Origin: Anaerolineales bacterium
GTDB lineage: Bacteria; Chloroflexota; Anaerolineae; Anaerolineales; UBA6663
Reading direction: 5' to 3'
Assembly: GCA_020850595.1 (NCBI GenBank)
Contig: JADZEK010000105.1
Coordinates: forward strand, 22,025 to 86,024
Length of the DNA stretch: 64,000 nt
Under the pieces are notes generated by a model that had not been told where the DNA came from, ran no database searches, and was given only the letters and a program-made list of their open reading frames with translations. The number at the start of each line of letters is the position of its first letter. Within the stretch, counting starts at the first letter, position 1. A program made the translations under genes and the position numbers. Shown here piece after piece: positions 1 through 64,000 of the stretch.

Positions 1-7
1 GGGCGGG

Positions 8-334
8 GTGGCGGGCGCGCTGCTCACCTTCTTGGGCTGGTTTGTGATCTTCCTGTCGCCGGTGGCGGGCGGCCTGGTGGCCGAGGTGGTGCGGCGGGTA
101 GTGGGCCGCCGCCGGGGCCGCAACCTGTTTCTCGCGGCCGCGGCGGGCTACGTGGCGGGCTGTCTGGCGCTCTTCGCGCCCGCCCTGATCGTGCTGGCGC
201 TGGCGCTGCTGGGCGGCGAGGCGGCGGGCGGCGCGGGCCTGCGCAGCCTGCTGGGGCTGCTCTGGCCGCTGGTCTACACCGTCATCGCCGCCGGCACGTT
301 TTACGCGCGGCTGCGCGGCATCAGCGTCGGCTAG
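8..334 (+). CDS. hypothetical multi-TM membrane protein, possibly 5'-truncated by window edge
   Basis: Hydrophobic ORF ending TAG just before recN; frame is open to the window edge. Confidence 0.6.
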   Translation: MAGALLTFLGWFVIFLSPVAGGLVAEVVRRVVGRRRGRNLFLAAAAGYVAGCLALFAPALIVLALALLGGEAAGGAGLRSLLGLLWPLVYTVIAAGTFYARLRGISVG

Positions 335-345
335 ATCACGGCCTC

Positions 346-2112
346 ATGCTCACCGAACTCCACATCACCGACTTCGCTATCATAGACGCGCTGCATCTGC
401 AGCTGCAGCCCGGCCTGGTGGTCTTCACCGGCGAGACCGGCGCGGGCAAGTCCATCATCATAGACGCGGTGGAGCTGCTGCTCGGCGGCAAGGCCGACCC
501 GCTCTTCGTGCGCGCCGGGGCCGAGGCCGCCCGCGTGGAGGGCGTGTTTGCGCTGGAGCCGAGCGCGCAGCAGGCCATTCAGGCCATCCTGACTCGCGAG
601 CAGTTGGCCGATGACGAGAACGAAGAGGCGACCGAAGTGACCCTGGCGCGCGAGGTGCGCCGCGAAGGCCGCGCCGCCGCGCGCGTGAACGGCCGCCTGG
701 TGAGCCTGGCCCTGCTGCGCGAGATCGGCCAGTGGTTGGTGGATGTGCACGGCCAGAGCGAGCACCTCTCGCTGCTGCGCACCCGCGAGCACGTCTTCCT
801 CCTCGACCGCTTCGCCGAACTGGATGAGCAACGCGACGCCTACGCCCAGGTGGTGCGCGACCTGAACGGCCTGCGCCGCGAACTGAGCGAGCTGCGCCGC
901 CTGGAACGCGAGCGCGAGCGCCGCCTGGACATGCTCGATTTTCAGATCAAAGAGATCGAGGCCGCGCGCCTGAAGGCGGGCGAAGACAAGACCCTGCTGG
1001 AGGAGCGCACGCGCCTGGCGAACGCCGAGAAGCTGGCCGCGCTGGCCGACGACGCCATGCGCGCGCTGGCGGCCGGCAGCGACGACACGCCCTCCGCGGC
1101 CGACCTGCTGGGCGAGGCCGCCCGCGCCTTCAACAGCCTGGCGAAGATTGACCCGACCCAGACCGAGCGGCGCGACCTGGCGCTGAACCTGAGCGAACAG
1201 TTTAAAGACCTGGTGCGCGACCTGGAAGACTATCGCGAACAGATTGAGTACAACCCCAAGCGCCTCAACGCCGTGGAGGAGCGCCTGGAGCTGATAAAGA
1301 ACCTGGAGCGCAAGTACGGCGGCAGCATCGAGGAGGTGCTGGCGTTCGGCGCGCAGGCGCAGGCTGAGCTAGACACGCTCACCCATTCCAGCGAGCGCCG
1401 CGCCGAGCTGGAGGCGCGCGAGGAAAAGCTGCTGCGCCGCATCGGCCAACTGGGCGCGCAGCTTTCGGCTGCGCGCCAGGCGGCGGGCGAGGTGCTCGCC
1501 CGCGCCATCGAAGGCGAGTTGGCCGACCTGCGCATGGAGCGCGCCCAGTTCGGCGTCGAGCAGCACCGGCTGGAAGACCCGGCCGGCGCGCTGGTGGAGG
1601 GCCGCCGCGTGGCCTTCGACGCCACCGGCCTCGACCACGTGGAGTTCATGGTCGCGCCCAACCTGGGCGAAGGCCTCAAGCCGCTGGCCAAGGTGGCCTC
1701 GGGCGGCGAAACCTCGCGCCTGATGCTGGCCCTGAAGGGCGTGCTGGCCCGCGCCGACCAGACCCCCACGCTCATCTTCGACGAGATTGATCAGGGCATC
1801 GGCGGGCGGGTCGGCGCCATCGTCGGGCAGAAGCTGTGGGCGCTGGGCGGGTCACATCAGGTGCTGTGCATCACGCACCTGCCGCAGTTGGCGGGCTTCG
1901 GCGACCAGCATTTCAAGGTCGAGAAGGCTTTCGCGGGCGAGCGCACCGTCACCCACGTGCGGCCGCTCGGGGCGGGCGAGCGCATTTACGAACTGGCCCA
2001 GATGCTGGGCGGCACGGGCGACAAGGCCATGGACAGCGCCGAGGAAATCCTGGCCTACGTCGAGCAGATCAAGGCCGCCAGCGGCGCCGCGCCGCCGGGC
2101 CAACTGAGCTGA
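346..2112 (+). CDS. recN: DNA repair protein RecN
   Basis: MLTELHITDFAIIDALHLQLQPGLVVFTGETGAGKSIIIDA Walker A; VASGGETSRLMLALK signature; TLIFDEIDQGIGGRVG Walker B. Confidence 0.97.
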   Translation: MLTELHITDFAIIDALHLQLQPGLVVFTGETGAGKSIIIDAVELLLGGKADPLFVRAGAEAARVEGVFALEPSAQQAIQAILTREQLADDENEEATEVTLAREVRREGRAAARVNGRLVSLALLREIGQWLVDVHGQSEHLSLLRTREHVFLLDRFAELDEQRDAYAQVVRDLNGLRRELSELRRLERERERRLDMLDFQIKEIEAARLKAGEDKTLLEERTRLANAEKLAALADDAMRALAAGSDDTPSAADLLGEAARAFNSLAKIDPTQTERRDLALNLSEQFKDLVRDLEDYREQIEYNPKRLNAVEERLELIKNLERKYGGSIEEVLAFGAQAQAELDTLTHSSERRAELEAREEKLLRRIGQLGAQLSAARQAAGEVLARAIEGELADLRMERAQFGVEQHRLEDPAGALVEGRRVAFDATGLDHVEFMVAPNLGEGLKPLAKVASGGETSRLMLALKGVLARADQTPTLIFDEIDQGIGGRVGAIVGQKLWALGGSHQVLCITHLPQLAGFGDQHFKVEKAFAGERTVTHVRPLGAGERIYELAQMLGGTGDKAMDSAEEILAYVEQIKAASGAAPPGQLS

Positions 2113-2119
2113 GCCAGCA

Positions 2120-3064
2120 ATGGGGTCACTCACCCTGCCGGCCTGGGCGCGAGCCGCCCACCCGATTGTGCGCTACGAGCGCCGCCACTGGCAGGCCTCG
2201 CGCACCTGGCGGCTGGTGAACGTGCTGTTATGGGGCGGCAGCCTGGTCTTCTTGCTCGTGCCCGCTGCGTGCAGCCTGCTCTTCACCGTCGGCTTCACGT
2301 TCCAATCGCCCGCCGAGGTGGTGCTCGGCCTGGGCGGCCTGTTCACCCTGGGGTTGTTCATCGTCACAGCGATCCTCAGCGGCCTCAACGCGCTGTGCGC
2401 CGGCATCCTGGGGGCCACGGTCATCGCCCGCGAGCGCGAGAGCCAAACCTGGCCGTTCTTGCGCCTCACGCCGCTAACCGGCCGCGAGATCGCGCTGGGC
2501 AAGCTCATGGCTGTCTTCTACACGCTCGGCCGGCCGCTCGCCATCATCACCGGCCTGCGGCTGCTCGCGCTGCTCGGTGGGCTGGTAACGGTCATCGTCG
2601 CCTACCTCGTCAGTGGCGCGAACCCTTACGCTTTGGCGGAACTGGCCGCCGCCCTCCAGCGCGACTTGGCCGCCGCGCCCGGCCATGTGTTCCCAGGCCT
2701 GATGCTTCTCGGACTTGGCCTGCTCGTCGGCCTCGTCACCTGGCTGGCCGAGCCGCTGTGGGGCGTGCTCTACAACGGCGTGCTGGGGCTGGCCGCGTCT
2801 ACCCTGGTGCGCTCGCGCGGCGCGGCCGTGGCGGTGTTGTTCGGCGCGCAGTTCGGCATTGCCTTGGGCCTTGTTGCGCCCGCGCAGCAAATCGCCCTGC
2901 TGGCGACGGCTCCGTTCATCGTCACCAGTTCCGGCGCGCCCAACAGCTTTCTCGCCCTCTTCATTGTTGGGTCGCAGGCGGCGCTGGGGCTGGTGCTCAG
3001 TTGGGGCGTGCTGGCCGGCGCGCTCTACCTGGCGCTGCGCCGCGCCGACACGCTGGGCGACTGA
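2120..3064 (+). CDS. ABC-2-type permease-like membrane protein
   Basis: Multiple TM segments; 'VIARERESQTWPFLRLTPLTGREIALGKL' resembles ABC-2 permease cytoplasmic motif; no ATPase partner adjacent. Confidence 0.6.
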   Translation: MGSLTLPAWARAAHPIVRYERRHWQASRTWRLVNVLLWGGSLVFLLVPAACSLLFTVGFTFQSPAEVVLGLGGLFTLGLFIVTAILSGLNALCAGILGATVIARERESQTWPFLRLTPLTGREIALGKLMAVFYTLGRPLAIITGLRLLALLGGLVTVIVAYLVSGANPYALAELAAALQRDLAAAPGHVFPGLMLLGLGLLVGLVTWLAEPLWGVLYNGVLGLAASTLVRSRGAAVAVLFGAQFGIALGLVAPAQQIALLATAPFIVTSSGAPNSFLALFIVGSQAALGLVLSWGVLAGALYLALRRADTLGD

Positions 3065-3084
3065 CCACCCGTAATAACCAAAAC

Positions 3085-3105
3085 ATCCGGCCCCAGTGGC
3101 CGGAT
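3085..3105 (-). terminator. hairpin ATCCGGCC-CCAGT-GGCCGGAT, T-rich on minus side
   Basis: Perfect 8-bp inverted repeat between convergent genes; minus strand continues GTTTTGGTTATT. Confidence 0.6.
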
Positions 3106-3131
3106 GCGGATTGTGGGAGAAACGGCCGCGC

Positions 3132-3383
3132 CTAACGGGCCGCCTCTTGTTCCAGCGCGCGCATGTACTCCCCCGGCAAGTCGTCCGTTTGCTCCTGAGG
3201 CGCGAAGCCGCTGTCGCAGGTGTAACCGCAGATGGTACACTGGCCCTGAACTTCCAGGCCTGCGCCCGTGGGATTGATTGTGGTGACCAGGCCCGGCAGG
3301 TTACAATACGGGCATTCGCTCAAGTTCATCCAGTCAGCGCCTCCTTTCCGTGGCGGAGTTTGGGCGTGCATGTTTTCTGACAT
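3132..3383 (-). CDS. small CxxC zinc-ribbon-like protein
   Basis: CPYC...CTICGYTCDSG cysteine pairs in 83 aa ORF. Confidence 0.6.
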   Translation of the reverse strand: MSENMHAQTPPRKGGADWMNLSECPYCNLPGLVTTINPTGAGLEVQGQCTICGYTCDSGFAPQEQTDDLPGEYMRALEQEAAR

Positions 3384-3441
3384 GCCCGGATTCTACCGGA
3401 CCATGATTAATGCAACATAAGGTGCGCCTCAGGACTGATCG

Positions 3442-5277
3442 GTGAAGCCCAACCACCATGCTGTTTTTCGCCGTCTTTTGCGCTTACCGAGCCGGGCAGC
3501 GCTCATCTGCCTGGCGCTGCTGGCGGCCTGCGGCCCACGCCCCGCCCCCACGCCGCACACGCCCCGCGCCACGCCGGTCAGCGCCGGAGCGGTGGCGATA
3601 GACCCGGCGGGTTTGCGCCTCGCCGCCGTCAACCCCGACTCAGGCTCGGTGACGCTGGTGGACCTCGCCACGCTGACGATACAGGCCGAAGTGGCGTTGG
3701 GCACGGACAGCGACCCGCGCACGCTCAGCTTCACGCCTGACAGCACGACGCTGTTGGTGGCCGAACACGGCGCAGGCACGCTGGCCGTGATTGACGCTGC
3801 GGCGGGCACGCTGGCGCGCACCGTCACCGTGGGCGCGCTGCCCTATGGCGTGGTGGCCGGGAGCAGCCGTGCTTACGTCAGCCTGGCCGGCGCGCCGCAG
3901 GTGGTGGTGGTGGACCTGGGCACGTGGGCCGTCACGGCGGCCGTGCCCCTGCCGCCCTTCCCCACCGGGCTGGCGCTGGCGGCGGGCGAGGCCGCGCTGT
4001 ACGTCACGCACCTGTACTCCGGCGCGGTGAGCGTGCTCGACACGGCCACGCTGACGGTCACGCAGACGCTCGCGGCCGCGCCGGAAGCGAACCTGGCGCA
4101 ATTCATTGCGTTGAGCAGCGACGGCACGCGCGCCTATGTGCCACAGACGCTGGCCTTCTCTGACCGCACGGACCTGGCTTACGACAACGCCGTGCGGCCC
4201 ATCGTCGGCGTGCTGGCCTTGAGCGGCGGTGAGCCTCCGGCCCCACTGGCCCTCTCCACGCCGGAGCAGGCCGTCAACCTGCCCTTTGCCGTCGCGCTCG
4301 CGCCCGAGTGCGCCAGCCCGCCCGCGGCGTCAGCAGAGGGGTGCGCCGCGCGCCTGTACGTCGCCAATGCGGGCAGCGATGTGGTGACCGTGCTCGACCC
4401 GGCCAGCGGCGCAACGCTGGCCGCGCTTCCCACCGGCCGCAACCCCCGCGGCCTGGCCCTGAGCGCGGATGGCGCGCGCTTGTACGTGGACAACGTGCTC
4501 GACGGCACGCTCGACGTTTTTGATACTACCGCGCTCAGCCGCTTGCAGCGGCTAACGCTGACACGCCTGCCGCTGGCGGCCGAGGTGCTGGAGGGCAAGC
4601 GCCTGTTCAACAGCGCGCTAGAACCGATGGCCGCCGACGGCTGGCTCTCGTGCGCCACCTGCCACCTAGACGGCGGCGACGACGGCCGCACCTGGGCCGG
4701 TTTTCCCGACGGCCCGCGCAACACGCCCGCGCTCCTTGTCTCGGCCGCCAGCCTGCCGCTGCACTGGAACGGCAACCTGGACGAGTTTCAAGACACCGAG
4801 GCCACCATCCGCGTCATCCAGGGCGGCGCGGGCCTGATCGCAGGCGACGCGCACCTCAGCCTCGGCCCCGCCAACGCCGGGCGCTCGGCCGCGCTCGATG
4901 CGCTGGCGGCCTACCTGGCTACGCTGACGCCGCCGCCCTCGCCCTACGCGCCGGATGCCGAGACGCTGGCCCGCGGCGAGCGCGCTTTTGCCCGCTGGGG
5001 CTGCGCCACCTGCCATAGCGGCGCGGCCTTCAGCGACCAGCAGACCCACACCAGCAGCATCGGTGACGCGGCGCTGGAACGGAACCAGACCGGCCCGCTG
5101 CCGCGCTTCGACACCCCCGCGCTGGCCGGAGCCTGGGCCACCGCGCCCTACTTTCACGACGGCTCGGCCGCCACGCTGCGCGATACGTTCTTCAGCGTGG
5201 GCTTTCACAACATGGGGCCGGCCATGAACCCCGGCGAAGTCATTGACCTGGTGGCCTACATGCAGTCGCTGCCGTAG
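3442..5277 (+). CDS. YncE-like beta-propeller fused to di-heme cytochrome c peroxidase/MauG-like domain
   Basis: Repeated propeller blades (TLYVANAGSDVVTVLDPASG...) plus two CATCH heme motifs; N-terminal signal/lipobox LAACG. Confidence 0.85.
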   Translation: MKPNHHAVFRRLLRLPSRAALICLALLAACGPRPAPTPHTPRATPVSAGAVAIDPAGLRLAAVNPDSGSVTLVDLATLTIQAEVALGTDSDPRTLSFTPDSTTLLVAEHGAGTLAVIDAAAGTLARTVTVGALPYGVVAGSSRAYVSLAGAPQVVVVDLGTWAVTAAVPLPPFPTGLALAAGEAALYVTHLYSGAVSVLDTATLTVTQTLAAAPEANLAQFIALSSDGTRAYVPQTLAFSDRTDLAYDNAVRPIVGVLALSGGEPPAPLALSTPEQAVNLPFAVALAPECASPPAASAEGCAARLYVANAGSDVVTVLDPASGATLAALPTGRNPRGLALSADGARLYVDNVLDGTLDVFDTTALSRLQRLTLTRLPLAAEVLEGKRLFNSALEPMAADGWLSCATCHLDGGDDGRTWAGFPDGPRNTPALLVSAASLPLHWNGNLDEFQDTEATIRVIQGGAGLIAGDAHLSLGPANAGRSAALDALAAYLATLTPPPSPYAPDAETLARGERAFARWGCATCHSGAAFSDQQTHTSSIGDAALERNQTGPLPRFDTPALAGAWATAPYFHDGSAATLRDTFFSVGFHNMGPAMNPGEVIDLVAYMQSLP

Positions 5278-5286
5278 CGTTGCCCG

Positions 5287-6003
5287 ATGCTCCCCCTCGA
5301 CCGGCAGAACGCCTATCGCGCGCGCTATGCCCGGCTGCGCCCCGGCTGGCAGCCCAGCGGCCCGCAATTCGAGAGCCTCGTCCGCCAAACCCTGCGGCCC
5401 GCCAGCCGTGTGCTCGACCTGGGCTGCGGGCGCGGCGGCGTCATGGAACTCTTCTGGCGCGAGGTGCGCCTCACCGCCGGGCTTGACCCCGACCTGGCCT
5501 CGCTGCGCGCGCACCGCGCCGCCATGCCGCGCGTGTGCGGCGTGGGCGAGGCGCTGCCATTTGCCGCCGCCAGCTTCGACGTCGTGCTGGCTTTGTGGGT
5601 GCTGGAGCATGTCACCCGGCCCGCCGCCCTGTTGGCCGAGGCGCGGCGCGTGCTCGTCCCCGGCGGGCACTTCCTCTTCCTGACCCCCAACGCCCACCAC
5701 CCGCTGCTGCTGGCCAACCGTTTTAGCTGGGCCTTCCCCGCCGTGCAGCGGGTGCTGGTGCCGCGCCTTTACGGCCGCGCCGAGGCCGATACTTTCCGGG
5801 TGCGGTATCAGGCCAACACGCTCGAGCGGCTGCGGGCGCTAGCCGCTGCGGAGGGCTTCACCATCGCCTCGCTGCGGCCACTCTCTGACCCCACCTACAC
5901 CGCCTTCAACGACGCACTCTTTGCCCTCAGCCGCCTCGTCGAGCGCTGGCTGCCGCCCAGCCTGTACGTGCATCTGCTCGGCGACTTCGTGCGCAACGGA
6001 TAG
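5287..6003 (+). CDS. class I SAM-dependent methyltransferase
   Basis: VLDLGCGRGG motif I; ALPFAAASFDVVLALWVLEHV motif. Confidence 0.9.
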   Translation: MLPLDRQNAYRARYARLRPGWQPSGPQFESLVRQTLRPASRVLDLGCGRGGVMELFWREVRLTAGLDPDLASLRAHRAAMPRVCGVGEALPFAAASFDVVLALWVLEHVTRPAALLAEARRVLVPGGHFLFLTPNAHHPLLLANRFSWAFPAVQRVLVPRLYGRAEADTFRVRYQANTLERLRALAAAEGFTIASLRPLSDPTYTAFNDALFALSRLVERWLPPSLYVHLLGDFVRNG

Positions 6004-6076
6004 GGCTACCCTTCCTCGCCTTCGTGCTCATTCGGCTCAAATTCGTGACAATTCGTGGCTGCCACCTTCGGCTCTC

Positions 6077-6105
6077 TTGTCACACCTGACTCGGTGGCCT
6101 ATACT
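6077..6105 (+). promoter_or_regulatory. sigma70-type promoter TTGTCA-17-TATACT
   Basis: Hexamers with exact 17-nt spacer upstream of the 6150 start. Confidence 0.6.
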
Positions 6106-6149
6106 TTGCAACGGTACGCAAAATGCCGGTGATTTCCTGAGTATTGGTC

Positions 6150-7961
6150 ATGGCCCCGCGCCGCTCGCCGTTCGACTGGCTCGCCTGGCTGCTCAACCTC
6201 GCCACCCTCGGCGTGGTCGGGCTGGTCGCGGCCGTCTTCCTCAACCCGGCCCTGGTGCCGCCCGCCTGGCGGCCAATTAGCGGCCAGGCCCCGCCGCCCA
6301 CCGCCGTGGCCTTCGTGCCAGAGACCGCCAGCGCCACGGCCACCCAGCCGGTGGTCTTCCCGACCCTCCCGCCGGAGTGGACGGCCACGCCCACGCTGGA
6401 GTTCCCGCCAACCGAGACGCCCGACCGCTACCCCACCTTTACCCCCAGCGGCGGTCCCGCCCCCACCTTGCTGCCGAACCTGAACAGCACGGCCGAGGCG
6501 GGCGTGGACGGCCGCGTGGTGGCCGACGCGGGTTTCCTGCGGGTGCGCGCCCTGGCCGGCACCGCGGGCGAGATCATCGGCAACCTCTCGCCGAACACTG
6601 CCGTGCGTATCATCGGCCGCAGTGAACAGAGCGATTGGCTGGAGGTCATCGGCCCGGACGATCTGCGCGGCTGGGTCATGGCCCCGTTCGTGGATGTTTA
6701 CATCAATTTGCTCGCGGTGCCCGTCACCGCCGGGGCCGTGCTGGACGCGACCGCCACACCCGTCATCCCCGACGAGGCCAAGGTGTCAGATGCGGGCGAC
6801 AACCTGCGGCTGCGGGCCTCGCCCGGCACAGCCGGCGCCATCATCGGCAACCTGCCCGCCGGCATGGTGCTCGACCTGGTGGGCCGCACCGCCGACAGCG
6901 CCTGGCTGCAAGTGCTCACGGCCGACAACCGCTCCGGCTGGGTGATGGCGCGCTACGTTGACCTCTACATGGATGTGGGCAAGCTGCCGGTGACCGGCGT
7001 GCCGGTGGACGCGGCCGGCACCGCGCCGCCTTCCGGTGGACAGCCCGCCACCACGGTGGTCGTGGCCTTCTTGCCCAGTGCGACCTCCACCGCGAGCAAG
7101 ACGCTCGTGCCGCCCACCCCCGTTCCGCCGACCGCCACCCACACCCCGCCGCCGACGCCGACCAACACCAACCCGCCGCCACCCCCGCCGCCCAGCGAGG
7201 TGATCTTCGGCATCAGCCAGCACTCGCGCGACCTGTACCTGTACGGCCAGAGCCTGGGCAACCACGCCAACGTCTTCGCCAAAATCGGCGACTCGCTCAC
7301 CGTCGCGCCACAATTCTTATTACCCATTGGCTACGGCGCGTACAACCTGCGCGACTACAGCGGCTTGCAGGAGGCGGTCAACTTCTTCGGCGCGGGGCAG
7401 GCGCGCATCGGCAACCCGTTTGTGAACACCTCGCTGGCGGCCAAGGGCGGCTGGTCATCGTTCTCGCTGGTGGCCGGCTCCACCTCCAACAAGACCTACT
7501 GCGGGAACAACGAGTCGCCGGTGCAGTGCGAGCTGCGCCTCAACCGCCCGGCCATCGCGCTCATCCTGATCGGCACGAACGACCTGACCAGCAGCACGGC
7601 CGAGGGCTACCAGGCCAACCTGCGCCGCATCGTGGCCGACTGCGTCAGCCAGGGCGTCATCCCGGTGCTGAGCACGCTGCCGCCCTACCTGCGCGCGGGC
7701 TACGAGGGCTACGCGGGCCGCGTGGCTGAGTTCAACGGCTACATCATCGCCATCGCGCAAGAGAACGACCTGCCGGTGTGGAACCTGTGGGCCGCCGTGC
7801 AGAGCCTGCCCAACCGGGGCCTGGGCGGCGACGGCGTGCACCTCTCCGTGGCGCCCGACGCGGCCGACTTCACCGCCGCCAACCTGCAATACGGCAGCAC
7901 CGTGCGCAACCTCACCGCGCTCCAGCTCCTCGATGCCCTGTGGCGCGGCGTGATGCAGTAG
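6150..7961 (+). CDS. membrane-anchored protein with two SH3b domains, T/P-rich linkers and C-terminal SGNH-like domain
   Basis: ORF from 6144 (TTG) or 6150 (ATG); two 'LRVRA/LRLRASPGTAGxIIGNL' SH3b repeats; GDSL block 'KIGDSLT', 'LIGTNDL', 'DGVHL'. Confidence 0.8.
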   Translation: MAPRRSPFDWLAWLLNLATLGVVGLVAAVFLNPALVPPAWRPISGQAPPPTAVAFVPETASATATQPVVFPTLPPEWTATPTLEFPPTETPDRYPTFTPSGGPAPTLLPNLNSTAEAGVDGRVVADAGFLRVRALAGTAGEIIGNLSPNTAVRIIGRSEQSDWLEVIGPDDLRGWVMAPFVDVYINLLAVPVTAGAVLDATATPVIPDEAKVSDAGDNLRLRASPGTAGAIIGNLPAGMVLDLVGRTADSAWLQVLTADNRSGWVMARYVDLYMDVGKLPVTGVPVDAAGTAPPSGGQPATTVVVAFLPSATSTASKTLVPPTPVPPTATHTPPPTPTNTNPPPPPPPSEVIFGISQHSRDLYLYGQSLGNHANVFAKIGDSLTVAPQFLLPIGYGAYNLRDYSGLQEAVNFFGAGQARIGNPFVNTSLAAKGGWSSFSLVAGSTSNKTYCGNNESPVQCELRLNRPAIALILIGTNDLTSSTAEGYQANLRRIVADCVSQGVIPVLSTLPPYLRAGYEGYAGRVAEFNGYIIAIAQENDLPVWNLWAAVQSLPNRGLGGDGVHLSVAPDAADFTAANLQYGSTVRNLTALQLLDALWRGVMQ

Positions 7962-7994
7962 GCTGGAGGCCGCCGCCCGGCCATCCAGCCTTGT

Positions 7995-8000
7995 TATAAT
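7995..8000 (+). promoter_or_regulatory. -10 element TATAAT 6 nt before ATG of 8007 gene
   Basis: ttgtTATAATggccccATG. Confidence 0.5.
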
Positions 8001-8006
8001 GGCCCC

Positions 8007-8570
8007 ATGCGCTTTGCCTGGCTCGTGCTGCTTGCCGCCATGCTCACCTTGGTCAGTTGCAGCCCATCCACTCCGCTAGCCCCCACGGCCACTAGTCCCG
8101 CGGCGACGCTGACGCCTGTTCCAACGCAGGTTCTGCCAACGGCGACTGACCTGCCGCCCAGCGCAACACCCAGCCCGGCTCCAAGCGCCACAGTGTCGGC
8201 AACGCCGGGCGGCCCGACGCCTACCACCGGGCCAACCGCCACCCCCACGCTCGACCCAGCGCTCGCCGTCATCTACGATTACCTGGCCGCCCGCGCCGCC
8301 GCCGACGTGGAGGCCGTGACCGCCCTGGCCTGTGACGCCTTCGACAGCCAGGCCGTCACCGAGGCCATCTCGTTTCGCTCCATGAACGCCAAGCTCAACA
8401 ACGACCTGGAGTGCAGCGTCAGCGGCGCGGAGGGCGACTACACGCTGGTGGCCTGCGTGGGCACCATGACCACCACCTACGGCCCGGACTCAAAGGTCTG
8501 GGACCTGTCGAACGCCATCTACCGGGCCGCGCTCGAAAACGGGGCCTGGACCATGTGTGGGTATCAGTAA
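8007..8570 (+). CDS. lipoprotein, unknown function
   Basis: Signal peptide with lipobox LTLVSC; T/P-rich linker; compact C-terminal domain. Confidence 0.7.
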   Translation: MRFAWLVLLAAMLTLVSCSPSTPLAPTATSPAATLTPVPTQVLPTATDLPPSATPSPAPSATVSATPGGPTPTTGPTATPTLDPALAVIYDYLAARAAADVEAVTALACDAFDSQAVTEAISFRSMNAKLNNDLECSVSGAEGDYTLVACVGTMTTTYGPDSKVWDLSNAIYRAALENGAWTMCGYQ

Positions 8571-8595
8571 GCGTTGCGTTGAGGGGTAACAAGGA

Positions 8596-9768
8596 GTGTC
8601 TGCCGTGCCGGTTGTAACGTCTCCTCGGGTGCGCCGCGCCCTCGCGGCAGCGGTGCTGTTCATGCTGCTGGCCCTGCCCCTGCAAGCCGCCGCCGCCACT
8701 GGGGTCACCTTCACGCTGGCCCGCAAGAGCGCCTTCGCGCATACCACCACCGACATGCTCAGCCAGCGGGCCGCCTCGCTCTTCCAGGGCCAAACCTACG
8801 CCGTCACCGGCCGCAGCGCCGATAGTCTGTGGGTGCGGCTCGATATGGCCGGCCTGCACACCGAAGCCTGGATACTAGTCGCGTTTGGCACGATCAGCGG
8901 CGACCTGGCGCGCGTGCCGGTCGTCACCCCCAGCGCCGGGGCGGCCCCCACGGCCGCCATCAGCGCCGGGACGGGCGTAAGCGCGACCACGGGCCTGACC
9001 ACGACGGTCGAAGCTACGCCGCTGCCCGCCAGCAGCTACTTCCCCACCGACCTGCCCGTCATCCCCACCGTCAGCCAGACGGCGCGCGACATCTACCAGC
9101 GCGGGCTGGCGCTGGGCAACAACCCCAACGCCTTCTCCAAGGTGGGCGACTGCCAGTCGGTCGTGCCCTACTTCCTGGCTGCTTTCGATTACGGCAACTA
9201 CGCCCTCGGCCCCTACGCCGGGCTGCAAGCGACCATAGATAATTTCTCCGGCTCGTGGGCGCGCGAGAGCATCGCCACCAACCGCGGCTTCAACGTCGCC
9301 ACGGTGTTCGTGCCGCTGTGGGCCGACCCAGAGCGCTGCCTGCGCAACGAGTCGCCGCTGGCGTGCGAGCTGCGCCTCAACCGGCCGAGCTTCGTCCTCA
9401 TCACCATGGAAACGTGGTGGGGGGGCGACCCGAGCGGCTACGAAAGCTACCTGCGCCGCATCGTCGAGGCCGCCATCGCCCGCGGCAGCGTGCCCATCCT
9501 GGGCACCAAGGCCGATAACATCGAGGGCAACGGAGGCATCAACGGCGTCATCGTCAAGCTGGCGCAGGAGTACGATGTGCCGCTGTGGAACTTCTGGGCC
9601 GCCGTGCAGCCGTTGCCTAACCACGGCCTGCACCCCGATGGCTTCCACCTGACCTGGGAGCGCAACTACTACGACAACCCGGCCAACCTGCAATATGCCT
9701 GGCCCATCCGCAACCTGACCGCCGCGCAAGCCATCGAGGCCGTTTGGCGCGGCGTCAGCGCGCCGTAG
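8596..9768 (+). CDS. secreted SGNH-like paralog of 6150 gene (degenerate catalytic motifs)
   Basis: GTG start (8596, or 8605 with better RBS spacing); C-terminus aligns by eye with the 6150 product; KVGDCQS replaces KIGDSLT. Confidence 0.8.
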   Translation: MSAVPVVTSPRVRRALAAAVLFMLLALPLQAAAATGVTFTLARKSAFAHTTTDMLSQRAASLFQGQTYAVTGRSADSLWVRLDMAGLHTEAWILVAFGTISGDLARVPVVTPSAGAAPTAAISAGTGVSATTGLTTTVEATPLPASSYFPTDLPVIPTVSQTARDIYQRGLALGNNPNAFSKVGDCQSVVPYFLAAFDYGNYALGPYAGLQATIDNFSGSWARESIATNRGFNVATVFVPLWADPERCLRNESPLACELRLNRPSFVLITMETWWGGDPSGYESYLRRIVEAAIARGSVPILGTKADNIEGNGGINGVIVKLAQEYDVPLWNFWAAVQPLPNHGLHPDGFHLTWERNYYDNPANLQYAWPIRNLTAAQAIEAVWRGVSAP

Positions 9769-9820
9769 CGCTGCGGCGCTACACTGCGGCCTTAGCCACC
9801 ATTCGCTGAAGGACATTCGC

Positions 9821-10939
9821 ATGACTCTCGACATCCTCACCGACCTGAACCCCTCGCCGCGCCTGCTGCTCGGCCCCGGCCCCAGCGCCGTGCACCCGCG
9901 CGTGCTGCGCGCCATGAGCACGCCGCTGCTGGGCTACATGGACCCCGAGTTCCTCAAGCTGATGGATGAGACCGTGGCCCTGCTGCGCCACACCTTCCAG
10001 ACCGCCAACACGCTCACGCTGCCCGTCTCGGGCACGGGCATGGCGGGCATGGAGACCGTGCTGGCGAACCTGCTGGCCCCCGGCGAGAAGCTGCTGGTGT
10101 GCTCGGCGGGCTACTTCGCCAACCGGCAGGAGGAGGTGGCCCGCCGCCACGGCATTGAGGTGGTGCGCGTGGACAAGCCCTGGGGCCGGCCCTTCAGCGC
10201 CGCCGAGTTCGAGGCGGCCGTGCAGCAGCACCGGCCCAAGGTCGCGGCCCTGGTGCACGCCGAGACCTCCACCGGCGCGGTGCAGCCGCTGGAGGGCTTC
10301 GGCGACATCGCCCACCGCCACGGCGCGCTGCTGCTGATTGACACCGTGACCTCGCTCGGCGGCGTGCCGCTGAAGATTGACGAGTGGGGCGTGGACGCGG
10401 CCTACTCCGGCACGCAGAAGTGTCTGGGCTGCCCGCCCGGCCTGGCGCCCGTGACGATCAGCGACCGGGCGCGCGCGGCCATTCAGGCCCGCCCCACCCC
10501 GCCGGACGCCTGGTACTTCGACCTGGAGTTGCTCTATAAGTATTGGGGGCCAGACCGGGCCTACCACCACACCGTCAGCGGCACGTTGGTCTACGCCCTG
10601 CGCGAGGGTCTGCGGCTGGTGGCCGAAGAGGGGCTAGAGAACCGCTGGACGCGCCACGCCGCCAACGCCGATTACTTCTGCCAGGGTCTGGCGGAGCTAG
10701 ACCTGACGCCGTACATCGAGCCGGCCCACCGCCTGCCTAGCCTCATCACCGTGCGCGTGCCCAACGGCGTGGACGAGGCGGCCGTGCGCGCCAAGCTGCG
10801 CGACATCTACAACCTGGAGATCGGCGCGGGCATCGGGTCGCTCAAGGGCCAGGTCTGGCGCGTCGGGCTGATGGGTTACTCGTCGCGGCGCGAGAACCTC
10901 ACGCTGCTACTCGGTGCGCTGCGCGAGATCCTCAAGTAG
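9821..10939 (+). CDS. class V aminotransferase (alanine-glyoxylate/serine-pyruvate type)
   Basis: LLLGPGPSAVHPRVL...VSGTGMAGME...DTVTSLGGVPLKIDEWGVDAAYSGTQKCLGCPPGLAP (PLP Lys). Confidence 0.93.
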   Translation: MTLDILTDLNPSPRLLLGPGPSAVHPRVLRAMSTPLLGYMDPEFLKLMDETVALLRHTFQTANTLTLPVSGTGMAGMETVLANLLAPGEKLLVCSAGYFANRQEEVARRHGIEVVRVDKPWGRPFSAAEFEAAVQQHRPKVAALVHAETSTGAVQPLEGFGDIAHRHGALLLIDTVTSLGGVPLKIDEWGVDAAYSGTQKCLGCPPGLAPVTISDRARAAIQARPTPPDAWYFDLELLYKYWGPDRAYHHTVSGTLVYALREGLRLVAEEGLENRWTRHAANADYFCQGLAELDLTPYIEPAHRLPSLITVRVPNGVDEAAVRAKLRDIYNLEIGAGIGSLKGQVWRVGLMGYSSRRENLTLLLGALREILK

Positions 10940-10962
10940 CGCCGCGCTGTTCCCACAACCCC

Positions 10963-11002
10963 AAAGCGCTCGAGCGGCTGATCGCTCGGGCGCTTTGTTT
11001 TC
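10963..11002 (+). terminator. rho-independent terminator AAAGCGC.CGAGCG/CGCTCG.GCGCTTT + TTTT
   Basis: Near-perfect long stem followed by GTTTTC. Confidence 0.8.
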
Positions 11003-11024
11003 GGCTGAGGCGGTGACGAGCGCC

Positions 11025-12212
11025 CTACTTCTCCATCGCCGCCAGCGCGGCATAGGCGGGCAGCGTCACCGCCGGGTCGCCCGCCGCAGTGGGGCGGGTG
11101 ATGGCCCACCAATACTGCTCGTTGGCTTCCGTCCACTCTTGGTCGGCGATGTAGACCATGCTCATCAGGCCGATCCAGGGCGACCAGTGAGCCTGGGCGT
11201 ACTGATAGGCGCGCACCAGGTAGTCGGCCTGGGTGGCCTGATCTACCGCGTACCAGTTGTAATCCGTGTGCGCCGGGTTGGTGTCGGTGGTCCAGCCCAT
11301 CTCGGTGATGGCGATCTGCTTGTCGGCGTCGCCGTACGCCAGCATCAGCGCGCGCACTTCTTCCACGTGCCGAAAACACCAGGTGGAGGATTGCCAATAC
11401 GCATCGGCGCGGCACTCGGCCGGGGAGCGTTCGGGCGCGTTGCCATACCCCGGCGCGTGCGCGCCCAGCAGGTCGAAGTAGGGCGCGCCGCCTGCCTCGT
11501 ACAGGCCGCGGTAGAAGGCCAGGTCGGCCATCGCGACGGCCGGATCGTCCAGGTCGGTGGGCGCCAGCCCGGCCGAGATGACGATGGCGTGGGGGTCAGC
11601 GGCCTTGATCGCCAGGTAGCAGGGCTTGAGCAGGGCGAGGTAGGCCGCGGGGTCGGGCGGCTGGTTGCCCCACTCGCGGGCCAGGTTAGGCTCGTTCCAC
11701 ACTTCGTAGGCGGCGATGCGGCCGACGTAGCGCCCAGCCAGCGCCCCGCAGAACTCGGCGAACAGCGCCGGGTCGTTGGGCGGCGTGTCTACCACGTGGT
11801 CGAGCAGGGCCGGGTCGTCCACGGCCCAAAAGGGCGTGCCGTCGAGGCGCGCCAGAATTCGCAGTCCGCGCGCCTCGGCCAGCGCCACCACGCCGTCGGG
11901 CCGAAACCAGTCGTAGCCGCCGCGGCTGCCGGAAATGTTGCGCCAGGAGAACTGCTGCTTGAGCCAGCCAAAGCCCAGTCCGGCCACCAGGTCGGCGTCG
12001 CGCGCGCCGGTCTTGTTGTCGGTCTGCCACCACAAGAACGCCTGAATGCCGTACTCTGGCGAGGCCAGGCGCGGCAGGGGATAGAGCCGGGCGGGGGTCG
12101 GCGGCGGCGTGGGGGTGCTGAGTACAGCAGCGGGCATCGGGGCGCAGGCCGCCAGCAGCAGGGCGAACAGCCCGGCCAGCGCCGCCCGGCGCCGGGTGGG
12201 CGGGCGCATCAC
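11025..12212 (-). CDS. secreted cellulase-like (clan GH-A type) glycoside hydrolase, lipoprotein
   Basis: Lipobox LLLAACAP; acid/base motif AAYEVWNEPNLAREW; nucleophile-like IAITEMGW; GTG 12212 or ATG 12209. Confidence 0.8.
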   Translation of the reverse strand: MMRPPTRRRAALAGLFALLLAACAPMPAAVLSTPTPPPTPARLYPLPRLASPEYGIQAFLWWQTDNKTGARDADLVAGLGFGWLKQQFSWRNISGSRGGYDWFRPDGVVALAEARGLRILARLDGTPFWAVDDPALLDHVVDTPPNDPALFAEFCGALAGRYVGRIAAYEVWNEPNLAREWGNQPPDPAAYLALLKPCYLAIKAADPHAIVISAGLAPTDLDDPAVAMADLAFYRGLYEAGGAPYFDLLGAHAPGYGNAPERSPAECRADAYWQSSTWCFRHVEEVRALMLAYGDADKQIAITEMGWTTDTNPAHTDYNWYAVDQATQADYLVRAYQYAQAHWSPWIGLMSMVYIADQEWTEANEQYWWAITRPTAAGDPAVTLPAYAALAAMEK

Positions 12213-12219
12213 ACGCGGC

Positions 12220-13590
12220 CTAAGGCTTGGGCATCACGCTCAGCGCGTCGAACGCCGGGCGCGGGATGCCGCTGCGGTCCAGGATGCTGAAGATGACGTT
12301 GTCGTCGGTGGCCGGGTCGCCGCCCTTGGGGCCGTAATCCAGGTTGAACAGGGAGGCCATTTTCACCAGGTGCGAGTCGCGCATCCAGTTGAAGGCGCGC
12401 ACCAGGTAGTCGGCCTGCTGCTCGGCCGTCACGTCGGCGGCGAAGCCGAAGTTGGCCGGGTACACGCCGTCCACGGGCGAGGCGTAGCCGAACTCGGTCA
12501 CGCATTGCTGCACGTTCCCGATAATGGCCGCATAGGTTTCCACCTGGCTCTTCAGCGCCCAGGAGTAGTGCGGGTTATCCCACGGCCCGCCAAAGGTCTG
12601 GCCCTCGCGCGGCGGCGGGTTGGCGCCATCTACATCCGGCGGCAGGTTGGTGCCGTTGGAGTGCGTGCCCACGCAGTCCACGTAGTTGAGGCCGCCGTTG
12701 TCCACGAAGCCGCGCAGGTAGGTCACATCGTCCATCACGATCGGGCGGCCGCTGGGCTGGCAGTCGGGGAAGCTGACGTTGCAGTTGATGCCCGTGGGCG
12801 AGAGCGCGCCGGAGATGACCACGATGTTCGGGTCGGCGGCTTTGATGGTCGTGTAGGCCGCTTGCAGCAGCGCGATGTAGGCGGTGGGGCTGACGCCTTC
12901 GGCCGTGTTCCATTCGCGCTCCAGGTTCATCTCGTTCCAGACCTCAATCGCGCCGATGCGGCCGGGGTAGCGGTCGAGCAGGCGCTGCACGAACTCGGCA
13001 TAGTCCAGCGGGTTGTCGGGCGGAGCTTCCTGCCCCTCGGGCGCGGGCATGGGGTTGGCGCGCGTCCAATCGGGCGCAGCCACCACCGAGAGCATGACGC
13101 GCAGGCCTTTGTTGCAGGCTTCGTTCATGGCTGCGTCCAGCACGTCCCAAAACGGCTCCACGTTGTCGCGCTGTAGGTCGTACCAGCGCACCTGCATTTT
13201 CACCCAGTTGAAGCCCAGCTTGTCGGAGATCACACCCAGCCAGTAGGCGTTGTCGCCCACGAACACATGGCTCTGAATACCATAGCCAAAGCCGGAGGCC
13301 GGCTCAGGCCGAAAATTGCAGGCCGGGCCGCCGCCGTCCAGCCCGGCCTGGGTCGGCTTGGGCTGCTCGGTCGCGGCCGGTTGGGCAGCCTGAGTCGCGG
13401 TGGCGGGCGGCGCCAGGGTGGCGGCGATGGGCGGGGTGTTGGTAGCAGCCGGCGTCTGGCTGCCGCCGTTGCGCGTCAGCAGCCAATAGAGCGTGCCGAA
13501 GGCGCACAGGCCCACCACGGCGGTCAGCCCCAGCCACACACCGATGAGGATGGACAGGTTGGTGCGCGAGCGCAGCGGGTTAGGCGTCAT
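12220..13590 (-). CDS. membrane-anchored cellulase-like (clan GH-A type) glycoside hydrolase
   Basis: Start MTPNPLRSRTNLSILIGVWLG (TM); IEVWNEMNLEREW; CVTEFGYASP. Confidence 0.8.
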   Translation of the reverse strand: MTPNPLRSRTNLSILIGVWLGLTAVVGLCAFGTLYWLLTRNGGSQTPAATNTPPIAATLAPPATATQAAQPAATEQPKPTQAGLDGGGPACNFRPEPASGFGYGIQSHVFVGDNAYWLGVISDKLGFNWVKMQVRWYDLQRDNVEPFWDVLDAAMNEACNKGLRVMLSVVAAPDWTRANPMPAPEGQEAPPDNPLDYAEFVQRLLDRYPGRIGAIEVWNEMNLEREWNTAEGVSPTAYIALLQAAYTTIKAADPNIVVISGALSPTGINCNVSFPDCQPSGRPIVMDDVTYLRGFVDNGGLNYVDCVGTHSNGTNLPPDVDGANPPPREGQTFGGPWDNPHYSWALKSQVETYAAIIGNVQQCVTEFGYASPVDGVYPANFGFAADVTAEQQADYLVRAFNWMRDSHLVKMASLFNLDYGPKGGDPATDDNVIFSILDRSGIPRPAFDALSVMPKP

Positions 13591-13607
13591 CGGCCAGGCT
13601 CCCTCAG

Positions 13608-14555
13608 CTAGTTGATGATCGTGATGGTGATGTTGTTCGACAGCCGGTCCCAGCCGGCCCCGCCCGAGAGACAGGCGTTCTTGTCGCCGAAGCAAATGCC
13701 CAGGTAGAGCTGGTATGTGCCCGCGGCGGGGAAGTTGATGTGGTCGCGCCAGGTGAGTGTCTCGCCGGGGTCGAGCGACTCGTTGGTCCACGATTGCGCC
13801 GTGACGCCCGCGTCGGTGTGGGCCGCCAGCACGCCGTAGGCCACCGCCGCGCTGCTGGTGTTCTTGACCTCGAAGTTGAACCACACGTCTTGCCCCACGG
13901 CAGCCGAGGCGTTCTCCACCGAGAACGAGTTGGCGACGATGCCGCGCGCGCCCAGCTGGGGCGTGGCCGAGGGCGGCGGCGGGTTGGTGGCCGCCGGCGG
14001 ATTGGTGGCCGTGGGCGGCGCGCTGGTCGCGGCGGGTGGGGGGGCGTCGGCCGCGACCACCGGCAGATCGTTCACGCTACCGTCCACGGTGGCCACCAAC
14101 GCCGAGACCCAGCCCACGCCGTTCGGCCCCAGCGCGTATTGAATGGCAAACCACTGCGCCGAGGCGTCGCGGCCGAGCAACGCGGCCGTGTCGCCGCTGT
14201 TCAGCCCGCCCAGCACCGGGTAGGTGAGGCCCGGCCCGCCGCGCACATTGGCGGGCTGGACAATGCGGGCCTGCGCCACGAACTCCGTGGCCGAAGGCTC
14301 GGCGGGTGGGGTTTCGGTAGGCGGCGTGGTGGCGGTGGCGGTCGGCTCAGGCGTGTTGGTCGGCGGCGCGGGCGTGGTGGTGGGAATGACCACCACGCTG
14401 GTGAAGGCCAGGGTCGGCGCGACCAGGGTATTCTTTGGCGCTTTCGGCCGTGTGAGTAGGAAGATGGAGAGGACCAGGAAACCGATGCCGATCAGGGCCA
14501 GCACAAACACGCCGGCCACCATCAGGAGGGAGGAACGGGCAGCAGGGGTAGACAT
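13608..14555 (-). CDS. TM-anchored SH3b protein with C-terminal Ig-like (NBM/NBR1-like) domain
   Basis: ANVRGGPGLTYPVLGGLNSGDTAALLGRDASAQWFAI SH3b; C-terminal VWFNFEVKNTSSAAVAYG...SLDPGETLTWRDHINFPAAGTYQL. Confidence 0.75.
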   Translation of the reverse strand: MSTPAARSSLLMVAGVFVLALIGIGFLVLSIFLLTRPKAPKNTLVAPTLAFTSVVVIPTTTPAPPTNTPEPTATATTPPTETPPAEPSATEFVAQARIVQPANVRGGPGLTYPVLGGLNSGDTAALLGRDASAQWFAIQYALGPNGVGWVSALVATVDGSVNDLPVVAADAPPPAATSAPPTATNPPAATNPPPPSATPQLGARGIVANSFSVENASAAVGQDVWFNFEVKNTSSAAVAYGVLAAHTDAGVTAQSWTNESLDPGETLTWRDHINFPAAGTYQLYLGICFGDKNACLSGGAGWDRLSNNITITIIN

Positions 14556-14572
14556 GGGTGGCCGGGATATCC

Positions 14573-15829
14573 TTAGTTGACCGAGATCGTAATCGGGGCC
14601 GACAAGGTTTCCCAGTCGCCGCCGTTGAGGCAGGTGGTAAAGTCGCTAAAGCACACTTGCATGCTCAGCCGCCAACTGCCCGCGCTGGGCAGCCGCATAC
14701 CGTCTTCCCATGGGCCGTTGCAGCGGTCGGTCGGGCCGACGCAGCCGGGGTCAATCCACAACAGGCCGCTAGCCGCGCCCTGGGCATCCCACGAGGTTTG
14801 GAACTGCGTGCCGCCGGTGGATTTGACGGCGATGACGCCCAGCACGCCATAGCTGATGGGCGCGGCGGTGGTGTTCTTGATCCACTCCACGAAGCACACG
14901 CGCTCGTTCACAGCGAAGCTCAAGCGCCCGCCGCACATCGTCAGTTGGCCGCTGACGCCGTGCGTGCCCGCGACTGGGCCAGGGGCGGGGTTGCTGGCGG
15001 GCTTGGGCGTGGGGCTGGGCGGCGGCGGGGGCGGGGCGGCGATGACGGGCAAGTCGGCGTCGTCGCCGGCGTAGGTCGCTACCTGCCCCGATACCCAGGC
15101 GCGGCCTTCCAGCGCCGAACCAAAATCTATGGCATACCAGGTGCGGGCGGCGTTCATGCCGATGACGGGCGCGGTGTCCCCCGCTTTAATGCCGCCGATC
15201 ACGTCGTAGTTGGTGCCGGGGCCGCCGCGCACGTTGGCGCCCTGAATGATCGTGACCACGGTGTCATCCGCGGCCGGGGTTGACGAGCCGGCTGCGCCCG
15301 CCGTGCCGGTCGCAGCCGGGGCTGTGTTCGTGGCGGTTGGCGGCGCTTCAGTCGCCGTGGCGGTCGGCTGGGGGGTATCCGTCGCCGTGGGCTGCGGCGT
15401 GGTGGTCGGGATCACCACCACCTGCGTCGGCAGGCTACTGGTGGTGGTGGTCGCTGTGACGCCGCCCACCTGAGCGGGCGCGGTCAGCCGCATGACGGCA
15501 AAGATGCCCAGCCCGAGCAGCACAATTCCCACCAAAACCAGGCCGAACACCGCCAGCAACATGCCCAGCGGCTGGCCACCCGAAGGCGGCGGAGCGCTGG
15601 GGCCGGACGGCGGTCCGGCGGGGGGCGCCGGCGGCGGCGGGTCGGGCGGCGCGGGCGGATTGATGAGCGTCTCGTCAGCGGCGGCAGCGGGCCGCCGCAC
15701 AAGGGTGTCTTCCGCTACTGACGAGGCGTCTGGCGCCGGCGTCTGCATCGGCGCGGTGTCGGTCCCGGCCGGGCGCGTGACCGTGGGGTCAGACTCAGGA
15801 GCCGGCAGAGAGGGAACAGTGTCAGACAC
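14573..15829 (-). CDS. TM-anchored SH3b protein with C-terminal beta-sandwich, paralog of 13608 gene
   Basis: GANVRGGPGTNYDVIGGIKAGDTAPVIGMNAARTWYAI; shared C-terminal layout. Confidence 0.75.
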   Translation of the reverse strand: MSDTVPSLPAPESDPTVTRPAGTDTAPMQTPAPDASSVAEDTLVRRPAAAADETLINPPAPPDPPPPAPPAGPPSGPSAPPPSGGQPLGMLLAVFGLVLVGIVLLGLGIFAVMRLTAPAQVGGVTATTTTSSLPTQVVVIPTTTPQPTATDTPQPTATATEAPPTATNTAPAATGTAGAAGSSTPAADDTVVTIIQGANVRGGPGTNYDVIGGIKAGDTAPVIGMNAARTWYAIDFGSALEGRAWVSGQVATYAGDDADLPVIAAPPPPPPSPTPKPASNPAPGPVAGTHGVSGQLTMCGGRLSFAVNERVCFVEWIKNTTAAPISYGVLGVIAVKSTGGTQFQTSWDAQGAASGLLWIDPGCVGPTDRCNGPWEDGMRLPSAGSWRLSMQVCFSDFTTCLNGGDWETLSAPITISVN

Positions 15830-15841
15830 GCCGCCTCGCCG

Positions 15842-18565
15842 CTAGTGGACCACCGCGCCCAGCGACGCACAGGCCGGGCAACTGCCATCGGGGCGAACGA
15901 TGGCATAGCCCGCCTGTGGATCAACGCCGTACTGTGTGAAGTCCACGTTCCACACGATCATCAGGCGCACCTGGCCGCTGTTGCCGGCCAGGCTGGCGGC
16001 CTCGGCCAGCCACTGTGCTTGCTCGGCCAGCGAAGTCGTCGCGCCCCAGGCAAAGCCGCCCGGCAGCGCGCCGAAGCCCTCGGAGGTGAGGTAGCCCAAC
16101 TCGGTGAAGCACACCGGGCGGGTGCCGCCGAACGCACCCCAGTAGGTATCTACCATCGGCCAGAAGTAATAGGAGTAGTGATAGCCGTTCAGGTTCGCGC
16201 CGGTCACATCATTGGGCGAGGTAGTGCCCTGGTTGAAGTGCGCGCCGATACAGTCCATGTAGTTCGCGGCCCCGGCGGCCGCCATCTCGCGCAGGTAGCG
16301 GTCGTCGTTGACCACCTTGCCAGGGAAGGCCCCCTCCGCGCCGGTCGGCGCCGGGCCGCCGCTGATGACCAGGGTGCCGCCATTGGCGGCTTTGATGGCA
16401 TTATAGGCCTTCGCCAGTAACTGCGTATACGTGGCGGCGTTGATCTGGCCTTCCGGCCATTCGTGCTCGATGTTCGGCTCGTTCCAGACCTCAATGGCGT
16501 CGGCGCCAGCCGCCGCCAGCCCAGCCACCCACCCGGCGTACTCATCCATGTAGGCCGGGTCGGTCACGCGGGCCTTATCGCCGATGACACTCAAGAGCAC
16601 CTTGAAGCCCGCGCCATGCGCCGCGGCGATGTAGTCTGCGCCGCCGCCGCGCACCTGGAACTTGACCCACTTCATGCCGGCCTGCTGCATCTGGGCCGGG
16701 TGGCCGATGACCCCCGGCACCTGCCCGCCCAGCTCGAATGTGCCCGCGCCAATGGGTGGGGGCGGCACGAACACCCCGCCGCCGCCGTCGTCGGGCGGCG
16801 TGGTCGGCGCGGCCGTGGCCTGGCCGGGGGCGGTGGTGGCTGGCGGCTCTTGAACGCTGCCGCCGCCCTGGGTCGCGGTCGCCGTCGGCGTGCTGGTCGG
16901 CGTCGGGGTAGAGGTGATGGCCGCGATCTGCACGGCCACCGAACCCAGGTCGTTGGCCTCGCCGGGCTGCAACTGCGCGCTGAACTGGTAGCTGCCCGGT
17001 CCCGGGGCCACGTACACATACGGCTGGCCGGGTTGGGCGGTCGCCAGCGCCACGATGCCGCCCGCGTTGCGCACCGTCCACAGCAACTCGGCGTGCGCCG
17101 TCACGGCGGCGTCCATGGCCGCTTTGTATTGCGTCACGGCATTCACCAGCCCGGCCGGCACACCGCTCGCCGCCAGCCCGGCCACGGCCACGCCGCCCAA
17201 CTGATAGTGCTCTGCCAGCAGCAGGCGCTGGCGCAAGGTGTCGGAGGTTGTCAGCCACACGGTGCGCGCCTGCCCGTCGCCGTCGGTATAGCCATAGCTG
17301 GCCGCGAAGGCCAGCGGGTCATAGGCCAGCGTCTGCACACCGCCGGAGAGCTTCACGGTGATGGGCTTACCCGGCTCCAGCGCTTCGGCGTCGGCTAGCG
17401 TCACCGCGCCCAGCGGGGCCAGCGCGGCCGCCTGGTCAATCAGGCTAAACACGCCGCCCGCGCTCTCCACGCTCAGGGCTGTCGTCAGCAGGCGCAGGCG
17501 GCCGCGCGGCACCTCGCCCACCGCCCAGGCCAGCAGCGCCTCGACCTGCCCGTTGCCAAAGGCCGTGGGGTCGTCGCCGGCGGCGATGAGCAGCGAGTCG
17601 GCCGCCATGCCCAGGGCGCGCCAGTCGTAGGCCCCGGTCTGAAAGGCGTCGCCAGAGGCCGCGGGCCACGGCACTTGAACAAAGAGGCCCTTGCCCTGCG
17701 TGCGCAGTTGCGCGCCCAGGTCGGACGCCAGTTGGGCATAGGCCGGGCCGCTCTCAGGGGCCAGGCCCTCAAAGTCGAGCGCCACGCCGTCGTAGCCTTC
17801 ACCCACGACAAAACCCACCACGTTTTGCAGGAAAGCGCCGGTGGCGGCCGGGGCGGCTAGCAGCGCCGCCAGCCCGGCGGCGTCGCCGCGCACCAGCGGG
17901 TAGACCGCGTATTGCCCATCGAGCGGCACGCCGGGCAGTTGGCCGCCAAGTGCGCCGTCGGCCTGGGCCAGCACGCCGCCCAGCAACACAGCGTTCACGG
18001 CATCGGTCACGGCGGGTGTGAGGGCCTGCCCCGGTTCCAGGATGGTCAGGGCCAGCGGCGGCAGCGGGACGTTGGCGAACAGCGCCAACGCGCTCGGCGG
18101 CTGCGTGACCACGGCCACCAGTTGGCCGCCACGCGCTTGGGCTGGCAGGAACGACCAGGCCGCGCCGTCCCAGGCATATAGGTCTAGCCGGCGCGCGTCG
18201 GCGCCGGCCGGCACCACCACCGAGAGGAACAACTGCTCGGGCAAAGCGCCCTGGGTTTTGATGTCAAAGACGGGGCTGAGGAGCTGCAAGTAGGCGGGCA
18301 GCGCGCTCTGGGCGGCGGCCCAGGCTTCGCCGGCCGCGCCGCCGGCAAAATCGGCCGCGGGCACCGCCGTGAGCTGCACGCCAAAGCCGTCGGGCAGACC
18401 GGCCGGGTTCGCACTGACGGTCAAGCCGTCAGCCAGCTCGGCCACCGGGTCATCACTGGTCAGCGGCCGATAGTCGCCGCCGCCGCCACCGCAGGCCGCC
18501 GCGAAGAGGGCCAACACCAGGGTCAGATGGGCGAAACGAGCCACAGGACGTTTCGAAAGAGACAT
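15842..18565 (-). CDS. lipoprotein: GH18-like domain + cellulase-like (clan GH-A type) domain
   Basis: Start MSLSKRPVARFAHLTLVLALFAAACGGG (lipobox); YDGVALDFEGL resembles GH18 DxxDxDxE; DAIEVWNEPNIEHEW and VCFTELGY. Confidence 0.75.
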   Translation of the reverse strand: MSLSKRPVARFAHLTLVLALFAAACGGGGGDYRPLTSDDPVAELADGLTVSANPAGLPDGFGVQLTAVPAADFAGGAAGEAWAAAQSALPAYLQLLSPVFDIKTQGALPEQLFLSVVVPAGADARRLDLYAWDGAAWSFLPAQARGGQLVAVVTQPPSALALFANVPLPPLALTILEPGQALTPAVTDAVNAVLLGGVLAQADGALGGQLPGVPLDGQYAVYPLVRGDAAGLAALLAAPAATGAFLQNVVGFVVGEGYDGVALDFEGLAPESGPAYAQLASDLGAQLRTQGKGLFVQVPWPAASGDAFQTGAYDWRALGMAADSLLIAAGDDPTAFGNGQVEALLAWAVGEVPRGRLRLLTTALSVESAGGVFSLIDQAAALAPLGAVTLADAEALEPGKPITVKLSGGVQTLAYDPLAFAASYGYTDGDGQARTVWLTTSDTLRQRLLLAEHYQLGGVAVAGLAASGVPAGLVNAVTQYKAAMDAAVTAHAELLWTVRNAGGIVALATAQPGQPYVYVAPGPGSYQFSAQLQPGEANDLGSVAVQIAAITSTPTPTSTPTATATQGGGSVQEPPATTAPGQATAAPTTPPDDGGGGVFVPPPPIGAGTFELGGQVPGVIGHPAQMQQAGMKWVKFQVRGGGADYIAAAHGAGFKVLLSVIGDKARVTDPAYMDEYAGWVAGLAAAGADAIEVWNEPNIEHEWPEGQINAATYTQLLAKAYNAIKAANGGTLVISGGPAPTGAEGAFPGKVVNDDRYLREMAAAGAANYMDCIGAHFNQGTTSPNDVTGANLNGYHYSYYFWPMVDTYWGAFGGTRPVCFTELGYLTSEGFGALPGGFAWGATTSLAEQAQWLAEAASLAGNSGQVRLMIVWNVDFTQYGVDPQAGYAIVRPDGSCPACASLGAVVH

Positions 18566-18616
18566 GCGCCGCCAAACCTCCACAGGCAAACCCCTGCCAG
18601 TTGCGTCCGCTGGGCT

Positions 18617-18648
18617 AAACAAAAGGGCGGCTCGACTGCTAGCCGCCC
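18617..18648 (-). terminator. hairpin GGGCGGCT-AGCAGTCG-AGCCGCCC followed by TTTTGTTT
   Basis: Perfect 8-bp stem with U-tract on minus strand, about 50 nt upstream of the 18565 start. Confidence 0.7.
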
Positions 18649-18836
18649 CGATCACGGGGGTTGGCCCCGCCCATGCACGCCGCCATGCTTAACTGCCGCC
18701 GCCGCTGCATCTGACTGCCCGGACGGGCCGAATGATAACAAGGATTCAGACCGGCGACAAGGGAATCAACGCTGAACATTATGTCTTACTACCCGAAACG
18801 CCGCGGATTATGCGACCCAGGCCCGCACGACGGGAC

Positions 18837-19853
18837 TTATGGCCCAGGCGTCGCTTCCGGCGTGGCCGCGCCCGCGGTGGCTTCTCCCGGTGTCGCCAGC
18901 GGGTCGGGTGTGGGGGTCTGGGCGCAGGCGGTCTGCGCGTCGGCCAACTTAGCGGCCACATCCGCGTCGTCGGCCACCAACGCCTGCGCCTGGGTGTACC
19001 GGTCGGCGGCCCCGCAGTAATCGCCGGCGGCTGCCAACTGCCCGGCGTAGTTCACCTCCGCCCGGTACAAGCGCGCCGAGGTGTCGTGGAAGTAGGGCGC
19101 GATCAGGTACAACTGCTGAAGGATTTCGGTGGCCTGCTGCCAGTTCAGGCCCCAATAGCTGAGCGCCGCCAGGTAGAGCCGCGCATAGGCGCGATAGTTG
19201 AGGGCCTCGGTATCCAGCGGCCCGATCTTTTCGGCCTGGTCAATGTCGGCCATGCCGCCTTCCAGTTCATCGCCCAAGATGCGGGCAAGGCCGCGGTTGC
19301 GCAGCGCCACGAACAGCATCTCGTTGACCGGCGCGGGCTGGTAGAGCGGGTCTACCACGCGCAGGTGGTTTAGCTGGCTGATGGTGGTATCCCAATCGCT
19401 CACGGCGTAGGCGGCTTGCGCGGAGGCGAAGATGTCGGCCGCCTGGGTGCTGGTGAGCGCCGTCGTAGCAGTCGGCGTCGGGCTGGGCGTGCTCAGGGGG
19501 CGAGGGGTCGCGGTCGGGGTGGCGCTAAACGCCTGGCGCGCCTCGGCCAGCTTCTGGCCGGCGTCGCGATAGGTTGGGTCGAGGCGCACAATGTATTCGA
19601 AGCGCGCAATCGCCACCTCGTTGCGCCCGGCGGCCAGGTCTTGCAGCCCCAGGTCGTATTGCAGGGCCAGGTCAGCGGCCTGGGTGGCTTCAAACTGGCT
19701 TTGGCGCTGGGCTAGCCCGGCCTGATAGCCGGCGTAGGCCGCCCCAGCCAGCACGACGAGCAGCAGCCCCACGACGGCCAGGCCGATGAGCGACAGCCGC
19801 CGGCCGAGCGGCAGGGCCGCGGGAGTAGGGTTGGTGTCTTCCAGGTTGGTCAT
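18837..19853 (-). CDS. TM-anchored TPR protein
   Basis: Start MTNLEDTNPTPAALPLGRR; LQYDLGLQDLAAGRNEVAIARFEYIVRLDPTYRDA TPR pattern. Confidence 0.75.
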   Translation of the reverse strand: MTNLEDTNPTPAALPLGRRLSLIGLAVVGLLLVVLAGAAYAGYQAGLAQRQSQFEATQAADLALQYDLGLQDLAAGRNEVAIARFEYIVRLDPTYRDAGQKLAEARQAFSATPTATPRPLSTPSPTPTATTALTSTQAADIFASAQAAYAVSDWDTTISQLNHLRVVDPLYQPAPVNEMLFVALRNRGLARILGDELEGGMADIDQAEKIGPLDTEALNYRAYARLYLAALSYWGLNWQQATEILQQLYLIAPYFHDTSARLYRAEVNYAGQLAAAGDYCGAADRYTQAQALVADDADVAAKLADAQTACAQTPTPDPLATPGEATAGAATPEATPGP

Positions 19854-19982
19854 GTTCCGTGCCAATCGACCCGCGCAGGCCAGCAAAGCCGGCGCGAGCA
19901 CAACCCGGTCATTATAGCGTATCGGAAATGGCCCATAATCTAACGAGTTCCCTGCGATGAGCAAGCGTTCACCCTTTTTTCC

Positions 19983-20012
19983 TTGACCAGCCCGCGAACG
20001 GGGTGGTAAGAT
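19983..20012 (+). promoter_or_regulatory. promoter TTGACC-18-TAAGAT
   Basis: Upstream of 20041 CDS. Confidence 0.5.
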
Positions 20013-20040
20013 CGCCTATTGGAATTGATGTCGTAGACGA

Positions 20041-21531
20041 ATGTACCTGCAAGGCCGTTCCCTCAAGCTTCGCCGCAAAGGGCGCCGCTCTGACCCGCGC
20101 CGCGTGCTGCTGCTCATCATGCTAATCGGGGCCGGGCTGTTGCTGGTCTCGCTGCGCCATCAGGGCGTGGTGCGCCCGCTGTTCGAGGCCACCGCCGCCC
20201 CCACGCGCTTCCCCGAAACCTACGCCAACGAAGGGCAGGCCTGGTTTGCCGCCGGCAAGCTCAAAGAAGCTATCGCCGCCTACGACCAGGCCACTCGGGC
20301 CGACCCCAAGAACCTGGATTACTGGGTCGCCAAGTCGCGGATAGAGATTTACGCCGAGAAATACGAAGACGCACTGGCTTCCGCCGAATGGGCCGTGCTG
20401 GTGGCCCCGAACGACGCCAAGAGCAAGACCGCCCTGGCCTGGGCGCTCGACTGGAACGTCGTCTGGGGCTGCCGCTGCAAGAACCTGTCGGAGGCCGAGG
20501 CCGCCATCGTGACCGCCGTCGCGCTCGACAGCAACTACGCTCCGGCCCATGCCGTCTACTCAGAGATCCTCAACGACGGCCAGAAATGGACGCAGGCCTT
20601 CCAGGAAGCCGAGACCGCCTTGCGCCTCGACCCCAACCTGCTCGAGTCGCACCGGGCTATGGCCTACTCCTACGAGAACATCGGCCAATACGAAGACGCG
20701 ATCGCCAGTTACAAGAACGCCCTCAAGTTCAACCCGAACCTGATCGGGCTGTACATCTCGCTGGGGCTTAACTACCGGGTGCTGGGCGACATTGACCAGG
20801 CCATTTTCTACTTCAGCAAGGCCAGCGCTATTGACCCGCAGAACGTGCAGCCTTACCTGTACCTGAGCCGCACCCACTATCAGAACGACGAGTTGGGCAC
20901 GGCGGTGCAATACCTAGAACAGGCGCTGAATCTCGAGCCGGCCGACCCCGACATCCACGGCCGCCTGGGACTGATCTTCTTCAAGCGCCGCAATTACGAG
21001 GGCGCCTTGCCGGAACTGGCGCTGGCGGTGCTGGGCGGCACCGTGGACGCACAGGGCAACCCCCTGACCCTGGCCAGCGGCGTTCCGGTGCTGGACGTCA
21101 ACGGCACGCCGGTGGCCGCGCCGACGAACAGCCCGGTGCTACAAGTGCCGCCCAAGCCGCTCAATGACGCGGCCTCGCTAGAGTATTACTACACCTACGG
21201 TAACCTACTGGCCTACCTTAAGAAGTGCGCGCCCAACGAGGCCCCGCGTTTCTTGCAGCTCGCCCTGAACTATGACCCCGATAACCCGACCGTCCTGGGC
21301 AGCTATGAAGAGAGCATGGCGATCTGCAACGGTGAGCTGACCGTAGACGAAGCTCAAAACGGCACGGCCACGCCAGAGGGCGGCCCCACGACTACCCGCC
21401 CGGCCCCTGTGGCGACCGAACCGCCGTCCACCGAGCCGCCGGCGACGGAAGCGCCCGTGAACGACGCGCCCACGACCGAAGCGCCCGCGACGGAAACGCC
21501 GCCCGAAGCCGAAATTACCCCGACTCCGTAG
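20041..21531 (+). CDS. TM-anchored TPR repeat protein with T/P/E-rich C-terminal tail
   Basis: Multiple TPRs (AYDQATRADPKNLDYW..., ASYKNALKFNPNLIGLY...). Confidence 0.85.
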   Translation: MYLQGRSLKLRRKGRRSDPRRVLLLIMLIGAGLLLVSLRHQGVVRPLFEATAAPTRFPETYANEGQAWFAAGKLKEAIAAYDQATRADPKNLDYWVAKSRIEIYAEKYEDALASAEWAVLVAPNDAKSKTALAWALDWNVVWGCRCKNLSEAEAAIVTAVALDSNYAPAHAVYSEILNDGQKWTQAFQEAETALRLDPNLLESHRAMAYSYENIGQYEDAIASYKNALKFNPNLIGLYISLGLNYRVLGDIDQAIFYFSKASAIDPQNVQPYLYLSRTHYQNDELGTAVQYLEQALNLEPADPDIHGRLGLIFFKRRNYEGALPELALAVLGGTVDAQGNPLTLASGVPVLDVNGTPVAAPTNSPVLQVPPKPLNDAASLEYYYTYGNLLAYLKKCAPNEAPRFLQLALNYDPDNPTVLGSYEESMAICNGELTVDEAQNGTATPEGGPTTTRPAPVATEPPSTEPPATEAPVNDAPTTEAPATETPPEAEITPTP

Positions 21532-21534
21532 GAT

Positions 21535-21561
21535 TTAGCACTCTCCCCGTTCGTCTGCAAA
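21535..21561 (+). promoter_or_regulatory. degenerate upstream CIRCE element
   Basis: TTAGCACTC-N9-GTCTGCAAA; left arm perfect, right arm 6/9 to GAGTGCTAA. Confidence 0.5.
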
Positions 21562-21568
21562 TTTGGGC

Positions 21569-21597
21569 TTGACTCCGTCCGCTGGTTGCGGTAATAT
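21569..21597 (+). promoter_or_regulatory. groESL sigma70-type promoter TTGACT-17-TATAAT-like (TAATAT)
   Basis: TTGACT 21569-21574, TAATAT 21592-21597, 17-nt spacer. Confidence 0.75.
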
Positions 21598-21608
21598 CGG
21601 GCTACACG

Positions 21609-21635
21609 TTAGCACTCTCCGTTTGCGAGTGCTAA
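21609..21635 (+). promoter_or_regulatory. CIRCE element (HrcA operator)
   Basis: Perfect TTAGCACTC-N9-GAGTGCTAA upstream of groES. Confidence 0.98.
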
Positions 21636-21698
21636 CGCGCATTCTTGTCTGGGCAATTACAACCTTGGTTCACTCAACCCATTAGGAGGTTCGCAGCT

Positions 21699-22019
21699 AT
21701 GGCAATCAAACTCAAGCCCCTTGGAGACCGCGTGGTCGTCGAGCCGGTGGAGCAGGAAGAGACGACGGCCAGCGGCCTGGTGCTGCCCGAGACCGCGAAG
21801 GAAAAGCCCCAGAAGGGTGTCATCGTGGCCGCCGGGCCGGGCGCGCGCGACGATGACGGCAAGCGCGTTGGGCTGGATGTCGCCGAGGGCGACATGGTGT
21901 TGTTCGCCAAGTACGCCGGCACGGAGTTCAAGATTGACGGCAAGAAGCTCTTGATCCTCAAGGAGAGCGACCTGCTGGCGATCGTGGACAGCGACGACAA
22001 CAACAAGAAGAAGAAGTAA
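21699..22019 (+). CDS. groES: co-chaperonin GroES
   Basis: [49 protein letters not shown]. Confidence 0.98.
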
Positions 22020-22064
22020 CTCTCCCAGCCCCCTTTTAGCGGATATTTCTAAGGAGCAGCAACG

Positions 22065-23708
<1,644 letters not shown>

Positions 23709-23766
23709 GCCCAGCGGCAGCAGCATCCCCAGCGCCTCCGCGCTGAGCGAGAGTCTCTCAAGGAAC

Positions 23767-23802
23767 AAGCCGGCCCTTCGCAAGAGGGGCCGGCTTGGTT
23801 TA
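23767..23802 (+). terminator. rho-independent terminator AAGCCGGCCC/GGGCCGGCTT
   Basis: 10-bp perfect stem followed by GGTTT after groEL. Confidence 0.8.
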
Positions 23803-23929
23803 ACCGGCCGGAACGCCGCAGCCGCCAGAGCGCCGGCCGGTTGCGGCCGCAGGCCCTATCTGTGCTACACTCGCAGACACGCACGAGCGTCGGCGTTTAA
23901 CGCGCTCCCGGCCGGAGTTAACTCACCCG

Positions 23930-25225
23930 ATGACGCTACCGTTCACGCAATGGCCTTACCTCCCGACCCTGCTGCGCCTCGGCCTGGCCCTGGCGGTCGG
24001 CTTGTTTATCGGCGTCGAGCGCGAACGGCGCGGCAAAGAGTCGGGCCTGCGCACCTTCGCCTTCACGGCGTTGCTGGGCGGCATCGGCGGCCTGCTGGGC
24101 GATATGTACGCCATCGTGGCCCTGCTCCTGATCGGGCTGCTGGTCGTCTTCCTCAACGTCAACAGCCTGCGCAGCGGCCACGGCGTGGAGCTGACCACCT
24201 CGGCCACCCTGCTGCTGACGGGGTTCGCCGGCGTGCTGTGCGGTCAGGGGCACACCCTGACCCCTTCCGCGCTGGCGGTCATCATCGTCGCGCTGCTGGC
24301 CTGGAAGGAACCGCTGGCCGGTTTCTCCATCGGCCTGAGCGAGGTGGAACTACGCTCGGCCATCCTGCTCGCCATCCTGGCCATCGTCATCTACCCGGCG
24401 CTGCCCGAAGGCGCCATTGACCCCTGGGGCGCCGTCGAGCCGCGCACCGCGTGGGTCACCGTCATCCTGATTGCCGGGTTGGGCTTTATCAACTACATCC
24501 TGTGGAAAATCTACGGGTCGCGCGGGGTGGAGTTGACCGGCTTCTTGGGTGGGCTGATCAACAGCAGCATCGTCATCAGCGCCCTGGCGGTGCGGGTCCG
24601 GGAGACCCAGGGCCAGTTGCGTGAGCCGGTTTACCGCGGCATGCTGCTGGCGGTCGCGGCCATGGCCGTGCGCAACGCGGTGCTGCTGGCGCTGCTGGCC
24701 CCCGTGGGACTGGCCTGGTCAGCGCTCGCCTTTGGCCTCATGCTGCTCACGACGCTGGGCCTGGCCTTCCTGCGGCATCCGCGGAGTCTGCCGGCTGAGG
24801 CGGCCGGCGCGCCGGCGCTTAACTTCACTTCGCCCTTCTCGCTGCAATCGGCGCTGAAATTTGGACTGCTGCTGCTGATCATCCAGGTCGCCGGCATCCT
24901 GGCGCAACTTACCCTGGGCCATGTCGGCATCTACGCGGTGAGCTTTTTTGGGGGGCTGATTTCAAGCGCCAGCGCAGTCGCTGCGGCGGCCACCCTGGGG
25001 CAGCACGGCACGATCACGGCCCAGGTGGCCGGCATCTGCGCTGTCCTGGCCTCACTGGCGAGCGTGGGCGCGAACCTGCCGTTCATCATTTCGGCCAACG
25101 ACCGCGCGCTGGTGCGCCGGCTGGCCTGGTCCACCGGTATCATCGCGCTGGCCGGCGTGGTGGGGCTGGGCCTGCAAGTGGCCTTTTGGCCGGCCATCCA
25201 GTCCATCGTCGCGGCGGCCCCCTAG
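23930..25225 (+). CDS. MgtC/SapB-family + DUF4010 membrane protein
   Basis: RLGLALAVGLFIGVERERRGKESGLRTFAFTALLGGIGGLLG; long hydrophobic C-terminal region. Confidence 0.88.
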   Translation: MTLPFTQWPYLPTLLRLGLALAVGLFIGVERERRGKESGLRTFAFTALLGGIGGLLGDMYAIVALLLIGLLVVFLNVNSLRSGHGVELTTSATLLLTGFAGVLCGQGHTLTPSALAVIIVALLAWKEPLAGFSIGLSEVELRSAILLAILAIVIYPALPEGAIDPWGAVEPRTAWVTVILIAGLGFINYILWKIYGSRGVELTGFLGGLINSSIVISALAVRVRETQGQLREPVYRGMLLAVAAMAVRNAVLLALLAPVGLAWSALAFGLMLLTTLGLAFLRHPRSLPAEAAGAPALNFTSPFSLQSALKFGLLLLIIQVAGILAQLTLGHVGIYAVSFFGGLISSASAVAAAATLGQHGTITAQVAGICAVLASLASVGANLPFIISANDRALVRRLAWSTGIIALAGVVGLGLQVAFWPAIQSIVAAAP

Positions 25226-25355
25226 CCCGCGGCCGTCAGCTTGCCGCCAGCCGGCTGTCGGCTGCCCGGCGCGCGCCCCCGCAACCGGCGACGCCAACCC
25301 GCGTAATGGTGAGTGTCTACAGTACTGGTTGGATCACCGGCTTAGGAGGCCTGCA

Positions 25356-25550
25356 ATGACCACTCAATATCGCGCCCTGCGCCGCTCGCGCCACAACCGT
25401 GTGGTGGCGGGCGTCTGCGGCGGCATCGCCGACTTTTTGGGGATCAGCGCGTTTTGGCCGCGACTGTTCTTCCTGATCGCCCTCATCCCCGGCGGCGTGC
25501 CCGGCCTGGCTCTTTATGTGCTAGCCTGGATTGTGATGCCCGTCGCCTGA
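25356..25550 (+). CDS. PspC domain protein
   Basis: MTTQYRALRRSRHNRVVAGVCGGIADFLGI...GLALYVLAWIVMP. Confidence 0.92.
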   Translation: MTTQYRALRRSRHNRVVAGVCGGIADFLGISAFWPRLFFLIALIPGGVPGLALYVLAWIVMPVA

Positions 25551-25624
25551 CGCGCCTGCCCGCCCCGCCGGCCCTGCGCCGCCTGGCCCAACGCAGGTCG
25601 GGCGGCGCGGGCGGCGGCCTAGCC

Positions 25625-25816
25625 CTAGCGGGTGGCGAACAGCGCCAGCCCTGTCAGAACCGCGCTGAGCACCAGCAGCCCCACGCAACCCAGCGCGAAG
25701 GCTCGCATCGTCAGGCGCAACATCCCCTTCATGATCGTCCAGCCAATCACCAGGACGACCAGGAAGGCCCCGAGCATCGCCCAATCTACCTGTGATAGAT
25801 CAAACGGCAACGACAT
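25625..25816 (-). CDS. small two-TM membrane protein
   Basis: 63 aa hydrophobic ORF between PspC and hutI. Confidence 0.5.
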   Translation of the reverse strand: MSLPFDLSQVDWAMLGAFLVVLVIGWTIMKGMLRLTMRAFALGCVGLLVLSAVLTGLALFATR

Positions 25817-25831
25817 GCCAGTCTCCTCGCC

Positions 25832-27115
25832 TCACGCGCCCGCCGGCGCATTTTCCACCACCACCCGGCCGGCCTTAATCACCGTCTGTACCAGGTTGCC
25901 GCCGTAGCGGTACCCCAACTGGCGGTAGTCGCCCACCGCCAACACCAGCAGGTCGGCCTGCTTGCCCGGCTCCAGGCTGCCGACCTCCGCCTCCAAGCGC
26001 ACGGCGCGCGCCGCGTTGATGGTCGCCGCGGCGATGGCCTGCGAGGGCGTGAGCTTCATGTAACGGCAGGCCAGCGCCAGCACCATTTGCATGTTCTCAC
26101 ACCAGGTGGTGCCGGGGTTTAGGTCGCTGGCCAGCGCCAGCACCCCACCCGCCGCGATGATCTTCTGGGCGGGCGTGTAGTCGCTCTGCGCCAGCCCAAA
26201 CGGCGTGCCCGGCAGGCCGACGGCCACAGTGGCGCCCTGCCCGAGCGCGGCGATGTCGGCCTCGGGCGTGTACACCAGGTGGTCGGCCGAGGCCGCCCCC
26301 AGCTCCACCGCCAGCGCCGTGCCGCCCAGCCCCACGAACTCATCGGCGTGCACCTTAAGGCCAAAGCCCAGGTCGCGGGCGCGCTCCAGCACGCGCCGCG
26401 CTTGGGCCACGGTGAACGCGCCGTCTTCACAGAAGACGTCGCAGAACACCGGGAGGTTGCGCGCGGCCCAGCGCGGCAGGCGCGCGGCGGCGGCGGGCAG
26501 CAGCGTATCTACGACCAGGTCAACATAGGCGTCGGCGCGCCCCGCATATTCGGCGGGCACGGCGTGGGCGGGCAAGAAGGTCGGCACGAGCGTCCACGGC
26601 CCTTCGGCGGCCAGTTGCTCCAGCGCGTCGAGTTGGCGCAGTTCGGCGTCTAGCTCCAGCCCATAGCCGGTCTTGGCTTCGAGCGTGGTGGTGCCGTGCG
26701 CCAACATGCGGCGCAGGCGCGGGCGCGTTTCGGCCACGAGTTGGTCGAGGCCGGCGGCGCGCGTCTGCCGCACGGTAGACATGATGCCGCCGCCCGCCGC
26801 CATCAGCTCCATATAGGTCGCGCCAGCCAGCCGCTGCTCGAACTCGTGAGCGCGGTCGCCCGCCCACACCGCGTGCGTGTGCGGGTCCACGAAGCCGGGC
26901 AAGACCACCCGGCCGCGCGCGTCTAGCTCGGCCCGCGCCCGCACCTGGGCGCGCACCTCGGCCGTCGGCCCTGCGCGCACGATGCGGCCGGCGCGCACCG
27001 CCACCGCGCCGTCGGCCACCAGACCCAGCGCGCCCAACTGCGCGCCGCGCCGCGGGCCGCCCGCCAGCGTGAGCAACTGCGCGGCCGAATGGATGAGCAG
27101 ATCGCACTCCACCAT
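25832..27115 (-). CDS. hutI: imidazolonepropionase
   Basis: VVLPGFVDPHTHAVWAGDRAHEFEQRLAGATYMELMAAGGGIMSTVRQTR...ETKTGYGL-like; start MVECDLLIHSAAQ. Confidence 0.95.
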   Translation of the reverse strand: MVECDLLIHSAAQLLTLAGGPRRGAQLGALGLVADGAVAVRAGRIVRAGPTAEVRAQVRARAELDARGRVVLPGFVDPHTHAVWAGDRAHEFEQRLAGATYMELMAAGGGIMSTVRQTRAAGLDQLVAETRPRLRRMLAHGTTTLEAKTGYGLELDAELRQLDALEQLAAEGPWTLVPTFLPAHAVPAEYAGRADAYVDLVVDTLLPAAAARLPRWAARNLPVFCDVFCEDGAFTVAQARRVLERARDLGFGLKVHADEFVGLGGTALAVELGAASADHLVYTPEADIAALGQGATVAVGLPGTPFGLAQSDYTPAQKIIAAGGVLALASDLNPGTTWCENMQMVLALACRYMKLTPSQAIAAATINAARAVRLEAEVGSLEPGKQADLLVLAVGDYRQLGYRYGGNLVQTVIKAGRVVVENAPAGA

Positions 27116-27291
27116 GCGGAGAGTGTAGCCCAAAACCAACGAAACGGCCCAGGCACGGGCCTGAGCCGTTCGAGGCAACCGGCCGCGGGCAGCGGCCGTT
27201 TCAGCGGAGAGTGTAGCCCAAAACCAGCGAAACGGCCCAGGCACGGGCCTGAGCCATTCGAGGCAACCGGCCGCGGGCGGCGGCCGTTTCA
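27116..27291. repeat. 88-bp tandem direct repeat (27116-27203, 27204-27291), 3 mismatches
   Basis: Two near-identical copies; each contains GAAACGGCC...GGCCGTTTC inverted repeat. Confidence 0.97.
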
Positions 27292-27918
27292 GGGGAAGGT
27301 CGTGTTGTAGAACCAGCCGTAGCTGTAGTAGCCCGCGGTGTTTTGCAGCCGCACCGAAATGGCCGCCGCGTTGGCGAGCGGCGCCGGGATGCCCAGGGTG
27401 GCGGTGAGCACACCGCCCGCGCCCGAGTTGACCGTGCCTGCCACGTAGCCCACGCCCAGCGCGCCAATCGGCCCCATCGTTACGTCGAACACCTGGTTGG
27501 CGGGGAAGTTGGCCGTGCGCACGGTGACCGACAGGTTGCGCGTGACCGACACGATCGCGAAGGTCGGCACACCCCCGGCGGGCGGCGCGGTGGTAGGCAC
27601 GGCCGTTGGGCCGCTCACCGGCGTGGCGGCGGGGGCGGCGGTTGGGGTGGGCGTGGCCGAGGCGCCCGGCGTGGCGCTCGGGCCGGGCGTGCCCATCGCC
27701 GGAATGCACAGCACCTGGCCGACGAAGATCAGATTGGGGTTGGTGAGGTGGTTGGCCGCGGCGAGTTCGGTCCACTTGATGCCGTGCGCCAGGCCGATGC
27801 GGTAGAGGTTGTCGCCGGCCTTGACCGTGTAAGACGTGGCGCAGGTCTGCGCGCTCGCGGGCAGCGCGGGCACGGCCAGCAGGCTGACCGCCAACCAGAA
27901 CGATACCCAGCGTTTCAT
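27289..27918 (-). CDS. secreted LysM-domain protein
   Basis: MKRWVSFWLAVSLLAVPALPASAQ signal; YTVKAGDNLYRIGLAHGIKWTELAAANHLTNPNLIFVGQVLCIP LysM. Confidence 0.92.
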   Translation of the reverse strand: MKRWVSFWLAVSLLAVPALPASAQTCATSYTVKAGDNLYRIGLAHGIKWTELAAANHLTNPNLIFVGQVLCIPAMGTPGPSATPGASATPTPTAAPAATPVSGPTAVPTTAPPAGGVPTFAIVSVTRNLSVTVRTANFPANQVFDVTMGPIGALGVGYVAGTVNSGAGGVLTATLGIPAPLANAAAISVRLQNTAGYYSYGWFYNTTFP

Positions 27919-28057
27919 GTAGGCCTCCTGGCCGTCCACTTAAGGCGGGTGAACGGCCCTAAGTCTGGAACCGGAGCAGCCTTAATTATAGGGCCGAACG
28001 GGCTGCGTTGAACGGCGGAACGCGGCGGACAACTGCCAGTGCGAGGCCCTCAGCCGG

Positions 28058-29236
28058 TCAGTCGTGATGGCGCTCGCGCACCAGGAATACGATCAGCGCC
28101 AGGCCCGCCAGGTTGGCCAGCGCCGCCGCTACGCCGATCCAGCCGAAGCCCAGCGCGAACAGGCGCGGCCCACTGAAAGCGCCCACCATGCGGCCCGCGG
28201 AGTGCAGCGCGGCGTTCAGGCTCATCACGCGGAAGCGCGCGGAGGGCACCAGCTGGGTCATAAGGGGCAGCGAGCCGACCAGCGTGAACTCGAAGGCGAG
28301 GTAGACGAAGAATAACCCGGCCAGCGCCAGCGGGAGCTGCCCGCCCGTTAACGGGATGAGGCCATAGGCCGCGGCGCTCGCCAGCAGTCCGACCGCCACG
28401 GCGCGCCGTTTGCCCATCTTGTCCGCCAGGACCATGACCAGCACTTCGCCGAGCAACTCGGCCAGGCCGATGACGGTGGCCGTTAGGCCCAACTCGGCGG
28501 TGGTAAGGCCGAAAGCCTGCTCCAGCCAGCCGGCGTAGACCACATTGAACAGCTCGTTGGCGCCGCCGGCCAGCAGCCCCAGCCCGCCGCCCCACAGCAC
28601 CACCGGGTGCCGGCGGATGAGCGCGTAGTAACCCAGGCTGGGCGCATGCCCCGCGCCGCGCTGCGGCACATCGTGCGGCAGCACGAACCAGAGGGCGGCC
28701 GCCACAGCGACGCCCGCCGCCGCCAGCGGCAAGAACGGCGCGCGCCAGGTCGCGCGCGCGATGAGAAAGCCGATCAGCGGCAGCCCGACGAACGAGGCGC
28801 CCGACCAGCCCAGTTCGATGAAGGCGATGACCAGGCCGCGCCGCGCATAGGGCGTGCGGTCGCTCAGGTGGGCCTGCAGCGCCGGGTCGAACATGTACTT
28901 GCAGCCGGCTACGGCGAAGAGATAGACGGCGAAGGTCGCCAGGCTGGGGAATACGCCCAGCAGCAGCAGGCCGGCCACGAAGATCACCAGCCCGAGCAGC
29001 GCCGTGAAGCGCCGGCCAATGCGGTCGGGCAGCCCGCCCAGCGCCGGCGACACCAGTCCCAGCGCCCCGCGCAGCGAGATCAACCCCGCCAGCGTTTCGG
29101 GCGGCACGCCCAGGCCGCGGCTGAGGGCAGGCAAGAAGGGATAGACCAGGCGCTGGGCGGTGTTGATGACCGCGCGCGCCAGCGTCGCGATGACGACCTG
29201 CGTACGCAGGTGCATCGCGGGGGCGGGGGTGGTCAT
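28058..29236 (-). CDS. MFS transporter
   Basis: 12-TM pattern; GLPDRIGRRFTALLGL motif A; second LADKMGKRRAVAVG. Confidence 0.9.
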   Translation of the reverse strand: MTTPAPAMHLRTQVVIATLARAVINTAQRLVYPFLPALSRGLGVPPETLAGLISLRGALGLVSPALGGLPDRIGRRFTALLGLVIFVAGLLLLGVFPSLATFAVYLFAVAGCKYMFDPALQAHLSDRTPYARRGLVIAFIELGWSGASFVGLPLIGFLIARATWRAPFLPLAAAGVAVAAALWFVLPHDVPQRGAGHAPSLGYYALIRRHPVVLWGGGLGLLAGGANELFNVVYAGWLEQAFGLTTAELGLTATVIGLAELLGEVLVMVLADKMGKRRAVAVGLLASAAAYGLIPLTGGQLPLALAGLFFVYLAFEFTLVGSLPLMTQLVPSARFRVMSLNAALHSAGRMVGAFSGPRLFALGFGWIGVAAALANLAGLALIVFLVRERHHD

Positions 29237-29640
29237 GCGGGTTGGTCGAGAGTCAGGCGTAGGTCTTGGGCGGCGGCGCGGGCGGCGTGCAGGACCAGGC
29301 CCAGCGCGGCGTCGGGCGCGAGGAGCAGCGCCAGCGAGGCGTCGGCGGTCACGGGCAGGATCGCCAGCGCCCCACGGTCGCCCGCCGCCACGATCTGTTG
29401 AAACGCGCCTTGATTCAGCCGGGCGAGCGCGCGCTCGGCGTGGCCCGCCAGCACCGCGGCCAGGGCGGCCACGTGCTCACCGCCCTCCGGCGCGTGCCGA
29501 TCGGCGTCCCAGCCGGGCGGATAGGCCGCGATGACCAGGCCGTCGGCGGTGATGAGCGCGGCCCCCTGCACGGCGGGCACGGCCTGCTGGAGGGCGGCCA
29601 GGCGGCGAAGCAGCGAAGCAGAACGGATGGTGATGGGCAT
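29233..29640 (-). CDS. Roadblock/LC7 domain protein
   Basis: LQQAVPAVQGAALITADGLVIAAYPPG...VAALAAVLAGHAERALARLNQGAFQQIVAAGDRGALAILPV; 4-nt overlap with MFS start. Confidence 0.8.
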   Translation of the reverse strand: MPITIRSASLLRRLAALQQAVPAVQGAALITADGLVIAAYPPGWDADRHAPEGGEHVAALAAVLAGHAERALARLNQGAFQQIVAAGDRGALAILPVTADASLALLLAPDAALGLVLHAARAAAQDLRLTLDQPA

Positions 29641-29643
29641 GGC

Positions 29644-32481
29644 TTAGTTTGTAACGGGGATTGGCGAATCGGTCAACCCAGCGCTTGACGCCTCTGGCGG
29701 CGTGTCAAGCGGCGTATCCAGCGGCGGCAGCGCGAGCGGCTCGGTGGGCGAATCGGAGCCGGGTGTGGGCGGCGCAATAGGCGGCGCTTCGGAGGGCGGC
29801 GCGGGCGGTTCGGAGGGCGGCTGGAGCGTGGCCACGGCCGAGGGCGCGGCAGCGGGCAGCCTGTGGAGGGCAGCCTCCACGGTGCGGGCCAACTGTGGGC
29901 CGGGGTCGCTGGGCAGGGCAGCGGCCAGCTCGGCATTCACGCCGGCCCAGAACAGGCCCGTCCCTGGCAGCGGCACGATCACCTTGGGTAACGGGCTAGA
30001 CGCCACCGGCTCGCGCGCGGCGGCCGTCCAGGGCGCGATGATCAACCGGGCACGGCTCAACGCGGGGGGCGCAACCGGCTCAGCCGCGGCAAAGACGGAA
30101 CGCACGGAGGGCAGCGCTTCCACAGCGGTCGGCGCGTCCTCGGGCATCTCACCCGCCAGCGCGGTGCTCGCGGCGGGGGTCAAGCCCACGGGCAGCAGCG
30201 TGAGGGCGGGCAGGTCGCGGCGCAAGGCGGCCAGCGCCAGGCGGGCAAAACGCCCATCGCCGTCATCCACAATCGCTACAGGCAGGCCGGCCCAGCGGGC
30301 GCCGGCCGCGGCCGCGGCGCGGGCCTGTTGGCGCGCTGCGCGGGCGGCCTGCTGCTCGCGCTCCAGGGCGCGGTCGGCGCTCGCGGACTTGCCATCCTGC
30401 CGCAGCACCCACACATGGTAGAGCCACACGGCCGTGGCGATCACCGCCAGGCCCGCGGCGCGCGCCATGTTGGCGAGCACGTTGCCGCCCTCGCCCAGGC
30501 GCAGCACGGCGTTGAGCAATTGGTAGACCACCGTGATCGCGCTCACCAGGGTCACAATCACGGCCACGAGCGCGAAGCCGTAGAGGTAGAGGCGGCGCAG
30601 CCAGGAGCGGCGGGCGGCGGCCGCGCCCGGTCCGGCGGCGCGCGTGGCGGCCTGCGCGGGCCACCAGGCCAGCGCCCACACCGGCAGCCCGGCCAGGAGC
30701 GCGGCCAGGTTGGCGGCGAACGTACTGCGCAGCGCCGCATTGGCGCGCAAACCGGCCGCCAAAAAGCTGATGGCGTCGCTGAGCACGCCGGCCAGCCCGT
30801 ACAGGAACGCGCCCAGGCCAAAGGCCGCCACCAGATACCAATAGAGCCGCTGCAGGCCGCCCTGCAGCGACGACTCGGCGGCGCGGGCGATGTCGCCGCG
30901 CAGCACCAGGCCGTGATAGACCCACAGCGCCAGCGCGGCAATAATCACCGCAACCGAGAAGGCCAACTGGCCCTCGGTAGGCAAGCCCAGCAGCCGCCGC
31001 AGCAGGCCGTTGAGCGTAAGCCCGGCGGTGATGATCGCGGCATTCACGGCGGCGAAAATGATGACGTACAGATAGACCTTGCGCAGGTCAGAACGGCGCT
31101 CATCTGCCTGGCCGCGGGCGAACAGCCGGCCCACCCACAGCCAGTGGTAGAGCCAGAGCGGCACGCCCACCAGCAGCCAGGCCAACGCCTCGCGCAGGGC
31201 CACCCGGCCGCGCAGGCCGCTGAAGAGCGCGTCTTGCACACCGATCAGGCCGGCCGTGGTGAGCGCCACTCCCAGGCCGCTGAACCCGTAGAGATACAAA
31301 CGCCGCAGAAATCGCCCGGTCTCGCGGAAGCCGCCTGGCTCAGCCGCATCCATCTCCAGCGCGCGGGCGGCCTGCCCCCACAGCCACTGGTGATAGGCCC
31401 ACACCAGCAACCCGGGCAGCAGCAGGGCGGCGCTGCCGGCATACGTCTGCGCGCCAGCCCGCAAGCCGCTGAACAGCCACACCAGCGCTGCCAGGCCGCC
31501 CGCCGTCGCCGCGCCGAGGCCGACCACGCTGAACGCGACCGCAAACAGCCAGCGGAACGGCCGCGCCGCCGGCAGCGCCACGCGCCGCACGGCCCACTCG
31601 TGATAGGCCCACAGGCCGAGGCCGGTGGTGAGAAGGCCGAACGCAACCGGGGGATGATCCAGCGCGCCGAGGAACAGGCGCTCGGCCAGGCGCGTGAGCA
31701 CGTCGCTCAGGCCGAGGAGGATCAGCAGCACGCCGGCGGCAGCGGCGACGGAGGCGTAGACCCAGCGCAGCCCGTCGCCCACGGGCGAGGGCAGCCGCGC
31801 ACGACGGGCGTGGCGCTGCCATTCGTGGAAGGCCCACAGCGGCAGGCCCACGGCCAGCAGGCCCAGCCCGCTCGGCCCCTGGCGCGCGGCGTTGCCGGCC
31901 AGCCAGTCAATCAGCGCCGCCTGCACCAGGAAGAAGCCAACCGCCGCCAGCGCGAGGCCTACGCCTGACCACAGCAGGCTATAGAGATGAAACAGCCCGC
32001 GCGTGGCTCCCGACTGCGGCAGGCCGGGCCGGGTCGCAAGCCATTGGTGATAGGCCCAGACCGGCCCCAGCACCGCCCAGGCCGCCAGCAGAGCGCCAAA
32101 GGACTGCGCAACCTCGCCGGCGCCGACCTCGGCTCGGAAGAACACAAACCGCGCCAGCGTGGACACCAGCGCGCCGGCCGCGACGGAAGCCAAGGCGAGG
32201 GCGCTGCCTTGATGCGCGAGGAGGTAGAGATGATAGAGGAACGCGCCGCGCTCGGTTGGGTCGCGGCGGGCGAGCGCCAGCGCCCACAGCCAGTGGCCCA
32301 AGAAGATCGGCCCGGCCACGATGAGCACCGCCAACTGAAGCGTAAAGAAAAAGGCGTTGGGCCGGTCGGCTCCGACGGCCCAACTGAACCCGCCGCTGAG
32401 CAGCGTCACCAGCGCGTTGGCCGCGGCTTGCAGGCTGATGAAGCAGACGATGTAGAGGTAGAGGCGGCGGATCGTGACCAT
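29644..32481 (-). CDS. DUF5671-like multi-repeat membrane protein with unknown C-terminal cytosolic domain
   Basis: Repeated [RRLYLYxxxxxGL...LxxxLWAYHxW] modules (about 8 copies); P-rich C-terminus; ORF to 32496, ATG 32481. Confidence 0.7.
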   Translation of the reverse strand: MVTIRRLYLYIVCFISLQAAANALVTLLSGGFSWAVGADRPNAFFFTLQLAVLIVAGPIFLGHWLWALALARRDPTERGAFLYHLYLLAHQGSALALASVAAGALVSTLARFVFFRAEVGAGEVAQSFGALLAAWAVLGPVWAYHQWLATRPGLPQSGATRGLFHLYSLLWSGVGLALAAVGFFLVQAALIDWLAGNAARQGPSGLGLLAVGLPLWAFHEWQRHARRARLPSPVGDGLRWVYASVAAAAGVLLILLGLSDVLTRLAERLFLGALDHPPVAFGLLTTGLGLWAYHEWAVRRVALPAARPFRWLFAVAFSVVGLGAATAGGLAALVWLFSGLRAGAQTYAGSAALLLPGLLVWAYHQWLWGQAARALEMDAAEPGGFRETGRFLRRLYLYGFSGLGVALTTAGLIGVQDALFSGLRGRVALREALAWLLVGVPLWLYHWLWVGRLFARGQADERRSDLRKVYLYVIIFAAVNAAIITAGLTLNGLLRRLLGLPTEGQLAFSVAVIIAALALWVYHGLVLRGDIARAAESSLQGGLQRLYWYLVAAFGLGAFLYGLAGVLSDAISFLAAGLRANAALRSTFAANLAALLAGLPVWALAWWPAQAATRAAGPGAAAARRSWLRRLYLYGFALVAVIVTLVSAITVVYQLLNAVLRLGEGGNVLANMARAAGLAVIATAVWLYHVWVLRQDGKSASADRALEREQQAARAARQQARAAAAAGARWAGLPVAIVDDGDGRFARLALAALRRDLPALTLLPVGLTPAASTALAGEMPEDAPTAVEALPSVRSVFAAAEPVAPPALSRARLIIAPWTAAAREPVASSPLPKVIVPLPGTGLFWAGVNAELAAALPSDPGPQLARTVEAALHRLPAAAPSAVATLQPPSEPPAPPSEAPPIAPPTPGSDSPTEPLALPPLDTPLDTPPEASSAGLTDSPIPVTN

Positions 32482-32502
32482 ATGGGCGTCCTTCACGCTG
32501 AC

Positions 32503-34161
<1,659 letters not shown>

Positions 34162-34228
34162 TCCTTTCGGCGCGGGGAGATTATAGAGAGATTCAGGGTT
34201 TGGCGCGCAGACGACGAGCGGCCTCGGC

Positions 34229-34234
34229 TATAAT
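34229..34234 (+). promoter_or_regulatory. -10 element TATAAT upstream of nitroreductase
   Basis: ggcTATAATcgcc in divergent intergenic region; -35 unclear. Confidence 0.4.
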
Positions 34235-34279
34235 CGCCGCAACAGCTTATGGCCCTATCCTATAAGGAACAGCGCTCTG

Positions 34280-34840
34280 ATGGATGCTCTGGAAGCGATC
34301 TTTTTTCGCCAATCAATTAAGAATATGCGGCCCGACCCGGTGTCGCGGGAGCTGCTGGAGAAGATTCTGGCGGCAGGCGCGCAGGCGCCTAACCATCACA
34401 AGGTGCGGCCCTGGCGGTTTGTGGTGCTGCAAGGCACGGCCCGCGACGCGCTGGGCGCGGTGATGGCGCAGGCCCTGGCGCGGCGCGACCCGGCCGCGCT
34501 GCCCGAAGCGCTGGCGGTCGAGCGGGCCAAGCCGCTGCGCGCGCCGGTGGTCATCGCCGTCGGGGTGGACAAGGCGGTCGGGCCGAAGGTGGTGGAGTTT
34601 GAGAACGTGTGCGCCGCCGCCGCCGCCGCGCAGAACATGCTGCTGGCCGCGCACGCGCTGGGGCTGGGCGGCATGTGGCGCTCGGGCGATGCGATCTTTG
34701 ACCCGGCGGTGCGTGAGGCGCTGGGCTTTGCGGCCGATCAGCCGATGGTGGGGTTCCTATACTTCGGCTACTCGGCGGCCGAAGTGCCGCCGCCGGCCCG
34801 CCCTGGCGCGGAGGACCGCACGGTGTGGCGCGGGGAGTAG
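34280..34840 (+). CDS. nitroreductase family protein
   Basis: IFFRQSIKNMRPDPVSRELLEKILAAGAQAPNHHKVRPWRFVVLQG...AAAQNMLLAAHALGLGGMWRSG. Confidence 0.93.
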   Translation: MDALEAIFFRQSIKNMRPDPVSRELLEKILAAGAQAPNHHKVRPWRFVVLQGTARDALGAVMAQALARRDPAALPEALAVERAKPLRAPVVIAVGVDKAVGPKVVEFENVCAAAAAAQNMLLAAHALGLGGMWRSGDAIFDPAVREALGFAADQPMVGFLYFGYSAAEVPPPARPGAEDRTVWRGE

Positions 34841-34878
34841 TGGTGGGAGGTGAGAGGTGGGAGGGGCGAGTAATCAAA

Positions 34879-34904
34879 CGGCGGCCGTCACGAGACGGCC
34901 GCCG
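34879..34904. terminator. bidirectional hairpin CGGCGGCCGTC-ACGA-GACGGCCGCCG
   Basis: Perfect 11-bp stem between convergent genes, followed by AGTTGTTT. Confidence 0.7.
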
Positions 34905-34929
34905 AGTTGTTTCGCGAGGCGGTGACGGC

Positions 34930-36042
34930 TCAGGCGCGCACGCCGCTGAAGCGCAGGAACGATCCGTCGCGGGCGGTGCGCAGGTCTTTGACGCCCGCCG
35001 CCAGCAGCAGCGCCGTGAGCGCGGCGGTAGAGCGTAGCCCCGGCAGGTAACGCCGGCCGGCTTGCACAACGAGATTGGTGAACGGCGCGCCGTCGTCAAT
35101 CAGCGCCACACCGGCCACGGGGGCGTTCAGCCGCACCGCGCGCACCATCTGCGTCAGCTCGCGCTCAGGCGCGGCATAGCGCTGGAGGCCGTTGCTCCAC
35201 AGGCCGTCAATCACCTGGTCTTGCACAGGCAGCAGGCGCGGCGTGCCGCGCACATAGTAGAGGTTGTTCAGCCCGGCCAGCCGGCCGCGCCGCCGAATCT
35301 CCAGCAGCACATCCCACTTGTTGCTCAGGCACAGCACGCGGGCGCGCGGGTTGGCCCGCGCCATCTCGATCTCATAGGTGCCGCGCCCGGCGGGCACGGA
35401 GAGCACCCAGCCCGCCCCGGCGCGCGAGGCCACCGCGCCGCAAAAGGCCGCGTTGCCGGCATGGCTGCGGCCGGCCAGCGCCAACCCCAGGGGCCGCAGC
35501 AGGTCTTGCACGTAGCTGTCGTCGGCCTCCAACTGCTCGGCGGGCGAGGCCGGCGGCGCGATAAAGTCGGGGATGCCGTCGAGCAGGGCGTAGTGGGCGC
35601 TGGTCGCGCTGTCGGTCAACAGGCGGCCGTCGTAGTCGAGGCGGCGGCCGCCGCCGGGCGCGGCCAGCACCTCCAGCAGTTCGGCGGGAAAGGCGGCGCG
35701 CAGCGGGCGGTAGCGATCGCGGATACGTTGCTGTTCCTGCGCCACCACGTACGCGGCGGCGGCGGCGCTCAGCGCGCCGATGACCAAGGGCGCCAGCGTT
35801 GAGCGGCGACGACGGCGGCCGGCCGCGGCCCGCCGCCGTTCGCGGGCGGCGGCCACCTTGGGCGTCACCGTTCCGGCGGCCGGGGCCAGGCGGTCAAGCG
35901 CGCGCTCGGCCAGCGGCAGCATGCGCCGCACCAGCCGGTCGGCGCGCGTATCGGGCAGATCGAGCTTGGGGCGGCGGCTCAGGGCGGCCTCCGCCGCCCG
36001 CAGCCCCAACCCGATCACCTCGAGGACAGTCTCGGGTTTCAT
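34930..36042 (-). CDS. methyltransferase-like protein with Trm112-like segment
   Basis: LLEVLAAPGGGRRLDYDGRLLTDSATSAHYALLDGIPDFI resembles Trm112p-like; downstream class I MTase-like fold. Confidence 0.6.
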   Translation of the reverse strand: MKPETVLEVIGLGLRAAEAALSRRPKLDLPDTRADRLVRRMLPLAERALDRLAPAAGTVTPKVAAARERRRAAAGRRRRRSTLAPLVIGALSAAAAAYVVAQEQQRIRDRYRPLRAAFPAELLEVLAAPGGGRRLDYDGRLLTDSATSAHYALLDGIPDFIAPPASPAEQLEADDSYVQDLLRPLGLALAGRSHAGNAAFCGAVASRAGAGWVLSVPAGRGTYEIEMARANPRARVLCLSNKWDVLLEIRRRGRLAGLNNLYYVRGTPRLLPVQDQVIDGLWSNGLQRYAAPERELTQMVRAVRLNAPVAGVALIDDGAPFTNLVVQAGRRYLPGLRSTAALTALLLAAGVKDLRTARDGSFLRFSGVRA

Positions 36043-36061
36043 GGGCCTCTATCTACACCCC

Positions 36062-36754
36062 TTAGCGCGGAAAGCTGCCGGCCCGCGCCGCCGGCCGCGG
36101 CAGTTCGCACCCATAGGGAATGGTACAGGGCGGGTCGGGGTCGCGGTTGTTGAGCAGCGCGTTCACCGACTTATCCAGAAACAACACGCGGGCGTCGCGC
36201 TCTTCTTGCGTGGCGTCATCCAGCGCGCCGATGTAGCGCGCCAGCCCCTGCCGGTCGAGCACGAAGAAGTGCGGCGTCTTTTCGGCGCGGTACAGGTCAG
36301 CTACGCGGTGGTCGAAATCCATCAGCACCGGATAGCGCAGGTGGCGACTCTGCGTCTCGTAGCGGATCTGGCTTTCAAGCTCGTTGTAATTGGAGGCGAT
36401 GCCGACAATGCGCACCCCTTTGCTTTCCCAGGTGAGGGCGCGATAGACGAGTAGCACGTCGGCCCGGCGGCTCCAGGCGCACTCCGCCGACCAGAAGTTG
36501 AGGATGACGATGTAGCCGCGCAGGTCGGCGAGCGAGAGGCGGCCGCCGTCTACAATTGGGAGGGTGAAGTCGGGGGCGAGGCGGTTGAGCCAATAATGCG
36601 GTTCGTTGGGCACGACCTGGCGCGGCTCGACCCGCCGCGTGTGCGCCTGGGCGGCTTCCATCCGGCGCGTCTCGGCGCGAACGGCATCTACCCAGCGGGC
36701 CTCGGAGTCGGACTTGCGAGGGTCTTGCTTGGGGTCGCGGTTCACGGCAGCCAC
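36062..36754 (-). CDS. redoxin/TlpA-like thioredoxin-fold protein (CxxS active site)
   Basis: APDFTLPIVDGGRLSLADLRGYIVILNFWSAECAWSRR. Confidence 0.85.
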   Translation of the reverse strand: MAAVNRDPKQDPRKSDSEARWVDAVRAETRRMEAAQAHTRRVEPRQVVPNEPHYWLNRLAPDFTLPIVDGGRLSLADLRGYIVILNFWSAECAWSRRADVLLVYRALTWESKGVRIVGIASNYNELESQIRYETQSRHLRYPVLMDFDHRVADLYRAEKTPHFFVLDRQGLARYIGALDDATQEERDARVLFLDKSVNALLNNRDPDPPCTIPYGCELPRPAARAGSFPR

Positions 36755-38172
36755 TCCGGTAAGTAGCCCTGGACCAGCCGAACAGGAACCGGCTTCTCAG
36801 CCGACCCGGCGGCGGCGCTAACCAGCCAGATCTCGGCGGGGGCAGTTTGGTCAGACACTTGAAAGCGCATGTAGGCCAGCCACCTCCCATCCGGGCTCCA
36901 GATGAAAGCACTGTGATTATAAAGCGGATCGTCGGTTAGCGCGTAGGCGCCCGCGCCGTCAGGCCGCATGAGCCACAACTGGCGGCCGGGGGTCCACTGG
37001 CCGCGCACGACCTGTTTGCGGCCAAAGGCGATCCAACCGCCGCCGGGAGAGAAAGCAGGCGAGCCGTCGTCCACGAGCGCTTGATCGCCGGAGAGGTTGA
37101 GGCGGGCATTGGTAGCCACGGTGACGCGCGTGAGATAGGTTAGGAAAGCGCCGGTCAGCTCATCGGCGCCGGGCGCGGTTTCACCGGCGGGCAGGTCGGG
37201 GAAGGCCAGCTCGGGGTAGACGATGAAAACGCCGTCGGGCGACCAGGCGCCCATCTGGCCGGAGGCGTTGGGCACAAAGGTCAGGGCGCCGGTCGTGAGG
37301 TCGTGGACGACCACGGCCTCGAGGCCGGTGTCGAGGTAGGCCAGGCGGCCGTCCGGCGACCAGACCGGGAAGCGCGTCTCGTTGTCGCTCATCAACTCGT
37401 CGGCGCCGGTTGCCAGGGTGCGCACATAGACGTGGGCGGCCCCCAGCCCCGGCGCGCCGGCCAGCCCCAGCACGAGCGCCTGGCGCTGGTAGGCCAGCCG
37501 CAGACCATCCGGCGAGTAAGCCGGCGAGACGCACGCCTCGCCGGGGCAGAGCAGCAGGTCGGCCGCGCCGGTGCCGTCGGTGTTGATCAGGCGCAGGTCG
37601 GCTCCGCCGTCGGCGCGGCGCGCGGCGTAGGCGATCTGCGCGCCATCGGGGCTGAGGGCATAATCATAGACGCCGTACGGCTCAGCGGTCACGGCCAACG
37701 GTTCGGGGCCGCCGTCTATGGGGGTGAGATACAGGTTGGGCGGATCGCCGGTCAGGTAGGCCAGCCGCAGCGGGCCGACGCTGAAGCTCCAGGCTTGCGC
37801 GCCGAGCAGGGGCAGGCCGGCCTGGCTGCGCCCGCCGGCGAGCTGCACCGTGACGGTGCTGCTGAGCGGCCAGGCTTCAATGGGGCGGAAGATGAGGCTG
37901 TTGCCGTCCCAGGCGGTCGTGCCCAGCGTGGGCGGGTCAAAGGTGAGGGCCTGCTCGACGGAGGCGACGTCCATCGGGCGGCTGAAGGTCAGGCGCAGCG
38001 GGGCGCGGGCTGAGACCAGCACCGCGCCGGGCGCGGGCGAGCGGCTGACGAGGCGCGGGAGGGCAAGCAGCGCCGCGATGCCCAGCCCCACCAGCAGCCC
38101 GGCGGCGGCCAACAGCAGCCACAGGCTGGAGCAGCCGCGGGCACGGCGCGCGCTGTAGCCGTAGGGCGCCAT
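36742..38172 (-). CDS. Ig-like (SbsA type) + TolB/PD40 beta-propeller membrane protein
   Basis: Repeated SPDGxxxAYxR blades; N-terminal TM and APLRLTFSRPMDVASVEQALTFDP. Confidence 0.85.
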   Translation of the reverse strand: MAPYGYSARRARGCSSLWLLLAAAGLLVGLGIAALLALPRLVSRSPAPGAVLVSARAPLRLTFSRPMDVASVEQALTFDPPTLGTTAWDGNSLIFRPIEAWPLSSTVTVQLAGGRSQAGLPLLGAQAWSFSVGPLRLAYLTGDPPNLYLTPIDGGPEPLAVTAEPYGVYDYALSPDGAQIAYAARRADGGADLRLINTDGTGAADLLLCPGEACVSPAYSPDGLRLAYQRQALVLGLAGAPGLGAAHVYVRTLATGADELMSDNETRFPVWSPDGRLAYLDTGLEAVVVHDLTTGALTFVPNASGQMGAWSPDGVFIVYPELAFPDLPAGETAPGADELTGAFLTYLTRVTVATNARLNLSGDQALVDDGSPAFSPGGGWIAFGRKQVVRGQWTPGRQLWLMRPDGAGAYALTDDPLYNHSAFIWSPDGRWLAYMRFQVSDQTAPAEIWLVSAAAGSAEKPVPVRLVQGYLPEWLP

Positions 38173-38185
38173 GCGCTAGGCAGGC

Positions 38186-38503
38186 CTAGGCCTCCGGCAG
38201 ATGCCGCGCCACACGCTGCACTTCGGCCAGCAGCGCGGCGGCATCGTTCCATTCGGCGGGGTTAGCCTCGCGCGTCGGGTCAGGCGAGTAAAACTCCAGC
38301 GCCCAGAGGATATCCCAGATCAGGCGGGCTTCTTCTTTGGAGCGATAGGCCGGGCGGCCCTGGCGCTCGATGGTTTCGTGCAGGCCGCGGAAATGGGCCA
38401 CCAGATCGGCTACGGGGCGGCGGCCGGCGGCCACATCGGCGATGAGGCCGCGCAGCGCGGCCAGGCCCGCGGCGGGTTCAGTGGCAGGTTGAGGTGGGAG
38501 CAT
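38186..38503 (-). CDS. hypothetical protein
   Basis: 105 aa ORF starting MLPPQPATEPAAGLAAL. Confidence 0.6.
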   Translation of the reverse strand: MLPPQPATEPAAGLAALRGLIADVAAGRRPVADLVAHFRGLHETIERQGRPAYRSKEEARLIWDILWALEFYSPDPTREANPAEWNDAAALLAEVQRVARHLPEA

Positions 38504-38536
38504 GGGGGGCGCACCTCCAGGCGGGGCGAGAAACAT

Positions 38537-38564
38537 GCGGGGGAGGGGGCACCCCCTCCCCCGC
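38537..38564 (-). terminator. perfect GC hairpin GCGGGGGAGGGGG/CCCCCTCCCCCGC downstream of citrate synthase
   Basis: 13-bp inverted repeat with 2-nt loop; no clear U-tract. Confidence 0.4.
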
Positions 38565-38580
38565 GCACACCGGGTGAAGC

Positions 38581-39729
38581 CTAGCCGCGGTCGACCAGCG
38601 GCACAAAGGTCTGGTGCTTGGGGCCGATGTAGTCGGCGCCAGGGCGGATGAGCGTGGCGTCTTTGTATTGCTCGATCACGTGGGCGCTCCAGCCCGCGAC
38701 GCGCGAAATGGCGAAGACACAGGTGTCGAGCGCGGTGGGGATACCCAGGTAGTACAGCATGGGGGCCGAGAAGAAGTCCACGTTGGGGTAAAGCTCCTTG
38801 TGGCGCAGCACGGCCGCTTCGACCCCCAGGGCCATATCCACATACTGCGCGCCGTTGGCCTGGGCTTGCTCCATGCGCCGCGCCCACTCCAGCAAGTGCC
38901 GGGCGCGCGGGTCGCCGCTCTTGTAGATGCGGTGGCCGATGCCCATAATCTTGCGCTTGGTGGCGAAGGCGTTGTCCACGAACGCATCCACCCGGCCCAG
39001 ATCGCCGATTTCGAGCAAGGTGTTCATGGTGGCTTCGGCCGCGCCGCCGTGCAGGTTGCCCTTCAGCGCGCCGATGGCGGCGGTGATGGCGGCGTGCAGG
39101 TCGGCGTTGGTGGAGGAGGCGACGCGCGCCGTGAAGGTGGAGGCGTTGAGCGAGTGATCGGCCAGGAGGACCAGATAGAGGTCCATGGCCCGGTTCGAGA
39201 GGTCGCTTTGCGCTTGGCCGTGCAGCATGTAGAGGAAGTTGGCGGCGTGGCCCAGGGCGCCGTTGGGCGCGAGGACGGCGTGGCCCGCGTTGTGGCGATG
39301 AATGGCGGCCACGACCGTCGGGAACTGGGCCACCAGCTTGAGGGCTTTGCGCAGCGTGGCCTCAAGCGAGATGTCTTCGACCTCCGGCTCGTAGTAGGCC
39401 AGCATGGAGACCGCCGTGCGCAGCACGTCCATGGGCGTAGCTGAGGCCGGCGCGGCCGTGATGTGGTCGAGAATGGGCTGCGGCAGCGCGCGCTGCGCGG
39501 TCAACTCCTGCTGGAAAGCACCGAGTTGGGCGGCGGTGGGCAGCGCGCCGTGGAACAGCAGGTATACCACTTCTTCGTAGGAGGCCTGGCCGGCCAGGTC
39601 GTGGATGTTAAAGCCGCGATAGGTGAGGACGCCATTGGCGCCGTCAACCGACGAGAGCGCGGTTTGGGCGGCAATGACGCCGACCAGGCCCTTGGCGAAG
39701 GCCGGCGCGGCAACGGGCGAGGTGCTCAT
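38581..39729 (-). CDS. gltA: citrate synthase
   Basis: Start MSTSPVAAPAF; LTYRGFNIHDLAGQASYEEVVYLLFHGALP...GIGHRIYKSGDPRA...APMLYYLGIP. Confidence 0.95.
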   Translation of the reverse strand: MSTSPVAAPAFAKGLVGVIAAQTALSSVDGANGVLTYRGFNIHDLAGQASYEEVVYLLFHGALPTAAQLGAFQQELTAQRALPQPILDHITAAPASATPMDVLRTAVSMLAYYEPEVEDISLEATLRKALKLVAQFPTVVAAIHRHNAGHAVLAPNGALGHAANFLYMLHGQAQSDLSNRAMDLYLVLLADHSLNASTFTARVASSTNADLHAAITAAIGALKGNLHGGAAEATMNTLLEIGDLGRVDAFVDNAFATKRKIMGIGHRIYKSGDPRARHLLEWARRMEQAQANGAQYVDMALGVEAAVLRHKELYPNVDFFSAPMLYYLGIPTALDTCVFAISRVAGWSAHVIEQYKDATLIRPGADYIGPKHQTFVPLVDRG

Positions 39730-39849
39730 GAGGCAGTGCTCCTTATACGCACTAAAACGCACCACCGGGGGCTACGAGCCAAGACCAGGGGTGCGTCCAG
39801 GGATCAACTGTGGAACGACAGAGTTGATATTTTGGCTACGATTGGCGCG

Positions 39850-39878
39850 ATTCTATCATCCCTAGGGAGGGGCGTCAA
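39850..39878 (-). promoter_or_regulatory. promoter TTGACG-17-TAGAAT for citrate synthase
   Basis: Minus-strand hexamers with exact 17-nt spacer. Confidence 0.7.
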
Positions 39879-39933
39879 ACGAGAGTCAGGTAAGCGATAA
39901 ACGTCACAATCGGTTTTGGCGCGGGGCCAGCAC

Positions 39934-39965
39934 AAAAAAAGCCACCGGGACTCGCCCGATGGCTT
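39934..39965 (-). terminator. rho-independent terminator AGCCATCGGGCGAGTCCCGGTGGCTTTTTTT
   Basis: Stem plus T7 on minus strand downstream of 40012 gene. Confidence 0.85.
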
Positions 39966-40011
39966 AAAGGACGCGCCAGACTCACCCGGGCCAAACCGCG
40001 GCCAGAGCCGG

Positions 40012-40206
40012 TCAGCGGACCAGCAACCCCCACGCCATGAGCAGCATGACGGGCGCGGCCACAGCCAGGGCGATGCCCGCCCGGGCGGGTGCGCTCAGCC
40101 GGCGCGCCGACTGCACCGGGGAGTAGGTCGAGGCAGCTTCGACGGCGCGCACGTGGTCGGCCTGGCGGTCAAGCGCCGCAGCTAAGTGAGCATCGAGCGG
40201 ATACAT
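40012..40206 (-). CDS. small single-TM protein
   Basis: MYPLDAHLAAALDRQADHVRAVEAAST... C-terminal TM; dedicated terminator. Confidence 0.6.
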   Translation of the reverse strand: MYPLDAHLAAALDRQADHVRAVEAASTYSPVQSARRLSAPARAGIALAVAAPVMLLMAWGLLVR

Positions 40207-40399
40207 GGTGATCTCCTTCTCCACTACCAGTTCTGTTTCAACGTGCTTAGAATAGCGGCAGCCGGCCCGGTTGTCGCCCTCACAAAAGGAGGGGAAATGG
40301 GAGGGAATTGGTCGGCAGGGGCGGCGCGGCGGCGGGGGCGGCCGCTACCAAGACGGTATAATCTGCCTGTTTCTGCATAGACCAACCAAGGACGGTGCC

Positions 40400-43219
40400 A
40401 TGCGCGCTGGGGACAGCCAGCCGGCCGAGCCGCTCATTCAGCCGCTGACGCGGCGCGAACGCGATATCCTGGCGCTGCTGGCGCAGGGCCACACTGCGCC
40501 GGAAATTGCCGAACACCTGACCCTGGCGGTAAGCTCGGTGAAATGGTATGTGCGGCAGCTGTACAGTAAGCTGGGCGTTAACCGCAAGCGCCAGGCCATT
40601 GCGCGCGCCGAGGCGTTGGGGCTGTTAGACCAGCCCCCGCCCGCCGCGCCCACGCCGCCCCCCACGCAACTCACCAACAATCTGCCCGTGCCGGTCACCC
40701 GCTTCTTCGGCCGCGAAGAGGAATTGGCGCAGCTCGTGCAGCGGCTGGGCGAACACCGGCTGGTGACCTTGACGGGCGCGGGCGGCGTGGGCAAGACGCG
40801 CCTCTCGCTGGAGGCGGCCGGCCGAGTCTTGAACGATTTTGCCGATGGGGTGTGGCTGGTGGAACTGGCGCCGCTGACCAACCCGGCGCTGGTGCCGGGG
40901 CACGTAGCCGCGGTGCTGGGTGTGCGGGAAACGCCGGGGCGGCCCATCCGCGACAGCCTGCTGACCTTCCTGCGCGACCGGCAAGCGCTGCTGGTGCTGG
41001 ATAACTGCGAGCACTTGCTGGCGGCCTGCGCCCAACTGGTCGAAGCGCTGCTGCGCGCCTGCCCAAACTTGAAGGTGCTGGCTTCCAGCCGCGAACCACT
41101 CGCCATCTTGGGCGAGGCGGTCTACGGCGTGCGGTCGCTGCCCTTCCCCGATGTGGATCACCTGCCGCCGCTAGAGGCGCTGGTGAACTACACGGCCGTG
41201 CGGCTGTTCGTGGACCGCGCGCGCCTGGTCGAGCCTAACTATCAAGCCAACGCGCAGAACGCGGCGGCGCTGGCGCGCATCTGCCAACGGCTAGACGGCA
41301 TCCCGTTGGCGATTGAGATGGCCGCGGCGCGGGTGAACGTGCTGAGCACCACCAGCCTGGCGGAGCGCCTGGAGGATACCTTTCGGGTGCTGACCGGCGG
41401 CAGCCGCACGGCCCTGCCCCGGCAGCAGACGCTGCGCGCGACGATTGACTGGAGCTACGAGCTGCTGAGCGCTGCCGAGCGTCGGCTCTTTCAGCGGCTA
41501 TCGGTCTTCGTGGGCGGCTGCCGGCTGGAGGCGGCCGAGGTCGTTTGCGCGGACGATGACCCGGCGGCGGATGCGGCGACGGGTATTGCGCTGGCCGAGG
41601 TGCTCAATCTGCTGTCATCATTGGTCAGCAAATCTATGGTCATCGCCGAACGGCGGGGCGGCGCGCCGCCGCGCTACCGGCTGCTGGAGACGATGCGGCA
41701 GTATGCGCGCGAAAAACTGCACCTGGCGGGTGAGAGCGAGCGCCTACATGCGCGCCACTTGCGCTATTTTGGGCAGCTGGCGCTGGAAGCCGCGCCGCAC
41801 CTGCGCGGCCCGCAGCAACTGACGTGGCTCGACCACCTGGAGCACGATCTCGATAACATCTGGGCGGCCCTGGCTTACAGCCAGTCTAGCCGCGACCGCG
41901 CCGAGACGGCCGCTGGGCTGCAACTGGCGGTGGCCCTCAGCCGCTTCTGGTGGCTGCGCGGGCACGAGCGCGAAGCTTACGCCTGGCTGGAGGCCGCGCT
42001 GGCCCAGCCAAACGCCGCCGAACGAAATTTGCAGCGGGCCGAGGCGCTGCAAGCCGCCGCCGCCATGTATTTCGTGACGCCCGATGTGGCCCGGGCGCGC
42101 GCGATGGCGGAAGAGAGCGTGGCAATCTTTGCGGAGGCCGGTCCAGCGGGCCGGCGCGGCCTGGCGTATGCCCTGATTACCCTGGGCGATCTGTCGCATT
42201 TGCTAGACGACTTCGCGCCTAAGCTGTCGCTGCTCAACGAAAGCATCGCGATCCTGCGCGAGTTGGATGATAAGTGGGGGCTGGCCTGGGCGCTGCACAA
42301 GCTGGCAGAGACGCTCGACCCGCTGGTGAACTACCTGCCGCGGCGGGCGCACGGCGCGCCCGCGCCGCTGCCCGCGCTGCCGCCGGCCGCGCGCAACGAC
42401 CACAGCGCTGAGCGGGCGCTGTTCGAGGAAAGCCTGGCGCTCTTTCGCGAACTGGGGGATCGCTGGGGCCAGACCATGAACCTGACCGCGCTGGCGCAGC
42501 TCAACTTCTGCTTGGGCCAGCGCCCGGCGGGCCGCGCAATCTTGGAAGCGCTGCTGCCGGAGCGGCGCGCCTTTGGCGACTGGGCCGGCGTGGCGAACAA
42601 CCTGGGCTTGTTGGGCCGCGATGCCCTGGCGCACAACGATCTGGAGCGGGCCGCGCGGCTGTTCGACGAGTGGCTGCGCGTCCGCCGGCGCATCAACCCA
42701 GACGACGAAAACGGCATGGCGCTGCTGCTGCAGGCTGAATTGGCGCGGCGGCAGGGGAACTACGCGCAGGCCCGGCAACTGATGGCGGGGGTGCTGGCCG
42801 GGTTTCAGAAGCTGGGCAACCGCGATTTCATTGCCGCGGTGCTCGACGGCCAGGGCCGGGTGGCACGCTCGGAGGGCGCAGCGGAGCAGGCGGCCGCTTT
42901 GCAGCGCGAGGCGCTACTGATGCGGCGCGAGGCGGGCCATCCCATCAATCTGGCCCATTCGTTTCATGCGCTGGCGCTGCTGGCGGCCGCGCCCGGCGGC
43001 CGGCCAGAGCGCGCGGCCCGGCTGTTGGGGGCGGCGCAGCCCTACCTGCCGGCGCTCTACGCCTATTGGGCCACGCTGCCCATCTGGCGCGCCGAGCACG
43101 AGCAGGCGCTGGCCGCGGTGCGGGCCGCGCTGGGCAGCCGGCGCGCCAAGCAGTTGATGCGGGAAGGGGAGGCCCTGTCGCTGGAGCAGGCGTATGCCTA
43201 TGCGCTAGAGGCGGCCTGA
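40400..43219 (+). CDS. LuxR-type HTH + NB-ARC/AAA ATPase + TPR transcriptional regulator (COG3903-like)
   Basis: N-terminal LTRRERDILALLAQGHTAPEIAEHLTLAVSSVKWYVRQLYSKLGVNRKRQA HTH; LTGAGGVGKTRL Walker A; TPR-like C-terminus. Confidence 0.92.
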   Translation: MRAGDSQPAEPLIQPLTRRERDILALLAQGHTAPEIAEHLTLAVSSVKWYVRQLYSKLGVNRKRQAIARAEALGLLDQPPPAAPTPPPTQLTNNLPVPVTRFFGREEELAQLVQRLGEHRLVTLTGAGGVGKTRLSLEAAGRVLNDFADGVWLVELAPLTNPALVPGHVAAVLGVRETPGRPIRDSLLTFLRDRQALLVLDNCEHLLAACAQLVEALLRACPNLKVLASSREPLAILGEAVYGVRSLPFPDVDHLPPLEALVNYTAVRLFVDRARLVEPNYQANAQNAAALARICQRLDGIPLAIEMAAARVNVLSTTSLAERLEDTFRVLTGGSRTALPRQQTLRATIDWSYELLSAAERRLFQRLSVFVGGCRLEAAEVVCADDDPAADAATGIALAEVLNLLSSLVSKSMVIAERRGGAPPRYRLLETMRQYAREKLHLAGESERLHARHLRYFGQLALEAAPHLRGPQQLTWLDHLEHDLDNIWAALAYSQSSRDRAETAAGLQLAVALSRFWWLRGHEREAYAWLEAALAQPNAAERNLQRAEALQAAAAMYFVTPDVARARAMAEESVAIFAEAGPAGRRGLAYALITLGDLSHLLDDFAPKLSLLNESIAILRELDDKWGLAWALHKLAETLDPLVNYLPRRAHGAPAPLPALPPAARNDHSAERALFEESLALFRELGDRWGQTMNLTALAQLNFCLGQRPAGRAILEALLPERRAFGDWAGVANNLGLLGRDALAHNDLERAARLFDEWLRVRRRINPDDENGMALLLQAELARRQGNYAQARQLMAGVLAGFQKLGNRDFIAAVLDGQGRVARSEGAAEQAAALQREALLMRREAGHPINLAHSFHALALLAAAPGGRPERAARLLGAAQPYLPALYAYWATLPIWRAEHEQALAAVRAALGSRRAKQLMREGEALSLEQAYAYALEAA

Positions 43220-43260
43220 GGCGGGTGGCGCTGAGTTTGCGCTCAGCAGCCACACACGCA

Positions 43261-43298
43261 CACCGGCCAGTCAGGCTAGCTGACTGGCCGGTGTTTTT
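43261..43298 (+). terminator. rho-independent terminator CACCGGCCAGTCAG/CTGACTGGCCGGTG + TTTTT
   Basis: 14-bp perfect stem with T5. Confidence 0.95.
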
Positions 43299-43324
43299 CT
43301 GAGCGCGAGCAGGCGCGGCCGGGC

Positions 43325-44344
43325 TTAGCCGGCGGCGAGACGTTCGCCGTATTGCTGCCGGTAGTAGGCTTTGAACTCGCCGCTCTTAATCGGCCGCCAC
43401 CACCAGTCGTTCTGCTGGTACCAGGCCACGGTCTCGGCCAGGCGCGTCTCAAAGTCTTTGGTCGGCGCCCAGCCCAGCGCCTTGAGCTTGGCGCAGTCGA
43501 GGGCGTAGCGGCGGTCATGGCCGGGGCGGTCGGCCACCGGGCGGATGAGGGTCTCCGGCTTGCCCAGCAGTTGCAGGATGAGCTTGGTCACCTGGATGTT
43601 GTGGCGCTCGTTGCCGCCGCCCAGGTTGTAGATCTCGCCGGGCGCGCCGCGGTGCAGCGCCGTGTCAATCCCGGCGCAATGGTCTTCCACATAGAGCCAG
43701 TCGCGCACCTGCATCCCGTCGCCGTAGAGCGGCAACGGCTCGCCCTCGATGGCGTTGGTGATGAACAGCGGCGCAACTTTCTCCGGGTACTGGTAGGGGC
43801 CGAAGGTGTTGCTGCCGCGGGTGACGACGGTGTTGAGGCCGTAAGTCTCGTGGTAGGCGCGCACCATCAGCTCACCGCCGGCTTTGCTGGCTGAGTAGGG
43901 GCTGTTGGGTTCCAGCGGGTCGCCTTCCTTGAAGAAGCCGACCGGGATTGAGCCGTAGACTTCATCGGTGGAGACTTGCAGCACGCGCTCCAGGCCGAAC
44001 TGACGGGCGGCTTCCAGCAGGACATAGGTGCCGACCACGTCAGTGTGGATAAAGGCATCCGGTTCGAGGATCGAGCGGTCTACGTGGCTCTCGGCCGCGA
44101 AGTTGACGATGGTGTCAACCTGGTGGGCGCGCAGCGTGTCGGCCAGCATGTGCTTGTCGGCGATGTCGCCGCGCACAAAGGTGTAGCGCGGGTCGTCGTG
44201 CACATCGAGCAGGTTCTTGACGTTGCCGGCGTAAGTCAGCTTGTCGAACACCACCACATGGTAGTCGGGGTGCTGCCGCAGCAGGTAGCGGACGAAGTTC
44301 GAGCCGATGAAACCGGCCCCGCCGGTGACGAGGATGTTTTTCAT
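43325..44344 (-). CDS. rfbB: dTDP-glucose 4,6-dehydratase
   Basis: ILVTGGAGFIGSNFVRYLLRQHPDYHVVVFDKLTYAGN...ESHVDRSI...YSASKAG. Confidence 0.97.
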   Translation of the reverse strand: MKNILVTGGAGFIGSNFVRYLLRQHPDYHVVVFDKLTYAGNVKNLLDVHDDPRYTFVRGDIADKHMLADTLRAHQVDTIVNFAAESHVDRSILEPDAFIHTDVVGTYVLLEAARQFGLERVLQVSTDEVYGSIPVGFFKEGDPLEPNSPYSASKAGGELMVRAYHETYGLNTVVTRGSNTFGPYQYPEKVAPLFITNAIEGEPLPLYGDGMQVRDWLYVEDHCAGIDTALHRGAPGEIYNLGGGNERHNIQVTKLILQLLGKPETLIRPVADRPGHDRRYALDCAKLKALGWAPTKDFETRLAETVAWYQQNDWWWRPIKSGEFKAYYRQQYGERLAAG

Positions 44345-44366
44345 GGGTCAACCACCAGAGAATAGG

Positions 44367-45023
44367 CTAATACGCCGTCAGGCGGCGGTCTACGGCGGCG
44401 TTGGTCAGCACCGCGCCGACCAGGTGGACGTGAATCTTTTCCAGCAGGTCCTTGGCGCGCTGGGCGTCATCGCGCCGGGTGTGGCCCGCGCTGACCACCA
44501 AGAGCACGCCGTCGAGCTTGGAGGCCAGCAGGGCGGCGTCGGTGACGGCGATGACGGGCGGCGCGTCGAACAGCACGAAGTCGGCGCGCGATTTCAGGGT
44601 GGCGATGAGGGCTTCCATGCGCCGCGAGCCGAGCAGGTCGGCCGGGCTGGGCGGCACGGCCCCGGCGGGCAGGAGCGACAGGTTCTCCACCCCGGTGGCG
44701 GCCAGCGGCGGCTCATCTACCTTGGCGAGGAGGGCGTTGCTCAGGCCCGGCTCGGCCGGCACGCCGAAGATTTCGTGCAGGCGCGGGCGGCGCAGGTCGC
44801 AGTCCACCAGGATGGTTGGGCGGCCGCCCTGGGCCAGCGTGACCGCCAGGTTGGCGAGCGTGGTGGACTTGCCTTCCTCGGGCGCGGGCGAGGTGACCAG
44901 CAGCGTCGCCAGCGGGCGGTCGAGGCTGGAGAACAGCAGATTGGTGCGCAGGGTGCGATAGGCCTCGGCCATCGGCGAGCGCGGGTCGGTCAGGGTGACG
45001 AGCGAGGTCGGTGTGGTCGGCAT
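44367..45023 (-). CDS. CpsD/CapB-family (BY-kinase type) ATPase
   Basis: MAEAYRTLRTNLLFSSLDRPLATLLVTSPAPEEGKSTTLANLAVTLAQGGRPTILVDCDLRRP. Confidence 0.93.
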   Translation of the reverse strand: MPTTPTSLVTLTDPRSPMAEAYRTLRTNLLFSSLDRPLATLLVTSPAPEEGKSTTLANLAVTLAQGGRPTILVDCDLRRPRLHEIFGVPAEPGLSNALLAKVDEPPLAATGVENLSLLPAGAVPPSPADLLGSRRMEALIATLKSRADFVLFDAPPVIAVTDAALLASKLDGVLLVVSAGHTRRDDAQRAKDLLEKIHVHLVGAVLTNAAVDRRLTAY

Positions 45024-45033
45024 GGGCGGCCCT

Positions 45034-45726
45034 TTAGCCCGCGCGCCCGGTGCGGCCCCGCCCGCCGGCGGCGGCCTCGGCCGTGGGGATGGCGCCGAGC
45101 ACCGGCAGCGCCAGGCTGCGCTCAATGTCGGCGCTGAAGCGGATGACGCTTGCCTCGCGGTATTCGACGATGAAGACGATCACGCCGCCCAACAGCAGGC
45201 CGAGGATGGCCCCGGCCAGCGCGTTGATCTTCTTTTGCGGCCGGTCGAGGCTGTAGCGCGGCTCATCGAGCAGCACGGCCTCCACCTGATCTTCGCGCTG
45301 AATGGTGGCGTTTTCGGCGTCGCGCCAGGCCTTGAATTCCCCAGCCCACACGCGGGCGATGTCGTTCGCCACGTCGCCGTTGGTGTTTTCCACTTCAATT
45401 TGGATGACAAAACGCGAGTCGTCGCTGGCGATGGTGCTGTCGGCCAGGAGTTGGCCGGGGGCCAAGTCGAGCTGGAGTTGGTCAATCACGCGGCGCGCGA
45501 AGGTCTCGGTATCAATCACCGAGACGTAGTAGCGCAGCAGGGTCTTGGTGCTCTGGCTCAGGCCCAGGTCGGGCCGGGAAGGCTGCACGCCGACGAAGGC
45601 GCTGGAGACGTAGATGGGCGTTTGGGCCGCGCTGATGACATAAGCGCTCCCAGCGGTGAGCGCGGCCAGCAGCAGCAGCACCCACCACCAGCGGCGCAGA
45701 ATGCGAAAGTAGTCGTTTAGCGACAT
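45034..45726 (-). CDS. Wzz/chain-length determinant protein
   Basis: MSLNDYFRILRRWWWVLLLLAALTAGSAYVISAAQTPIYVSSAFVGV; C-terminal TM. Confidence 0.9.
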   Translation of the reverse strand: MSLNDYFRILRRWWWVLLLLAALTAGSAYVISAAQTPIYVSSAFVGVQPSRPDLGLSQSTKTLLRYYVSVIDTETFARRVIDQLQLDLAPGQLLADSTIASDDSRFVIQIEVENTNGDVANDIARVWAGEFKAWRDAENATIQREDQVEAVLLDEPRYSLDRPQKKINALAGAILGLLLGGVIVFIVEYREASVIRFSADIERSLALPVLGAIPTAEAAAGGRGRTGRAG

Positions 45727-45751
45727 GGCGGGCGTATTGTACCAGACCGAC

Positions 45752-46438
45752 CTATGGCCGCGGCGCGCCGCGCGGCAGTTCGCCGACAACGGGCAGGCCG
45801 AGCTGCTCCAGGTCGCGCCGGTCGCGCACGAATGGGTCGAGGGCGTGGGCCAGCAGGGCCAGCGCCAACCCGGCAGCCAACCCGACGGCCACCTTCAGCG
45901 GCAGATCGAGCCGACTGCGCAGCGAGGGGCCGACGGCGCCGGGCTGCGGTGTGTCGAGCGCGACGGCCTGCGCGGCCAACCCGCCCAACTGCGGGAAGAC
46001 GGCGGCGTTGTCTTGCAGCGCGGCCGTCACGGCGGCGAAGAGGGCGGCCACCTGGTCGGCGGCGGGCCAGGTCAGGTAGACCACCAACTGACTGCGGGCG
46101 TTGTCGGCCCGCAGCGCGCCTTGCAGGGCGGCGGCGGGCACGTCCAGGCCTTGCACCGCCAACTGCGCGCTGACCGCCGCGGCGAAGTCGGCCGTGGGCA
46201 CCCAATCTTTGAGCGCCGAGGCGATGTACTCGGACGTGAGCCAGCGGTAGTAGTTGGGGTCGTAGCCGTCGGTGTCGGCCAGGCCGGCGGGCTGCCCCAC
46301 GGCATAGCGCACACCCGCGCTGTAGGTGAGGCCGGGCGCGCGATAGGTGGCGAGGCCGTAAGCGCCCGCGATGAGCGGCGGGAGGAGCACCAGGAACCAC
46401 CAGCGGCGGAGGAGGGTCAGGGCGAGGTGAAGGTCCAT
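45752..46438 (-). CDS. second Wzz-like protein
   Basis: MDLHLALTLLRRWWFLVLLPPLIAGAYGLATYRAPGLTYSAGVRY; C-terminal TM. Confidence 0.75.
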   Translation of the reverse strand: MDLHLALTLLRRWWFLVLLPPLIAGAYGLATYRAPGLTYSAGVRYAVGQPAGLADTDGYDPNYYRWLTSEYIASALKDWVPTADFAAAVSAQLAVQGLDVPAAALQGALRADNARSQLVVYLTWPAADQVAALFAAVTAALQDNAAVFPQLGGLAAQAVALDTPQPGAVGPSLRSRLDLPLKVAVGLAAGLALALLAHALDPFVRDRRDLEQLGLPVVGELPRGAPRP

Positions 46439-46502
46439 GAGCAAAGAAGGGCCTCGGGGGACTCAGGGCGACCAGCCACTCACTGAGTCGGCAAAGCCCA
46501 GG

Positions 46503-47603
46503 TTAGGCGACCACCGGCAGACCGGTTTTCTCCCTCAGGAAGGCGCGCAACTGCGCCGCGAACACGGAACGATCAAAGCGCGCGGCCGAGGCGCGCAGCG
46601 CGGGCACTTCGACGGGCAGACGCATCACGCGCTCCAGGGCGGCGGTTAACGCTTCCACGGTTTGCGCTGGAAACAGCACGCCGGTTTCGCCGTCCTGCAC
46701 GCTGTCGAGCGCGCCGCCGCCCGCGAAGGCCACCACCGGCCGCCCGGCCGCCAGGGCTTGCACCGGCGCGATGCCGAAGTCTTCCAGGCCGGGAAAGATG
46801 AAGGCGCGGCACCCGGCCAGCAGGCCCGGCACGTCGGCGTCGGGCACGCGGCCCAGGAATTTTACCGTAGGACCGGCCAAACGCTCCAGCCGGGCGCGGT
46901 CGCGGCCGTCGCCGGCCACCAGCAGCGGCAGATGGAGGGCGGTGCAGGCCTGCACCGCCAGGTCTACCCGTTTATACGGGATCAGCCGGCCCAGGCTCAA
47001 GAAGTAGCCGCCGGGCGCGGCGGACGCGGCGGCAAAGCGCGCCGTCTCCACCGGTGGAAAGATAATGACCGACTCGCGCTGATAGAACTGGGCGATCCGC
47101 CGCTGAACCTCCGACGAGATGGCGATGAAGTGGTCTACCCGCTGAGCGGCGGCGAAGTCCCAGCGGCGCAGGCCCGCCAACAGCGGGCGGAGCAGCGCCC
47201 GCGCCGCGCCGCCCAGGCCCTCGCGCGCGGCGTAGGCATCGAAGCTCCAGACGTAGCGCGTGGGCGTGAGGCAGTAGCACACATGCACCGCGCCCGCGGG
47301 CTTGCGCGCGCCGTGGCAGAAACCGCTCTTGTTCGAGAGCAGCAGGTCGTGGCCGCGCAAATCGAAGCGCTCGAAGGCCAGCGGGTAAAGCGGCAGGTAG
47401 GGCTGGTGATGGCGGTAAATGCCGGGCAGCCGATCCATGAACGAGGCGCGGATGGGCCAGGCGCGGTAGGCGGCGGGCATTTTGTCGCGCCAGTAGATCG
47501 AGGTGTAGATGGGCGCGCCGGGGAACAGCCCGGCCAGCACGGCCAGCACGTCTTCGGCGCCGCCGATTTGGTTGAGCCAATCGTGCAGGAGGGCGGGCGG
47601 CAT
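46503..47603 (-). CDS. GT4-type glycosyltransferase
   Basis: MPPALLHDWLNQIGGAEDVLAVLAGLFPGAPIYTS...LGRVPDADVPGLLAGCRAFIFPGLEDFGIAPVQALAAGRPVVAF. Confidence 0.93.
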   Translation of the reverse strand: MPPALLHDWLNQIGGAEDVLAVLAGLFPGAPIYTSIYWRDKMPAAYRAWPIRASFMDRLPGIYRHHQPYLPLYPLAFERFDLRGHDLLLSNKSGFCHGARKPAGAVHVCYCLTPTRYVWSFDAYAAREGLGGAARALLRPLLAGLRRWDFAAAQRVDHFIAISSEVQRRIAQFYQRESVIIFPPVETARFAAASAAPGGYFLSLGRLIPYKRVDLAVQACTALHLPLLVAGDGRDRARLERLAGPTVKFLGRVPDADVPGLLAGCRAFIFPGLEDFGIAPVQALAAGRPVVAFAGGGALDSVQDGETGVLFPAQTVEALTAALERVMRLPVEVPALRASAARFDRSVFAAQLRAFLREKTGLPVVA

Positions 47604-47617
47604 GGCGGGGGGCGGCG

Positions 47618-48265
47618 CTAACCGCCCGCGGCGCTCGCCAGGGCTTGCAGCGGCGCGAAACTGCGGCGGTGCGCCTCGCACGGGCCGAGGGCGGCCAGCG
47701 CGGCGCGGTGGGCGGCGGTACCATAGCCCTTGTGGCGCGCGAAGGCATAGCCGGGGCAGCGCTGGTCAAGCCCGGCCATCCAGCGGTCGCGGCTGACCTT
47801 GGCGAGTATGGAGGCGGCGGCGATGCTCAGGCAGCGGGCGTCGCCGAAGAGCACGGCGGCCTGCGGCAGCGGCACGACGGCGCTCAGGTCCACCGCGTCA
47901 ATGAGCAGCGCGTCGGGCGCGGGGCGCAGCATGGCGACGGCGCGCTGCATGGCGGCGTGGGTGGCGGCGGTCAGGCCGTCGCGGTCTACTTCGCCGGGGC
48001 CGGCGCCCCCCACCCCAATTGCCACGGCAGCGGCCGCGATGACGCCGCACAGCCGCTCGCGCTGGCGGGCGGTGAGCTGCTTGGAGTCGGTGACACCCCG
48101 CAGGGCGCGGGCCAGGCGCGGCTGGTCAAGAGGCAGGATAACGGCGGCGGCCACTACCGGCCCGGCCCACGCGCCGCGCCCCACCTCGTCTAGCCCGGCC
48201 ACCAGCGGCAGGCCCCGGCGGGCGAAGCGGCGTTCGTAACGCAGGGTGGGGACCGACTTGGTCAT
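47618..48265 (-). CDS. rnhB: ribonuclease HII
   Basis: VAGLDEVGRGAWAGPVVAAAVIL...DSKQLTARQRE...SILAKVSRDRWM. Confidence 0.97.
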   Translation of the reverse strand: MTKSVPTLRYERRFARRGLPLVAGLDEVGRGAWAGPVVAAAVILPLDQPRLARALRGVTDSKQLTARQRERLCGVIAAAAVAIGVGGAGPGEVDRDGLTAATHAAMQRAVAMLRPAPDALLIDAVDLSAVVPLPQAAVLFGDARCLSIAAASILAKVSRDRWMAGLDQRCPGYAFARHKGYGTAAHRAALAALGPCEAHRRSFAPLQALASAAGG

Positions 48266-48990
48266 GCGGGGGGGCGGGGCGCGTACCGGCTCTGGCGCCA
48301 GTTGCGGCGCAGGATGAGGATGTCGCGCAACATGCGCAGAGGGTCGGCCAGCGGCTGGACGCGGCTCTCCGAGCGGTAGTACCAGTCAATGGGCACTTCC
48401 ACAATTTTGTAGCCGCGCTGGCGGGCGATATACAACACTTCCACGTCGAAGCTCATGCCGTTGAAGACCTGCACGCCGAACAGGTCGGCGGCGGCGGCGG
48501 CGGTGAAGCACTTGAAGCCGCACTGGGTGTCTTCAAACCCCGGCAGGGCGAAAAGCTTGACCAGCAGACTGAACACGCGCCCTTGCAGGTGGCGGTAGCG
48601 CGGTTCATTGAAGCGCCGCGCGCCCGGCGCCTCGCGTGAGCCGATGGCGACGGCGTAACCACTGAGCACGGGTGGCAGGAACTTGCTCAACTCGGTGATG
48701 GGCATGGAGAGGTCGGCGTCGCAGATGAAGCGGTAGTCGCCCGCCGCCTCAAGCATGCCGCGCCGCACGGCCAGGCCCTTGCCGCGCCCGCTCTCGCGCA
48801 GCACGCGCACGCGCGGGTGATCGGCGGCAAAGGCCTCGGCCACCACGGGCGTGAGGTCCTGGCTGCCGTTCTCAACCACCACGATCTCGCTGGCATAGGG
48901 CTGGTGGGCGAGGTAGGCGTCAATGGCCTTGAGCGTGGGCGGGAGGCGGTGCTCTTCGTTGTGGGCGGGGATGATGAGGGAGAGGTGCAT
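48262..48990 (-). CDS. GT2 glycosyltransferase (dolichyl-phosphate glucose synthase-like)
   Basis: LSLIIPAHNEEHRLPPTLKAIDAYL...FICDADLSMPITELSKFL...FEDTQCGFKCF. Confidence 0.93.
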   Translation of the reverse strand: MHLSLIIPAHNEEHRLPPTLKAIDAYLAHQPYASEIVVVENGSQDLTPVVAEAFAADHPRVRVLRESGRGKGLAVRRGMLEAAGDYRFICDADLSMPITELSKFLPPVLSGYAVAIGSREAPGARRFNEPRYRHLQGRVFSLLVKLFALPGFEDTQCGFKCFTAAAAADLFGVQVFNGMSFDVEVLYIARQRGYKIVEVPIDWYYRSESRVQPLADPLRMLRDILILRRNWRQSRYAPRPPA

Positions 48991-49227
48991 GTGCGGGCGA
49001 GTCTACCATAGGAGAGGTGAGAGGTTAGAGGTGCGAGGTGGGAGGGGGGAATGGAGGTCAGAGGTTGGAGGAGGAAGGGGACGCAGGGGGCAGAGGGGAT
49101 GTAGGGGGAGAGCGGCGGTGGACAGGTTGCTGCCTCAAGTTCAACCGTAGCAGAACGGTGGCCTCGAATACACCCCCTTCGTGTAATTCGTGATAATGCG
49201 TGGCAAAGATTTTTAGGCAGCCGCTCG

Positions 49228-50211
49228 TCAGTCGTCCAGCAGCCCTTCGAGGGCCGCCAGCGGGGCGGTGCGGCGGGCCTGGATGGGGCGGCGCGCACGG
49301 AGCATAGCCGAGAAGCGCAACAGCCCGGCCAGTTGGCCGCGCAGGCGGGCGCGCGCCTCCTGGCCGCGCCAGGCCCGCAGCGCGTCCCAGCTAATGCGCA
49401 ACTGCGCGCCCAACATGCGGGGCCAATACTTGCGCCACAGCTCCCCCGGCACGTCCTTGGCCAGCACGTAGAGGAAGTTGCGGCCGTTGTAGTAGCTGTG
49501 CGTCACGCCGCCGCCGGTGGCCGAAAGCTTGTGGTAGACCACCGCGCGCGGGGCGTAAATGCAGGCCCAGCCGCGTAACTGCGCCCGCCAGCCCAGGTCT
49601 ACGTCTTCGAGCGAGAAGTAGAAGGCGTCGTCGAGCAGGCCCACGTCGTCGAGCAGGGCGCGGCGGTAGGCGGCGCTGCCGCCGTTGGCCGAGAAGACCG
49701 GCCCTTCGGCGTACTGGCCGGTGTCTGTCTGCCACACGCCGCGGTTACCGGGCATGCCGTCGCGCCGGAACAGGTCGCCCGCGGCGTGCAGGGTGTCGCG
49801 CCGGTCGAAGAGCAGCATCTTCGACGCGATACTGCCGGCGTTGGGGTAGCGCGCGAAGGCGGCCATGACCTCGGCCAGCCAGTCGGGCGCGGCCTCGGTG
49901 TCGTTGTTGAGCAGGATGAGGATTTCGCCGCGCGCGGCGCGCAGCCCGGCGTTGCAGGCCCCGGTGAAGCCCAGGTTGCGCGCTTGGGCCAGTATGCGCA
50001 CCTGGGGGAAGTCGCGGGCCACCAGCGCCAGCGAGTCATCGGTGGAGGCGTTGTCCACCAGCAGCACTTCGGCGTGGGGGTACGTCTGCCTAGCCAGGGC
50101 GCGCAGGCAGGTGGGCAGGTGCGCGGAGCCGTTCCAGTTGGGGATGATGATGGAGGCTAGGCCCGCCACCCCAACAGAGCTGGGGCGGGCCGAGGCGGCG
50201 TCGGCTGACAC
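49228..50211 (-). CDS. GT2 glycosyltransferase (rhamnosyltransferase-like)
   Basis: SIIIPNWNGSAHLPTCLRALARQTYPHAEVLLVDNASTDDS...ILLNNDTEAAPDWL. Confidence 0.93.
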   Translation of the reverse strand: MSADAASARPSSVGVAGLASIIIPNWNGSAHLPTCLRALARQTYPHAEVLLVDNASTDDSLALVARDFPQVRILAQARNLGFTGACNAGLRAARGEILILLNNDTEAAPDWLAEVMAAFARYPNAGSIASKMLLFDRRDTLHAAGDLFRRDGMPGNRGVWQTDTGQYAEGPVFSANGGSAAYRRALLDDVGLLDDAFYFSLEDVDLGWRAQLRGWACIYAPRAVVYHKLSATGGGVTHSYYNGRNFLYVLAKDVPGELWRKYWPRMLGAQLRISWDALRAWRGQEARARLRGQLAGLLRFSAMLRARRPIQARRTAPLAALEGLLDD

Positions 50212-50227
50212 GGCGAAGCGCCCTGCC

Positions 50228-51055
50228 CTAGCCCGCGGCCAGGAAGTCGGCCAGCGCCTCTTGCCACGGGCGCAGGCTGATGCCCAGCGCGGCGGCGGTG
50301 GTGTTCGCCAGCGCGCCGAACGGCGGCGGGGTGGAGGCGCGCGGGTAGTCGGCCAGCAGGATTGGCTCGACCGGCACGTGGCCGCGCCCGCTCAGTTCCA
50401 AAATCTTGCGGGCGTAGTCGTAGCGCGAGACGTGCCCAGCGTTGGTGAGGTGATAAAGGCCGTAGCGGCCGGTGGCGGCCAGCGTGATCAGCCCGCCCGC
50501 CAGGTCGTCGGCAAAGGTGGGGTTGGCGACCTCGTCGGTGACGACGCGCAAGGAGCCGCGCTCGTCGGCCAACTGCAGGATGCGGTGGATAAAGTTGCGG
50601 CCGCCGGGGGCGCTGATCCACGCGGTGCGCACGAGGTAGAAGCGCGGGCAGAGGTGCAGCGTGTACCACTCGGCGGCGTGCTTGGAGCGCGCATAGGGGT
50701 TGATGGGGTTGGTGTGGTCGAACTCGTCGTAGGGCGCGCCCTTGCGACCGTCAAAGACCTCGTTGCTGCTGATGTGCACCAGCGCCGCGCCGACCCTGGC
50801 GGCGGCAATCGCGACGTTCTGCGTGCCCAGGCCGTTGATGCGGTAGGCCAGCGCCGGGTCGCGCGCCGCGCCGTCCACGTCGGTGTAGGCGGCGCAGTGA
50901 AAGACCACGTCGGGCTGGGCTTCGGCCAGGGCCGCCTCGATGGAAGCGGGGTTGGTAATGTCAAGCTCGGGCAGGTCGCCGCCGGCCGCGTCGGGCAGGC
51001 GCCGGAGCAGCGCCCGGCCGAGTTGGCCGCGATGGCCGGTGATGTAGACGCGCAT
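50228..51055 (-). CDS. rfbD: dTDP-4-dehydrorhamnose reductase
   Basis: MRVYITGHRGQLGRALLRRLPDAAGGDLPELDITNPASIEAALAEAQPDVVFHCAAYTDVDGAARD. Confidence 0.95.
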   Translation of the reverse strand: MRVYITGHRGQLGRALLRRLPDAAGGDLPELDITNPASIEAALAEAQPDVVFHCAAYTDVDGAARDPALAYRINGLGTQNVAIAAARVGAALVHISSNEVFDGRKGAPYDEFDHTNPINPYARSKHAAEWYTLHLCPRFYLVRTAWISAPGGRNFIHRILQLADERGSLRVVTDEVANPTFADDLAGGLITLAATGRYGLYHLTNAGHVSRYDYARKILELSGRGHVPVEPILLADYPRASTPPPFGALANTTAAALGISLRPWQEALADFLAAG

Positions 51056-51136
51056 GGGGAGGCCTCGGGTAAGCGGGTTCGTGCGGGGGATTATAGCCGA
51101 GCCGGTGAGGCTGGGGACTCAGGGGACTCGGGGGAC

Positions 51137-53293
51137 TCAAGGGGAAGGCAGGCCATAGACGCGCACGACGCCGGCGCTGCTGCCGGCGGCCAGGTACCGG
51201 CCGTCGGCGCTGAAGGCGATGTCGGTGACGCTGCCAGCGGTAACAGTAAAGCGCCGTAGTTCATTCCCCGTGGCTGGGTCCCACAAGCGCACCGTGCCGT
51301 CGGCGCCGCCTGAGGCGAGGAGATTAGTGTTTGGGCTGAACGCTAGGTTAGTAATACCGACGGATCCGCCATCACCGCCGAAGAACTTGTGACCTGACAA
51401 TTCCGCTACCAGCAAACCTGTTACTGCATCCCAAATCACGATGTCCGCATTGCCGGAGTTGGCCGCCAGCCAAAGGCCGTCGACGCTGGCGACTAGAGTG
51501 TAATTGTCGTCAATCCAGAATTCTGCCGGGGTTGTCAGTGTAACCGGGGCTGTCTGGTCAAATGGCCAAAGTACAGTATCCGGCCCATCGCCGGCGGGGG
51601 TATAGACCACGCCTAACCACCGGCCGCCGCCCTCCAAAATCTCTCCAAGGCGCTTGTCGAACACATGAAGCAAGGTGCCACGCTGGAGATCGCGCACGAC
51701 GATAGCGTTGTTGTTGCCACACCCCCCGGTAAACGTGCCGCTGGTTTGGCTGACCCGCACTGGAAAGTAGTCGACATTGGGGCACGGTATGGCGTATAAA
51801 GCCTGACCAGAAGCCGGATTGGTCACGTGCACTTCGCCGACCCGGTAGCTCGCTACCAGCAGCCCATCAGCTGGCGAGTAATCGAGCGCCACCACACTGC
51901 CTAGCGAATCGTCCTGATAGTAGTCTACGCCATCAAAGTGGCTGGCAAGCGGGGCCGGGCGATGGAACAAGGGCGTTTCGTCTATAGCCCACGACCACAG
52001 CGCACCAGTGCTATCCCCGGCCAAAACGGTCGGGTGTCCATCCTTGTCGGTCGGGCCAAAGCTCAGGGCGGCAAATGCTGGCGAATAAGGGAGTGTGCTC
52101 AAATCATTCGGAGCAGCGATATTGACTACCAGCACCACAGCCCCAGAATCGGCCCAGGCCACCTGACTGCCATCGGGGCTAAAGGCCAAGCGCCGCATCG
52201 AACTGCCAGTGGGCAGCGTGAACAAGACCTGCGGGGCACTCGTATCCCAAATGAGAAGTTGCTGGCGCCCATCGTCCCCGGGTGCTGGCAGTGAAAAGAT
52301 CGCCGAACGACCATTGGGTCCTGGCAGAAAACCGTCCTCTGGCGACTCACCTGGCATCGCGACCCACTCGCCCGTTGCCAACCTCAATGCCTGCAAGCCG
52401 GTTTCCGTCATAACCAGCAACGCTGAGCCGTCGGCGCTGTAGGCAACCGAACTCCCACCGTCATACGTTTGCAGCAAGGAACCAGTGTTGGCGTCCAGCA
52501 GGAGGGTAACCAGGTAGTTGGACAGGGCCAGTGTGCGTCCATCGGGGCTGAATGCCATGTCGGCCCACCACCCGTAATCAGTGCGCGTAAACAGGGACTC
52601 GCCAGTAGTGGCATTCACCATTTCTAGGACGTAGTTGGGATCGCCGCCGCCCGGATAGTCAACGCCAAGCAAGGCCAACCAGGATCCGCCCGGACTGACC
52701 AGTATCTTGCGAATTCCCGCGGGCGCTGCTTCCTGCTCGCGAATAACTGTCCCTGTAGCCACGTCCAGCCAGCGGATCGTGTCCTCAGCGACTACGATCA
52801 GTTGGCCATTCGCCGCACTGAAGGCCACATGGTTGGCAGGTAGCACATAATGCGCTACTAGAGCCAAAGTGCCCGTTGAGTAGAGGTCAACTCCGTCTAT
52901 CGCGGCAACAGCCAGCAGGCGACCGTCCGGCGACCACGCAACGTCCACAGGTCGTCCGTTGCCAAAACTTGCCACTTCCTCAATTTGCCCAGCGTTATCA
53001 GGCGAGAGCGCTAGCGGGCCAGCCGTGGGCGGGGTGTAGATGGGCGGCGTCCAGGGCGGCAGGGTGGGCGTGGGCGAGTTGGTCGGGCGGACGGTGGCCG
53101 AAGGGCGCGGCAACAGCGCGGGCGGCCGGTCAGTCTCGGTTGGCGGCAGCGGCGTGGCCGTGGCGCTCGGCAGCGCCGTATGCGTGGCTGTCGGGAGGAA
53201 GGTGTACGTCGAAGTAGCCGCTTGCGGCGGCGCGGCGCAGGCGGCCAGCACCACCACCAACCCCAGCAGAAGCACAACACGCCAGTGTTTCAT
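51137..53293 (-). CDS. WD40-repeat lipoprotein
   Basis: Start MKHWRVVLLLGLVVVLAACAAPP (lipobox); many WSPDGRLLAVA / FSPDGSQVAWADS / LLASGGADGTVRLWDPATG blades. Confidence 0.92.
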   Translation of the reverse strand: MKHWRVVLLLGLVVVLAACAAPPQAATSTYTFLPTATHTALPSATATPLPPTETDRPPALLPRPSATVRPTNSPTPTLPPWTPPIYTPPTAGPLALSPDNAGQIEEVASFGNGRPVDVAWSPDGRLLAVAAIDGVDLYSTGTLALVAHYVLPANHVAFSAANGQLIVVAEDTIRWLDVATGTVIREQEAAPAGIRKILVSPGGSWLALLGVDYPGGGDPNYVLEMVNATTGESLFTRTDYGWWADMAFSPDGRTLALSNYLVTLLLDANTGSLLQTYDGGSSVAYSADGSALLVMTETGLQALRLATGEWVAMPGESPEDGFLPGPNGRSAIFSLPAPGDDGRQQLLIWDTSAPQVLFTLPTGSSMRRLAFSPDGSQVAWADSGAVVLVVNIAAPNDLSTLPYSPAFAALSFGPTDKDGHPTVLAGDSTGALWSWAIDETPLFHRPAPLASHFDGVDYYQDDSLGSVVALDYSPADGLLVASYRVGEVHVTNPASGQALYAIPCPNVDYFPVRVSQTSGTFTGGCGNNNAIVVRDLQRGTLLHVFDKRLGEILEGGGRWLGVVYTPAGDGPDTVLWPFDQTAPVTLTTPAEFWIDDNYTLVASVDGLWLAANSGNADIVIWDAVTGLLVAELSGHKFFGGDGGSVGITNLAFSPNTNLLASGGADGTVRLWDPATGNELRRFTVTAGSVTDIAFSADGRYLAAGSSAGVVRVYGLPSP

Positions 53294-53367
53294 ACACCCT
53301 CCGTGAGCGAAGCTGTTATCTACTACGCAGTGTACGGCCGCGATGTTACCAGCGTTCGCGCGGGAGA

Positions 53368-54189
53368 TTACGGTTTGGTAATAGCGCCGGCCTTGCCCGC
53401 CGGCGTGTGCGTCTCGAGTAATTCCAGCGCCTCGATCTGGCCGGCGGCGTAGAGCGTGATGGCCCGCACGCTGGCCGTGACGGCGGCGGCGCGGTAGGCG
53501 GCCAGCACGGCGGGCGGCACAAAGGCGTAGAGGCGGCGCTCCAGCGCGGCGGGGTCGGCCAGCAGGGCGGCGAAGGCAGCGGGGTCCACGCGCATGCGCT
53601 GGGTGAAGACCTCCACGGTGCGGCTGGCGGCGCCGGGGCGCAGTTGGTCGGCCACCCAGTCGCGCCAGGCGGCCAGGTGCTGGTCTTCCACAAAGGGCAG
53701 CCAGCCACGCGGCGCGGCGGCGGCCAGGGTCAGCCCGGCCAGCGGCGTCAGGCGGGCCAGGTCGGCGGCGTCCCAGGCGGCGCGCAGAATGTTGTGCAGG
53801 TACAGCCGCTCGCGGAAGTCCGCGCCCCAGGCGGCGTCTGGCCCGAAGTAGGGGGTGAAGACGCGGGCGATCCACAGTTCGTCGAAGATCAGGTGCGCCC
53901 AATAGCCCGCCAGGAAAGCGGCCTGCGGCGCGGGCAGCGCGGTGGGCTGGGCCAGCGCCGGGTGGGCCGCCAGCAGCCGCAGCACGGCGGGCGGGCCGGG
54001 GTCTAGCGGCACGGGGAAGAAGTGCGTGGCCTCGCGCGTCTGGCCGGAGATGGTCTGCACATCTGGCGCGATGGTGCCGAGCAGGAAGGCGGGCAGCTTG
54101 GCGGTGAGGGCGGCGGCCAGGTCGGGGGCGAGGGCCGGATGAGCGAACAGCTCCGGCACGGTGGCGAGGTGGGTGAAGGGCGTGGGCAT
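53368..54189 (-). CDS. hypothetical protein, zinc-dependent phospholipase C-like
   Basis: MPTPFTHLATVPELFAHPAL...FLLGTIAPDVQTISGQTREATHFFPV; H/D pattern. Confidence 0.55.
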   Translation of the reverse strand: MPTPFTHLATVPELFAHPALAPDLAAALTAKLPAFLLGTIAPDVQTISGQTREATHFFPVPLDPGPPAVLRLLAAHPALAQPTALPAPQAAFLAGYWAHLIFDELWIARVFTPYFGPDAAWGADFRERLYLHNILRAAWDAADLARLTPLAGLTLAAAAPRGWLPFVEDQHLAAWRDWVADQLRPGAASRTVEVFTQRMRVDPAAFAALLADPAALERRLYAFVPPAVLAAYRAAAVTASVRAITLYAAGQIEALELLETHTPAGKAGAITKP

Positions 54190-54229
54190 CGCGGCGGTCG
54201 GTGGGCGTGGAGTGGGCAGGCCTGTCCAG

Positions 54230-54235
54230 TATAAT
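54230..54235 (+). promoter_or_regulatory. -10 element TATAAT 9 nt before ATG of NfeD gene
   Basis: ccagTATAATtcaggtgcgATG. Confidence 0.5.
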
Positions 54236-54244
54236 TCAGGTGCG

Positions 54245-55576
54245 ATGCCCAGGCTCACCCCCTTCCGGCGGATACGACTCGGTCAATGGCTGGCCGCCCT
54301 GGCGGCGCTGCTGCTGGCGCTGGCCGGCTGGCGCGGGGCGGGCGCGCAGGCGAGCGGCGTGCTGGTGCTGAGTATCGAGGGGCCGCTGACCTCCGTCCAC
54401 GATCTCTACCTGGAGCGCACGCTGGCCCAGGCCGAGCGCGAGAACGACCAACTCGTCATCCTGCAACTGAACACACCCGGCGGCCAGCTCGACCTGATGG
54501 ACAAGCTGATCGCCCGCATCCGCGCCAGCCGCGTGCCGGTGGTGGTGTTCGTCAGCCCGCGCGGGGCCACGGCGGGCAGCGCGGGCACGCTCATCACGCT
54601 GGCGGGGCACGCCGCCGCCATGGGGCCAGAGACCGTCATCGGCGCGGCCAGCCCGGTGGGCGGCCAGGGCGAAGACCTGGGCGAGACGCTTTCGGCCAAG
54701 ATCAGAGAAGACATGCAGGCCCACGTGCGGGCGCTGACGGCCAACCGCCCGCCGGAGGCCGTGGCGCTGGCCGAGGCCATGATCGAGCACGCCGAAGCTG
54801 TGACAGCCGATGAAGCCTACGCGGTGGGGCTGGTGGATTACCTGGCCGCCGACCTACCCGACCTGCTGCGCCAGCTCGACGGCGTGACGCTGACAACGCT
54901 GGACGGCACGCCGCACAGGCTGGCGACGACGGGCGCGGCTTACCGCAGCGCCGGGCAAAGCGTCATTGAGCAACTGCTGAACATTCTGACCAACCCGAAT
55001 GTGGTCTTCCTGCTGCTCTCGCTGGGGCCGCTGCTGATCTTGAACGAGCTTTCCAGCCCAGGCGGGTGGGTGGCGGGGTTCCTGGGGGCGGTGTGCCTGC
55101 TGCTGGCTTTTTATGGGCTGGGCGTGCTGCCAGTCAACTGGTTCGGCTTGCTGTTCATCGCGCTGGCCTTCGTGCTGCTCTACATGGAAGTGCACGCGCC
55201 CACGCACGGGGCGCTGGCGACGGCGGGCATCGGGTCGCTGATCGTGGGGGCGCTGGTGCTGTTCAACTCGCCGGGCACGCCGAGCTTCTTTCGGGTGAGC
55301 GTGCCGCTGGTGATTGGGGTGGCGATCAGCTTCTCGGCGGTGGCGCTGGCACTGCTGACCTTTGCGCTGCGGGCGCAGGCCCGGCCGGTGACCACCGGGG
55401 TCGAGGCGCTGGTGGGCCAGGAGGCGGTGGTGCGCACGCCAGACTCGGTGCACGTGGCGGGCGAGGTGTGGTCGGCGGAGCCGGCAGAGGACGAGGCGGG
55501 CGCGCTGGAGCCGGGGCAGAAGGTGATCGTGGCGGCGGTGAAGGGGCTGCGGCTGCGCGTCAAGCGCCGGTCTTAG
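54245..55576 (+). CDS. NfeD-family protein with ClpP-class serine protease domain
   Basis: LQLNTPGGQLDLMDKLIARIRASRVPVVVFVSPRGATAGSAGTLITLAGHAAAMGP; TM region; C-terminal OB-like VEALVGQEAVVRTP. Confidence 0.92.
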   Translation: MPRLTPFRRIRLGQWLAALAALLLALAGWRGAGAQASGVLVLSIEGPLTSVHDLYLERTLAQAERENDQLVILQLNTPGGQLDLMDKLIARIRASRVPVVVFVSPRGATAGSAGTLITLAGHAAAMGPETVIGAASPVGGQGEDLGETLSAKIREDMQAHVRALTANRPPEAVALAEAMIEHAEAVTADEAYAVGLVDYLAADLPDLLRQLDGVTLTTLDGTPHRLATTGAAYRSAGQSVIEQLLNILTNPNVVFLLLSLGPLLILNELSSPGGWVAGFLGAVCLLLAFYGLGVLPVNWFGLLFIALAFVLLYMEVHAPTHGALATAGIGSLIVGALVLFNSPGTPSFFRVSVPLVIGVAISFSAVALALLTFALRAQARPVTTGVEALVGQEAVVRTPDSVHVAGEVWSAEPAEDEAGALEPGQKVIVAAVKGLRLRVKRRS

Positions 55577-55835
55577 CGCCGCCCCAGCGGCGGTGAAAGG
55601 GCCGCGGCTGCGCGCGCCGCGCAAGGGCTAGCGGCAACGGGTCTAATCTACGCCCAACGGTGGGTGCTGAACTCAGGCAGTGATCCGTTAATGGCTTTAG
55701 CGCAAGGGCGCTTTAGCGGCGAGCGGATGAGAGCCAGTGTCGGGAGCGCCTGCCGCCACAGCCAGGCGACCGAGAACAGATGTTCAAGCGGCCAACGGCC
55801 AGGGGGATGGCGAGCAAACCCGCTAATGTTCCTAG

Positions 55836-55864
55836 TTGCCAGTTGCGCCAGAGGCGTCTATACT
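55836..55864 (+). promoter_or_regulatory. promoter TTGCCA-17-TATACT for FHA gene
   Basis: Exact 17-nt spacer, about 50 nt upstream of ATG with AAGGAGG RBS. Confidence 0.65.
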
Positions 55865-55915
55865 CCGCACAAATCTCCCAACAGAGACTCGGCGCTTTAC
55901 GGCTAAGGAGGCGAT

Positions 55916-56662
55916 ATGCAGTCTTCAGGTAGTTATCGGTTGACAGTCCGGCAGGGTCCCGTGCCAGGCAAGGTCTTCGAGCTGGCTAAAGATGTGCTGA
56001 CCCTGGGCCGCGACGTCAACAATGATCTGGTCATCAACGATTCCGAAGTCTCGCGCAATCATGCGCGGCTGACGTCGCAATCGGGCGGCTACCTGCTCGA
56101 AGACCTGGCCAGCACCAACGGCACCTTCGTGAACGGCCAGCGCCTCATCGGCCCCAAGCTGATGAACTCGGGAGACGTGGTGGGCCTAGGGGAGACGATT
56201 GTGCTGGAGTATGGCTACGTGGCCGACGCCGGCGCGACGGTGATCGCCTCCGCGCCCATACCGGCCCCGCACCCGGCCCCCGAGCCGGTGACGGCCCCGC
56301 CCGCGATGGCGATGCCCGAGCCGGCGGCCGCGCCCGAGCCGGTGATGCCCGAGCCGATGCCCGTCCCCGCGCCGATGCCCGTCCCCGCGCCGATGCCGGA
56401 GCCGGTGATGGCCCCGCCGCCGCCCGCCGCCACGCTGACCGGACCAAGCATGAGCGGCCCGAGCACCGGCGGCATGGCGACACCGCCCATGGCCGCGCCG
56501 CCGCCCGCGCCGCCGCCGCCCGCCGCGCCGCCGGCCAAGAACAATCGCAATCTGTACATCGGTATTGGCTGCGGCTGCCTGACGCTGTGCGCCTGCGCCG
56601 GTATCGGGGTCGCGGTGTACGCCAATCTGGGCGCGATCATGAGCGCCCTGGGCATGCAGTAA
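55916..56662 (+). CDS. FHA-domain membrane protein
   Basis: LGRDVNNDLVINDSEVSRNHARLTSQSGGYLLEDLASTNGTFVNGQRL; P-rich MPVPAP repeats; C-terminal TM. Confidence 0.95.
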   Translation: MQSSGSYRLTVRQGPVPGKVFELAKDVLTLGRDVNNDLVINDSEVSRNHARLTSQSGGYLLEDLASTNGTFVNGQRLIGPKLMNSGDVVGLGETIVLEYGYVADAGATVIASAPIPAPHPAPEPVTAPPAMAMPEPAAAPEPVMPEPMPVPAPMPVPAPMPEPVMAPPPPAATLTGPSMSGPSTGGMATPPMAAPPPAPPPPAAPPAKNNRNLYIGIGCGCLTLCACAGIGVAVYANLGAIMSALGMQ

Positions 56663-56690
56663 ACCGCGCCCGTTTAATCAGGTTCATCTG

Positions 56691-56721
56691 CCGGCCCTCG
56701 CCAGTCGAGGGCCGGTTTGTT
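56691..56721 (+). terminator. rho-independent terminator CCGGCCCTCG/CGAGGGCCGG + TTTGTTAT
   Basis: 10-bp perfect stem after FHA gene. Confidence 0.85.
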
Positions 56722-56752
56722 ATCTGGGGCGCGCGCCCCGCGGAGGTGGCCC

Positions 56753-57322
56753 ATGCCGCCCGAACCCCCCTTGCCCTACCAGCACCCGCAGAACCTGATT
56801 GGGCGCGGCGGCCCAGCCGCGGGCAGCCTGCTAAGCCTGAGCGGCTCGGCGCTGGCGATCATTGGCTTCTTGCTGCCGTGGGTGTCGTGCGCGAACAAGC
56901 CGCTAACGGGGCTGGAGCTGGCGCAGCAAACCGGCCCGGCGGGCGAGAGCCTGGGCTGGGTGTATGTGACGCCGTTCCTGGCGCTGGGGTGTTTCGGCGT
57001 GGCGCTAACGATGATCCCCCTGGCGGCGTGGCGGCGCGTGCCGGTGTGGGCCGGGGCGGCGGCGGCGGCGTTGCTCGGCCTGCTGGCGCTGGGGGCGGTC
57101 GTGCCGCTGGTGGTGATTTATCGCGGTCTGACGACGGCGGGCGACGAGATCGGGGCAGCGTTTGGCATCGGCGGCGCGCTGCTCAAGCTGGAAGACGGCT
57201 TCTGGCTGACAGCGGTGGGGCTGCTGGCGGCGCTGATGGGCGCGGGGCTGGCGCTGCTGACGAGCGTGATTGGGGCGCTGTGGCCGAGGGCGGGCAAGAA
57301 AAGAGACCGGGAAAAAGGTTAG
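56753..57322 (+). CDS. four-TM membrane protein, unknown
   Basis: MPPEPPLPYQHPQNLIGRGG... hydrophobic segments. Confidence 0.65.
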   Translation: MPPEPPLPYQHPQNLIGRGGPAAGSLLSLSGSALAIIGFLLPWVSCANKPLTGLELAQQTGPAGESLGWVYVTPFLALGCFGVALTMIPLAAWRRVPVWAGAAAAALLGLLALGAVVPLVVIYRGLTTAGDEIGAAFGIGGALLKLEDGFWLTAVGLLAALMGAGLALLTSVIGALWPRAGKKRDREKG

Positions 57323-57377
57323 CCGCGTCGGCGAGAAAATCTGAGCCGGCTGATCACCGGCGGTGACCGCCGCGACC

Positions 57378-59246
57378 CTACGCCTTCACCCGCACCCGGT
57401 CCAAAATCTCCGCGGCCAGGTCGTAGCGGCCGAAGGGCGGCATGAGGTAGACGCCCTGCACCAAGCCGCGCAGCTCGGTCAAAAGCTCAACGGCCAGGGC
57501 GACACCCTCGGCGGCGGCGGCCGGGCCTTCACCGGCGGCGGCCAGGCGCGCGCGCAGCGCTTCGGGGATGACAATGCCAGGGACTTCATTGTGCAGGAAG
57601 GCGGCGTGGCGGGCGTTGAAGAGCGGCAGCACGCCCACCAGCAGCGGCAGGCGCAGCGGGCCGTACTCGGCCGTGTAGCGGGTGATGAAAGCACGGGCCA
57701 GCGCCGCGTCGTAGACCGGCTGGGTCAGGCCGAAATCGGCCCCGGCGGCGATCTTCTTGTGGAGCGTGCGCAGTTCCTTGGCCGGGTCGGCGGCGGCCAG
57801 GTTGACGGCGCAGCCCACCAGGAAGGAGGTGGGCTGGCCGATGGCGGCGCCGGCCGCGTCCAGGCCGGCGTTGAAGCGCTGCTTGATGAGCTTGATGAGG
57901 CCGGAGGGCACCACGTCGAAGTTGTCGTTGGCGGTAGGGTAATCGCCGATGGCGGCGGGGTCGCCCATGACGACGAAGACGTTGCGCACGGCCAGGGCGT
58001 GGGCGGCCAGCAGGTCGCCCTGCACACGCAGCAGGTTGCGGCCGCGCGTGGGGAAGTGCAGCACGGTTTCCAGGCCGACCTCGCGCTGGATGAGGTGGGC
58101 GGCGGCCCAGGCGCTCATGCGCATGCGGGCCATGGGCGCGTCGGCCACGTTGATGACGTCGGCCCCGGCTTCGGCCAGCAGGTGCGCGCCCGCCAACAGC
58201 TTATGCGGGTTGAAGCCGTGCGGCGGGTCCATCTCCACGCCGACGACGAAGCGCCCGGCGGCCAGCTGCTGGGCCAGGCGGGTGGGCTGGTCAGGCGCGG
58301 CAGCGTCTTCGCGGCGCTCGGCCTCGACCACCTCGGCCAGGGCGCTCGCGGCGGGCCGGGGCGCGGTATCTAGCGCGCGGCGCATGGCGGCGATATGGGC
58401 GGGCGTGGTGCCGCAGCAGCCGCCCACCAGCCCGGCCCCGGCCTCCACGAAAGCGGTGGCGTACTCGCCAAAGTATTCGGGCGTGGCGGGATACATGATG
58501 CGCCCGCCGACGTGCTCGGGCCACCCGGCGTTGGGCTTGACCAGGAAGCAAGCTCGCGGCGCGACCTGGCGCAGTGCGCGCAACAGGCGCAGCACCTGCG
58601 CCGGGCCGCCGGAGCAGTTCACGCCAATGACGTCGGCGCCCAGGCGGGCCAGCTCGCGGCCGACCTGGGCCGGGCCGTCGCCCAGGAGCGTGCGATCGTC
58701 GCGGGTGAAGGTCATGGTGGTAATGACCGGCAGGCCGCCGACGGCGCGGGCGGCCTCGGCCGCGGCCTTGACCTCGTACAAGTCGCTCATGGTCTCGATC
58801 AAGATCACGTCTACCCCGGCGGCGGCCAGCGCGCTGATCTGCTCGTGAAAGGCGGCGACAGCCTGCTCCGGCTTGACGCGGCCGAAGGGGGCCAGGCGCA
58901 CGCCCAGCGGCCCTACGTCGCCGGCGATGAGCACGGGCCGGCCAGAGCCGGCGACCACCTGGCGGGCCAGGGCGACGGCGGCGGCGTTGACCTCGGCCAC
59001 GCGCTCGCCCAGGCCGGCGGGGGCCAGCTTGTAGCGGTTGGCGCCAAAGGTGTTGGTGACGATCAGGTCGGCCCCGGCCTCAATGTAAGCGCGGTGCACG
59101 TCGGCCACCACGGCGGGCCGGGCGAGGTTGAGGGCGTCGAAACTGTGATCAAGGGCCACGCCGCGCGCGTGAAGCATGGTACCCATGGCGCCGTCAGCCA
59201 GCAGCGGGCCGTGGGCCAAGCGGTCGAGGAAGGTCGGCATGGTCAA
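57378..59246 (-). CDS. bifunctional homocysteine S-methyltransferase / 5,10-methylenetetrahydrofolate reductase
   Basis: LLADGAMGTMLHARGV...GGCCGTTPAHIAAM (Hcy domain) + VGVEMDPPHGFNPHKL...FLVGCAVNLAA (MTHFR domain). Confidence 0.95.
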   Translation of the reverse strand: MTMPTFLDRLAHGPLLADGAMGTMLHARGVALDHSFDALNLARPAVVADVHRAYIEAGADLIVTNTFGANRYKLAPAGLGERVAEVNAAAVALARQVVAGSGRPVLIAGDVGPLGVRLAPFGRVKPEQAVAAFHEQISALAAAGVDVILIETMSDLYEVKAAAEAARAVGGLPVITTMTFTRDDRTLLGDGPAQVGRELARLGADVIGVNCSGGPAQVLRLLRALRQVAPRACFLVKPNAGWPEHVGGRIMYPATPEYFGEYATAFVEAGAGLVGGCCGTTPAHIAAMRRALDTAPRPAASALAEVVEAERREDAAAPDQPTRLAQQLAAGRFVVGVEMDPPHGFNPHKLLAGAHLLAEAGADVINVADAPMARMRMSAWAAAHLIQREVGLETVLHFPTRGRNLLRVQGDLLAAHALAVRNVFVVMGDPAAIGDYPTANDNFDVVPSGLIKLIKQRFNAGLDAAGAAIGQPTSFLVGCAVNLAAADPAKELRTLHKKIAAGADFGLTQPVYDAALARAFITRYTAEYGPLRLPLLVGVLPLFNARHAAFLHNEVPGIVIPEALRARLAAAGEGPAAAAEGVALAVELLTELRGLVQGVYLMPPFGRYDLAAEILDRVRVKA

Positions 59247-59442
59247 TGTGCTTTCATGAATGTCTTGACATGTGATTGAGACCGGCTAATCCGCTCGCGC
59301 CCATGGCGAGGGCAATGGGCGGTGGACCGCTGCAGCGCCTCGATCCGACTTCACTAACGGATCAAAGCCTGCGAACAGCGCCACGGTGGGGCACGGATTG
59401 GACCGGCGCTGATATGCCTTCGTCACGGTATCACTCAAAAGC

Positions 59443-59991
59443 TCATTGCTTCTCCACCGGCGGCGCGGCGGCGGCGTAGCGCCGCACCCGCACGCGGGCC
59501 TCGCGCAGCTCGCCGGCGAGCGCCCAGCCCCAGGCGGGGCGCAGGTGGGGGCGCTGATGCGGGGTGAGCACCCACAGCGCCGGGGCCAGGCGACTGAGCT
59601 GATAGGCCAGCCGGGGCAGGCGCGACGGCGCCAGCAGATGCAAGGCATAACTGCACACAATGAGCGAATAGGCGCGGCCGTCGAGCGCGCCTGCGGCGAT
59701 GGCCTCAAAGGTGAAGGTCTCGGCCGGGCGGCCGGTGCGCTCGGCGTAGGCGGCGGCGGTGTAGGGGTCAATGCCCGCCACCTGGGCCGCGCCGGCCGCG
59801 CGCAGGGCGAGCGTGGCCTCGCCGGAGCCGCAGGCCAGGTCGAGCACGCAGGTCAGGTCGGGCGCCCAGGCGGCGACGGCGGCGCGCAAAGCCCGGCGCA
59901 CCGCCAGTTCATGCGGGTTGCGGTAGGCGGCGCCGAACTGCTGGTAGTAGCCGGCGACGCCATGCTGTTCGTACTCGCGACGGATGGACAC
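59443..59991 (-). CDS. class I SAM-dependent methyltransferase
   Basis: CVLDLACGSGEATLAL motif I; GRAYSLIVCSYALHLL. Confidence 0.88.
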   Translation of the reverse strand: MSIRREYEQHGVAGYYQQFGAAYRNPHELAVRRALRAAVAAWAPDLTCVLDLACGSGEATLALRAAGAAQVAGIDPYTAAAYAERTGRPAETFTFEAIAAGALDGRAYSLIVCSYALHLLAPSRLPRLAYQLSRLAPALWVLTPHQRPHLRPAWGWALAGELREARVRVRRYAAAAPPVEKQ

Positions 59992-60005
59992 GCGCGCCCC
60001 CGGCC

Positions 60006-63000
60006 CTACGGCTGCGCGGCGAGCTTGCTCATCTCGCGCTCCAACTGGTCGAGGCGGCTGCCGCCGATGGTGAAGTAGCGCGCCTCGGGATGGTGAACGA
60101 TGATGGCGGCCGTGGACTGCTCGGGCACCAACTGACCGGATTCGGTCAGGGCCATGCCAAGCTGCTGCGCGGCGGGCAGGAGGGCGAAGACCTTGGCGTG
60201 GTCGTCCAGGTCGGGGATGGCGGGGTAGCCCCAGGAGTAGCGCTTGCCGCGGCCGGGCGCGAGGTTGAGTTCGCGGCGCAGGTGGCGGTGCGCGTACTCG
60301 GCGGTGGCCTCGGCGGTCTGCACCGCCAGGCCGTGCAGGAAGTAGGCGTCGGAGTAGTTATTCTGCGCTTGCAGGGCGTCGAATAGCTCGGTGGGGCGCG
60401 GGCCGAGGGTGACCACCTGGAAGGCGACCACGTCCATGACGCCCGAGTCTACTGGGGCGAAGTAGTCGGCCAGGCACAGGTTATCTTGCCCCGGCTGGCG
60501 CGGAAACACGAAACGCTGGGCCACCTCCGGGCGGCGGCCGTCTTGCGCCGAGGCCGGATCGTAGACCAGCAGTTCGTCGCCGTTGGATTGCGCAGGCCAA
60601 TAGCCGTAGACGGCCCGCGGCGCGAACCAACCCTCGGCGCGGGCGCGGCGCTGGAGGCCGGCCAGCTTGTCGTTGAACTCAGCCCGCAGCGCGTCCCATT
60701 CAGCGCCGTGGGCGTTCTTGGCCCCCCAGGAGAGGCGGTAAAGCTCGTCCAGATCAAGGCACTGGAAGACCAACTCCAGGGGCATGCGCTCGATCAGGCG
60801 CGGCCCCCACACCGGCGGCTCGGGGATGGGCGCGCGGCGGGCGGCTATGGCCGAGCGGCGGCCCGCGGCGGCGCGCGGGGCGGCGGCCTGCTCGTGAAGG
60901 TCGCGGGCGGCGTCGCGGTGGAGGCGGGCGACGAAGTCCGCGCGCTGGGCAGGGTCTTGCAGGCGGTCAATCGTTTCCAGGCCCTCAAAGGCGTCTTTGC
61001 AGTAGAACACGCCGGGCGCGTAGGGCACGGTCTGCTCCGGGTCTACGTAGGTGATGCGGCGGCCGAACTTACGGTTGATGGCCGCGCCGCCGATGAGGAC
61101 GGGGATGTTCAAGCCGCGCCGGTGCAGCTCCTGCACGATGAGGGGCATTTGCTTGCTGGTGCTGACCAGCAGCGCGCTCAGGCCGATGGCGTCGGCGTTG
61201 ACCTCCACCGCCTTGTCTATGATGACGTTGGCGGGCACCTGCTTGCCCAGGTCGTGCACGGTGTAGCCGTTGTTGGCGACGATGGTCTTGACCAGGTTCT
61301 TGCCGATGTCGTGCACGTCGCCGTAGACGGTGGCGAGGACGAGCGTGCCCTTGGTGACGCCCGCCAGCCGCTCGAGGAACTGCTCCACGTGGGCAACGGC
61401 GCGCTTCATCACCTCGGCCGATTGGAGCACAAAGGGCAAGATCAGCTCGCCTGCGCCGAACTTGTCGCCGACTTCTTTCATGGCGGGCAGCAGCACGGTG
61501 TTGAGGATGACGACGGCGGCGCGCGAAGTGGCCGGGTTGGGGAAGGCAAAATCGGCGGCCTGCTGGAAGCGCGCCACGCCGGTGTCGGCGCGGACGAGGC
61601 GCTCCACAATCTCGTCCAGGTCGGCTTCCACGCCGTCTTTCTTGCGGTGCAAGATGCGCCAGTGGACGCGCTGCTCGGCGGTCCGGCCTTCGGTCTCGTC
61701 CAGCGTCTCGGCGGCTTGCAGCTTGACGGCTTCAAAGAAGCTGATGAAGCGCGCCAGCGCATCGGGCCGGCGGTTGAAGATCAGGTCGTCGGCCAGCGCG
61801 CGCTGCTCGGCGGGGATTTCGGCGTAGGGCGTGATGTGCTTGGGGTTGACAATCGCCATATCCAACCCGGCCTGCACGCAGTGGTAGAGGAAGACGCTGT
61901 TGAGCACGGCGCGGGCGGCGGGCTTGAAGCCAAAGGAGACGTTGCTGACGCCGAGCGAGGTGAGCACGCCTGGCAGCGCGGCCTTGATCTGGCGCAGGCC
62001 GGCGATGGTCTCGACGGCAGAGTTGGCAAACTCGGCCTCGCCGGTGGCGAGGGTGAAGGTTAGGTCGTCGAAGATCAGCGCGTCGGGGCGCAGCCCATAC
62101 TCTTCGACCACGATGGCGTGAATCTTCTCGGCCACGGCGCGCTTGCGGTCGGCGGTCTTGGCCATGCCGGCTTCGTCAATGGTCAGCGCGATGACGGCTG
62201 CGCCGTAAGCCCTGACGAGGGGCACCACGGCGTCAATGCGTTGGCGGCCGTTTTCCATGTTGATGGCGTTGACGATGACGCGGCCGGGGGCGGCCTGGAG
62301 CGCCTGGGCCACAACCTCCGGCTCGGTGGTATCCACCACTAGCGGCGCTTCGAGGCTCAGGCTGAGCTGTTTGACAAGGCGGCGCATCTGCTCGGCTTCG
62401 TCGGCGCGCTCGGTCAGGGCCACGCACACATCCAGCGTGTGCGCGCCGCTCTCAATCTGTTCACGGCCCAAGAGCACCATGCGGTCATAATCGTCGGCCA
62501 GCAGCAGTTCCTTCATCTTGCGGCTGCCCTGCGCGTTGAGGCGCTCGCCGATGAGCATGGGCGGCGGGTCTTGCTGCAAGGCGGTGGCGCGGATGGCGGA
62601 GGAGACGAGCGTGAGTGGTTGGGTCGGCCGAGGCGCTTGCCGCCGCCCGCCCACCTGCTCCACCAGCAGTTGGATATGCTCGGGCGTCGTGCCGCAGCAG
62701 CCGCCGACCGTGCTGACACCGTAGCGCGTGACGAATTCGCCCAACTCGGCGGCGAAGGGAGCCGGTTCGAGCGGGTAGACGGCCTGGCCGTCCACATTGA
62801 GGGGCAGCCCGGCGTTAGGGATGCACGCGACGGGCAGCGCGGCGTTTTCGGCCAGGTAGCGGATCGGCTCGCGCATGTGCTCGGGGCCGGTGGAACAGTT
62901 GAGGCCGATGACGTCAATGGGCATGCGCTCCAGCGTGGCGAGCGCCGCGGCGATGTCGGTGCCGAGCAACATGCGGCCGGTGGTGTCGAGCGTCACCTGG

Positions 63001-63593
63001 GCTTGCAGAGGCACGCGCCGGCCGGCCTGTTGCATGGCCTGCTGGAGGCCCAGGATGGCGGCCTTGACCTCCAGGATGTCTTGCGAGGTCTCGATCAGCA
63101 GCAGGTCCACGCCGCCTTCAAGCAGGCCCAGGCCCTGTTCGCGAAAGGTCTCGGCCAGCGCGTCGAAAGTGATGTTGGAGAGCGCGGGGTCGTCGGCGGA
63201 GAGCAGCAGGCCGCTGGGGCCGATGGAGCCGGCCACGAAGCGCGGGCGGGCGGCGGTGGCGTAGTGGTCGGCGCAGCGGCGGGCGAGTTGGGCGGCGGCG
63301 CGGTTAAGCTCGATGATTTGGTCTTGCAGGCCGTACTCGCGCATGGTCAGGCGGTTGGCGCGGAAGGTGCAGGTCTCGAGCACGTCAGCGCCGACGGCCA
63401 GGAAGCTGTTGTGGACGTCGGCGACGACCTGCGGCTTGCTGAGGACGAGGTGGTCGTGGCAGCCCCACAGTTTTTCGCCGCCGAAGTCGCTCGCGGCGAG
63501 ATTGAGGCGTTGCAGGCTGGTGCCCATGGCGCCGTCGAAGACCAGCACGCGCTCGTTCAGGGCGACCAGGTAGCGATTGTGAAAGTCGGGCAT
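60006..63593 (-). CDS. metH: cobalamin-dependent methionine synthase
   Basis: Start MPDFHNRYLVALNERVLVFDGAMGTSLQRL; VYGDVHDIGKNLV B12 motif; C-terminal activation domain GKRYSWGYPAIPDLDDH. Confidence 0.97.
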   Translation of the reverse strand: MPDFHNRYLVALNERVLVFDGAMGTSLQRLNLAASDFGGEKLWGCHDHLVLSKPQVVADVHNSFLAVGADVLETCTFRANRLTMREYGLQDQIIELNRAAAQLARRCADHYATAARPRFVAGSIGPSGLLLSADDPALSNITFDALAETFREQGLGLLEGGVDLLLIETSQDILEVKAAILGLQQAMQQAGRRVPLQAQVTLDTTGRMLLGTDIAAALATLERMPIDVIGLNCSTGPEHMREPIRYLAENAALPVACIPNAGLPLNVDGQAVYPLEPAPFAAELGEFVTRYGVSTVGGCCGTTPEHIQLLVEQVGGRRQAPRPTQPLTLVSSAIRATALQQDPPPMLIGERLNAQGSRKMKELLLADDYDRMVLLGREQIESGAHTLDVCVALTERADEAEQMRRLVKQLSLSLEAPLVVDTTEPEVVAQALQAAPGRVIVNAINMENGRQRIDAVVPLVRAYGAAVIALTIDEAGMAKTADRKRAVAEKIHAIVVEEYGLRPDALIFDDLTFTLATGEAEFANSAVETIAGLRQIKAALPGVLTSLGVSNVSFGFKPAARAVLNSVFLYHCVQAGLDMAIVNPKHITPYAEIPAEQRALADDLIFNRRPDALARFISFFEAVKLQAAETLDETEGRTAEQRVHWRILHRKKDGVEADLDEIVERLVRADTGVARFQQAADFAFPNPATSRAAVVILNTVLLPAMKEVGDKFGAGELILPFVLQSAEVMKRAVAHVEQFLERLAGVTKGTLVLATVYGDVHDIGKNLVKTIVANNGYTVHDLGKQVPANVIIDKAVEVNADAIGLSALLVSTSKQMPLIVQELHRRGLNIPVLIGGAAINRKFGRRITYVDPEQTVPYAPGVFYCKDAFEGLETIDRLQDPAQRADFVARLHRDAARDLHEQAAAPRAAAGRRSAIAARRAPIPEPPVWGPRLIERMPLELVFQCLDLDELYRLSWGAKNAHGAEWDALRAEFNDKLAGLQRRARAEGWFAPRAVYGYWPAQSNGDELLVYDPASAQDGRRPEVAQRFVFPRQPGQDNLCLADYFAPVDSGVMDVVAFQVVTLGPRPTELFDALQAQNNYSDAYFLHGLAVQTAEATAEYAHRHLRRELNLAPGRGKRYSWGYPAIPDLDDHAKVFALLPAAQQLGMALTESGQLVPEQSTAAIIVHHPEARYFTIGGSRLDQLEREMSKLAAQP

Positions 63594-63610
63594 ACCATTC
63601 CTCAGGCCGG

Positions 63611-63648
63611 GGAAACAAAAACGCCGCTTCAAGATGAGCAGCGGCGTA
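63611..63648 (-). terminator. riboswitch-controlled intrinsic terminator ACGCCGCT-gctcatcttga-AGCGGCGT + TTTTTGTTT
   Basis: 8-bp stem and U-tract on minus strand directly upstream of metH. Confidence 0.9.
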
Positions 63649-63669
63649 CACGGCGGTGGGCGGCCAACG

Positions 63670-63781
63670 CTCATCTTCCAGAATACTCTGCCGGATTTGG
63701 CACCAGGCGGTCGCACCGTACGGGGCGCTTCCGTGGTTGCCGAGGCTTCATCGGGCCGGTCCCTCCGCCTCTCTGGATGAG
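63670..63781 (-). ncRNA. SAM-I (S-box) riboswitch
   Basis: Minus strand CTCATCCAGAGAGGCGGAGGGACCGGCCCGATGAAGCCTCGGCAACC...GGTGCCAAATCCGGCAG...GGAAGATGAG matches S-box core; P1 CTCATC/GATGAG. Confidence 0.97.
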
Positions 63782-63826
63782 TGTGCGCGGCCAAACAGGC
63801 GCCGCGCGATTAGGTTGTTGAAGGTG

Positions 63827-63855
63827 ATCTTACTATGTTATCGGAGGGGTGTCAA
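63827..63855 (-). promoter_or_regulatory. metH promoter TTGACA-17-TAAGAT
   Basis: Consensus -35 with exact 17-nt spacer about 45 nt upstream of riboswitch P1. Confidence 0.85.
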
Positions 63856-63968
63856 TTGAAAGCGACCGGGAAAGCAGGGCATTCTTAAAGTCGGGCCGGG
63901 GTTGAAACAAACGACCTTCTTCGGTAGATTTAGGGTGTCACCGCCCAAGCCAACCGAGGAAGGTCAAC

Positions 63969-64000
63969 ATGGAGTCTAGCACAAACGAAGTCGGCGGCGG
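63969..64000 (+). CDS. start of a CDS truncated by the window edge
   Basis: ATGGAGTCTAGCACAAACGAAGTCGGC preceded by GAGGAAGG RBS. Confidence 0.4.
   Translation, partial: MESSTNEVGG

Follow-up and report, generated by a model that had tools for sequence, protein, structure and literature searches.

A predicted SAM-I riboswitch attenuation unit upstream of metH in an Anaerolineales bacterium

SAM-I (S-box) riboswitches, represented by RF00162, combine a full aptamer, a P1 switching helix, an antiterminator built from the P1 3' strand, an intrinsic terminator and a target in methionine biosynthesis, and the locus described here shares all of these. In Chloroflexi, riboswitches that act by transcription attenuation may be more frequent than expected, as judged from small samples (PMC2258182). 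The locus lies in a 64-kb stretch of DNA (hereafter, the window) from an Anaerolineales bacterium of the phylum Chloroflexota, whose nearest named relatives are Anaerolineales MAGs of the same phylum. On the minus strand, positions 63855-63613 carry a promoter, an aptamer, an antiterminator, a terminator and a U tract, and this leader ends 20 nt 5' of a complete gene for cobalamin-dependent methionine synthase, metH. A preliminary description had read promoter, S-box aptamer, antiterminator and terminator on this strand, and every part was found in its place.

Promoter and aptamer of the leader

The sigma-70-type promoter (63827..63855, minus strand) comprises TTGACA at 63855-63850, a 17-nt spacer and TAAGAT at 63832-63827, the same elements as proposed in the preliminary description. 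It matches the consensus at 10 of 12 positions, a score for which a shuffled kilobase held a mean of 0.0 sites, and it is kept in the closest metH relative. Promoter scores of at least 10 were found upstream in 55% of the leaders read versus 1% of shuffles.

The aptamer occupies positions 63668..63783 of the minus strand. The covariance-model search suggested as a check in the preliminary description gave a match to RF00162 at 63783-63668 with 86.9 bits (E 3.2e-19), about twice the gathering score of 44.4 bits and covering model positions 1-108 of 108. It is the sole Rfam match within the window. The P1 helix is formed by 63783-63776 and 63675-63668, and the 4-bp pseudoknot between CCGG in the P2 loop and CCGG in J3-4 is intact. 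This CCGG/CCGG pseudoknot is common to 61 of the 83 scorable leaders, with a compensated UCGG/CCGA version in 8 further ones. The aptamer sits in the 5' leader of a methionine gene, and the metH start codon lies about 75 nt past it. Judged by its sequence, the RNA is a member of the SAM-I riboswitches and is predicted to bind SAM selectively.

metH and the neighbouring genes

The position of the leader in front of metH, as first described, is borne out by a full-length match of the gene product (60006..63593, minus strand, start ATG 63593) to TIGR02082, with 1061 bits, over the cut-off and covering 1-1182 of 1182. All five Pfam modules are present (S-methyl_trans, Pterin_bind, B12-binding_2, B12-binding and Met_synt_B12). 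A probable Shine-Dalgarno sequence, GAGG (63600..63603, minus strand), is located 6 nt ahead of the start codon and outside the terminator. Only 14 nt past metH, a gene on the same strand (59443..59991) encodes a class I SAM-dependent methyltransferase-like protein and is probably cotranscribed with metH. After a gap of about 200 nt, it is followed on the same strand by a gene for a bifunctional homocysteine S-methyltransferase/methylenetetrahydrofolate reductase (57378..59246, NF006396 over cut-off), which is possibly cotranscribed as part of the metH operon.

Of note, the metH frame remains open upstream across the terminator and the aptamer, up to a TTG at 63794 (63594-63794, minus strand). 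This long open frame is probably due to chance in G+C-rich DNA. TTG 63794 was ruled out as the metH start because GAGG and ATG 63593 fit and the homology begins at this ATG.

Terminator and antiterminator in the window and in related leaders

The intrinsic terminator hairpin (63621..63647, minus strand, -13.6 kcal/mol) has 8 perfect base pairs between 63647-63640 and 63628-63621 and an 11-nt loop, and the U tract TTTTGTTT (63613..63620, minus strand) comes directly past the last stem base. An alternative 7-bp stem at 63643-63622, returned by a simple terminator scan, was rejected in favour of the perfect 8-bp stem. The antiterminator 5' strand AAGATGAGCGTTGGC (63663..63677, minus strand) includes the P1 3' strand, and the 3' strand GCCGCTGCTCATCTT (63631..63645, minus strand) takes 6 nt from the terminator 5' arm and 9 nt from its loop. 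An intrinsic terminator and an antiterminator using the P1 3' strand are both present, as in leaders of the attenuation type. The 14/15 pairing with two G-U pairs that had been claimed is exact: 63677-63663 pair with 63645-63631 through 12 Watson-Crick and 2 G-U pairs, with 1 mismatch. The duplex has an energy of -20.5 kcal/mol. When the segment that separates the P1 strand from the terminator 3' arm was dinucleotide-shuffled 5000 times (mean -11.1, sd 2.1), a single shuffle did as well, and the pairing exceeds chance.

Nine of the 14 pairs, in a run of nine Watson-Crick pairs, fall inside the 11-nt loop, which contains GCUCAUCUU, and only 5 pairs (6 nt) fall in the 8-nt 5' arm. The description of the pairing as covering the terminator 5' arm and loop holds, with the nuance that only 6 of the 8 nt of the arm are involved and that the main block lies in the loop. 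Exclusion of the terminator stem therefore depends on these five pairs together with the order of synthesis and the topology. The loop share of 0.64 is the highest among leaders whose antiterminator is at -12 kcal/mol or stronger, the median across all leaders of the order being 0.23. Members of the same family carry the same pairing from the arm into the loop, less strongly (CUUCUCAUCC).

RF00162 is present in 55 of 61 related genomes. Among 101 leaders read, counting that of the window, 21 stand before metH, and a simple scan detected a terminator with a U tract after 97 of the 101 aptamers. A regular-expression scan of named metH loci placed an aptamer core near at least 14 of 79; this is a lower bound, since merged match starts and variable P3/P4 make the scan overlook known examples. 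In a set of 97 leaders from the order, the mean energy of the own antiterminator was -13.8 kcal/mol versus -11.75 +/- 0.21 kcal/mol for permuted partners, and none of 5000 permutations was as strong as the real partners, a significance that is overstated because the leaders are related. The direction is clear despite this relatedness: own partners pair better than swapped ones. In the closest metH relative, Anaerolineales bacterium SJ338 (JADLEU010000145.1; metH 82% identity), the leader (L132) resembles that of the window in its promoter (TTGACA-17-TAACAT), its terminator with a U tract and its aptamer, which is nearly identical except at the P3 tip, whereas the terminator stem and antiterminator sequences are unlike those of the window and the antiterminator has 10 pairs in the arm and 1 in the loop. 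In this closest metH leader (L132/L045), the continuation of the P1 3' strand is complementary to its own terminator. As the P1 3' strand and the terminator arm and loop change together among relatives, the mutually exclusive pairing claimed in the preliminary description is supported.

The genome itself carries three RF00162 matches including that of the window. The other two precede a metK-like gene and a gene for a PLP-dependent Cys/Met-type enzyme, names taken from the translations alone; by their position, these genes may likewise be under SAM-I attenuation.

In a relative of the same family (L212; G005:C410:34000-50500), three SAM-I leaders that are nearly identical to one another (92-95% over 113 nt) were observed at 3508-3626, 7484-7602 and 11466-11583, spaced by about 3.98 kb. 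They stand before an ABC-transporter operon, a ThiS-DUF4395/MoeB-rhodanese sulfur-carrier set, and the genes for a family 2A encapsulin and its cysteine desulfurase cargo. Family 2A encapsulin is rare here: it occurs in a single one of the 61 relatives and, when the cut-off is applied, in one genome among 301 from the phylum. The flank read around a second encapsulin copy (G346, L214) gave no RF00162 match, so the SAM-I/encapsulin pairing is a single case. Our literature search found no paper on a SAM-I switch ahead of an encapsulin operon.

Predicted switching and comparison with known SAM-I leaders

Minimum-energy folding of the growing RNA, in a model that ignores pseudoknot and ligand, gave neither P1 nor the antiterminator before the terminator was complete, and unconstrained folding, which is blind to the tertiary fold of the aptamer, yielded long-range pairings. 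As the expected order of P1 and antiterminator was not obtained in this way, the two were compared with either P1 or the antiterminator imposed. As long as the terminator 3' arm is missing, the antiterminator beats P1 by 10.3 kcal/mol without ligand, a preference that ranks second among 96 leaders. The finished ON and OFF states are 0.3 kcal/mol apart, with a constrained OFF energy of -72.2 that replaces a value of -74.7 obtained by forcing a non-standard A-C pair in P1. Near-equal full states and an early antiterminator preference, as found in these models, would be expected of a kinetic switch that is tipped by its ligand.

It is very probable, from the arrangement of the leader, that the SAM-I riboswitch controls metH through transcription attenuation. 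Under SAM shortage, the P1 3' strand and the following bases would pair with the loop of the terminator and some of its 5' arm once these are transcribed; the terminator stem would then come too late to form, and RNA polymerase would continue into metH. Bound SAM would keep P1 closed, so that its 3' strand is not free and the terminator can form, and transcription would end about 20 nt ahead of the metH start. All evidence that can be checked in the sequence agrees with the SAM-OFF attenuation switch put forward earlier, which shows the parts of the leader, how they complement one another and how they change together in relatives; from these we infer SAM binding and SAM-dependent termination.

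Three other readings were weighed. The nine pairs inside the loop could form a pseudoknot next to the paired terminator stem, leaving a terminator in both states and a switch that is weak, different or absent; the high loop share invites this reading, but five more pairs reach into the stem arm, fitting nine pairs into a closed 11-nt loop would be sterically demanding, and the arm-to-loop pairing of family relatives (CUUCUCAUCC) makes this leader look like the extreme of a common design. We regard such coexistence as very unlikely. Riboswitches act most often on translation in the majority of bacterial groups other than Firmicutes (PMC2258182), but control of metH translation by hiding the ribosome-binding site is highly improbable here: a strong hairpin and a U tract sit between the aptamer and the metH start, and GAGG and ATG follow 10-20 nt past the U tract, outside both terminator and antiterminator. 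It is barely conceivable that the aptamer is degenerate or recognizes another ligand. The SAM aptamer scaffold does have rare variants with a different ligand, such as the spermidine class (PMC10853860), but the full-length RF00162 match, the conserved core, the intact pseudoknot and a methionine synthase as target argue against it.

SAM-I attenuation of metH is thus the preferred reading, and the related leaders lend comparative support to the view that Anaerolineales control metH in this way. These roughly 100 natural leaders also form a set that combines an unchanging aptamer with remodelled terminators and antiterminators. Compared with described SAM-I leaders, that of the window differs in one respect: the 3' strand of its antiterminator is mostly in the loop (9/14) and not mostly in the 5' arm. 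It is unlikely that this marks a variant S-box design in which the antiterminator chiefly captures the terminator loop, blocking or delaying nucleation of the hairpin, instead of consuming the 5' arm. Given the weaker loop tendency of family members, we take this leader as the extreme of a continuous range and not as a new mechanism. The leader is an ordinary, well-formed SAM-I attenuation unit, whose class, kind of target gene and logic are all known already.
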